Below are positions 1 to 39,918 of a DNA stretch of 39,918 nucleotides, one piece after another. The position numbers and the translations under genes are program-made. Within the stretch, counting starts at the first letter, position 1. Each line of letters starts with the position of its first letter. Below the pieces are notes generated by a model. That model saw only the letters and a list, made by a program, of their open reading frames with translations, ran no database searches and had not been told where the DNA came from. Origin of the DNA: Candidatus Lambdaproteobacteria bacterium (GTDB lineage: Bacteria; SAR324; JACQKK01); NCBI GenBank assembly GCA_016199125.1, contig JACQHH010000120.1, forward strand, positions 1-39,918, in the 5' to 3' direction.

Positions 1-135
1 AAGCTGGACGGCGCGTTACGGCCCCTGTATACCGTGCGCTTCGCCCAGCGCGACCTGTGGCCCGACTACGGCGGGCAGCCGCACGACACGCTCGTGGCCG
101 ACATTTTCGAGCATTGGCTGGAAGCGACCGACTGA
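1..135 (+). CDS. nthB: Nitrile hydratase beta subunit, C-terminal fragment (5' truncated by window edge)
   Basis: Reading frame 1 is open from the first base and encodes the last 44 residues of a protein ending in ...HWLEATD. The pattern LYTVRF, then DLW, then an acidic tail with a DIFEHWLE-type ending is the SH3-like C-terminal domain of nitrile hydratase beta subunits. In this heterotetrameric enzyme the beta subunit packs against alpha and helps form the active-site pocket for hydration of nitriles to amides. The stop lies 91 bases before the alpha gene, giving the beta-then-alpha order known from cobalt-type enzymes such as Rhodococcus J1. The N-terminal part and any activator gene upstream are outside the window. 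A related thiocyanate-hydrolase subunit is a less likely alternative. Confidence 0.85.
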   Translation, partial: KLDGALRPLYTVRFAQRDLWPDYGGQPHDTLVADIFEHWLEATD

Positions 136-226
136 ACCCCGCGCCAGGCCGTGACGGCCGCCGTACCGCACGGCGGGCGCCGGACCGACGCATGCGCATT
201 TTCCACACCCCGAGCGGAGCGTCGCC

Positions 227-853
227 ATGCCGGACCCGCACAATCCCTACGACCACGGGCCGGATTTCCATCCCGCGGGACCTCCCGACGAGCACGAGCT
301 GCTGGAGCGGGCGCTGCGCGAGCTGCTCATCGAGAAGGGCGTCGTGGCACCCGACGCCATCCGCCGTTCGCTGGACCTGCGCGATCACTTTACGCCCGAG
401 CCGGGGGCGCGGCTGGTGGCGCGCATGTGGACGGATCCCACCTTCAAGGCGTTGGCCCTGCGCGATGCCCGCGCCGCGGCCAAACAACTGGACGTGACCG
501 TCGGTCTGTTCGACCTGAACATCCTGGAGAATACGCCGCAGCGCCACCACGTGGTGGTGTGCACCCTCTGCTCGTGCTTTCACAGCGTGGTACTGGGCAA
601 TGCTCCGGCCTGGTACAAGAGCGTGGAATACCGTTCGCGAGTGGCGGTGGAGCCGCGCAAGGTGCTGGCCGAATTCGGCACCGTGATTCCGGCCGAAACG
701 GAAATCCGCGTGGTGGACAGCACGGCGGAAATCCGCTTCATGGTCATGCCGGAGCGACCCGCCGGCACCGAGGGCCTGCGCGAGGAGGAGTTGGTGCCCC
801 TCATCACCCAGGAAAGCATGATCGGAGTGACCCGCCTGGGGCCGCCGCGCTGA
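227..853 (+). CDS. nthA: Nitrile hydratase alpha subunit, cobalt type
   Basis: This 208-residue protein carries the metal-binding claw C112-T-L-C115-S-C117. The Thr after the first Cys is the marker of cobalt-type enzymes (iron types have Ser). In the family the second and third Cys are oxidised to sulfinic and sulfenic acids and bind low-spin Co(III). Other family signatures are the GARLVARMWTDP segment before the claw, APAWYKS after it, and ESMIGV near the C terminus. The ATG follows a GGAG about nine bases upstream. The residues directly after the claw (F-H-S-V-V) differ from the usual Y-P-W-P-V, which may alter the pocket. The gene is co-directional with the beta gene and convergent with cbtA. 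A thiocyanate hydrolase gamma subunit is the main alternative, less likely on sequence and context. Confidence 0.92.
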   Translation: MPDPHNPYDHGPDFHPAGPPDEHELLERALRELLIEKGVVAPDAIRRSLDLRDHFTPEPGARLVARMWTDPTFKALALRDARAAAKQLDVTVGLFDLNILENTPQRHHVVVCTLCSCFHSVVLGNAPAWYKSVEYRSRVAVEPRKVLAEFGTVIPAETEIRVVDSTAEIRFMVMPERPAGTEGLREEELVPLITQESMIGVTRLGPPR

Positions 854-934
854 GCCGCGTCGACAGGCCTGAAGAGCCTGACCGCGGCGCGGGGCTCATT
901 GCTCACGGTCCCACGCGCTCCGCGCGACCGCCGA

Positions 935-1681
935 TCACGCCCGCGGGCGCAGGCGACTCCAGCTCCATCCCGCCAGCCCGCCCAGCAGCAGCCAGAACAC
1001 GCCCAGCGTGACCAGCGTGGCCACGACGTACCTACTGGCCAGTTCGGCGGGCGGTTCCCCGGCGGATGTGGCCTGTGGCGGCAGATGCGGCGCGCCGGCC
1101 AAGTGTGGCACCGCCAGCAGCACCAGCCCGGCAGCGCGCAAGGGCCAACCCCGGCCAAAGACGGTCAGGGCCAGCCCGCCGCCGGTCGAGGCCACGGCGC
1201 CCAGCCACCAGAGCTGGCGCGGCCCCAGCGCGGTGGCCGCCATGCCCGGCAGCTCGGGCGGCAGACCCAGCGCCGGCACCCCCACGAACGCCATGTAGCC
1301 CGCCAAGCCCCAGGCCAATCCGGCACGCATCCCGACGGGCCGTCCGCGCAACACCATGCAGCCCACCAGAATCAGGGCAAAGGCAAAACCCACGATCACG
1401 TCGGCCAGGGCGGTGAGCAGCATGCGCCGCGGCGGCGCGTAGCGGTCGTGTGCTGGCCCGGTCGCGGCGGCGTCACGCGAAGAAGACGCAGCGGACCGGT
1501 CGGAGTTCAGGTGCGCCGCGGACACCGGCTCATTGCCGGCCGGCGCGCCCGCCGCGGGATGCTCGTAGGTTTCCGCTTCCAGAATCAGCGGCACCACCCA
1601 CAGCGCCTGCAACGCGGCCAGCGCAAGGCCGGCCAGGGCGCCGGAGATGAACGCGGCCAACACGATACGTCGCAGGATCAT
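935..1681 (-). CDS. cbtA: CbtA-type cobalt transporter subunit
   Basis: This 248-residue membrane protein begins MILRRIVLAAFISG, followed by about five or six hydrophobic segments and a polar Ser/Ala/Asp-rich loop near residues 45-80. The N-terminal helix, the RMLLTALADVIVGFAFALIL segment and the GLAGYMAFVGVPALGLPPELPG motif are typical of CbtA, the predicted inner-membrane cobalt transporter found with CbtB. It lies directly downstream of cbtB on the same strand, 132 bases away, so cotranscription is likely. It converges on the cobalt-type nitrile hydratase alpha gene (82-base gap), so the imported metal probably serves that enzyme, cobalamin synthesis, or both. The last point is inference. 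Confidence 0.88.
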   Translation of the reverse strand: MILRRIVLAAFISGALAGLALAALQALWVVPLILEAETYEHPAAGAPAGNEPVSAAHLNSDRSAASSSRDAAATGPAHDRYAPPRRMLLTALADVIVGFAFALILVGCMVLRGRPVGMRAGLAWGLAGYMAFVGVPALGLPPELPGMAATALGPRQLWWLGAVASTGGGLALTVFGRGWPLRAAGLVLLAVPHLAGAPHLPPQATSAGEPPAELASRYVVATLVTLGVFWLLLGGLAGWSWSRLRPRA

Positions 1682-1813
1682 CGATCTGTCTGGCTGGCGG
1701 CTCCTGCAACGGGCGGGAACCTGATCGCAGGGCCTTGCCCGGCGCGCGGGATCGCCGCCTCCGTGTCGCGGCGCTGGCCGCGGCGGGTGCGCGCCATGCG
1801 GCGTGGTGAGTGG

Positions 1814-2011
1814 CTAGTGGCAGGGCACGCTGATGCCGTGGCGGGCGTCGTGGGCCGAGTCGTGCAGCACGGCGCTGTGGGCCAGGGCCACCCCGGCCAA
1901 CAGCAACGCGCCCAAAGCGATGGCGCCCAACGCCGCCGCCAGGGTGTGCAAGTGTGCCGCGGCGCCGGCACCGGCGCGGGATGCGGCGTATTGAGCCGTC
2001 TGAGCGGTCAT
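1814..2011 (-). CDS. cbtB: CbtB small cobalt transporter subunit
   Basis: This 65-residue protein has one transmembrane helix (HTLAAALGAIALGALLLAGVA) and the CbtB histidine tail, in which His, HD, RH and the final PCH are spaced as in the family; these residues are the presumed cobalt-binding site. The start was placed at the internal ATG at 2011 because a strong GGAGG lies eight bases upstream and the length then equals the usual 60-66 residues. An in-frame ATG at 2047 would add 12 residues not typical of the family. It is the first gene of the cbtB-cbtA unit. Many cbtB genes sit behind a cobalamin riboswitch; I see no B12 box upstream here. Confidence 0.88.
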   Translation of the reverse strand: MTAQTAQYAASRAGAGAAAHLHTLAAALGAIALGALLLAGVALAHSAVLHDSAHDARHGISVPCH

Positions 2012-2043
2012 GATCTCCCTCCGGAAATGGTGCGTTCCGTCAT

Positions 2044-2072
2044 GCATGCCTGCCCGGACGGGAGAATGTCAA
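2044..2072 (-). promoter_or_regulatory. Candidate promoter of cbtB-cbtA
   Basis: On the minus strand a perfect -35 hexamer TTGACA (2072-2067) is followed after 17 bases by a weak -10, GCATGC (2049-2044), about 33 bases before the cbtB start. The spacer holds a CCCG-TC-CGGG dyad. A strong -35 with a poor -10 and a dyad between them is what activator-dependent metal promoters often look like, but a MerR-type site is not established here. Confidence 0.4.
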
Positions 2073-2232
2073 GCGCGGCTGTTGCCGGCCAGCGCCGCGC
2101 TGGAAAATTGGCGCCGAATCGGCTTGGATGAGGCTCAAGGGGCGGGCGTGGACGCATGTCGCGGCCGCGCCCCCGCACACATCCCGGCGCCCACGCCGGC
2201 CGAGGCGTTCACGGCACCTGGCAGGAGCAACC

Positions 2233-3375
2233 ATGGAACGCAATCTGTTTGACGAGGAACACAACCTGTTTCGCGAGGCGTTCGCCAAGTTTGTGCAGAA
2301 GGAGATCGTGCCCTTCCATGAGCAATGGGAGCACGACGGCATCGTCTCGCGCGAGGTCTGGGCGCGGGCGGGAGCCCAGGGCTTCCTGTGCATGGACCTG
2401 CCGGAGAAGTTCGGCGGGGCGGGCCTGCGGGACTTCCGTTACAACGCGATCGTCAACGAGGAGTTGGCCAAGGTCAACGCGACGGGCCCGCGCTTCACGC
2501 TGCACACCGACGTGGTGGTGCCCTACTTGTCGCACTATGCCAGCGAGGAGCAGAAGGAGCGCTGGTTTCCGGACATCGTCAAAGGCACCTGCATCACGGC
2601 GGTGGCCATGACCGAGCCCGGCACGGGCAGCGACCTGGGGGGCCTGCGCACCACCGCCGTGCGCGAGGGCGACCACTACCGCATCAACGGCCAGAAGACC
2701 TTCATCACCAACGGCATCCTCAACGACCTGGTGGTGGTGGCAGCCAAGACCGACCCGACGGCCAAGCACAAGGGCATCAGCCTGATCGTCGTGGAGCGCG
2801 GCATGGAGGGCTACGAGCGCGGCCGCAACCTGGAGAAGATCGGCATGAAGGCCCAGGACACCGCCGAGCTGTTCTTCAACGATGTCCGGGTGCCCGTCGC
2901 CAACCTGCTGGGGGAGGAGGGCAAGGGCTTCCGCTACCTGATGGAGATGCTGCCCCAGGAGCGCCTCAGCTCCTCGGTGAACAGCGTGGCCGCGGCCGAG
3001 GCGGCGCTGGGCTGGACGGTGCAGTATGCCAGGGAGCGCAAGGCCTTCGGCCAGCCCATCGGCACGTTCCAGAACTCCCGCTTCAAGCTGGCCGAGATGC
3101 AGACCGAGGTGCAGATTGCGCGCGTATTCGTGGACCGTTGCATCATGGAGCTCAACGCCGGGAGGCTGAGCGTGGCCGATGCGGCCATGGCCAAGTGGTG
3201 GTGCTCGGAGATGCAGCAGCGCGTGATCGACCAGGGCGTGCAACTCCACGGGGGCTACGGCTACATGACCGAATACCCCATCGCCAAGGCCTATCAGGAC
3301 GCGCGGGTGCGGCGCATCTTCGCGGGCACCACGGAGATCATGAAGGAGATCATCGGCCGCGCCATGGGCTTCTGA
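2233..3375 (+). CDS. Acyl-CoA dehydrogenase (long-chain / isovaleryl-like branch)
   Basis: This 380-residue flavoprotein oxidises an acyl-CoA to the 2,3-enoyl-CoA, passing electrons to ETF. The family segments appear in order: the helical N-terminal domain, AMTEPGTGSDLGGLRTTA (FAD/substrate loop), GQKTFITNG, and RERKAFGQPIGTFQ in the C-terminal helical domain. The short-chain-type base in the YEGT motif is missing (IFAGTTEIMKEIIGR here). In long-chain and isovaleryl-CoA dehydrogenases the base instead sits in the LPQER helix, corresponding to about E243 here (inference from family knowledge). The ATG at 2233 is preceded by CAGGAG; an open extension to 2128 has no family similarity. It runs divergently from cbtB and converges on the quinone oxidoreductase gene. 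Confidence 0.93.
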   Translation: MERNLFDEEHNLFREAFAKFVQKEIVPFHEQWEHDGIVSREVWARAGAQGFLCMDLPEKFGGAGLRDFRYNAIVNEELAKVNATGPRFTLHTDVVVPYLSHYASEEQKERWFPDIVKGTCITAVAMTEPGTGSDLGGLRTTAVREGDHYRINGQKTFITNGILNDLVVVAAKTDPTAKHKGISLIVVERGMEGYERGRNLEKIGMKAQDTAELFFNDVRVPVANLLGEEGKGFRYLMEMLPQERLSSSVNSVAAAEAALGWTVQYARERKAFGQPIGTFQNSRFKLAEMQTEVQIARVFVDRCIMELNAGRLSVADAAMAKWWCSEMQQRVIDQGVQLHGGYGYMTEYPIAKAYQDARVRRIFAGTTEIMKEIIGRAMGF

Positions 3376-3480
3376 GCAGACGGACGCCGCGGCCCGGCTG
3401 CCGGAAGCGCATGGGCACCGGCGCCCCGGCGGCGCCCCGGGTCACAGCCGCCCCGCAGCCGGCTTGAACCCGGCTTGAAC

Positions 3481-4449
3481 TCAGGGCAGCAGCACCAGCT
3501 TGCCGGTGGTGTGCCGCGCTTCCAGGTCGGACTGGGCGGCCGCGGCTTCGGCCAGGGGATAGGTCTTGCCGATCAGCACCGACAGCCGCCCGTCGCGGAG
3601 CATCTCGAACACCGCGCCGGCGCGCACCAGCAGATCCTTGCGCGTGTAAACGTAGTCGAAGAGATTGGGCCGCGTGAGGAACAGCGAGCCCAGGGGATTG
3701 AGCTTGTTGATGTCGTAGGGCTCCACGGGCCCGCTGGAGCGTCCGTAGACCACCATCATGCCCCGCCGCCGCAGCAGCCCGAGTCCCTGCTCGAAGGTGG
3801 CCTGGCCCACCGAGTCGTAGACCGCGGCCAGCTTCTTGAAGCCGGGCAGGGCGCGCGCGGCCGCGGCGAAATCCTGTTGCGCGTAGTTGATCACGTGATC
3901 GGCGCCCGCCTCGCGGGCGATGGGGGCCTTGTCGTCGGAGGAGACGGTGGCGATCACCGTGGCCCCGGCCGACTTGGCCGCCTGCACCACCAGGCGCCCG
4001 GTGCCCCCGGCCGCGGCATGCACCAGCACCCAGTCGCCCGGCTGCACCCTGTACGTATCGAACACCAGGTAGTGCGCCGTCATGCCCTGGATCATGGCGC
4101 CCACGGCCACCTGGGGCTCGACGCCCTCGGGCACGGGCACGGCGCGCACCGCGGCAAAGGCGATGTATTCGGCATAGCTGCCCAGCACCTGGGAAAAGCA
4201 CACGCGCTGACCAACGCGCAGGTCGCGCACCTCGCCGCCCACCGCTTCCACGATGCCGCAACCCTCCTGCCCGGGCACGTAGGGCAGGGGCCCCCAATAG
4301 CTGCCCTGGCGCTGGAGGATGTCCAGAAAGTTCACGCCGATGGCCTCCAGGCGCACCAGCACCTCCTGTGCGCCGGCGTGGGGGGTGGGCAAGTCGCGGT
4401 ATTGCAGGCGGCTGGCATCCCCCCGCTCGGTCACCCAGATGGCTTTCAT
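3481..4449 (-). CDS. NADPH:quinone oxidoreductase (zinc-free MDR family)
   Basis: This 322-residue medium-chain reductase starts MKAIWVTERGDASRLQYRDLP, the usual Qor N terminus. It has the catalytic-domain segment GVNFLDILQRQGSYWGPLPYVPGQEG, the cofactor motif HAAAGGTGRLVVQAAKSAGA and a C-terminal GKLVLLP. Structural-zinc cysteines are absent, separating it from the alcohol dehydrogenases. The expected role is NADPH-dependent one- or two-electron reduction of quinones or enones in the cytoplasm. It lies 138 bases downstream of the UGSC-associated gene on the same strand, so the two may share a transcript. The substrate cannot be read from the sequence. Its stop is bordered by an 11-base tandem duplication (cggcttgaacc, 3460-3481). 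Confidence 0.9.
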   Translation of the reverse strand: MKAIWVTERGDASRLQYRDLPTPHAGAQEVLVRLEAIGVNFLDILQRQGSYWGPLPYVPGQEGCGIVEAVGGEVRDLRVGQRVCFSQVLGSYAEYIAFAAVRAVPVPEGVEPQVAVGAMIQGMTAHYLVFDTYRVQPGDWVLVHAAAGGTGRLVVQAAKSAGATVIATVSSDDKAPIAREAGADHVINYAQQDFAAAARALPGFKKLAAVYDSVGQATFEQGLGLLRRRGMMVVYGRSSGPVEPYDINKLNPLGSLFLTRPNLFDYVYTRKDLLVRAGAVFEMLRDGRLSVLIGKTYPLAEAAAAQSDLEARHTTGKLVLLP

Positions 4450-4587
4450 GCTCCGTCCCTGATGAAGAATGACGCCTCGCGGCCCGCGACAGTCCAGGGC
4501 CTTGGGCGCGCCGGCGGCTCCGTGGGCTATCGGCGCGAATCGTGGGGCGCCGGCAACCGCTGAAGGTCTGCGCCCGCCGACGGCCTG

Positions 4588-5652
4588 CTAGTAGTCGCCC
4601 CGCTCGATCTTGCGCGTGATGGATTTGTACAGCCCGAAGGTGGGCAGGAACGCGGAGTGCTTGCCCGCCCCGCCGGCCACGACCACGTGGATGTCCTCGG
4701 CCTGGCCCACGATGGGCACCAGCGTATCGTCGTTGCCGGTGTCGACCCAGTCGGGCCACTTCATCATCTTCCACATGGCCTTGTCGCGGTGCACGCGCAC
4801 GGGAATGCGCGCGTGCTCGAAGAGAAACTCCTGCACGTCCCGGCGGCTCATGCCGTCGTCGGCGATCTGGCGTGCGTGCTCCGGCCCCAGCACCACCATC
4901 AGGTCGCCTTCCTGGATGCCGGCGGAATTGTTGTTGCCCAGCGTGGCCATGGTGCTGGCGGCGGTGAGCAGGATGTTGCGCCCGGATGTGCACACGTGGT
5001 CGTTGATGTTGTGCGGCGCCTCGGCGGAGACCACCGTCACCGTGCTGTCCTCGACGCGGAAACCGGCGTCCACGCGGTAGGGCGCCCAGGGCGTGGCCGC
5101 TTCATTTTCCGCGAAGCAGTAGCTGAACTTGCCCGGCGAGCCCTGGGTCGAGTGGTCGCCCGCCCCCGGCAGCCCGCCGCCCACGTTGCGCAGCACCAGG
5201 CGCATGGCCCGCCCCAGACAGGCGTTGGCGCGGAAGCCGGGGCCGAACAGGCCGTAGCCGCTGTGGATGCCCAGCTCCGCCGCCAGGGGCCCGCTGACCA
5301 TCATGGCGACGCCGCAGGGATGCGTGGTGGCCTGCACGCTGTAGAGCCCGAAGCGCGGATCGCACGCTGCCTCGATGGCCGTCACCAGCACTGGCATGTG
5401 CGCCGGCAGGCAGCCGGCCATCACCGCGTTGACCGCCACGTTTTCCACCGTGGCCTCGGCATAGCGCGGGGGTATGACGCCGATCACTTCGCGCGCCGAG
5501 CGGCGGGATCCGGCGATCATGGCCCGCACCTTCTCCACGGTCGGCGGAATCACGGGCAGCCCGTCGCTCCACGCCTTGGCGTGAAACGTCTCCTGCATCT
5601 CGTCGATGTCGGCGTAGGTAAGCTGCTGGCTCATCAATTCTTCGTTCAACAT
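4588..5652 (-). CDS. Conserved protein of the family found next to UGSC (seleno)proteins; function unknown
   Basis: From the ATG at 5652 (GGAGAGG seven bases upstream) the gene encodes 354 residues, MLNEELMSQQLTYADIDE onward. Conserved-looking blocks are GLPVIPPTVEKVRAMI, AEATVENVAVNAVMAGCLP, GFRANACLGRAMRLVLRNVGG, GSPGKFSYCFAENE, EDSTVTVV followed by APHNINDH, and MATLGNNNSAG. From memory these are the signatures of a family commonly encoded beside UGSC-motif (seleno)proteins; I cannot run a search here. Cysteines occur in HPCG, NACLG, YCFAENE and HVCTSG. No signal peptide or membrane segment is visible, so it is probably cytoplasmic. No UGSC-motif gene is present here. An open extension to 5955 is not credible as protein. 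The reaction is unknown. Confidence 0.75.
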   Translation of the reverse strand: MLNEELMSQQLTYADIDEMQETFHAKAWSDGLPVIPPTVEKVRAMIAGSRRSAREVIGVIPPRYAEATVENVAVNAVMAGCLPAHMPVLVTAIEAACDPRFGLYSVQATTHPCGVAMMVSGPLAAELGIHSGYGLFGPGFRANACLGRAMRLVLRNVGGGLPGAGDHSTQGSPGKFSYCFAENEAATPWAPYRVDAGFRVEDSTVTVVSAEAPHNINDHVCTSGRNILLTAASTMATLGNNNSAGIQEGDLMVVLGPEHARQIADDGMSRRDVQEFLFEHARIPVRVHRDKAMWKMMKWPDWVDTGNDDTLVPIVGQAEDIHVVVAGGAGKHSAFLPTFGLYKSITRKIERGDY

Positions 5653-5755
5653 GCCGCCTCTCCTCAGGTGCTGTCGGGTGGGGATCCCGCGCAGGCCTGC
5701 CCCACACGCGCCGGGCCGTACAGGCGGTGTGCCGCGTGCGGCCGTCCCCGCATGT

Positions 5756-5784
5756 TCTATACCCAAGCACCGGCCAAAACAAAA
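5756..5784 (-). promoter_or_regulatory. Possible promoter for the minus-strand gene at 5652
   Basis: On the minus strand TATAGA (5761-5756) lies 17 bases after a weak -35, TTTTGT (5784-5779), about 100 bases upstream of the start at 5652. Together with the plus-strand promoter at 5937 it forms a divergent control region. Apart from these elements I see nothing in the 375-base gap 5653-6027. Confidence 0.3.
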
Positions 5785-5936
5785 GGCGCCGGGAGACCCT
5801 CGCCGAGCCAAGCCCGCCGCGCGGACACGCGTGTGACTGAGCGGCCGGTCTCGCACCGCGGCATGCGCCGCGGGGCCGCAATCCTCGCGCCGCATCCCGC
5901 CCGCGAACGATGGCCGATGCGCCGGGCGCGGGCGGG

Positions 5937-5982
5937 TTGTCAACCCCGGCGCCACCGACTACGATCCGTGCACATTGGGGGA
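5937..5982 (+). promoter_or_regulatory. Promoter plus leader element upstream of the crotonase gene
   Basis: TTGTCA (5937-5942), a 17-base spacer and TACGAT (5960-5965) form a good sigma-70-type promoter. Three bases later comes TGCACATTGGGGGA (5969-5982), where transcription should begin. The same 14 bases recur at 6939-6952, again just after a -10-like hexamer. The gene start at 6028 is about 55 bases downstream. Confidence 0.5.
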
Positions 5983-6027
5983 TGCCGCGTCCGACGGGGC
6001 GCACGACTGCCGAGTGGAGACGAAACC

Positions 6028-6819
6028 ATGAAGAACGATGCCATCGAATACAAGCGCCGCGGCGCTGCGGGCTGGGCCGTGCTGAACCGGCCCGACGCCA
6101 TGAACGCCATCTCGCCGGAGCTGGTGGAGGACCTGGTGGAAGTGATGGACGCCGCGCAGGCCGACGAGGCCGTCAAGGCCCTGGTGATCACGGGCAAGGG
6201 CCGCGCCTTCAGCGCCGGCGCCGACCTGAAGTTCATCAAGCAGGCCTTCGGAGAGCCGGGCTTTCCCACCTTCAACAAGTTCATCCGCCACCTGCTGCTG
6301 GTGTTCAAGCGCCTGGAGGCGTTCCCCAAGCCCGTGATTGCGGCGGTCAACGGATTGGCCCTGGCCGGGGGCCTGGAGCTGCTGCTGTGCTGCGATGTCG
6401 TGATCGCCGCGGAGAGCGCGCGCATCGGCGATGCCCACGCCAACTTCGGCCTGCTGCCCGGCGGCGGCGGCTCGGCGCGCCTGCCGCGCAAGGTGGGCCC
6501 CACCTGGGCCAAGTATCTGCTGTTCACCGGGGAGTTCTTTCCCGCGCGCGACCTGGTGGGTCCGGGCCTGGTGAACCGGGTGGTGCCTGACGGCGAACTT
6601 GAAGCCGCCACGGAAAAGCTGGTGGCGAGCATTGGCAAGAAGAGTCCGCTGGGTCTGCGCTACATGAAGGACCTGGTCAATTTCGGCCTGGAGCAGTCGC
6701 TGGAAACCGCGTTGTACCAGGAGATCCTGGCCTTCCAGGGGTACAGCCAGTCCAAGGACATCAAGGAGGGCCTGAGCGCATTCAACGAGAAGCGCACGCC
6801 CAGCTTTGTCGGCAAGTAG
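6028..6819 (+). CDS. Enoyl-CoA hydratase/isomerase family (crotonase) protein
   Basis: This 263-residue crotonase has the oxyanion-hole segments GRAFSAGADLKF and NGLALAGGLELLLCCD, followed by GLLPGGGGSARLPRKVG. Comparison with rat mitochondrial enoyl-CoA hydratase places the first catalytic glutamate (Glu144) in GGLEL, where it is kept. The second (Glu164) corresponds to His in GDAHANFG. A simple syn-hydration is therefore not assured, and isomerase, hydrolase or another crotonase reaction is possible. The start is the ATG at 6028 after a weak GGAGAC; long upstream extensions in this frame are antisense shadow. It lies divergent to the UGSC-associated gene and upstream of a TerB-like gene. 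Confidence 0.9.
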   Translation: MKNDAIEYKRRGAAGWAVLNRPDAMNAISPELVEDLVEVMDAAQADEAVKALVITGKGRAFSAGADLKFIKQAFGEPGFPTFNKFIRHLLLVFKRLEAFPKPVIAAVNGLALAGGLELLLCCDVVIAAESARIGDAHANFGLLPGGGGSARLPRKVGPTWAKYLLFTGEFFPARDLVGPGLVNRVVPDGELEAATEKLVASIGKKSPLGLRYMKDLVNFGLEQSLETALYQEILAFQGYSQSKDIKEGLSAFNEKRTPSFVGK

Positions 6820-6930
6820 GCGATGAGACGACGGCCCTGCCTGCGCCGCCCGGCGCCGCGCTCACCGGGCCTGCCCGCGGTCCGGGCCGGATCGGGCGCG
6901 GTTACGGTGGCGCTTTGCCATTTGGCGCAG

Positions 6931-6952
6931 TATAACTCTGCACATTGGGGGA
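6931..6952 (+). promoter_or_regulatory. Promoter-like -10 and shared leader element upstream of the TerB-like gene
   Basis: TATAAC (6931-6936) is followed two bases later by TGCACATTGGGGGA (6939-6952), the same 14-mer seen at 5969-5982. No convincing -35 is present at 16-18 bases; TGGCGC at 6908-6913 would be the 17-base partner. The gene starts at 6996. Confidence 0.45.
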
Positions 6953-6995
6953 CCAGATCCCGGCAGCCTGAGGACCTTCGACCGGTACACCGCTC

Positions 6996-7415
6996 ATGAG
7001 CACGAATTTTCGTACACCCATCGCCTCGATGAATGACCAGCAAAAAGAATGGTTTGCCACCGCCATGGTGTCCATGGTGGTCGCCGACGGCGATGTGAGC
7101 CAGGGCGAGGTGCAATCGCTGCTCGCCTCGCTCTCGTTCATCAAGTCACCGGAGACCCAGGAACGGTTGAAGAAGTACATTCACTACAAGACCGTCCCAG
7201 TGCTCAACGCATTTGTGGGCTGGGACAAGGAACAGAAGCGCCGCGCGGCCATGCTCTTCGACCTGATTCACGTGGCCATCGCCGACCAGGATCTCTCTGC
7301 GAAAGAGCAACAGCAGTTCCACCACATCGGCAAGATGCTGGGCTTCCCCCGGGATCAGGTGGAGCACCTGATCAAGCTCGGCGCCAAACACATCGACCAG
7401 ATGCCCACCGAATAG
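6996..7415 (+). CDS. TerB-like (tellurite resistance TerB fold) helical protein
   Basis: This 139-residue soluble alpha-helical protein contains two acidic loops typical of the TerB/DjlA-N fold: VADGDVSQGEVQSLLASL and IADQDLSAKEQQQFHHIGKMLGF. In TerB such acidic loops bind divalent cations and the domain is thought to work at the inner face of the membrane in stress responses. No other ter genes are nearby, so tellurite resistance should not be assumed. It has its own likely promoter at 6931, and a second TerB-like protein is encoded at 31281-31844. The alternative ATG at residue 12 lacks a better ribosome site. Confidence 0.75.
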   Translation: MSTNFRTPIASMNDQQKEWFATAMVSMVVADGDVSQGEVQSLLASLSFIKSPETQERLKKYIHYKTVPVLNAFVGWDKEQKRRAAMLFDLIHVAIADQDLSAKEQQQFHHIGKMLGFPRDQVEHLIKLGAKHIDQMPTE

Positions 7416-7554
7416 GCGCCGCAGCCGCCCGCATGGGCGACGCGCACCATGGCGCCGGTGCCGCAGTGCGGACCCGCGGCGGCCGCACCCTCCAGCCCGC
7501 GGGCCAAGCGCTCCCCCGGCGCAAGCCGCGCTGAATTCCGCACCGCCGCGGCGC

Positions 7555-7944
7555 TCAGTCTCCCAGGACCGCATCCACTTCGATTTCGACCACGAGCTGC
7601 GGATCGACCAGCGCCGACACCTCGACCAGGGTGGCGGTGGGCGGATGCGTCGCAAACACGGCCTGGTGCGCCCGGCCCACCTCCGAGGCCATGGCGATGT
7701 CCGTGACGAACATGCGCGTGCGCACCACCTGCGACATGGTGCCTCCCAGCTTTTCCAGCGCCTTGCGGATGATCTCGAAGCAGCGCAGGGTCTGCGGATA
7801 GGTTTCGCCCGGGGCCACGATGCTGCCGTCGTCGGCATAGGCGGCCGTGCCCGAGACGAAGATCAGATTGCCGCGGCGAATGGCCCGGCAATAGCCAAAC
7901 ACCGGCTCGGCGGGCGATCCGGAAAACACGCGATCCGCGGGCAT
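7555..7944 (-). CDS. RidA/YjgF-family protein lacking the canonical catalytic arginine
   Basis: This 129-residue protein has the RidA fold signatures RGNLIFVSGTAAY, GETYPQTLRCFEIIRKALEKLGG, VVRTRMFVTDI and VEVSALVDPQLVVEIEVDAVLGD. RidA enzymes hydrolyse reactive enamines and imines using an arginine in a P-A-R-(S/T)-x-V-E motif. Here that stretch is P-T-A-T-L-V-E-V with Ala in place of Arg, as in several Rid subfamilies of unknown activity. AAGGAG precedes the ATG at 7944. It is the last gene of an apparent minus-strand run SDR - methyltransferase - RidA, separated from the methyltransferase gene by 85 bases. Confidence 0.88.
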   Translation of the reverse strand: MPADRVFSGSPAEPVFGYCRAIRRGNLIFVSGTAAYADDGSIVAPGETYPQTLRCFEIIRKALEKLGGTMSQVVRTRMFVTDIAMASEVGRAHQAVFATHPPTATLVEVSALVDPQLVVEIEVDAVLGD

Positions 7945-8029
7945 CGGAGTGCTTCTCCTTGTGGAATGCCGACCGGCAGGTGAGCGCGGCGGCAGGGGTG
8001 GGGCTCCCCTTGCAAAGCCCCGTGGCCGC

Positions 8030-9034
8030 TCAGCGCGCCTTGATGCCGGACACGCGGTGCAGCGTGCCCGGCACGAATTCCTCCGCGCTGACCTTGGTGA
8101 ATCCGGCGGTCTTCAGATAGCCCACGCACTGCGCCACGCTGTGGGCCTTGCCCCCGCTGTGACAGATGGCCTCGAACATGCCCCACATGGCCGGGTCCAG
8201 CGGTCCCTTGCGGTCGTCGTAGACCATCTCGCCCACCAGGTGAAACTCCCCGCCCGGGAGCAAGGCGTCGTGGGCCTTCCGCACGACGAGCTGGATCATC
8301 TCCTCGTTGTAGATGGGCAGGTTGCTGGCCATCACGGCGGCATCCACGTCGGTGGGGAAGGGGGTCCTGGTGAAGTCGCCGGGCAGCGTGGTCACGCGAT
8401 CCTCCACGCCGTTGAGCTTGAGATATTCCTTGGTCACCTCGGTCACCGGCGGCAGGTCCAGCACCACGGCCCGCAGGTTGGGGTAGGTCTGCACGGCGTT
8501 GATGCTGTAGGCGCCGGAACCGCCGCCCAGGTCCAGCAGCTTCTTGCGCTTGGAGAGATTGACGCGGCGGCTGAAGCGCTTGCCCGCGCCCATGCCGATG
8601 CTGTAGGTGGCCGCGTGATACTTGCGCGCCTCCTCCACGCTCAGGTTCTCGTACATGCCCAGGGTGCTGGGCGGCTCCTGGCGCCGGAGGTGCTCGGTGA
8701 GGCGGAACCATTCGGGCACGTCGGGCCGGGTGAACATCATCCAGTCCTTGGCATAGCCCGGCTGACCCTTGACCATGAAGCGCTGGGTATCCGGCGCATT
8801 GCGCAGGGTGCCGTCGCCGGCTTCCACCAGTCCCATGGCCAGGGCGCAGGTCACCAGCCGCTCCACGTTGAGCGGCGGGATGCCCATGGCCTTGGCCAGC
8901 TTGGGCTCGGTGTCCGCGCCCTGGGCGATGTGCGTGAACAGCTCCAGGTCCATGGCCGCGAAGAACACGGCCGATTCGGTATAGGCCCGCGCATAGCGCT
9001 GCAGGCGCGCGGTGTCCACTTTCTGCTCGGCCAT
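8030..9034 (-). CDS. SAM-dependent O-methyltransferase (dimerising, caffeate-OMT/CrtF/BchU type)
   Basis: This 334-residue protein has an N-terminal winged-helix dimerisation domain (about residues 1-110) and a Rossmann methyltransferase domain. Motif I is LLDLGGGSGAYSI, followed by VVLDLPPVTEVTKEYLKLNG and GDFTRTPFPTDVDAAVMASN. This architecture belongs to the plant-type O-methyltransferase family, which in bacteria acts on small aromatics, carotenoids, chlorophyll precursors and antibiotics. The ATG at 9034 is preceded by GAGGAG; longer open extensions upstream are antisense to the SDR region. The neighbours (SDR upstream, RidA downstream) suggest a small modification pathway, but the substrate is not evident. 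Confidence 0.85.
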   Translation of the reverse strand: MAEQKVDTARLQRYARAYTESAVFFAAMDLELFTHIAQGADTEPKLAKAMGIPPLNVERLVTCALAMGLVEAGDGTLRNAPDTQRFMVKGQPGYAKDWMMFTRPDVPEWFRLTEHLRRQEPPSTLGMYENLSVEEARKYHAATYSIGMGAGKRFSRRVNLSKRKKLLDLGGGSGAYSINAVQTYPNLRAVVLDLPPVTEVTKEYLKLNGVEDRVTTLPGDFTRTPFPTDVDAAVMASNLPIYNEEMIQLVVRKAHDALLPGGEFHLVGEMVYDDRKGPLDPAMWGMFEAICHSGGKAHSVAQCVGYLKTAGFTKVSAEEFVPGTLHRVSGIKAR

Positions 9035-9084
9035 GCTTCTACTCCTCTGGATTGATGATGTGGCCGCACTGTTGTGCCCCGATG

Positions 9085-9133
9085 CGGCTATATCTTCGCT
9101 ACGGTTATTCCTCGACGCGGCTATTCTTCGACC
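9085..9133 (-). repeat. Three imperfect tandem copies of a 16-17-base unit spanning the SDR stop codon
   Basis: Plus-strand copies are CGGCTATATCTTCGCTA (9085-9101), CGGTTATTCCTCGACG (9102-9117) and CGGCTATTCTTCGACC (9118-9133). The last copy contains the SDR stop (TAG on the minus strand) and its final Val-Glu-Glu codons. The middle copy also reads Val-Glu-Glu-stop, so the end of the gene appears to have been tandemly duplicated into the spacer before the methyltransferase gene. Confidence 0.6.
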
Positions 9134-9996
9134 CGGAAATATTCCGGCTTGCCCAGCGGCCAGTATTCGCCCCACACGTCCTCGCCGCCGTCCACGGGGA
9201 GCACAACGCCCGTGACAAACTTGGCGGAAGGCGCTGAGAGATACACGGCCGCCTCGGCGATATCCATCACGTCGCCGATGCGGCGCATCGGATTGTGTGC
9301 GAAATAGGGGCGCGCGGTGACCGGGTAGTTCACCAGGCCCGGGCTGGCCACCGTGCCGATGGCGATGCTGTTGATGCGGATGCGGTAGGGCGCCCACTCC
9401 ACGCTGAGCGTGCGTCCAAGGTTGACCTGTCCCGCGCGGGCCGCGGCCGTGTGCGGAATGCCCACAAAGGCATGGCCGATGATGGTGGCCATGTTCACCA
9501 CGCTGCCCGGGTGATTGTGGTCGCGCCAGCGCCGCGCGGCGGCCTGCATCATGTACCAGGAGCCGTAGAGAATGGTCTCCACCACCGCGTGCCAGCCCTT
9601 GGGCGTGATGTCCAACGCGGGCGCGGCGAACTGGCCGCCGGCGTTGTTGATCAGCACGTCCAGCCGCCCGTGCTCCGCCCACGCGGCGTCCATCAACGCT
9701 TCCACCTGCTCCGGATCGCGGATGGTCATGGCATGCATGGAACTGCGGATGCCCAGCCTGGCGAGCCCCTCCTGCAGCTCGTCCAGCGACGCCTGGTCGC
9801 GTCCGCACCCCACGATGGTCGCCCCCAGCCTCCCGAAGAGAATGCTGCAGGCACGGCCAATGCCCCCGGCGGCCCCGGAGATGAGCACGACCTGATCCTT
9901 GAAAATGCCGTCGCGAAACACCGTGGGCCACGCGGCCAGCTCCTCGTCGCTGAGCGCCTTGTAGATGTCTTCCTGGTACGTCTTCGCTTCCGCCAT
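9121..9996 (-). CDS. Short-chain dehydrogenase/reductase of the PECR/dienoyl-CoA reductase type
   Basis: This 291-residue SDR has the cofactor motif ISGAAGGIGRACSILFG and the NNAGG motif. At the usual Tyr-x-x-x-Lys site it reads GIPHTAAARAGQVNLGRT. The same kind of replacement (V-H-S-G-A-A-R-A-G) is known from peroxisomal trans-2-enoyl-CoA reductase (PECR), so this belongs to the group acting on unsaturated acyl-CoAs rather than to classical SDRs. The C terminus keeps VTGVVLPVDGGEDVWG. The ATG at 9996 follows AGGGAG. It leads a probable operon with the methyltransferase and RidA-like genes and is driven by a candidate promoter at 10081-10109. The likely reaction is NAD(P)H-dependent reduction of an enoyl- or dienoyl-CoA. 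Confidence 0.88.
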   Translation of the reverse strand: MAEAKTYQEDIYKALSDEELAAWPTVFRDGIFKDQVVLISGAAGGIGRACSILFGRLGATIVGCGRDQASLDELQEGLARLGIRSSMHAMTIRDPEQVEALMDAAWAEHGRLDVLINNAGGQFAAPALDITPKGWHAVVETILYGSWYMMQAAARRWRDHNHPGSVVNMATIIGHAFVGIPHTAAARAGQVNLGRTLSVEWAPYRIRINSIAIGTVASPGLVNYPVTARPYFAHNPMRRIGDVMDIAEAAVYLSAPSAKFVTGVVLPVDGGEDVWGEYWPLGKPEYFRVEE

Positions 9997-10080
9997 GCCG
10001 CTCCCTGAACCGAGTGTTGATGAAGCCCCGCATCGCCCCGTGCCCGTCATATCACGGCGTCCCGCCGCGCCGGCTGACCC

Positions 10081-10109
10081 TGTATAGCACCCACGCAAGC
10101 GGGGAACAA
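10081..10109 (-). promoter_or_regulatory. Candidate promoter of the SDR - methyltransferase - RidA run
   Basis: On the minus strand TTGTTC (10109-10104), a 17-base spacer and TATACA (10086-10081) sit about 85 bases upstream of the start at 9996. The 304-base divergent gap 9997-10300 otherwise shows only a weak plus-strand TTGCGC/TAGGTA pair near 10152-10181. Confidence 0.4.
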
Positions 10110-10300
10110 CGCGGGGCGAGGGAGCGGCGCAACGCGGCCCGCAGGGGCGCCTTGCGCGCTCGCACACGTTCCTGCTAGGTAGAAGCACCGGTCAGATCGA
10201 GCCAGTGAAGGGGGGCGCCTGGCGGATTCAGCACACCAGGGGCGGGCGCCGCTGGGCTCCCGCTCCACATCCGCGCACCGAGCGCGCCAGGAGCCGCACC

Positions 10301-11101
10301 ATGGGAGATCGACTCAAGGGCAAGGTGGCCATCGTCACCGGCGCCGGACAGACCGCCGGCGAGACCACGGGCAACGGACGCGCCACGGCCATCCTCTATG
10401 CGCGCGAGGGCGCCCGCATCTTCGCGGTGGACCTGCGGCTGGAATCGGCGCGGGAAACCTGCGCAATGATCGGGAAGGAAGGCGGCACCTGCACGGCCTT
10501 CGCGGCGGACGTCTCCGTGAAGTCGCAAGTGCGGGCCATGACCGAGGCCTGCCTGGCCGCCTACGGCCGCATCGACGTGCTGCATAACAACGTGGGCACC
10601 CCCACCGGCGACCGCAATGTGCTCAAGCTGGCCGAGGAGGACTGGCAGCGCATCATGGACGTGAACCTCAAGTCCATGTATCTCACCATTCAGTCCGTGC
10701 TGCCGCACATGGTGGCCCAGGGCAGCGGCTCGATCATCAACATTTCCTCCACCGCCTCGATCATGAGCCACCCGCTGCTGGCCTACAAGGTGTCCAAGGC
10801 CGGCGTGAACGCGCTGACCCACGCTGTGGCCATGGGCGCGGCGCCCAAGGGCGTGCGGGTCAATGCCATCCTGCCCGGGCTGATGAATACGCCCATGGCC
10901 ATCACCGAACAGTCCAGAAACACGGGCAAGACGCCCGCGCAGGTGATTGCCGACCGCGACGCCATGGTGCCCCTGCGCGGCAAGATGGGCGATGCCTGGG
11001 ACGTGGCCTACCTGTCCCTGTTCCTGGCCTCCGAGGAAGCGCGCTTTATCACCTCCACGCTGATTCCGGTGGATGGGGGGCAGTCGGGCAAGATCGGCTG
11101 A
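10301..11101 (+). CDS. Classical short-chain dehydrogenase/reductase
   Basis: This 266-residue SDR has the N-terminal cofactor region KVAIVTGAGQTAGETTGNGR, in which the glycine loop is several residues longer than the usual TGxxxGIG. It keeps HNNVG, NISSTASI with the catalytic Ser, and the catalytic pair Y162-K166 in AYKVSKAG. The C terminus has the typical TLIPVDGGQSGKIG. CAGGAG precedes the ATG at 10301. It should oxidise a secondary alcohol or reduce a ketone with NAD(P). It is divergent from the SDR/methyltransferase run and converges on the ABM-fold gene. The substrate cannot be told. Confidence 0.9.
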   Translation: MGDRLKGKVAIVTGAGQTAGETTGNGRATAILYAREGARIFAVDLRLESARETCAMIGKEGGTCTAFAADVSVKSQVRAMTEACLAAYGRIDVLHNNVGTPTGDRNVLKLAEEDWQRIMDVNLKSMYLTIQSVLPHMVAQGSGSIINISSTASIMSHPLLAYKVSKAGVNALTHAVAMGAAPKGVRVNAILPGLMNTPMAITEQSRNTGKTPAQVIADRDAMVPLRGKMGDAWDVAYLSLFLASEEARFITSTLIPVDGGQSGKIG

Positions 11102-11222
11102 ACCTGCGGCGGCCGGCGGACAGGATCGGCCAGTCCCGGACTCGGGCTGAATTGCGGGTGGAGCGGAACCGGCGGCGGGCGTCCATGACGGGCGCCCGCG
11201 CGTGCCGCGGAGGTAAGTCGCG

Positions 11223-11522
11223 TTACTTCTTGAAGCCGGCCACCATATCGTAGAATTCCAGCGTGGGCCGTCCGTCCATGTGTTGTCCCATTTCCCGTCC
11301 AATTTCCTTGAAGTACGGCGTCTGCCCGTGGTGGTCAAAGGCCGCCTGATCCTTGTACTGCTCATACACCAGAAAGGTGGTGGGGGTCTTCTTGGACTGG
11401 TTGAAGATGTAAACCAGCGTGCCCTCCTCGGTCTTCACTTTTTCCGCCAGGCGTTTGAAACAGTCGGCCAGCTTGGCTTCGCTGCCCGCCTTGGCCTTGA
11501 TGGTGGCGCCCAGAACAATCAT
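11223..11522 (-). CDS. Antibiotic-biosynthesis-monooxygenase (ABM) domain protein
   Basis: This 99-residue protein, MIVLGATIKAKAGSEAKLADC onward, has the dimeric ferredoxin-like ABM fold. The pattern VKTEEGTLVYIFNQSKKTPTTFLVYEQYKDQAAFDHHGQ... fits the YgiN/ABM group, whose known members are cofactor-free monooxygenases or quinol-metabolising proteins; many have no assigned role. The ATG at 11522 follows GAGGAG. A strong promoter and an overlapping inverted repeat lie 14-64 bases upstream, so the gene is probably transcribed alone and specifically controlled. Confidence 0.85.
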   Translation of the reverse strand: MIVLGATIKAKAGSEAKLADCFKRLAEKVKTEEGTLVYIFNQSKKTPTTFLVYEQYKDQAAFDHHGQTPYFKEIGREMGQHMDGRPTLEFYDMVAGFKK

Positions 11523-11535
11523 GGTGGTCTCCTCA

Positions 11536-11559
11536 TAAGGGGTCTCGGGTGACCTCTTA
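11536..11559. promoter_or_regulatory. Inverted repeat overlapping the ABM promoter (candidate operator or 5' hairpin)
   Basis: The arms taaggggtc (11536-11544) and gacctctta (11551-11559) are complementary with one mismatch around a six-base loop. The repeat covers part of the -10 hexamer and the expected transcription start of the minus-strand promoter. A repressor bound there would block transcription; alternatively the transcript could fold into a 5' hairpin. Confidence 0.5.
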
Positions 11560-11585
11560 TACGCCCCGCGGGGTGGCGGAATCAA
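11556..11585 (-). promoter_or_regulatory. Promoter of the ABM-domain gene
   Basis: On the minus strand TTGATT (11585-11580), an 18-base spacer and TATAAG (11561-11556) form one of the best sigma-70-type promoters in the window, 34 bases upstream of the start codon at 11522. Confidence 0.55.
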
Positions 11586-11713
11586 ATCGCGCGCGGGGCG
11601 GTGCCGAGAGCCCCGCCGAGCCCCGGACAGGATGCGCCCCGCGCCCCGCATGCGCCCGGAAGTGCGGGCGGAATCTGGCGCATTATTGGGAGACCGGACC
11701 GATGTGCGGACGG

Positions 11714-11730
11714 AAAAACGCCCCGGAGCG
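11714..11730 (-). terminator. Possible rho-independent terminator after amtB
   Basis: About 70 bases past the amtB stop the minus strand reads CGCTCCGGGGCG followed by TTTTT. The stem is only four or five pairs including a U-G pair, so this is a weak candidate. Confidence 0.3.
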
Positions 11731-11801
11731 CGCTGAGGGCATCGGGACGTGGCATGTGCGCATGCCGCCTGAGGCGAGGCTGCATGCGCGGAGACCGCCG
11801 C

Positions 11802-13091
11802 TCAGGTGAGGAAGTAGCCCTGCTCGCCGTGCTGGTTGATGTCCAGGCCCTCGCGCTCCTGATCTTCGGTCACGCGCAGGCCCATGGTTTTTTCCAGCAC
11901 CTTGACGATGATCCAGGTCATCACGCCCGCGTAGACCAGCGTGCTCACGACACCCAGAATCTGCGGCACCATCACGGCCAGGTTGCCTTCGAGCAGACCC
12001 GGGGTGCCCTGGGGATTGAACATCGTCGTGGCGAACACGCCCGTGAGCAGGGCGCCCAGCATGCCGCCGACGCCGTGGATGCCGAATGCATCGAGGGAAT
12101 CGTCATAGCCCAGCGGGTGCTTGGCCAGCACGGCCAGGTAGCACACCACGCCGCCGATCACGCCCATCAGCATGGCCCCCGCCGGCGAGACGAAGCCGGC
12201 CGCGGGCGTGATCACCACCAGCCCGGCCACCAGCCCCGACGCCGTGCCCAGCATGCTGGGTCGGCGGCTGAACCACCATTCCGCCGCGGTCCAGGCCACC
12301 GCCGCCGCCGACGCCGCGATGTGCGTGGTCACAAAGGCCTGAGCCGCCAACGCGCCGGAGCTCAGCGCGCTGCCCGCATTGAAGCCGAACCAGCCGAACC
12401 ACAGCAGGCCCGCGCCGAGCATGGTGAAGACCAGGTTGTTGGGGCGCATGGGCTGCACCTTGTAGCCCATGCGGGCGCCGATCACCAGCGCCAGCACCAG
12501 CGCCGAGATGCCGGAGTTGAGGTGCACCACGGTGCCGCCGGCAAAGTCCAGCGCGCCCATCGCGAACAGCCACCCCCCGGAGGCCCATACCCAGTGCGCG
12601 ATGGGATCGTAGACCAGTGTGGCCCACGCCAGGATGAACACGCAGTAGGTCGAGAACTTCATGCGCTCCGCCACCGCGCCGGAGATGAGCGCCGGGGTGA
12701 TGATGGCGAACATGCCCTGGAAGATCATGAACACCAGCGCGGGGATGGTGCCGATGGGCTCCATGCCCACCCCGTTCAACAGCACGTGCTCCAGCCCGCC
12801 GATGACGCCCCAGTGATCGCCGCCGAAGGCCAGCGAATAGCCGACGATCACCCACTGCATGGTGATCAGGCCCATGGCGATCAGGCTGTGCATGATCGAC
12901 GAAAGCACGTTCTTCGAGCGCACCATGCCGCCGTAGAACAGCGCCAGGCCCGGCACCATCAGCAGTACGAGCGCCGAGGAGATCAGCATCCAGGCCGTAT
13001 CCGCCTTATCGATGGCGTCCTGGGCAAACAACGACGTCGGAACGAGCATCCCCAACAACAGGACGGGCAAGATCAATCGCATGCGGAACAT
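11802..13091 (-). CDS. amtB: Ammonium transporter AmtB
   Basis: This 429-residue protein has an N-terminal signal peptide (MFRMRLILPVLLLGMLVPTSLFA) and then eleven predicted membrane helices of the Amt/Mep/Rh family. The twin pore histidines are present in DFAGGTVVHLNSG and FGIHGVGGMLGAL. The family signatures AWMLISSALVLLMVPGLALF and GLLWFGWFGFNAGS are intact. The cytoplasmic tail ending in HGEQGYFLT fits a GlnK/PII-regulated transporter. AGGGGTG precedes the ATG at 13091; the ATG nine bases further in is an alternative. The usual glnK gene is absent here. Ammonium uptake or recapture fits neighbours that release or transfer amino groups. Confidence 0.95.
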   Translation of the reverse strand: MFRMRLILPVLLLGMLVPTSLFAQDAIDKADTAWMLISSALVLLMVPGLALFYGGMVRSKNVLSSIMHSLIAMGLITMQWVIVGYSLAFGGDHWGVIGGLEHVLLNGVGMEPIGTIPALVFMIFQGMFAIITPALISGAVAERMKFSTYCVFILAWATLVYDPIAHWVWASGGWLFAMGALDFAGGTVVHLNSGISALVLALVIGARMGYKVQPMRPNNLVFTMLGAGLLWFGWFGFNAGSALSSGALAAQAFVTTHIAASAAAVAWTAAEWWFSRRPSMLGTASGLVAGLVVITPAAGFVSPAGAMLMGVIGGVVCYLAVLAKHPLGYDDSLDAFGIHGVGGMLGALLTGVFATTMFNPQGTPGLLEGNLAVMVPQILGVVSTLVYAGVMTWIIVKVLEKTMGLRVTEDQEREGLDINQHGEQGYFLT

Positions 13092-13130
13092 GGCACCCCT
13101 GGTCAAGATTTGCCCTGAAAAAGCGAGTAC

Positions 13131-13162
13131 TTCATATCCACCGCCCGCGTGCCGAAAGTCAA
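13131..13162 (-). promoter_or_regulatory. Candidate amtB promoter
   Basis: On the minus strand TTGACT (13162-13157) is followed by GATATG after 18 bases or TATGAA after 20. No sigma-54 -24/-12 element with correctly spaced GG and GC is evident, although amtB is often sigma-54 dependent. An NtrC-type control is not supported by what I see. Confidence 0.3.
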
Positions 13163-13368
13163 GGTGAGGAACGTGCTGCGGGCCATGCCGGCGCACCCCG
13201 CGCTGCAATGTGCGCCGGGCTGTGATAAAACCGGCCCTGTCCAGCGGTGGCCATCGCACGGCGCCGCGCCTTCCCCGCCTCGCCGACCGCAGTGGCGGAA
13301 AATGGAGTGCGCGTCGTGCGCGTCGTGCGCGCCGCCCGTGCCCCAGACTCCCAGCGGAGGGCCCTGTC

Positions 13369-14274
13369 ATGACCGCCAAGCCGCGCTTCGCCGCCGGCGC
13401 GGCCTTTGTCGATGGCGCCTACGTGCCCATCGCAGAGGCGCGCATTCCCATCACCGATTGGGGCTTTACGCGCTCCGACGTCACCTACGACGTGGTGAGC
13501 GTGTGGAACGGGGCCTTCTTTCGCCTGGAAGATCATCTGGCGCGCTTCGCAGCCAGCGTGGCCGGGCTGCGCATGCAACTGCCCCTCTCGCGCGACGGCG
13601 TCTCGGAGATTCTCACCGAGTGCGTGCGCCTGGCCGGGCTGCGCAACGCGTACGTGGAAATGGTCTGCACGCGCGGCGTGCCGGCCCAGGGCAATCGCGA
13701 CCCGCGGCGCATGCAGAACCGCTTCTTCGCCTTTGCCCTGCCCTTCATCTGGATCGCCAACGAGGAACAGCGGCGCCGGGGGCTGCACCTGGTGATCAGC
13801 AGCGTGCAGCGCATTCCGCCCGCATCGGTCGATCCCACCATCAAGAATTTTCACTGGGGCGACCTGATCCGCGGGCTTTACGACGCCTACGACCGGGGCG
13901 GAGAGACGGCGGTGCTGGTGGATGCGCAGGACCACGTCACCGAGGGCCCCGGCTTCAACGTGTTCGCGGTAAGCGGCGGACGCGTCAAGACGCCCGCGCG
14001 CGGTGTGCTGGAGGGCATCACACGCAAGTCCGTGATCGAACTGTGCGCGCTGGAGGGGCTGCCCATCGACGTGGCACCCTTGCCGGCGCAAAGCGTGCGC
14101 CGGGCCGAGGAAGTGTTCATCACCAGCACGGCCGGGGGGATCATGCCGGTCACCACGGTGGATGGACAGCCCGTGGGCGAAGGCAAGCCGGGCCCCCTCA
14201 CCACGCGCCTGAACGACCTGTACTGGAAAAAGAAGGAGCAGGGCTGGCACGCCACGCCCATCGACTACGCCTGA
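13369..14274 (+). CDS. PLP fold-type IV aminotransferase resembling (R)-selective amine transaminases
   Basis: This 301-residue class IV aminotransferase has catalytic lysine K159 in PTIKNFHWGDLIRG, the PLP-nitrogen glutamate E192 in TEGPGFNVFAV, and the phosphate-binding STAGGIMPVTTVDG. The N-terminal block IPITDWGFTRSDVTYDVVSV, continuing W-N-G-x-F-F-R-L-x-D-H-L-x-R, closely matches what I recall of Arthrobacter and mycobacterial (R)-amine transaminases (SDLTYDVxSVWDGRFFRLDDHL). Branched-chain or D-alanine enzymes read differently there. The predicted reaction is reversible transfer of the amino group of an (R)-chiral amine to pyruvate or a similar keto acid. GCGGAGG lies upstream of the ATG at 13369. 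The gene is divergent from amtB. A D-amino-acid transaminase is the alternative. Confidence 0.88.
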   Translation: MTAKPRFAAGAAFVDGAYVPIAEARIPITDWGFTRSDVTYDVVSVWNGAFFRLEDHLARFAASVAGLRMQLPLSRDGVSEILTECVRLAGLRNAYVEMVCTRGVPAQGNRDPRRMQNRFFAFALPFIWIANEEQRRRGLHLVISSVQRIPPASVDPTIKNFHWGDLIRGLYDAYDRGGETAVLVDAQDHVTEGPGFNVFAVSGGRVKTPARGVLEGITRKSVIELCALEGLPIDVAPLPAQSVRRAEEVFITSTAGGIMPVTTVDGQPVGEGKPGPLTTRLNDLYWKKKEQGWHATPIDYA

Positions 14275-14371
14275 GCGGAGGCCGCAGCGGGCCCGCCACA
14301 AGGGTACCCGCGGCAGCGCGCATGCGCTGTCGCGCACGGCGAGCGGGCAGCGTGGGATGGTTCCCGGTGGA

Positions 14372-14605
14372 TCAGTTGATCAGCGGGACACCTATGCCGC
14401 TCGAATCGAACACCGTTTGCCGGGCCAGCAGCTTGATGGCGCCGTCGAGCCCCTCCCGCATGGCATCCAGTTGCAGCCGCATGGGCAGGTGGTGCTCGTA
14501 ACGCGCCAGCAGGCCCTGCAGAATAAGCTGCATCTGCCCCAGGGACACCAGGTCCTGTTCCGTTTCCGTCGCTTCCCAACGCATACCGTCCTTGTCGTAG
14601 GTCAA
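14372..14605 (-). CDS. Small conserved-looking hypothetical protein
   Basis: The frame encodes 77 residues from a TTG at 14605, or 70 from the ATG at 14584, which has AAGGA four bases upstream. The sequence (MRWEATETEQDLVSLGQMQLILQ at the ATG) is amphipathic and probably alpha-helical, with no membrane segment or cysteine. I do not recognise the family. The TTG overlaps the stop of a 13-codon leader reading frame in a TTGA arrangement, which would favour the longer form through translational coupling. It converges on the aminotransferase gene. Confidence 0.5.
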   Translation of the reverse strand: MTYDKDGMRWEATETEQDLVSLGQMQLILQGLLARYEHHLPMRLQLDAMREGLDGAIKLLARQTVFDSSGIGVPLIN

Positions 14606-14643
14606 TGAGCGGGCCGGTCGGCTGACCCTTTCCCCCGCATCAT
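14602..14643 (-). CDS. Possible 13-residue leader peptide overlapping the next start codon
   Basis: MMRGKGSADRPAH is encoded from tandem ATG codons at 14643 and 14640, with AGGAG six bases upstream of the first. Its stop TGA overlaps the TTG of the small gene at 14605 by four bases. Too short to judge by composition; the support is the ribosome site and the overlap. Confidence 0.25.
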   Translation of the reverse strand: MMRGKGSADRPAH

Positions 14644-14952
14644 CCTTAACTCCTGATTAAACGCTGAGGTTTCCAAAATGGACCTGCAGCGGAGGATTGG
14701 CGCCGGGCCGTCACGTATCCTGGGCGGGCCGGGTTCGGCCTTGGGGGATGCGACGCTGCCGGGCCGGGCGGTGTGGAGAATTTCTCTCGATGCAATTTCT
14801 CGCGGCGGTTGCTATAAGTCCTGCATTCTCCAGCGTGAAATGAGCCGGCGGGCCGTGGACACACGGAGCGCGCCAGCCGGCGCATGTGGCCGCCTGCGCC
14901 AGTCGCGGCGGTCAACGGTTCGTGAAGCCAACGCGGTTCGAGCGCGGAAGAG
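14644..14952. other. Gene-free divergent region upstream of the D-aminoacylase gene
   Basis: About 309 bases without a credible gene. On the plus strand TATAAG (14813-14818) within ggttgctataagtcc is a good -10 for the amidohydrolase gene, with no clear -35. No hairpin with a T run or riboswitch-like fold is obvious. AT-rich stretches near 14640-14680 and 14780-14800 mark probable control DNA. Confidence 0.35.
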
Positions 14953-16647
14953 GTGAGCGTGGACTATGACATCAAGATTGCCGGCGGCACCCTGGTCGAC
15001 GGCACGGGAGCGCCCGGGGTGCGGGGCGACGTGGGTATTCGCGGCGGCCGGGTCGTGGCCCTGGGCAAGGCGCCCGGCCATGCGCGGCGCACCCTGGCGG
15101 CGGACGGCCTGGTCGTCGCCCCGGGCTTCGTGGATATCCACACCCACTACGATGCGCAGGTGCTGTGGGATCGTATGATGACCATTTCCCCGTGGCACGG
15201 CGTAACCACGGTGGTCGCCGGGAACTGCGGCTTTGGCGTGGCGCCCACCCGCGCCGCGCACCGCGAGCTGATCCTGCGCACGCTGGAGAACGTGGAGGGC
15301 ATGAGCTACGCTGCCCTGCGCGCCGGCGTGGGCCTGGACTGGCCCTTCGAGACCTTCGGCGAATACCTGGACACCGTGGAGGCCCGGGGCACGGCCATCA
15401 ATTTCAGCGCGCTGCTGGGCCACACGCCCCTGCGGCTCTATGTGATGGGCGAAGAAGCCACCGAGCGCGAAGCCACCGACGAGGAAATCCGCCGCATGCG
15501 CGCGCTGGTGCGCGAGGCCCTGGAGGCCGGGGCCATCGGCTTTGCCACCTCCAAGGCCGCCACCCACGTGGGCTACGCGGGCAAGCCCGTGCCCAGCCGC
15601 GCCGCGCACATGGACGAGATCCGCTTCCTGGCCGGCGCCCTGAAGGAGGTGGGGCGTGGTCTGGTGCAGGCCACGGTGGGCAAGGAGCTGTTCCACGAGG
15701 AGTTCGCGGTGCTGGCCCGCGAAACCGGGCGGCCGGTGACCTGGACAGCGCTGCTTTCGGGCATGGGCGGCCCCGGCGGCTACCGGCGGCACCTGGAGCG
15801 CACGGCCGAGCTGCGCACCCAGGGCCTGCACGTCGTGCCTCAGGTGACCTGCCGTCCGCTGAATTTCGAGTACCAGTACAGCGATCCGTTCATCTTCGGC
15901 AGCATGGACGTGTTCGACCCGGTGTTCCGGACCGACCGCGCAGGACGCATTGCACTCTACCGCGACCCCGGCTTCCGCCGACGGGTGAAGGAGCGCTCGG
16001 CTCCCGATGCGCGCAGCGTGTTCCAGAGCTGGTACGAGCGCACGGTGATCGCCACCAATCCCCAGGATCCCGGCTCCGAGGAACACAGCGTGGGCGACGT
16101 GGCCCGCGCGCGCGGCGTGCACCCGGTGGACCTGGCCCTCGATATCGCCTTGCAGACAGACCTCACCGCGCGCTTCCGCATGGCCGTCATGAACTTCGAC
16201 GAAGGCGAAGTGCGCGATCTGCTGACCGACCCCCACTGCGTGCTGGGTCTCTCCGACGCCGGCGCGCACGCCAGCCAGCTTTGCGACGCGTGCTATTCCA
16301 CGCACCTGCTCGGCCACTGGGTGCGCGAGACGGGCACGTTGAGCCTGGAGCAGGGCGTGCGCATGCTCACCTCCACCCCCGCCGCGCTGTTTGGGCTGAC
16401 CGACCGCGGACGCCTGGCCGAGGGTCTGCCGGCCGACGTGACCGTGTTCGACCCCGCCACGGTGGGCGCGGGAGGGCTCAAGCGGGTGCACGACCTGCCC
16501 CATGCCGCGGACCGCCTCATTTCCGAGGCCGCGGGCATTCACGCCGTGCTGGTCAATGGCACGGTAGTGCGCTTCGAGGGCCGCGACGCCTTGGACGTCG
16601 AGGGTCCACTGCCGGGCCGCGTGCTGCGCGGTGGCCACGCTGCTTGA
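14953..16647 (+). CDS. N-acyl-D-amino-acid deacylase family amidohydrolase
   Basis: This protein of up to 564 residues belongs to the metal-dependent amidohydrolase superfamily. It has the N-terminal beta-sandwich (IKIAGGTLVDGTGAPGVRGD), the metal-binding H63-T-H65 in DIHTHYDAQ, C92 in GNCGFG (the position of the metal-bridging cysteine of Alcaligenes D-aminoacylase), and LGLSDAGAHASQLCD with the late aspartate. The C terminus returns to the sandwich (ADVTVFDPATV). It should release a free amine or D-amino acid from an N-acyl compound. The start is GTG at 14953, or GTG at 14959, which has GAGGTGA just upstream. The 2OG oxygenase gene follows after 26 bases, probably on the same transcript. 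Confidence 0.88.
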   Translation: MSVDYDIKIAGGTLVDGTGAPGVRGDVGIRGGRVVALGKAPGHARRTLAADGLVVAPGFVDIHTHYDAQVLWDRMMTISPWHGVTTVVAGNCGFGVAPTRAAHRELILRTLENVEGMSYAALRAGVGLDWPFETFGEYLDTVEARGTAINFSALLGHTPLRLYVMGEEATEREATDEEIRRMRALVREALEAGAIGFATSKAATHVGYAGKPVPSRAAHMDEIRFLAGALKEVGRGLVQATVGKELFHEEFAVLARETGRPVTWTALLSGMGGPGGYRRHLERTAELRTQGLHVVPQVTCRPLNFEYQYSDPFIFGSMDVFDPVFRTDRAGRIALYRDPGFRRRVKERSAPDARSVFQSWYERTVIATNPQDPGSEEHSVGDVARARGVHPVDLALDIALQTDLTARFRMAVMNFDEGEVRDLLTDPHCVLGLSDAGAHASQLCDACYSTHLLGHWVRETGTLSLEQGVRMLTSTPAALFGLTDRGRLAEGLPADVTVFDPATVGAGGLKRVHDLPHAADRLISEAAGIHAVLVNGTVVRFEGRDALDVEGPLPGRVLRGGHAA

Positions 16648-16673
16648 GCCGGCGCACGCCATAGGCTTGTCCC

Positions 16674-17459
16674 ATGTCCCACTCAACCCCGCGCTCCGCC
16701 GCACATGCTCCGGCTCCCGCTCTGTCGGACGCCCCGGGCGACCGCGCGCTGCGCGACCTTCACACCCGGATGGCGGGGCAGGACTGGCCCGGTATGACCG
16801 CCGCGCTGGACGATGTCGGCTGGGCCCGCACGGGCGCGCTGCTCGCCCCCGCCGACTGCGCGGCGCTGATGGCGCTGTACGACGACGATGCACGCTTCCG
16901 CAGCCGGATCGAGATGAGCCGCTATCGCTTTGGCGAGGGCAGCTACGCCTACTTTGCCCATCCCCTGCCCGCCGTGGTGAACGCGCTGCGGCGGGCGGCC
17001 TATCCGCACCTGGCGGCCATCGCCAATGCTTGGCGCGCCGGACTGGGTCTGGCCGCGCCCTATCCGCCGTCCCTGGACGAATACCTGGCGCGCTGTCACG
17101 CGGCCGGGCAGACCCGGCCCACGCCCCTGCTGCTGCGCTACGCCGAGGGGGGCTACAATTGCCTGCACCAGGACCGTTACGGCGAGCTGTACTTTCCCTT
17201 GCAGCTCGTCGTGATGCTCAGCCGGGCCGGCGAGGATTACGAGGGGGGCGAGTTCCTGCTGGTGGAAAACCGGCCGCGGGCGCAGTCGGTGGGCCATGCC
17301 GTGACGTTGGCCCAGGGACAGGGCCTGATCTTTCCCGGCATCGAGCGGCCGGTGCAGGGCGCCCGGGGCACCTATCGCGTCAAGCTGCGCCACGGCGTGA
17401 GCCGCATCACCCGCGGTTCCCGCCACACGCTGGGGATCATCTTCCACGATGCCGCGTGA
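16674..17459 (+). CDS. 2-oxoglutarate/Fe(II)-dependent oxygenase
   Basis: This 261-residue protein has a double-stranded beta-helix oxygenase core. The iron ligands are H165-x-D167 in NCLHQDRYGELYFPLQ and probably H240 in LRHGVSRI. The 2-oxoglutarate-binding arginine is probably R250 in GSRHTLGIIFHD. GGEFLLVE and GQGLIFPG fit the prolyl-hydroxylase-like branch. The first 30 residues are Ala/Pro-rich and poorly conserved in style, and the ribosome site before 16674 is weak, so the true start might lie further in (for example the Met at residue 33). The substrate, a protein side chain or a small molecule, is unknown. Confidence 0.85.
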   Translation: MSHSTPRSAAHAPAPALSDAPGDRALRDLHTRMAGQDWPGMTAALDDVGWARTGALLAPADCAALMALYDDDARFRSRIEMSRYRFGEGSYAYFAHPLPAVVNALRRAAYPHLAAIANAWRAGLGLAAPYPPSLDEYLARCHAAGQTRPTPLLLRYAEGGYNCLHQDRYGELYFPLQLVVMLSRAGEDYEGGEFLLVENRPRAQSVGHAVTLAQGQGLIFPGIERPVQGARGTYRVKLRHGVSRITRGSRHTLGIIFHDAA

Positions 17460-17472
17460 CGGCGCCGCCGCC

Positions 17473-17489
17473 GCGGGCGCGACGCCCGC
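17473..17489. terminator. Hairpin between convergent genes
   Basis: GCGGGCG-cga-CGCCCGC forms a perfect seven-pair stem exactly between the stop of the plus-strand oxygenase gene and the stop of the minus-strand SDR gene. No T run follows on either strand, so it may act as a bidirectional pause or RNA 3' end rather than a classical terminator. Confidence 0.4.
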
Positions 17490-18559
17490 TACAGGTACAA
17501 TCCCTCGGCCAGCATCCATTCGATGCTGCGGCGCATGCCTTCGCGCAGGTCCACCAGCGGCTCGTAGCCCAGCTCCCGCCGGGCCTTGGAGATGTCGCAG
17601 GCAATGGTGAGGTTCATCTCCGAAAGCACGTGGATCTTCTGGTTGTACCGCCCCACGGCCTGCAAGCCGGCATCGGCCAGCCGCGCCACGTCGGCCACGA
17701 AGCCCGGCAGGTGCAGCGTACGCGGCGACACGGAGAGCTGAAAATCGCGCTGCATGACCTGCCGCACCGTGTCCACGATCATCTTTATGGAATACGGCCG
17801 TCCGTCGGCGATCCAGTAGGTCTGCCCGGCGGCCTGGGGCACGGTTCCGCATAGCAGCAGGCCCAGGGTCAGCGAATCCACGTAGCCCATGGAACGCTTG
17901 TTGAGGCCACTTCCGAGAAGCGGAAAGCGCCCCTCCTTGATCATGGTGAAGAACTGCGTCTGGCGCGGCGGCTGCCCCGGCCCGTAGAACCAGGGCGAGC
18001 GCACGATCACCAGCTCCGGCGTCCCCGGCTGGTCGCGGGCCGCCAGCAGCATCTGCTCCATGGCCATCTTGGAGCGCCCGTAGCCCATGTAGGGATGGTA
18101 GGGGCTGGACTCGTCGAAGCGCTCCTCCGGCGAGGCGTTTGCGCCGAGGGGCGAGTTGGAGGACATGACCACCATGCGCCCCACCCGCGCCGACCGCGCC
18201 GCCGCCAGGAGATGGGCGGTGCCCTCCACGTTCACCTGACGGAAGATGCGCGTACGCCCCGGAGGATGGATCACGCCGGCCAGGTGGATCAGCAGCGCGC
18301 CTTCGCCCCTGCGCACCAGCTCGGCACAGGCCTCGGCGTCGCGCACGTCGCCGGCCACCACCTCGGCGCCCAGGGTGCGCAGCTCCTGCGCCGGCTCCTG
18401 GGGCGGCACCAGACAGCGCACACGCTGGCCGCCGGCGGCCAGGCGCCCCAGCTCAGCGTGGCCCGCGGTCAGGGCGCGCACCACCCGGCGGCCCAGCCAG
18501 CCGCTGGCCCCGGTGACGAGCACCAGGGGAAACTCATGGGGAGGTTCGCGCATGGCCAT
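17489..18559 (-). CDS. Extended SDR (NAD-dependent epimerase/dehydratase, 3beta-HSD-like)
   Basis: This 356-residue protein has the extended-SDR nucleotide motif VLVTGASGWLGRRVVRAL, VVMSSNSPLG, and the catalytic Tyr-x-x-x-Lys in YMGYGRSKMAMEQ. IVRSPWFYGPGQPP and YVDSLTLGLLL follow, with a late block KARRELGYEPLVDLREGM typical of sugar epimerases and 3beta-hydroxysteroid dehydrogenases. Two in-frame ATGs (18559 and 18553) are possible; the ribosome site is weak, which fits coupling to the UbiA gene ending 35 bases upstream. Within this cluster an oxidoreduction at a lipid-linked sugar, or a sterol- or hopanoid-like 3-hydroxyl oxidation, is conceivable. The reaction is not fixed by the sequence. 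Confidence 0.88.
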   Translation of the reverse strand: MAMREPPHEFPLVLVTGASGWLGRRVVRALTAGHAELGRLAAGGQRVRCLVPPQEPAQELRTLGAEVVAGDVRDAEACAELVRRGEGALLIHLAGVIHPPGRTRIFRQVNVEGTAHLLAAARSARVGRMVVMSSNSPLGANASPEERFDESSPYHPYMGYGRSKMAMEQMLLAARDQPGTPELVIVRSPWFYGPGQPPRQTQFFTMIKEGRFPLLGSGLNKRSMGYVDSLTLGLLLCGTVPQAAGQTYWIADGRPYSIKMIVDTVRQVMQRDFQLSVSPRTLHLPGFVADVARLADAGLQAVGRYNQKIHVLSEMNLTIACDISKARRELGYEPLVDLREGMRRSIEWMLAEGLYL

Positions 18560-18594
18560 GGATGGATTCTCGTCGGCGCCTGGGGCAACGGGCG

Positions 18595-19467
18595 CTAGTA
18601 GATCAGCACGTAGAGCGTGATCAGCCAGGCCAGCACGCAGTAGCGCAGCAGCGGATCGCGCACCGCCAGCGTGGAGGGATCGTCGGTGCCCTGGCCATCA
18701 TGGGCCAGTTGCACGTAACGCAGCACGCCCAGGATCACGAAGGCCGAGGAGATGTACAGGTAAGGCGCGCCAAAGTGGCTGATGGCATGGGCTGACACGG
18801 TGAACAGAATGTAGGTCATCACGGTGCCGCTGGCCAGCACGGACATCATCAGGTCCAACGCCCCGGGGCTGTAGGCTTTGAGCACCGCATTGTGGCGGTG
18901 CACGGCCTGCTGCGCCACCACGTCGCTGCGCCGCTTGCCCGCCACCAGCAACAGCGAAATGAGGGCCGTGTTAAGCACGATCCAGTTGGTGGGCTCCACG
19001 CCGATGGCGAGACACCCGGCCACCAGGCGCACCACGAACCCGGAGGCCACCATGGCCATTTCCAGCAGCGGCACCTGCTTGAGCCCCAGCGAATAGGTCA
19101 CGTTCACCGCCACGTACACCGCCAGGGTGGCCGCAAAGCCTCGCCCCAGTCCGGAGAGGGGCAGCAGGACGAGCACCAGCCCCACCAGCACGGCGCCCAG
19201 CAGCCACGCCCCGCCCACGGGCACCGCGCGGGAGGCCAACGGCCGGTGGCGCTTGACGCTGTGCGCGCGGTCGGCCTCGATGTCCCGCAGGTCGTTGAAC
19301 ACGTAAACCGCGCAGGACGTCAGCACGAACGCCAACAACGCCAAAGCCGTGTTGCGCAGGGCGCCGGGCTCCTGCAGACGCAGGCTGAAGAACAGGGGCG
19401 CCACCACGAAAGCATTCTTGGCCCACTGGTGTGGTCGCAGCATCCGCACATAGGCCCAGAACTTCAT
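18595..19467 (-). CDS. UbiA-family prenyltransferase of the decaprenyl-phosphate phosphoribosyltransferase type
   Basis: This 290-residue protein has eight or nine membrane helices. The first acidic motif is NDLRDIEADRAHSVKRHRPL. Its H-x-x-K-R-x-R-P extension is what separates decaprenyl-phosphate 5-phosphoribosyltransferases (mycobacterial Rv3806c type) from quinone and heme prenyltransferases. The N terminus MLRPHQWAKNAFVVAPLFF also fits that subgroup. The expected reaction joins 5-phosphoribose from PRPP to a polyprenyl phosphate in the membrane. The start was set at ATG 19467, with GTGAGGAG just upstream; ATG 19485 would add six residues but has no ribosome site. It precedes the SDR gene by 35 bases and follows the GMC gene by 196 bases. 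Confidence 0.85.
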   Translation of the reverse strand: MKFWAYVRMLRPHQWAKNAFVVAPLFFSLRLQEPGALRNTALALLAFVLTSCAVYVFNDLRDIEADRAHSVKRHRPLASRAVPVGGAWLLGAVLVGLVLVLLPLSGLGRGFAATLAVYVAVNVTYSLGLKQVPLLEMAMVASGFVVRLVAGCLAIGVEPTNWIVLNTALISLLLVAGKRRSDVVAQQAVHRHNAVLKAYSPGALDLMMSVLASGTVMTYILFTVSAHAISHFGAPYLYISSAFVILGVLRYVQLAHDGQGTDDPSTLAVRDPLLRYCVLAWLITLYVLIY

Positions 19468-19598
19468 GCTCCTCACTCTGTCCATATCGCGGCGGCTGCC
19501 GCGGCTGCGCGTGTCTCGCGTCTCACGGTCATCTGTCGTCAGGGACGTTCGTGCCGGCCGTGACCCGCAGCCCGCCCCGCGACCCTGGGCTGCACCTT

Positions 19599-19626
19599 AG
19601 CACGAAATGATCAGCACGAAATGACC
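19599..19626. repeat. Tandem 14-base direct repeat upstream of the UbiA-type gene
   Basis: AGCACGAAATGATC (19599-19612) is followed immediately by AGCACGAAATGACC (19613-19626), 13 of 14 bases identical. It lies in the gap between the GMC gene stop and the UbiA-type gene and could be a regulator site or a local duplication. Confidence 0.5.
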
Positions 19627-19663
19627 GACGATTTGCGCCCCGCGGCCACGGCCCGCCGAGTGG

Positions 19664-21196
19664 TCAGCGCCGGTCGATCTCGGCCAGGGCGCGTTGGCGC
19701 CGGGCCCGTTCGGGCTGAGCCAGATAGGCTTCCGCCGCGCGAAACGCCAGTGCCATCACGGTGGCCTGGGGATTGACCCCGGGCGCCTCGGGAATCTGGC
19801 TGGCGTCGGCCACGATCAGGTTTTCCAGGCCCCGCAGGCGCCCGAAGGAGTCGGTGGCGCAGAGCGCCTCCACTTCGCCCGGCGGCGCCGAGCCGGCCAG
19901 GTGGATGGTCATCAGGTTGCTGCGCCCCACGGGCAGGCCTCCCGCGCTGAACTCGTCGCACCGCGCCGGATCGTTCCAGCCGGGATGTCCGCCGATGCTG
20001 GGCACCACGCGCGTGGCCCCGGCGGCAAACAGGGCCTGCCCCACCCGTTCCAGACCCAGCGCCAGCCCTTGCCAATCGACCGGCGCCAGCCGGTAGCGCA
20101 CCAACGGTTCCGTGCCGCGCCCAGGCAACGGGCGCACGCTGCCGCGGCCCTGGCCCCGCACCATGGCATAGTACAATCCCGCATTGCGCCAGGCGGGCAT
20201 CAGCGCCGCGCGCGTCCCCCAATCCTCGGCCAGGAACATGCCGAAGGTGCTGGGCGAGAACAGCGAGCCGCCCAGGCGCACGTCGGGCATGAACTCGGTG
20301 ATGGCCACCTGGGGCACCGCAAAGGCATGGGCATCGATGGTGTCGGGAAAGATCGCCGCGGCCTTGATGGTGGGGTGCAGGCGCAGCGCCGTGCCGATGT
20401 TGCGCCGCCAGCCGTGCGCCCGCAGCAGGGCCGGCGTGTGAATGGCGCCCGCACAGAGAAAGACTTGCCGCGGCCGGATGCGCACCGGGTGGCGCATACC
20501 GTGGCCATCGCGGGCGCTGCCCAGCACCGTGGCCACGCGGCGCCGGCGAAACACCAGCCGCTCGACGCGGCATTCGGCGATCAGGCGCAGGCCCTTGGCC
20601 AGGGCCGCGGGGATGAGTGTGGCGCTCATGGACTGCTTGCCGCCCGTGGGGCAACCGTGGGCGCACATGTTGGTGCCCACGCAATTGCGGTGGCCGCGCT
20701 CCAGGGCCGTCACGCGCCAGCCCAGTGCCTCGCCGCCCGCGCGCAGGCGCTCGGTGGCCGCCCCCACGGGCTCGGAGGGCGGAGAGGCGTGCACCGCCTG
20801 CGCCGCCCGCGCGTAATAAGGCCGCAGCGCCTCGGGCCCGAAATCGGCAATCCCGTACTGCCGCGCCCACGCCTGGAGCACCTCCGGCGGCGTCTGCTGA
20901 AAGATGGCGCTGTTGATTTCCGTCGTGCCACCGACGCAGCGCCCCTCGGCATAGGCCACCGGGGGCGCGCCCAGGGCCGCCGTGAGCCCGCCCCCGCGCC
21001 ACAGGCGGCGGAAGGCCGTGGTGAGCTGGGCCGGCGCGCGCTCGGCCGGCACGTAGGGCCCTTCCTCCACCATGAGCACGTCCAGCCCCGCGCGCGTGAG
21101 CGTGGCGGCCACGGCCGCGCCTCCGGCGCCGGAGCCCACCACCAGCACGTCGCAGGACAGGTCTACGGGCTGGGCGATGCGATACGTGCCGCTCAT
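19664..21196 (-). CDS. GMC-family FAD-dependent oxidoreductase
   Basis: This 510-residue flavoprotein has the FAD-binding motif DVLVVGSGAGGAAVAATL, the GMC loop EGRCVGGTTEINSAIF, an inserted cysteine segment (HRNCVGTNMCAHGCPTGGKQ), and the C-terminal block NLIVADASQIPEAPGVNP plus QATVMALAFR. A His (MTIHLAGS) and the Asn of VNPQATVM correspond to the usual catalytic His/Asn pair. The cysteine segment and small-protein partner recall fatty-alcohol-oxidase and membrane-dehydrogenase GMC groups rather than glucose or choline oxidases. The expected reaction is oxidation of an alcohol or sugar hydroxyl. The ATG overlaps the upstream gene's stop by four bases (ATGA), indicating coupling. Confidence 0.9.
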   Translation of the reverse strand: MSGTYRIAQPVDLSCDVLVVGSGAGGAAVAATLTRAGLDVLMVEEGPYVPAERAPAQLTTAFRRLWRGGGLTAALGAPPVAYAEGRCVGGTTEINSAIFQQTPPEVLQAWARQYGIADFGPEALRPYYARAAQAVHASPPSEPVGAATERLRAGGEALGWRVTALERGHRNCVGTNMCAHGCPTGGKQSMSATLIPAALAKGLRLIAECRVERLVFRRRRVATVLGSARDGHGMRHPVRIRPRQVFLCAGAIHTPALLRAHGWRRNIGTALRLHPTIKAAAIFPDTIDAHAFAVPQVAITEFMPDVRLGGSLFSPSTFGMFLAEDWGTRAALMPAWRNAGLYYAMVRGQGRGSVRPLPGRGTEPLVRYRLAPVDWQGLALGLERVGQALFAAGATRVVPSIGGHPGWNDPARCDEFSAGGLPVGRSNLMTIHLAGSAPPGEVEALCATDSFGRLRGLENLIVADASQIPEAPGVNPQATVMALAFRAAEAYLAQPERARRQRALAEIDRR

Positions 21197-21621
21197 GCGT
21201 GCCGCTCCTGCAATCGTCGCCCGCGATAGGCCCGCCGCTCCGCCTGGCGCCGTGCAGGGTCCGGCGCCCCCAGGCGGGCCAGCACCAGGGGGTGGTCATA
21301 GAACGCCAGCACCACCATGCCGCGCACCGCGCGCAGGAAGCTCCGGCCCAGGTTGCCCGCAAGGCGCTCCCACCGGGCCAGCACGGCCGCGCGGCGCTCG
21401 GGCGGCACCGCGCCCAGCGGGCGGCCCAGCAGGCACAGCCGGCAATGCAGCGCACAAGCCAGGCCCAGCACGAACAGCCCGCTGCGCAGATGCCACGGCG
21501 CCAACGTCAGCTCGGCGGCCATGAACTCCTGCACGGATTGTTGCACCTCGGCGCGCGCCTCCGGCTCGAGCTCGGGATAAATGGGCAGCAGGCTGGCAAC
21601 CAGATCGCGGGAGAGGCGCAT
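21193..21621 (-). CDS. Small helical protein coupled to the GMC oxidoreductase
   Basis: This 142-residue protein starts MRLSRDLVASLLPIYPELEPEARA. It has a central hydrophobic stretch (LRSGLFVLGLACALHCRLCLLG) containing two closely spaced cysteines, and a basic C terminus. I do not recognise a named family with certainty. In position and size it resembles the small subunits (for example gluconate 2-dehydrogenase subunit 3-like proteins) encoded before GMC flavoproteins. The four-base overlap with the GMC start implies translation in a fixed ratio. A role as membrane anchor, maturation factor or electron-transfer partner is inference. Confidence 0.65.
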   Translation of the reverse strand: MRLSRDLVASLLPIYPELEPEARAEVQQSVQEFMAAELTLAPWHLRSGLFVLGLACALHCRLCLLGRPLGAVPPERRAAVLARWERLAGNLGRSFLRAVRGMVVLAFYDHPLVLARLGAPDPARRQAERRAYRGRRLQERHA

Positions 21622-21705
21622 GGCGCAACGGAAGCAGGTGGACTGAGCAGAACGGAAACGCTTGACGGAGGGCGGCGCGACCGGAGGCGGGGCGCCGCCC
21701 GCGGT

Positions 21706-22731
21706 TCACAGCACGTAGCGCAGCAGGCGCATCACGCCCTGCCGCACCGCCGACTGGTGGTGCGAGCCGCCCGTTCCCGCCAGGATGCGCGCGCGGTGCC
21801 GACAATACCAGTCGTAGGATTCGCAGAACATCTCGACGTTGCTGTAGCGGGGCTGCCAGCCCAGCTCGCGCCGGGCCTTGCCGATGTCGAAATACAGCGA
21901 CCGACCGTACATCAGCGCGTGATAGGGGCCCAGCGGCGAGAGACCCAGACGGCTGGTGAGTTGCATGGCGAGCACCGTCGGCGCCAGGGGCACGCTGCGG
22001 ATGCGGCTGCCCGTGCGCGCGTGATCCAGCAGGCCCTGCAACGTCTCGCGCATCGTGCCGAAGCGTTCCGCGCCGATGTTGTACAGCGCCGGCCCGGGCC
22101 GCCCGGCGGCCCGCACGCAAGCCTCGGCCAGGTCGTCGGCGTGCACGAATTGGTACACATTGTCGCCACGCCCCAGCACGGGCACGTTGGCCCCGCTGTA
22201 GATCCACTCGAAGAGGATCTGAAAAATCCCCAGGCGCCCGTGACCCATGATGGTGCGCGGGCGGATCACCGTGACGTCCAGACCCTGCGCCACCTGCTCG
22301 GCGCACAGGGTTTCTCCGGCGAGCTTGGCTTGGCCGTAGGCTTCGGCGGGCCTGGGCGGAGTCTCCTCGGTGACCGGATTGGCGGCGGGCACCCCGAACA
22401 CCGCCGAGGAGGACGTGTACACTACCTTGCGCGCACCCGCCTCCAGGGCCGCCTGCAACAGATTGCGCGTGCCGTCGCGGTTGACCGACCAGAAGCTGCG
22501 GCGGTCCTTGGCCAGGGGCACCTGGGCCACGTTGTGGTGCACGTGGGTGATGCCCGCGCAGGCCGCGCGCACGGCCGCGGCATCGCGGATGTCCGCCTGC
22601 ACCAGTTCCACGCCCGGCGCCGCCTGCTGGGGCCGGTTGAGGTCGAAGATGCGCACCCGCTCGCCGCGGGCCAGCAGCTTCTGCACCAGGGTGTCGCCGA
22701 AGTAGCCCGCGCCGCCGGTCACCAGGTGCAT
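21706..22731 (-). CDS. Extended SDR, NAD-dependent epimerase/dehydratase or 3beta-HSD-like
   Basis: This 341-residue protein starts MHLVTGGAGYFGDTLVQKLL, an ideal extended-SDR nucleotide motif. It carries VVYTSSSAVFG, the catalytic Tyr-x-x-x-Lys in EAYGQAKLAGE, VIRPRTIMGHGRLGIF and QFVHADDLAEAC. The C-terminal KARRELGWQPRYSN is the motif seen in sugar epimerases. GAGGAGAGG lies upstream of the ATG at 22731; the open frame continues to 22836 without similarity. It is the first gene of the minus-strand run SDR - small protein - GMC - UbiA - SDR and is divergent from the GT83-like gene. It is a plausible reductase partner for the GMC oxidase in a two-step epimerisation. Confidence 0.9.
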   Translation of the reverse strand: MHLVTGGAGYFGDTLVQKLLARGERVRIFDLNRPQQAAPGVELVQADIRDAAAVRAACAGITHVHHNVAQVPLAKDRRSFWSVNRDGTRNLLQAALEAGARKVVYTSSSAVFGVPAANPVTEETPPRPAEAYGQAKLAGETLCAEQVAQGLDVTVIRPRTIMGHGRLGIFQILFEWIYSGANVPVLGRGDNVYQFVHADDLAEACVRAAGRPGPALYNIGAERFGTMRETLQGLLDHARTGSRIRSVPLAPTVLAMQLTSRLGLSPLGPYHALMYGRSLYFDIGKARRELGWQPRYSNVEMFCESYDWYCRHRARILAGTGGSHHQSAVRQGVMRLLRYVL

Positions 22732-22833
22732 GCCGCGTTGCCTCTCCTCGCCGCCGGGTTCAGGACGCCGTCCGGGGCGCGGCCCGGGCGCGGCCGGTGC
22801 GGCGGGTCGGACGGGAACCGTTGCATGAACCCG

Positions 22834-22848
22834 CATGATGGGACATCA
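22834..22848. promoter_or_regulatory. Perfect inverted repeat in the divergent region between SDR and glycosyltransferase genes
   Basis: ATGATG-gga-CATCAT (22834-22848) is perfectly palindromic. A second short palindrome CGGAATTTCCG follows at 22867-22877. They lie in the 249-base gap between two divergent genes and could be regulator sites; no strong sigma-70 promoter is clear on either strand. Confidence 0.35.
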
Positions 22849-22980
22849 TCAGCCAGAACTTACATTCGGAATTTCCGCCCTGGCATCGTGTCCATGGTGC
22901 GCCATCCCAGCGGTTCCGTCCATACACCCCCGGCTGCCCCCGCATGCTCCCGGAGCGGCATCCCCGACAGCTTTCGGCCC

Positions 22981-24573
22981 ATGACGCGACTGTTCCGTGA
23001 CCACCGGCCCTTGGCCCTGCTGGTGTTGGTGGCCGCGGCAGCGCACCTGGTGCTGATCGCCGTGCCGCCGCTGAACGGCGACGAGGCCTTCTACTGGGAA
23101 TGGTCGCGCAACCTGGCACCCGGCTACTACACGCACCCGCCCATGACCGCCTGGGTCATCGCGCTGGTGACCGCCGTGCTGGGCACCTCCAAGCTCACGT
23201 TGCGCCTGACGTCGTTGTTGCTGCACCTGGGCACGCTGCTGCTCGTGTACCGTATGGCGCTGGACGCGACGCGCTCGCGGCGCATCGCCTTCACGGCCGC
23301 CACGCTCTATGCCGTGATGCCCGTGTCGGTGCTGCTGGGCACCCTCATCACCACCGATTGCAGCCTGATCTTCTTCTGGACCGCGGCCAGCTATGCCACC
23401 AAACTGGCCCTGGTCGACGGGCGGCGCGGGGCCTGGTGGTGGGCTGGCGCCGCCGCCGGCGGAGCCCTGCTGACCAAGTTCTTCTCCCTGCTGTTCTTTC
23501 CGGGCGTGTTCCTGTTCGTGGTGCTGGGGGCGCGCTACCGGCGCGTGCTGCTGGACTGGCGGCCCTATGCGGCCTTCGCCCTGGCGTTGCTGCTGTTCAG
23601 CCCGTTCATCTACTGGAACGCCACGCATCACTGGTACACCTTCCAGTTCAACCTGGTGGCGCGCAACCGCAACGAGGGCTTCAGCCTGCTCAAGCCGGTG
23701 GTGTATCTCGCGGGTCAGGCCATCGCCGCATCGCCCGTGCTGTTGCCCCTGCTGCTGGCGGCGTTGTGGCGCTATGTGCCGGGCAGCCTGCGTACGTCGG
23801 CGCCCGCGGCCGCCGACGAACCGGCGCGCCAACAGGCCGATGGGCTGCGCTTTTACGGCACCGTGGCCGACACGCCCATGGCCGTGTTCCTGCTGCAGTC
23901 ATTCATGGTGGAAGTGGGCGCCCATTGGATCGCGGTGATCTATCCGCTGGGGGCGGTGCTGATCGCCGCCTGGCTGCACCAGGTGGGCACGCCCCAGGCG
24001 GCCGAACGCATCGTGCACGCCCGGGCCTACTGGGCCGGCTTGGCCGGGGCGGCGCTGGTGGGCCTGCCCATCGCCGCGCTCATGCTATTCCCCACGCTGC
24101 TGCCGGCACGCTATCTGTACATCGATCCAGCGCGACCGGCCCAGCACGAGATCAACAACTACTTCGGCTGGCGCGAAGTGGGGCGGCACATTGCCGCCCT
24201 GCGCGAGCAGTATGGCGGGGCCCCCGCCGGATTTTTTCTCTCCACCACGGACTACAGCATCGGCAGCATGCTGGACTTCTACACACCGGGCCATGCCGAA
24301 TTCACGCTGATCGGCTATGGCGAGAAGGAATTCCACGGCAAGGAATTCCTCTATTGGCGCAATCCGTTGAAAACGCCCGGGGCCGACACCCTGTTCGTCT
24401 CCGATGTGGCGCCACCCGAGGGCCAGCCCCACCGCATCGCCCCCTATTTCAAGTCGGTGCAGCAGTTGCCGCCGCTGATCGTGCGCGACGGCCAGGGCCG
24501 CATCCTGCGCATCTTCTATTTCGCCTTGGGCCGCCATTACCTGGGCAACGAGCCCGACCGCCTGCCCAGGTAG
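22981..24573 (+). CDS. GT83/ArnT-like membrane glycosyltransferase
   Basis: This 530-residue GT-C-fold protein has about 11-13 membrane helices. The first periplasmic loop holds the acidic catalytic motif PPLNGDEAFYWEWSRNLAPG followed by YYTHPPMTAW. The D-E-x-x-Y-x-x-x and H-P-P elements are typical of ArnT and protein-mannosyltransferase-like enzymes that use polyprenyl-phosphate sugars. A soluble C-terminal domain of about 130 residues follows. It should transfer a sugar from an undecaprenyl- or decaprenyl-phosphate donor to an acceptor on the periplasmic side. The ATG at 22981 has a weak ribosome site; an in-frame ATG at 22893 is possible. Its position beside the UbiA/GMC/SDR set suggests it uses the donor made there (inference). 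Confidence 0.85.
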   Translation: MTRLFRDHRPLALLVLVAAAAHLVLIAVPPLNGDEAFYWEWSRNLAPGYYTHPPMTAWVIALVTAVLGTSKLTLRLTSLLLHLGTLLLVYRMALDATRSRRIAFTAATLYAVMPVSVLLGTLITTDCSLIFFWTAASYATKLALVDGRRGAWWWAGAAAGGALLTKFFSLLFFPGVFLFVVLGARYRRVLLDWRPYAAFALALLLFSPFIYWNATHHWYTFQFNLVARNRNEGFSLLKPVVYLAGQAIAASPVLLPLLLAALWRYVPGSLRTSAPAAADEPARQQADGLRFYGTVADTPMAVFLLQSFMVEVGAHWIAVIYPLGAVLIAAWLHQVGTPQAAERIVHARAYWAGLAGAALVGLPIAALMLFPTLLPARYLYIDPARPAQHEINNYFGWREVGRHIAALREQYGGAPAGFFLSTTDYSIGSMLDFYTPGHAEFTLIGYGEKEFHGKEFLYWRNPLKTPGADTLFVSDVAPPEGQPHRIAPYFKSVQQLPPLIVRDGQGRILRIFYFALGRHYLGNEPDRLPR

Positions 24574-24929
24574 TCCCGTCCCTTGGTCCGCGCACGCACC
24601 GTACACGCTACCCTGATGCACCTCTCGGCGCGGCGTGAATCCTGCCCGGCGGAGCCACAATGCCCCCCATTTTGCTCCGCTCGCGGCAGCCGGCCTCCCA
24701 ACACCGCGTGACCTGCTCACTGTCCTACCGGCGCAAGGGGTATTTATTGAAACTATGCAACGTGGTACCACCACAGCATCCTGGTCCTGTGTGACAGTCG
24801 CCGAGTCGGGGAACGCAGCACGCCGGTAGCGCGACTCGGCTTGCGCGCCGCGCCAGCGCCCGCCTCGCGAGGTGCGGCAGGGGCGGTGAGCCCGTGCGCG
24901 TTTCTGCGGAATGGCCGAAGGAGACTGCC
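24574..24929. other. Gene-free interval before the MBL-fold gene
   Basis: About 356 bases with no supported gene; a 64-codon frame at 24635 has shadow-like composition. An AT-richer island at 24738-24760 contains TATTTATTGAAA. TTGAAA (24747-24752) could be a -35, but the -10 is poor. A perfect palindrome GTGGTACCAC sits at 24762-24771, a possible regulator site for the MBL gene. No hairpin with a T run is visible after the glycosyltransferase stop. Confidence 0.35.
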
Positions 24930-25796
24930 TTGGAGGTCAAAGCCTTTTTCGACAAGACCACCTCGACACTGACCTACGTGGTCTACGAGGCCCACTCGCG
25001 TGACGCGGTGGTCATCGATCCGGTGTTGGACTACGACCCGGGGGTCTCGGCCACGGCCACCACCGCGGCCGACGCCGTGACGGCGTTCCTGCGCGCGGAG
25101 GCGCTGACTCTGCACTACATTCTGGAAACCCACTGCCACGCCGATCACATGACCGGGGCGCAGGTGCTGCGGGAGCGTTTTCCCGCGGCGCGCACGGCCA
25201 TCGGCGCGCGCATCGTGGAGGTGCAACGCACCTTCAAGCCCTTGCTGGCACTGCCGGCGGATTTTCCCACCGACGGCAGCCAGTTCGACCGCCTGCTGGA
25301 CGACGGGGAGGTGCTGCGGGTCGGAACGTTGGCCGTCGAGACGCTGGCCACGCCCGGGCACACGCCGGCGGATGTGACCTATCGCATCGGCGACGCTGTG
25401 TTCGCAGGCGACGCGCTGTTCATTCCGGATTCCGGGACGGGGCGCTGCGACTTCCCTCACGGCAGCGCGCGGGAGCAGTACCGCTCCATTACGCGCCGGC
25501 TGTATGCCTTGCCGGACGATACGCGGGTGTTCGTGGGCCACGACTACCAGCCCGGTGGCCGGGCCTTGCGCTATGCGTCCACCATCGGGGAGGAAAAGGC
25601 CGACAACGTGCTGCTTCCCGCCGACCGCGGCGAGGAGGACTTCGTCGCCGCCCGCACGGCGCGCGACGCCACGCTGAGCTTTCCCAAGCTGCTGTTTCAG
25701 AGCGTGCAGGTGAACCTGGCCGCCGGGCGCCTGCCCCGCCCCAGCCCCCAGGGCCCCTGCGTGCTGCAGATCCCCGTCAACCTGGCGCTGGGCTAG
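24930..25796 (+). CDS. MBL-fold hydrolase, persulfide-dioxygenase/Blh-like
   Basis: This 288-residue metallo-beta-lactamase-fold protein has the metal motif H68-C-H70-A-D-H73 in ETHCHADHMTG, H144 in ATPGHTPAD, D161 in FAGDALF and H204 in FVGHDYQPGGR. This pattern, including GHDY and TGRCDF, matches ETHE1-type persulfide dioxygenases and the Blh proteins of the sulfide-responsive BigR operons, where one iron is bound by His-His-Asp. The start was taken as TTG at 24930 because AAGGAG lies six bases upstream and the N terminus (EVKAFFDKTTSTLTYVVYE) then matches family practice; the GTG at 24894 has no such site. It is expected to oxidise glutathione persulfide to sulfite. No rhodanese or BigR gene is adjacent. 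Confidence 0.88.
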   Translation: MEVKAFFDKTTSTLTYVVYEAHSRDAVVIDPVLDYDPGVSATATTAADAVTAFLRAEALTLHYILETHCHADHMTGAQVLRERFPAARTAIGARIVEVQRTFKPLLALPADFPTDGSQFDRLLDDGEVLRVGTLAVETLATPGHTPADVTYRIGDAVFAGDALFIPDSGTGRCDFPHGSAREQYRSITRRLYALPDDTRVFVGHDYQPGGRALRYASTIGEEKADNVLLPADRGEEDFVAARTARDATLSFPKLLFQSVQVNLAAGRLPRPSPQGPCVLQIPVNLALG

Positions 25797-25871
25797 CCTG
25801 AGCGGCGGATACCCGCCCGCCGGCACGCGCCGGAATGCCGACGCCGCGTGCCGAGGCAGGCCGGCGTTTCC

Positions 25872-26333
25872 CTAGGCCACCTCGCCGGCCTGCGGACGCT
25901 TCTTCACCAGGTACACGTGCTCCCCGTCCAGCACCATTTCGTCGCGCTGGTTGTGGATCGTCACGCGCACCTTGAGCACGCCGGCCGTGCGCTTGGGGAT
26001 CAGGTCGGTGATCATCAGCTTGGGATAAAGCGTGTCGCCGATGAACACCGGCGCCAGGAACTTGGCCGAAAATTCCAGGAAGCCGATGATGCACTCATAG
26101 GTCTGCGGCGAGAGCGTCGAGGCGCCCATGGCCGTCTGGCAGGCGTTCAGCAGGCCATGGGCCAGCTTTTCCGGATAGCCGCGCGACTTGCAGTACTCCA
26201 GGTCGTAGTGAATGGGGTGATTGTCGCCGGTCAGGCCCACGAACATCTGGTTGTGTCCGTCGGTGATGGTGCGTGCGGGGCTTTCATACGTCTTCCCGAT
26301 CTCAAAGTCCTCGAAATAGAGTTGGGGCAGCAT
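25872..26333 (-). CDS. MaoC-family (R)-specific enoyl-CoA hydratase-like protein
   Basis: This 153-residue single hot-dog-domain protein, MLPQLYFEDFEIGKTYESPA onward, has the hydratase motif FVGLTGDNHPIHYDLEYC with the catalytic Asp/His, and AHGLLNACQTAMGA. AAGGAGA precedes the ATG at 26333. Members hydrate trans-2-enoyl-CoA to (R)-3-hydroxyacyl-CoA or act on mesaconyl- or crotonyl-like thioesters. The gene is divergent from the DsbA-fold isomerase gene and shares a control region with it. A two-domain relative is encoded at 34241-35101. Confidence 0.88.
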   Translation of the reverse strand: MLPQLYFEDFEIGKTYESPARTITDGHNQMFVGLTGDNHPIHYDLEYCKSRGYPEKLAHGLLNACQTAMGASTLSPQTYECIIGFLEFSAKFLAPVFIGDTLYPKLMITDLIPKRTAGVLKVRVTIHNQRDEMVLDGEHVYLVKKRPQAGEVA

Positions 26334-26470
26334 GTGGGGTTCTCCTTGTCGAATGGGTGTCACGGAACGTGGTGCGCCGTCCGGCCGGCATCCACTGATC
26401 GCGGCGTGGGTACACTCCGCTGCTCCCAGGCCGCGGCAGCGGGCCGCGCAATGCGGGCGGCACCGACATC

Positions 26471-26500
26471 TGGACGACGACGGCTCGGCTCCTATATAAC
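26471..26500 (+). promoter_or_regulatory. Candidate promoter for the isomerase gene
   Basis: TGGACG (26471-26476), an 18-base spacer and TATAAC (26495-26500) lie within an AT-richer patch (cctatataacgtagac) about 130 bases upstream of the start at 26630. The same patch read in reverse gives TTATAT, so it may serve the divergent MaoC gene as well. Confidence 0.4.
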
Positions 26501-26629
26501 GTAGACATTGCACGTCATGCGACCTCGATTTTTACGCTGCACAGGCGGAGAGGTTGCACCCCGTTCCGACCCATCACCCCAGGCCCCGCCGCGCCCGTGC
26601 GGGTACCGCCCTGACCAGGACGCCGTACG

Positions 26630-27250
26630 ATGCCCCGCGTAGAATTCTTCTTCGACTGCTCCAGCCCGTGGACGTACCTGGCCTTCGACCGCATCGAGGC
26701 GCTGTGCCGCGAGGAAGGCGCGGAGCTGATCTGGAAGCCCATCCTGGTGGGGGGCGTGTTCAACGCGGTGAACCAGGAGCTGTATGAATTGCGCGCGCAC
26801 CAGAATCCGCGCAAGGAAAAGTACTACAATCACAAGGACTTGCAGGACTGGGCGCGGTTCTACGGGCTGCGCATCAACTTCATGCCCTCGGTGTTTCCCG
26901 TGAACAGCGTGAAGGCCATGCGCGGCGCGTTCGTGGCCGACGAGCGGGGTAAGCTGCCGGCTTATGCAAGGCGGGTGTTCGAGGCGTACTGGGGCGAAGA
27001 CCAGGACATCTCCCAGGACGAGGTGCTGGGGCGCATCGTGGAACGCGTGGGGCTGCGGCGCGCGGAATTCTTCGACAAGATTGCCAGCGCCACGTACAAG
27101 AACATGCTGCGCGATACCACGCAAGATCTGATCGACCGGCAAGGCTTCGGCTCACCGACCATGTTTGTGGATGGCGCCGACATGTACTTCGGCAATGACC
27201 GCCTGCCCCTGGTGCGCGAGGCCATCCGCCGGGCGCGCCAGGCCTCGTGA
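26630..27250 (+). CDS. 2-hydroxychromene-2-carboxylate isomerase-like DsbA-fold protein
   Basis: This 206-residue protein has a thioredoxin/DsbA fold. The active-site region VEFFFDCSSPWTYLAFDRIE carries Ser-Pro-Trp in place of the C-x-x-C redox pair, as in kappa-class glutathione transferases and 2-hydroxychromene-2-carboxylate isomerases. The cis-proline segment GSPTMFVDGADMYFGNDRL (G-x-P-T, F-G-x-D-R-L) is equally typical. Those enzymes use glutathione to isomerise ring-opened intermediates of naphthalene-like aromatic degradation. AGGA lies before the ATG at 26630. No naphthalene dioxygenase genes are present, so the substrate may differ. Confidence 0.88.
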   Translation: MPRVEFFFDCSSPWTYLAFDRIEALCREEGAELIWKPILVGGVFNAVNQELYELRAHQNPRKEKYYNHKDLQDWARFYGLRINFMPSVFPVNSVKAMRGAFVADERGKLPAYARRVFEAYWGEDQDISQDEVLGRIVERVGLRRAEFFDKIASATYKNMLRDTTQDLIDRQGFGSPTMFVDGADMYFGNDRLPLVREAIRRARQAS

Positions 27251-27334
27251 CGTCCGCTCCAGGGAAATCCCCGGAGCCGGCCGCTGCCCGCGCCGCGCGC
27301 CGGAGCCCCGACCCATCGCAAGCAAGGACGACCC

Positions 27335-27673
27335 ATGGCATGGGAAAAGATTCACCAGACCAAGGACGACCTGGTGCACACCTCGCGCTGGGAGGATGAG
27401 AAGGGCTGGTACTACAAGGTGGAGATTGGCCCCCCGGACCGCACCCGCACCGCGCGCACGGTGTACGTGGAAGATCCGCTGCACGCGGGCAAGAACGCGC
27501 GCTTCCAGTGGCGGCGCCACTCGGACCGCATCTGGGCCGCGCGCGTGCACGGGGGCGAGCTGCACCGCAGCGGCGTGGGCGCGGCCTTCAAGCTGAAATT
27601 CGCGCACGGCAACGCAGCGCAGGCCCAACCCGGCACGCGCAGACGCGGCCAGCGCACTCCGAGCGACCCTTGA
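27335..27673 (+). CDS. Small hypothetical protein, basic C terminus
   Basis: This 112-residue protein begins MAWEKIHQTKDDLVHTSRWE and is rich in Trp, Arg and Lys in its first 90 residues, with a probably disordered basic tail. AAGGA lies six bases before the ATG and composition looks coding. I do not recognise the family; no signal peptide, membrane helix or metal motif is visible. It follows the isomerase gene by 84 bases on the same strand and may be cotranscribed. Confidence 0.65.
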   Translation: MAWEKIHQTKDDLVHTSRWEDEKGWYYKVEIGPPDRTRTARTVYVEDPLHAGKNARFQWRRHSDRIWAARVHGGELHRSGVGAAFKLKFAHGNAAQAQPGTRRRGQRTPSDP

Positions 27674-27739
27674 GCAATCGCCCGCGTCGGCGCGCAGCGT
27701 GAAGGGCTGCCGCGACAGCCCGGAGGATCGGCGGCGCCC

Positions 27740-28756
27740 CTACAGCCCAAGCTGCACCTTGCACTGGGCCGAGGGCTTCTTCAGGGCCTCGAAGACCTGG
27801 GCAAAGCGGTCGAAGCCCACCACCTCGGTGATCATGGCCTGCGGCGCGATGCGCTGCGCGCCCAGCATGTCCAGGATGAACCGGAAATCCTGCCGCCTGT
27901 AGTAATAGCAGAAGCTGAGCTGCAGCTCCTTGACGATAGCCCGCAGCGGCGTGAACGTGTCCGGGTGCATGCACACGCCGATGACCACGATGCGCCCGTT
28001 GGTGCCGGCGATGCGCAGACATTCGTCGAGCACGCCGGGCAGGCCCACACATTCGAAGATCACATCGGGCGGCGTGCCAGTCATGGCTTTGAAGGCATGG
28101 CGTACATCGGCCTGGGAGGCATCGATGCCGCCCGTGGCGCCGAAGCGCGCGGCCAGCTCCAGCCGCCCGGCGGCGCGCTCGCTGACCACCACGTGCCGCG
28201 CGCCGAAGAAGCGCGCCCAGAGGGCGGTGGCCAGGCCGATGGGTCCGGCCCCGATCACCAGTACGTTTTCGCCCCGTTGCAGGCCGGCCCGGTTGACCCC
28301 GTGCAGACCCACCGCCAGCGGCTCCACGATGGCCCCGGTGGGAAAATCCACCGCCTCCGGCAGGCGCAGGGTCTCGTGGGCACTCACGCGCACGAACTCG
28401 GCATAGCTGCCGGGCGAGCCGCCCACCCCGATGTCCTTGAAGGCCTCGCAGTGTACCCCGTCGCCGCTGAGGCAGGCGGCGCAGCGACCGCAGCAGAGCA
28501 GGGGCATGGCGCACACGCGCTCGCCCTCGTGCCAACCGGCGGCGTTGCGCCCCACGGCCACCACCTCCCCGGCGAACTCGTGGCCCATCACCGTGCCCTT
28601 GGGCACCCCGCCCTCGCGCTCCACCAGGTGCAGGTCGGAGCCGCAGATGCCCGCATTGCGTACGCGCAGCACCAGCTCCTCCGGCCCCGGCGCCGGGTCG
28701 GGCACGGTTTCGATGCTCAGGGGCCGCCCCTTCTCGTGAAATACCGCTGCTTTCAT
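27740..28756 (-). CDS. Zinc-dependent alcohol/polyol dehydrogenase (MDR family)
   Basis: This 338-residue protein has the catalytic-zinc motifs GICGSDLH and GHEFAGEVVAVG, four structural-zinc cysteines in LLCCGRCAACLSGDGVHC, the Rossmann motif VLVIGAGPIGLATALWA, and the substrate-domain tail. This matches threonine, sorbitol or butanediol dehydrogenase-like enzymes oxidising a secondary alcohol with NAD(P). GGGAG lies upstream of the ATG at 28756, and a good promoter at 28865-28894 drives it. It is divergent from the M81 peptidase gene. Substrate unknown. Confidence 0.92.
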   Translation of the reverse strand: MKAAVFHEKGRPLSIETVPDPAPGPEELVLRVRNAGICGSDLHLVEREGGVPKGTVMGHEFAGEVVAVGRNAAGWHEGERVCAMPLLCCGRCAACLSGDGVHCEAFKDIGVGGSPGSYAEFVRVSAHETLRLPEAVDFPTGAIVEPLAVGLHGVNRAGLQRGENVLVIGAGPIGLATALWARFFGARHVVVSERAAGRLELAARFGATGGIDASQADVRHAFKAMTGTPPDVIFECVGLPGVLDECLRIAGTNGRIVVIGVCMHPDTFTPLRAIVKELQLSFCYYYRRQDFRFILDMLGAQRIAPQAMITEVVGFDRFAQVFEALKKPSAQCKVQLGL

Positions 28757-28864
28757 GCTTCGCTCCCGCTGCCGGCAGCCGGGCTGCCGAAGATGTGTGC
28801 TGCGCGCGCCGTGCGTGCCTCTGTCCCAGGGCTCCGCCGCGACGCATCCGCGCCGACGATGCGG

Positions 28865-28894
28865 AGTATAGCGGGATTCGCGCCCGCGGGACAA
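28865..28894 (-). promoter_or_regulatory. Promoter of the zinc alcohol dehydrogenase gene
   Basis: On the minus strand TTGTCC (28894-28889), an 18-base spacer and TATACT (28870-28865) give a strong sigma-70-like promoter with a leader of about 100 bases. Confidence 0.5.
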
Positions 28895-28948
28895 ACCCGT
28901 CACACCTCCGGCGCCTCGCCTGGGCATGGTGACGCCTGAGTGCCTGGC

Positions 28949-28978
28949 TTGGCAAAGACAGCCCCGGCGGGCTATGCA
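28949..28978 (+). promoter_or_regulatory. Candidate promoter of the M81 peptidase gene
   Basis: TTGGCA (28949-28954), an 18-base spacer and TATGCA (28973-28978) lie about 70 bases upstream of the start at 29048. The -35 matches five of six consensus bases; the -10 is weak. Confidence 0.35.
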
Positions 28979-29047
28979 AGGCAATGAGATGGCTCTTGCC
29001 GCCCCGACGGATCCCGCCTGCCTGACCGCCCTTCATGGAGCCGACCC

Positions 29048-30529
29048 ATGCACCTGCTGATCGCCATGCTCAAGCATGAGACCAACACCTTCTCGCCCCT
29101 GCGCACGGACCTGACGCGCTTCGGGCAGCGCGCGCTGTATTACGGCGACGAGGCGCGGCGGGCCTTCGCGGGCACCAGCACGGCCATGGGCGCGTTCCTG
29201 GAGCTGGCGGCCGAGGCCCACGCGGAGACCGTGACGCCCGTGGCGGCCGATGCCATGCCCAGCGGCGCGGTGGACGCGGATGCGTATGAGCATCTCAGCG
29301 AGACCATCCTCAAGGCGGTGCGCCGTGGCTGCGATGCGCTGCTGCTCGATCTGCACGGCGCCATGGTGGCGCAGGGCGCCCCGGACGGCGAGGGCACGCT
29401 GCTGCGGCGCATCCGCGACATCGCTCCGGAGGTGCCCATCGCCGTAACGCTGGACATGCACGCCAACCTCACGGACGAAATGGTGCGCCATTGCAACATC
29501 ATCACCGGCTACAAGACCTATCCCCACGTGGACCCCTACGACGTGGCGCTGCAAGGCGGGCGCATCCTGCTGCGCATGCTGCGCGGCGAGGTGCGGCCCG
29601 TGATGACCTGGGGCGCGTTGCCCCTGCTGGCCCAGACGCTGCGCATGGGCACCGACGACGAGCCCATGGGCACGCTGGCCTCCCTGTCGCGGCAGATGGA
29701 ACGGGAACCCGTGCTCGCGGCTACGGTGTTCGGCGGCTTTCCCATGGCCGACTTTGCCCAGGCCGGGGTCTCGGCCGTAGTGGTCACGGACAACGATCCG
29801 CTGGCGGCCGCCCGGGTGCGTGACGCGCTGTTGGATGCGGCCTGGGCCGCCCGGGACGAGTTCATCTATCGCGGAGAGCCCCTGCACCAGGCCGTGGCGC
29901 GCGCCAAGGGACTCAAGCAGGGGCCCGTGATCCTGCTGGATCATGCCGACAACTGCGCCTCGGGCGGCACGCAGGATGTGATGACCGTGCTGGCCGAGGT
30001 GCTCAGCCAGGGCCTGCAGGACGTGGCCGTGGGCGGCATCTGGGATCCGGCGGCGGTCAAACAGATGGCCGCCGCGGGCGTGGGCGCCCAGGTGACCCTC
30101 GATCTGGGTGGCAAGACGGACATGCCCAGCATCGGCCGCAAGGGCGAGTCGCTGCGGGTCACCGGGCGCGTGCGTGCGCTGACCGATGGCGAGTACATCA
30201 TCACCGGGCCCATGAAGACCGGCGTGCGCACCAGCATGGGCCCCAGCGCCGTGCTGGACACGGGCCCTGTGCAGATCGTGGTCATCTCCTACCACCACGA
30301 GCCCTGGGACCTGGGCCTGTTCACCAGCGTGGGCATCGACCCGCGGACCAAGCACTACCTGCTGCTCAAGTCGCGCATCCACTACCGGGCTGGCTTCGCG
30401 CCCATCGCGCGGCACACCGTGCTTTGCGACGGCATCGGCGTGACGTCCTCGGACAATGCCCTGTTCCGTTACGAGCGGGTGCGGCGGCCCATCTACCCCC
30501 TGGATGCGGTCACGCGGCCGCGCGGCTAA
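29048..30529 (+). CDS. M81-family metallopeptidase (microcystinase C/MlrC-like)
   Basis: This 493-residue protein begins with the family signature MLKHETNTFSPL. It has LLLDLHGAMVAQGAPDGEG, VTLDMHANLTDEMV and GYKTYPHVDPYD, and the C-terminal block with LLDHADNCASGGTQD. M81 proteins bind zinc through conserved Asp and His residues. The best known, MlrC, completes microcystin breakdown by cleaving the Adda-Glu bond of the linear peptide; most relatives occur in organisms that meet no microcystin and are thought to act on other modified dipeptides. No mlrA, mlrB or mlrD gene is nearby, so microcystin degradation should not be assumed. It is probably cytoplasmic; no signal peptide is seen. Confidence 0.9.
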   Translation: MHLLIAMLKHETNTFSPLRTDLTRFGQRALYYGDEARRAFAGTSTAMGAFLELAAEAHAETVTPVAADAMPSGAVDADAYEHLSETILKAVRRGCDALLLDLHGAMVAQGAPDGEGTLLRRIRDIAPEVPIAVTLDMHANLTDEMVRHCNIITGYKTYPHVDPYDVALQGGRILLRMLRGEVRPVMTWGALPLLAQTLRMGTDDEPMGTLASLSRQMEREPVLAATVFGGFPMADFAQAGVSAVVVTDNDPLAAARVRDALLDAAWAARDEFIYRGEPLHQAVARAKGLKQGPVILLDHADNCASGGTQDVMTVLAEVLSQGLQDVAVGGIWDPAAVKQMAAAGVGAQVTLDLGGKTDMPSIGRKGESLRVTGRVRALTDGEYIITGPMKTGVRTSMGPSAVLDTGPVQIVVISYHHEPWDLGLFTSVGIDPRTKHYLLLKSRIHYRAGFAPIARHTVLCDGIGVTSSDNALFRYERVRRPIYPLDAVTRPRG

Positions 30530-30712
30530 GGCCAGGCGAGCAAGCACCACGCGCGCGTCCGCAGCGGTCCACAAGCGCGCCGCGTCGTGCTAGGCTCGGG
30601 CACAGGAGCGCCGCTGCACGACGTCGCGTCCGCGTCCGACCGACGACGGCACGCAGCGCCAGACGGACACCCTGCGGCGCGCACGGGCCAGACTCATGGA
30701 GATAAGGCGGCT

Positions 30713-31207
30713 ATGGCAGCGACTGCGGAGGTGGGCATCCTGATGGGCTCGGATTCCGACCTGGGCACCATGCAGGAGGCCGCGGAGGCCCTGGACGAGT
30801 TCGGCATCGGCTACGAGATGCGGGTCATTTCCGCCCACCGCACGCCCGACCTGCTGGCAGACTATGCCGGCACGGCCCGCAAGCGCGGCCTGAAGACCAT
30901 CATCGCGGGGGCCGGCGGGGCCGCGCATCTGCCCGGGATCGTCGCGGCCTACACCACGCTGCCCGTGATCGGGGTGCCCATCCAGACGCGCGCCCTGGGC
31001 GGCGTGGATTCGCTGTACTCCATCGTGCAGATGCCGGCCGGCGTGCCCGTGGCCACGGTGGCCATCGGCAACGGACGCAACGCGGGCATCCTGGCGGCGC
31101 AGATTCTGGCCGTGGGCAATCGCTCCCTGCAGACCAAGCTGGAACGCTTCAAGCGCGCGCTGGCCAAGGCCTCCATCAAGAAGAACGAATCGCTGCCCAG
31201 GCCATGA
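30713..31207 (+). CDS. purE: N5-carboxyaminoimidazole ribonucleotide mutase PurE (class I)
   Basis: This 164-residue protein has the PurE signatures [44 protein letters not shown] and [17 protein letters not shown]. It converts N5-CAIR to CAIR in purine synthesis and forms an octamer. The pattern is that of the bacterial class I enzymes that work with PurK, but no purK follows, and the gene ends in an unusual basic/polar tail ([11 protein letters not shown]). GGAG lies 11 bases and AAGG six bases before the ATG at 30713. The upstream neighbour (M81 peptidase) is unrelated. Confidence 0.95.
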
Positions 31208-31280
31208 CCGGCCATCGAGGGGAGGCGTTTGCGCGGCGCCCGCCCGGACGGCACTCCCTGCCGCGGGTGTCCGCGCCCGC

Positions 31281-31844
31281 TCAGGACGATTCGATCACGG
31301 CGCGCACGCAGCTCAGCGCGCTGTACTTGTGCCGCTCCAGGTTGATGGGCACACGGACGGGCTCGGCGCCCAGGCGCTTGCGGATGCGGGTGAAGTAGGC
31401 GTGCTCCTCCGGCCGGCGTTGGCTATCGGCTTTGAGCACCAGCGTCATGCAGACCAGTGTCGCGTGGCGCACCAACTCGTTGTCCAGCACCATGCAGGCC
31501 GTGTCCTCGTCCAGCGCCTGGTACCAGGGATCGGCGCGGTAATCGGGCAGCCGCGCCATCTGCGCCAGCAGGTTCACCATCTGCCGTTCCTCCAGCGCCA
31601 CGCGCCCGTCGGAGCGGCTCATGCCCTCGCAGAAATACAGCAGCGCCAGCAGATGGCGTTCCGGCGCCGGAGGCAGCGGCTGCGCGGCGGCGGACGCCGG
31701 TGGCTCGGCCGGCGCCTGGACAGGTTGCGGCTGCGCGGCGGCGGACGCCGGTGGCTCGACCGGAGCGGCCGCGGGACGCAGGGCCACGACGGCGGTCACC
31801 ACCCAGCGGGGCGCGTCCGCCGTGCTGTGTGCGGTCTCGGTCAT
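31281..31844 (-). CDS. TerB-like helical protein with duplicated Pro/Ala linker
   Basis: This 187-residue protein has an N-terminal disordered region made of two copies of EPPASAAAQP within Pro/Ala-rich sequence (about residues 25-58). A helical domain follows (HLLALLYFCEGMSRSDGRVA, then LEERQMVNLLAQMARLPDY). The acidic SRSDGRV loop followed by E-x-R-Q resembles the TerB fold, though less clearly than the protein at 6996-7415. AAAGG precedes the ATG at 31844; a longer open frame to 32129 is not supported. It converges with purE and is divergent from the AhpD-like gene. Function unknown. Confidence 0.65.
   Translation of the reverse strand: MTETAHSTADAPRWVVTAVVALRPAAAPVEPPASAAAQPQPVQAPAEPPASAAAQPLPPAPERHLLALLYFCEGMSRSDGRVALEERQMVNLLAQMARLPDYRADPWYQALDEDTACMVLDNELVRHATLVCMTLVLKADSQRRPEEHAYFTRIRKRLGAEPVRVPINLERHKYSALSCVRAVIESS
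31676..31758 (-). repeat. In-frame direct repeat, 32 identical bases at a 51-base period
   Basis: Positions 31676-31707 and 31727-31758 are identical over 32 bases and encode the repeated EPPASAAAQP of the TerB-like protein. The 51-base period keeps the frame, so copy number could vary between strains without breaking the gene. Confidence 0.75.
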
Positions 31845-32121
31845 GACGTGGCCTTTCAGGGCTGGCGGCGCGGGCGCGCCCGAACGGCAGGAGTTGCACC
31901 ATGGCGGGCGGGCGGTTTCCGCCGGTGTATCACGTCCGGCAGTCGGGCGCAGAGTCGCGTTTTGCGCGGGGTGCCTGCCCGCCCCCTGGCTCGCCAGGCG
32001 CCTCCGTTCCCATTCCTCGGCGAATGGGGTTAAATACCGGAAACCTGCCGCGGAGCGGAGCCGTCGTGGCGTCCCCGGCGCGGCACCCCGTCCGTTCAAA
32101 CAGCCTTGCAAAGGAGCGTCC

Positions 32122-32496
32122 ATGTCCACCGGCCAGTCCTATCGCGAACGTCTGCGCAACAACGGGAAACACGGACAGAAGCTGGAAAAGTACATGCCGG
32201 AGCTCTTCGAGGCCCATTGGAATCGGCACAAGGCGGCCATCAAGCCCGGCGCGCTGGATCAGAAGACCAAGGAGCTGATCGGCCTGGCGCTGGTGGTGGC
32301 CATGCACTGCGACGTGTGCATCGCGTTCCACGTGCGCGACTGCCTGCGCGCGGGCGCCACGGAAGAGGAGATCATGGAAGCGCTCGGCGTGGCGGTGATG
32401 GAAGGCGACGGGCCGGCCCTGGTCTATGCAGGCAATGCCATGGAAGCCCTGGAGGAATACCAGGCCGCGCACCACAAGCAGCAGGCCGCCCAATAG
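32122..32496 (+). CDS. Carboxymuconolactone decarboxylase/AhpD-like protein
   Basis: This 124-residue all-helical protein has the AhpD-type redox site MHCDVCIAFHVRDCLRAGAT (C-x-x-C followed by His), preceded by TKELIGLALVVA and followed by EEEIMEALGVAVMEGDGPAL. Proteins with this site are peroxidase-linked or small thiol-disulfide enzymes, whereas true carboxymuconolactone decarboxylases lack the C-x-x-C pair. AAAGGAG lies eight bases before the ATG at 32122. It is followed by the transporter gene. The partner reductant is unknown. Confidence 0.9.
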   Translation: MSTGQSYRERLRNNGKHGQKLEKYMPELFEAHWNRHKAAIKPGALDQKTKELIGLALVVAMHCDVCIAFHVRDCLRAGATEEEIMEALGVAVMEGDGPALVYAGNAMEALEEYQAAHHKQQAAQ

Positions 32497-32677
32497 CCGC
32501 ACCTGGCCGGCTGCCTCCCCGCCGGCGGACTGTCGTCAAGGTTCACGCCGGGCGGGGGCACCGGCGCCCGCAGACCCCGGCGCAGGGGCGCCGCGTTTCC
32601 ACCCTGTTGCGTTGCGAACCCCGTTGGTCTGTGCATCCCCGGCCCGCGCGCCGGCCGCTTCCCTGAGCCCCCCTGCC

Positions 32678-34006
32678 ATGATGTCACGCTCCGTCAGCAT
32701 CAAGGACACCTACGCGTTCTTCCTTCCGCTCATTTTCATGGCGGAAATGATGATGATTTCCCATTCCGTGATCCATGCCTTCCTGGCGCGGATGGAGAAT
32801 CCACAGCAGACCCTGGCGGCATACAGCGTGGCGTTCTATTTCCACTCCACCGTCGGCAGCCCGGTGTGGACGGGTCTGATGGTGGCCATCTCGTTCATCA
32901 AGGACAAGCGCTCCATCACGCGGCTGTTCTGGTTCAACGGGCAACTGGTGCTGATCCTGTTCGGGATCTGGATCCTGGCCGGGGCCACGCCCCTGGGCAC
33001 GGCCTTCTTTCGCGTGGCCTTCAGCCTGTCGGACGAGCTGGCGCTGCAGGTGCAGCATGCCACGTTGATGCTTTTTCTGGTGGTGCCGCTCGTGGTGGTG
33101 CGCTCGCTGGCGTATGGGCTGATCATGATCAACCGGCGCACCATCCTGGTGACCTATGGCACGGCCGTGCGCCTGCTGTCCCTGGCGGGCTTTCTGGTGG
33201 TGCTGCCGTGGTTCCTGCAAGGCGCCATGGTGGGTGCGGCGGGGCTGGTGGCCTGCATCGGCGTGGAAGCCGTGTATGCCTACTTCATGGCCCGCCCCTT
33301 CTACAATGCCCTGCCGGACATCGAGGGCGAGCCGGCCAGTTACGGCGAAATCTGGCGCTTCTCCTGGCCCATCATGCTGGTGCAGACGGCCGAGAGCGGC
33401 GTGGGCATCACGATCAATTTTTTCCTGGGCCGCCTGGCACAGCCCGAGCTGGCCCTGGCGTCGTTCGGCGTGATGGACGGCATCATGCGCGTGCTGCTGA
33501 GCCCCCTGCGCTCGCTCACGCAGACGGCGCAGACGCTGACGCGCAGCCGCGCGGATCTGCTGGTGATGTTGCGCTTCCTGGTGCACATGACGCTCATCTT
33601 CGGCGGCGCCATGCTGCTGTTCTACGTGCCGGTGGTGCGGGTGCTCGGCCTGCGGGGGGTGATGGGAATGCCCGAGCACATCACGGCCTATGTGACGCCG
33701 GCGCTGTTCCTGGGCTTCCTGCTCGCCGCCACCCAGGGCAGCTCGGCCATGTTCCGCGGCCTGCTGATCGGGGTGCGGCGCACGGGCGCCATCGCCGCGT
33801 CGGCCGGCGCACGCCTGGGCGCCGTCGTGGCGGTGGGCAGCATCACCTTCTTCTTGCCCGGCGCCAATGGGGCGGTGGTGGGCATCATCGCGCTCACGGC
33901 CGCCTTTGGCGCCGAGGGTCTGGTGCTGGGTTGGCGGCTGATCAGCCTGGACCGCAAGCCGCAACGCCTGTTCGACGGCGCGCCCGACGCCGAACGACCG
34001 GCTTGA
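32678..34006 (+). CDS. Multi-pass membrane transporter, MOP superfamily/ANKH-like
   Basis: This 442-residue protein has about 12 hydrophobic segments arranged as two similar halves, beginning with a helix after MMSRSVSIKDTYAFFLPL. The pattern of an early polar helix with LAAYSVAFYFHSTVGSPV, a WTGLMVAISFIKDKRS loop, and a second half starting EIWRFSWPIMLVQTAESGVG fits MATE-like exporters. It most resembles bacterial relatives of the ANKH pyrophosphate/citrate exporter, as far as I can tell by eye. The ribosome site before 32678 is weak; a second ATG follows directly. It precedes the hydratase 2 and flavoprotein genes on the same strand. Confidence 0.7.
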   Translation: MMSRSVSIKDTYAFFLPLIFMAEMMMISHSVIHAFLARMENPQQTLAAYSVAFYFHSTVGSPVWTGLMVAISFIKDKRSITRLFWFNGQLVLILFGIWILAGATPLGTAFFRVAFSLSDELALQVQHATLMLFLVVPLVVVRSLAYGLIMINRRTILVTYGTAVRLLSLAGFLVVLPWFLQGAMVGAAGLVACIGVEAVYAYFMARPFYNALPDIEGEPASYGEIWRFSWPIMLVQTAESGVGITINFFLGRLAQPELALASFGVMDGIMRVLLSPLRSLTQTAQTLTRSRADLLVMLRFLVHMTLIFGGAMLLFYVPVVRVLGLRGVMGMPEHITAYVTPALFLGFLLAATQGSSAMFRGLLIGVRRTGAIAASAGARLGAVVAVGSITFFLPGANGAVVGIIALTAAFGAEGLVLGWRLISLDRKPQRLFDGAPDAERPA

Positions 34007-34240
34007 AGCTCCACCGCCGCCGCCGCTGCGTTCGTCGCCGCCCGTACCGGGGCGCACGGGAATTGCAGATGACGGCGCGCGGGTTTTCCGGCTAGGATGG
34101 CCACGCGCCCCGGTGCCCGACCATGCGCGGATTCGTTGGCCGCGGCGCGGCGTCCTTGCCCGCTTCGCGGTGCCTGGCTCGCGGGCCGACGTGTGGGCGC
34201 ACCCGATCGCCGCCGGCATCACCCCCCGAGGAGTACAGTC

Positions 34241-35101
34241 ATGGCCATCAACTACGAACGGCTCAAGGCACGGAAGTTCCCCGACGTCGAGCAGCGCTAC
34301 ACCAAGCGCGACACCATGCTCTATGCGCTGGGCATTGGCCTGGGCCAGGACCCCATGAACGAGGCGCAGCTCGAATTCGTCTACGAAGAGCGACTCAAGG
34401 CACTGCCCACCATGTCGGTGGTGCTGGGCTCGCCGGGCTTCTGGCTCAAGCAGCCGGACACGGGCGTGGACTGGGTCAAGGTGCTGCACGGCGAACAGGG
34501 CCTGGTCAACCACAAGCCGCTGCCGGCGGAGGCCACGGTGGTGGGCAAGACGCATATCAAGGAGATCATCGACAAGGGCAAGGACAAGGGCGCGCTGATC
34601 CTGCAGGAGCGCAATGTCTACGACCAGTCCACGGGCGAGCTGCTGGCCACCCTGACCTCCACCACCTTCGGCCGCGGCGACGGCGGCTTCGGCGGGCCCA
34701 GCGGCCCCACGCCCCAGCCCCATGCCATTCCCGAACGCAGGCCCGATGCGGTGTGCGACCTGTCCACGCTGCCCATGGCCGCGCTGATCTACCGGCTCAG
34801 CGGTGACTACAATCCGTTGCACGCCGACCCCAAGGTGGCCAAGGCCGCCGGATTCAAGCAGCCCATCCTGCACGGCCTGTGCACCTTCGGCGTGGCGGGC
34901 CACGCCATCCTCAAGACCTGCTGCGGCTACCGCCCGGAGCGCATGCAGTCCATGCAACTGCGCTTCTCCGCGCCGGTGTATCCCGGCGAGACCATCCGCA
35001 CGGAAATGTGGAACGACGGCAACGTGGTCTCCTTCCGCTCCAAGGTCGTGGAGCGCGACATCGTGGTGCTCAACAACGGCAAGGTGCAGTTGGCCGGGTA
35101 G
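34241..35101 (+). CDS. Two-domain (R)-specific enoyl-CoA hydratase (hydratase 2/MaoC-like)
   Basis: This 286-residue protein has a double hot-dog fold. The C-terminal half carries the hydratase 2 motif YRLSGDYNPLHADPKVAKAA with catalytic Asp and His, and QPILHGLCTFG. The N-terminal half (ALGIGLGQDPMNEAQLEFVY) is the non-catalytic hot-dog that binds the acyl chain, as in the peroxisomal multifunctional enzyme. GAGGAG lies nine bases before the ATG at 34241. The reaction is hydration of trans-2-enoyl-CoA to (R)-3-hydroxyacyl-CoA. It starts a plus-strand trio with two nitronate-monooxygenase-like genes. Confidence 0.92.
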   Translation: MAINYERLKARKFPDVEQRYTKRDTMLYALGIGLGQDPMNEAQLEFVYEERLKALPTMSVVLGSPGFWLKQPDTGVDWVKVLHGEQGLVNHKPLPAEATVVGKTHIKEIIDKGKDKGALILQERNVYDQSTGELLATLTSTTFGRGDGGFGGPSGPTPQPHAIPERRPDAVCDLSTLPMAALIYRLSGDYNPLHADPKVAKAAGFKQPILHGLCTFGVAGHAILKTCCGYRPERMQSMQLRFSAPVYPGETIRTEMWNDGNVVSFRSKVVERDIVVLNNGKVQLAG

Positions 35102-35171
35102 CGCGGCCGGACGGTCTGCCGCGGAGCCGCCAGACCACTCGGTAGCGCAGTGGACGGCAGGGAGGTGGGAC

Positions 35172-36110
35172 GTGAAGGAGTTGGATGTGGCGAGCCTGCG
35201 CGGGCGGCTGGCGCTGCCGGTGATCGCGGCGCCCATGTTCATCGTATCCGGGATCGAGCTGGTCGTGGCCTGCTGCGAGGCGGGGGTGCTGGGCACGTTT
35301 CCCACACTCAACGCGCGCAGCACGGACGAGCTGGGCCGCTGGCTGGAGCGCATCGCCGGGCGCCTGGCGGAATTCGACCGCGCCCACCCGCAGGCCCCCG
35401 CGGCGCCATTCGGTGTGAACCTGATCATGCGCTCGGAGCGCTTGCAGGCGGACCTGGAACAGGTGGTGGCGCACCAGGTGCCTGTGGTGATTCCCTCGGT
35501 GGGCAATCCGGCGCCGGTGGTCGAGCGCGTGCACGCCTACGGCGGGCTCGTCTTCGCCGACGTGGCCACGGTGCACCATGCCCGGCGGGCCGCATCCGCC
35601 GGTCTCGACGGGCTGATCCTGCTCTGCGCGGGGGCCGGGGGCAATACGGGCTGGCTCAACCCTTTCGCCTTCGTGGCGGCCGTGCGCGAGTTCTATGCCG
35701 GGCCGCTGGTGGTGGCCGGGAGCATCGCCAACGGCCGCGCCGTGCGCGCCGTGGAAACCCTGGGCGCCGACTACGCCTACGTGGGCAGCCGCTTCATCCC
35801 CACCCGTGAAAGCTCGGCCAGCGACAAGTATCGCGAACTGATGCTGCGCAGCGACGCGGACGACGTGATCCTGACCACGGCCATCACGGGCATTCCTTCC
35901 AACATGCTGCGCGGCAGCCTGGAGGATGCCGGATTCTTCGCGGGACAGACCCCGCGCAAGAACCCCTTCTATTTCGACCGCACCTACACCACGCGCAGCG
36001 CCTGGAAGGACGTGTGGAGCGCGGGCCATGCCGTGGGCGAGAGCAAGGCCGTCGCCTCGGTGCAGGAGGTGGTCGGCGAGCTGTTGCGCGAGTATCGCGC
36101 AGCGCGCTAG
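35172..36110 (+). CDS. Nitronate monooxygenase family FMN protein (first copy)
   Basis: This 312-residue TIM-barrel flavoprotein begins at a GTG (35172) with GGAGG about six bases upstream. Family signatures are the N-terminal LPVIAAPMFIVSG, GVNLIMRSERL, LILLCAGAGGNTGWLNPF and PLVVAGSIANGRAVRAVETL, ending GADYAYVGSRFIPT. FMN is bound by the Gly-rich late strands. The family includes nitronate monooxygenases that detoxify propionate 3-nitronate, FabK-like enoyl reductases, and many uncharacterised flavoproteins next to CoA-catabolic genes. Only 70 bases separate it from the hydratase 2 gene. The precise reaction is open. Confidence 0.88.
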   Translation: MKELDVASLRGRLALPVIAAPMFIVSGIELVVACCEAGVLGTFPTLNARSTDELGRWLERIAGRLAEFDRAHPQAPAAPFGVNLIMRSERLQADLEQVVAHQVPVVIPSVGNPAPVVERVHAYGGLVFADVATVHHARRAASAGLDGLILLCAGAGGNTGWLNPFAFVAAVREFYAGPLVVAGSIANGRAVRAVETLGADYAYVGSRFIPTRESSASDKYRELMLRSDADDVILTTAITGIPSNMLRGSLEDAGFFAGQTPRKNPFYFDRTYTTRSAWKDVWSAGHAVGESKAVASVQEVVGELLREYRAAR

Positions 36111-36220
36111 GTCAGGCGACAACCGTTCGCGAAATGCGTACCCTGTGGGTGCGCGAACCGCCTTTGGTGTCCGCCCGGAAGCCCGCGGATCGCCCACTTC
36201 ATCGCAACGGGGGGAGGCGC

Positions 36221-37204
36221 ATGATCCACACGCCGGTTTGCGATCTGCTGCAGATCGAGCATCCCATCGTGCTCGGCGGCATGGCCGCCGGGCATACCTC
36301 CGCACCCCTGGTGGCGGCCGTCTCCCATGCCGGGGCGCTGGGCACCATCGGCCTGGCGGGATTGCCGGCCGACGCGGTGCGCGCCACGCTGGCCACCCTG
36401 CACGACACCGTGCACAAACCCTTCGCCGCGAATTTCCTGCTCTTCCTGGCCCAGGACGAATCCTTCACGGCAGCGCTGGAACATCCGCCCGCGGTGTTGA
36501 GCTTCGCCTGGGCGCGGCCGCAGCAGGCCCTGGCGCCCTATTTCGAGCGCGCCCACGCCGCCGGGGCGAAGGTGATGTACATGGCGCCCAGCGTGCCCGA
36601 GGCGGTGCGCGCGGCGAAAGCCGGCGCGGACGTGATCGTGGCGCAAGGCTCAGAGGGCGGCGGACACGTGGGCTGGATGGGCACCCTGCCCCTGGTGCCC
36701 ATGGTGATTGACGCGGTGGCGCCCCTGCCCGTGCTGGCTGCCGGCGGCATCGCCGATGGACGGGGTCTGGCCGCGGCCCTGGCGCTGGGCGCACAGGGCG
36801 TGCTGCTGGGCACGCGCTTCCTGGCCACCAGCGAGGCCCCCATCCCCGAGCGCTTCAAGGCGGCCATCGTGCAGAGCGACGGGCACGATACCGTGCTCAG
36901 CGAAATTCCCGACGTGGCCAGCGGGCTGGTCTGGCCGGGGGCCATGGCGCGCACCGCGCGCAATGGATTCATCGCGCGCTGGGCCGGGCGTGAATGGGCG
37001 CTGCGCGAGCAGCAGGCTCAGGCGGCAAAGCAACTGGCCCAGGCCCGCAAGGACGCCGACGCGGACAATGCGATCCTCTACTACGGCCAGGACGCCGGAT
37101 TGATCGCCGACATCCCGCCTGCCGGCCAAGTCGTACAGCGCATGGTCGAACAGGCCGCGGCGATCCTGGGCCGGCGCCTGCCGGAAGCGCTGCGTCAGGG
37201 GTGA
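36221..37204 (+). CDS. Nitronate monooxygenase family FMN protein (second copy)
   Basis: This 327-residue protein, second of the pair, keeps the classical family motifs IEHPIVLGGMAAGHTSAPL, the AQGSEGGGHVGW loop (normally EAGGH-x-G), PLPVLAAGGIADGRGLAAAL and ALGAQGVLLGTRFLATSEA. It is closer to canonical 2-nitropropane dioxygenase-like enzymes than its neighbour at 35172, so the two are probably not a recent duplication. GGGGAGG lies just before the ATG at 36221. A nitronate-detoxifying or enoyl-reductase role is possible. Confidence 0.9.
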   Translation: MIHTPVCDLLQIEHPIVLGGMAAGHTSAPLVAAVSHAGALGTIGLAGLPADAVRATLATLHDTVHKPFAANFLLFLAQDESFTAALEHPPAVLSFAWARPQQALAPYFERAHAAGAKVMYMAPSVPEAVRAAKAGADVIVAQGSEGGGHVGWMGTLPLVPMVIDAVAPLPVLAAGGIADGRGLAAALALGAQGVLLGTRFLATSEAPIPERFKAAIVQSDGHDTVLSEIPDVASGLVWPGAMARTARNGFIARWAGREWALREQQAQAAKQLAQARKDADADNAILYYGQDAGLIADIPPAGQVVQRMVEQAAAILGRRLPEALRQG

Positions 37205-37307
37205 TGCACGCGCCGCCGTAGGCGCTCCGGGTGGCGTACCCCGCCCTGGCGGCTGCCGCCACCACCATCACGCTGTCAGCAGACCGGCTTCGGCGAGCGT
37301 ATCTATG

Positions 37308-37335
37308 TTCACCATTCGCCAATTTGTGGTATAAA
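37308..37335 (+). promoter_or_regulatory. Candidate promoter of the lhr gene
   Basis: TTCACC (37308-37313), a 16-base spacer and TATAAA (37330-37335) lie in the AT-richest part of the 233-base gap before the helicase gene, with a leader of about 95 bases. No LexA-type SOS box is evident. Confidence 0.45.
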
Positions 37336-37437
37336 CAGGGAAGCTGGGCAGCACGTCCGGCCGCAACCCTCACACTTGGCAATGGCGTCAGCGGCGTCCG
37401 GCCCGCACGGAAGCGGCCACCTGTATTCCGGGACTCC

Positions 37438-39918
<2,481 letters not shown>

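Follow-up and report, generated by a model that had tools for sequence, protein, structure and literature searches.

Do two neighbouring genes share a regulatory element when the same short word lies at matching positions in front of both? In the window (the whole stretch of 39,918 nucleotides that was analysed), the 14-base word TGCACATTGGGGGA occurs just downstream of two -10-like hexamers, once ahead of a gene of the crotonase family and once ahead of a TerB-domain gene. A sequence-only reading had judged this arrangement unlikely by chance, and had proposed a common regulator or a leader RNA for the two genes. Our own reading is that two sigma-70-like promoters have one local operator-like word in common; we put the odds of this putative operator against coincidence at about even.

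The features of the locus are collected in Table 1. The match after TACGAT and TATAAC was confirmed from the sequence, both in its coordinates and in its spacings. The two copies are exact, lie 970 bp apart on one strand, and have nearly equal offsets to the start codon: 45 bases (5983-6027) separate the first from the ATG at 6028, and 43 bases (6953-6995) the second from the ATG at 6996. Support for both start codons comes from homologues whose alignment begins at residue 1 and which themselves open with a start codon. Identity stops at 14 nt on both sides, the flanks of the two copies being without match. The spacing between word and hexamer differs by one base between the sites (3 versus 2 nt) and, reading by eye, the word is not palindromic. 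Within the window, no further copy with up to three mismatches was found beyond these two (5.0 expected in shuffles).

Table 1. Positions of the features discussed, numbered from the first base of the window
Feature	Position	Strand	Remarks
Sigma-70-like promoter 1, TTGTCA-17 nt-TACGAT	5937..5965	+	9/12 consensus bases; TACGAT at 5960-5965
Copy 1 of TGCACATTGGGGGA	5969..5982	+	3 nt past the -10-like hexamer, near the presumed +1
Crotonase / enoyl-CoA hydratase family gene, 263 aa	6028..6819	+	Pfam ECH_1, E 6.9e-60; homologues up to 60% identical
-10-like hexamer TATAAC, putative promoter 2	6931..6936	+	without a -35 passing the scan
Copy 2 of TGCACATTGGGGGA	6939..6952	+	2 nt past the -10-like hexamer
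TerB-domain gene, 139 aa	6996..7415	+	Pfam TerB, 36.5 bits vs cut-off 24.4

A consensus scan of positions 5650-7560 on either strand returned a single promoter-like site, TTGTCA-17-TACGAT, where 0.3 were expected in shuffles; no terminator was found by scan in the same region. Compared with TATAAT, the hexamer of site 1 has 4/6 matches and that of site 2 has 5/6. Site 1 has its TTGTCA at 17 nt, whereas no -35 at 16 to 18 nt passes the scan at site 2. The promoter position proposed earlier is thus reasonable at site 1 and plausible at site 2. A sigma-54 promoter was considered as well; its spacing, checked by eye at both sites, does not fit.

The crotonase fell under the cut-off of every NCBIfam model among the matches listed (25 of 73), and its own genome holds 28 crotonase-family matches at E 1e-25. 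For the TerB-domain protein, a sequence search at E up to 0.1 gave no solved relative, and we know of no clear general role for the family. Among the neighbours that can be recognised, enzymes prevail (acyl-CoA dehydrogenase, zinc-dependent and short-chain dehydrogenases, MaoC-type hydratases and an O-methyltransferase), and an ammonium transporter gene is also present in the window. Upstream of the crotonase gene, a 354-aa reading frame on the minus strand (4588-5652) is probably a gene; at E 0.001 it had no hit in Pfam or NCBIfam. Elsewhere in the window, a perfect 32-nt direct repeat of 88% G+C was observed at 31676-31707 and 31727-31758, its starts 51 nt apart.

The operator reading sets out from what is observed, namely the repeat, where it lies with respect to the start codons and the -10-like hexamers, and the lack of other exact copies in the draft genome. 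A sigma-70-like promoter of its own would serve each gene, and the 14-mer common to both would span the region where transcription should start, so that +1 would fall within the word. A DNA-binding protein encoded elsewhere may then bind the word, straddling the start site, and would in this way repress or tune the crotonase and TerB-domain genes together. Two observations speak for such an arrangement at once: the offsets are matched both to the start codons and to the hexamers, and no sigma-70-like site other than promoter 1 was picked up by the scan of the region. On the other side stand the differing -10 spacing, the lack of a recognisable -35 at promoter 2 and the asymmetry of the word, many operators being palindromic. 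Among known systems, the general class of operators overlapping a sigma-70 transcription start is comparable in having a short identical word a few bases past two -10-like hexamers; here, however, the word is not palindromic, a third exact site is lacking, and the regulator is only putative. NtrC-type and PhaR-type sites begin with or contain TGCAC, as the word does, but by eye neither copy has a matching second half-site. The 14-mer was not found in the literature searched, and related searches gave nothing relevant. The common regulator proposed from the sequence alone was sought in the window itself, where none of 62 distinct reading frames scanned gave a hit at E 0.001 to any family of DNA-binding regulators (some of the 62 were parts of the 178 open reading frames listed, and many are probably not the coding frame).

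The main rival is coincidence: two unrelated promoters may carry the same 14-mer, picked out by eye in a repeat-rich window. We regard this as a serious possibility, held a little less firmly than the operator. The G+C content of the window is 69%, and it contains 47 maximal exact direct repeats of at least 14 nt, compared to a mean of 28.9 in order-3 Markov simulations (n = 200). The 14-mer pair is therefore unremarkable by itself, which favours coincidence. The pair is, for its part, more A+T-rich than most 14-mer repeats of the window; a repeat pair with a G+C fraction of at most 0.6 inside 1.5 kb was obtained in 3.5% of order-3 Markov simulations.

The picture changes when position is counted. 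A same-strand 14-nt match between the actual upstream stretches (372 and 176 nt) has an expectation of 0.003. For a 14-nt match in the last 100 nt before the starts, with offsets within 3 nt of each other, the expectation is 3.4e-5 per gene pair. This corresponds to 0.0012 over 35 neighbouring pairs, rises to 0.02 over 595 pairs and reaches 0.09 if 2600 neighbouring pairs are taken for the whole genome, the gene numbers 35 and 2600 being guesses. A position-matched 14-nt match was obtained in 3 of 200,000 draws of two 100-nt window stretches, a total in which draws less than 120 nt apart were skipped yet counted. Only 458 of 39,895 window positions lie 2 to 3 nt after a hexamer with at least 4/6 matches to TATAAT, and this -10 context, which is excluded from the expectation of 0.0012, lowers the chance expectation further. 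All these figures flatter the pattern, since many others were possible and this one was chosen by eye in hindsight; this selection, like the value of about 0.09 per genome, counts in favour of coincidence. We conclude that the arrangement, that is, the repeat together with its matched position, is unlikely to arise by chance. The earlier statement to that effect holds when position is counted (about 0.001 per window), which is the point that tells against coincidence; it does not hold for the 14-mer alone.

If the word were a binding site in wider use, one would expect to find it at other promoters. For the source genome there is a draft assembly, 238 contigs with a total of 2.98 Mb and a completeness of 73.5%. 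Throughout this draft the exact word is found only at the two window sites, so that the many copies away from promoters that the sequence-only reading had named as a refutation did not turn up. The single one-mismatch copy sits within a probable coding frame. With up to two mismatches, 12 places were found: the two known copies and 10 near copies. Six of the latter lie in long frames with G+C-rich third positions (contigs C104, C8, C44, C63, C106 and C116), and four are not clearly in such a frame (C52, C95, C158 and C172). A -10-like hexamer (at least 4/6) 2 to 3 nt upstream was found for none of the 10 near copies, the best having 3/6, and for none of nine further one-mismatch copies of a 12-mer form. 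The proposed search for the word behind a -10 hexamer thus gave no further case, which weighs against the operator, and a genome-wide regulon was not seen in the 73.5%-complete draft. The 10-mer TGCACATTGG has five genome copies: the two known ones, two in coding frames, and one upstream of a frame read as glucose-6-phosphate dehydrogenase, where by eye no -10 is in place.

The looser forms were more abundant than their reversed-pattern controls (13 versus 1 for the one-mismatch 12-mer, 12 versus 3 for the two-mismatch 14-mer, and 5 versus 0 for the 10-mer), but reversing a pattern changes its dinucleotides, and under uniform composition we estimate about 13, 19 and 6 copies of these forms. 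Two further candidates were rejected. A general promoter feature consisting of a -10 followed by TGCAC was not retained: TATA-N3-5-TGCAC gave 7 matches (site 2 included) compared to 8 when the pattern was reversed, long frames with G+C-rich third positions enclosed three of the 7 (L193, L194 and L196), and the stricter TATAAT-N2-3-TGCACA had no match in the window. The one-mismatch 12-mer on contig C50, flanked by frames that we take from their translations to be GreA-like and PHP-type, starts 21 nt before a TATACA and not after it; this copy also has a 4/6 hexamer, at spacing 4.

One near copy deserves separate mention. The two-mismatch form TGAACAATGGGGGA (L238, C95:15067-15080) lies 42 nt before the leuS start codon, compared to 45 and 43 nt in the window, and is intergenic, with leuS on one side and, on the other, the end of a frame read as 2-isopropylmalate synthase. 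The identity of leuS was confirmed (NCBIfam TIGR00396, 608.9 bits versus a cut-off of 548.4). No -10-like hexamer precedes this near copy, the matches reaching at most 1/6. Seven other family genomes had a leuS match, and the start was readable in six, the seventh (L249) being without the start of the gene; in these six relatives the word was absent within 300 nt upstream (at least 5 mismatches). By our own arithmetic, with nine copies of this kind the probability of finding one within 3 nt of the offset is roughly 3%. The leuS near copy is probably due to chance, yet it is the sole hint of a third site and, as such, a point for the operator.

Conservation among relatives was then considered. 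The phylum and class searches covered the same 52 genomes, in which the genus of the window is represented by this genome alone. None of the 51 other genomes of the phylum contains the exact 14-mer; 36 viral stretches carry it, once each, and were taken as background. Homologues of the TerB-domain gene are present in all nine other family genomes, the best ones being 37 to 58% identical. Upstream of the best homologue in each (n = 9; up to 300 nt, coding strand), at least 5 mismatches to the word were counted, and no crotonase homologue was found near these nine loci in flanks of up to 1.5 kb. For the crotonase gene, the upstream stretches of 34 loci, the first of the 80 listed, were searched on both strands, and the fewest mismatches were 4 (one upstream stretch, that of L116, was taken without orientation). 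By eye, the word was not seen upstream of the crotonase homologue of genome G008 either, and at locus L115 a stretch CATTGGGA, 20 nt before the ATG, has 6 of 14 mismatches to it. Among 109 crotonase-family loci (flanks up to 2.5 kb, many shorter), none had a TerB homologue at E 1e-8, and 58 had an acyl-CoA dehydrogenase homologue. Given the absence of the word upstream of the homologues tested, and of TerB beside crotonase, neither the pairing of the two genes nor the word as an upstream element is conserved at the distances available. These results count against the operator, as against the common regulator first proposed, and in favour of coincidence. All the relatives compared belong to other genera, so an element at the level of the genus is possible.

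The genome also contains a TerB paralogue (L177, C126:5434-5808), 43% identical to the TerB-domain gene of the window. One scan of genome contigs with the TerB protein gave no relative. Upstream of the paralogue, a -10-like run is followed by GGCTGCACGTGCAATGCAGCAG, a partly palindromic word; it was rejected as a further copy, being a different word from TGCACATTGGGGGA.

Short local copying offers a third explanation, in which gene conversion or slippage would have carried a fragment of one start region into the other, and the two genes would have no regulation in common. The distance of 970 bp, the common strand and the nearly equal offset are what such an event might leave behind. However, identity ends abruptly at 14 nt on both sides, usual gene conversion tracts are longer than this, and the hexamers and their spacing differ; we consider local copying improbable.

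Weakest of all, and very improbable in our view, is a common 5' leader RNA element that would start near +1 and act on the translation or stability of both messages: the two transcripts would open with the same bases if +1 lies within the word, and the leuS near copy has the same start-codon offset (though no -10), but only 14 nt are in common, with nothing obvious shared downstream of them, no Rfam family matched positions 5600-7600 at E up to 1, and the 72-nt stretches from the word onward fold into differing shapes, neither of them more stable than those of shuffled sequences (z -0.90 and +0.91). The leader RNA of the sequence-only reading, which resembles the cis-acting families of Rfam in the position of the word within the expected 5' leader and differs from them in lacking a family match and a common or unusual fold, accordingly finds little support, the leuS near copy being the one hint that placement within the leader may count.

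A putative operator shared by the two promoters stays beside coincidence as the reading to be weighed. In a more specific and unlikely form, it would belong to a small lineage-specific regulon in a sparsely sampled phylum, in which one putative regulator would bind TGCACATTGGGGGA at both starts, and perhaps a weaker version ahead of leuS, and would thereby couple the breakdown of acyl-CoA to a TerB-type protein. As it stands, the finding is a promoter-position repeat in two copies, without support from relatives, and a modest lead. If real, it would be a feature of an ordinary kind, two promoters with an operator-like word in common, and would connect a TerB-domain protein with how an acyl-CoA enzyme is controlled in a single uncultured lineage.
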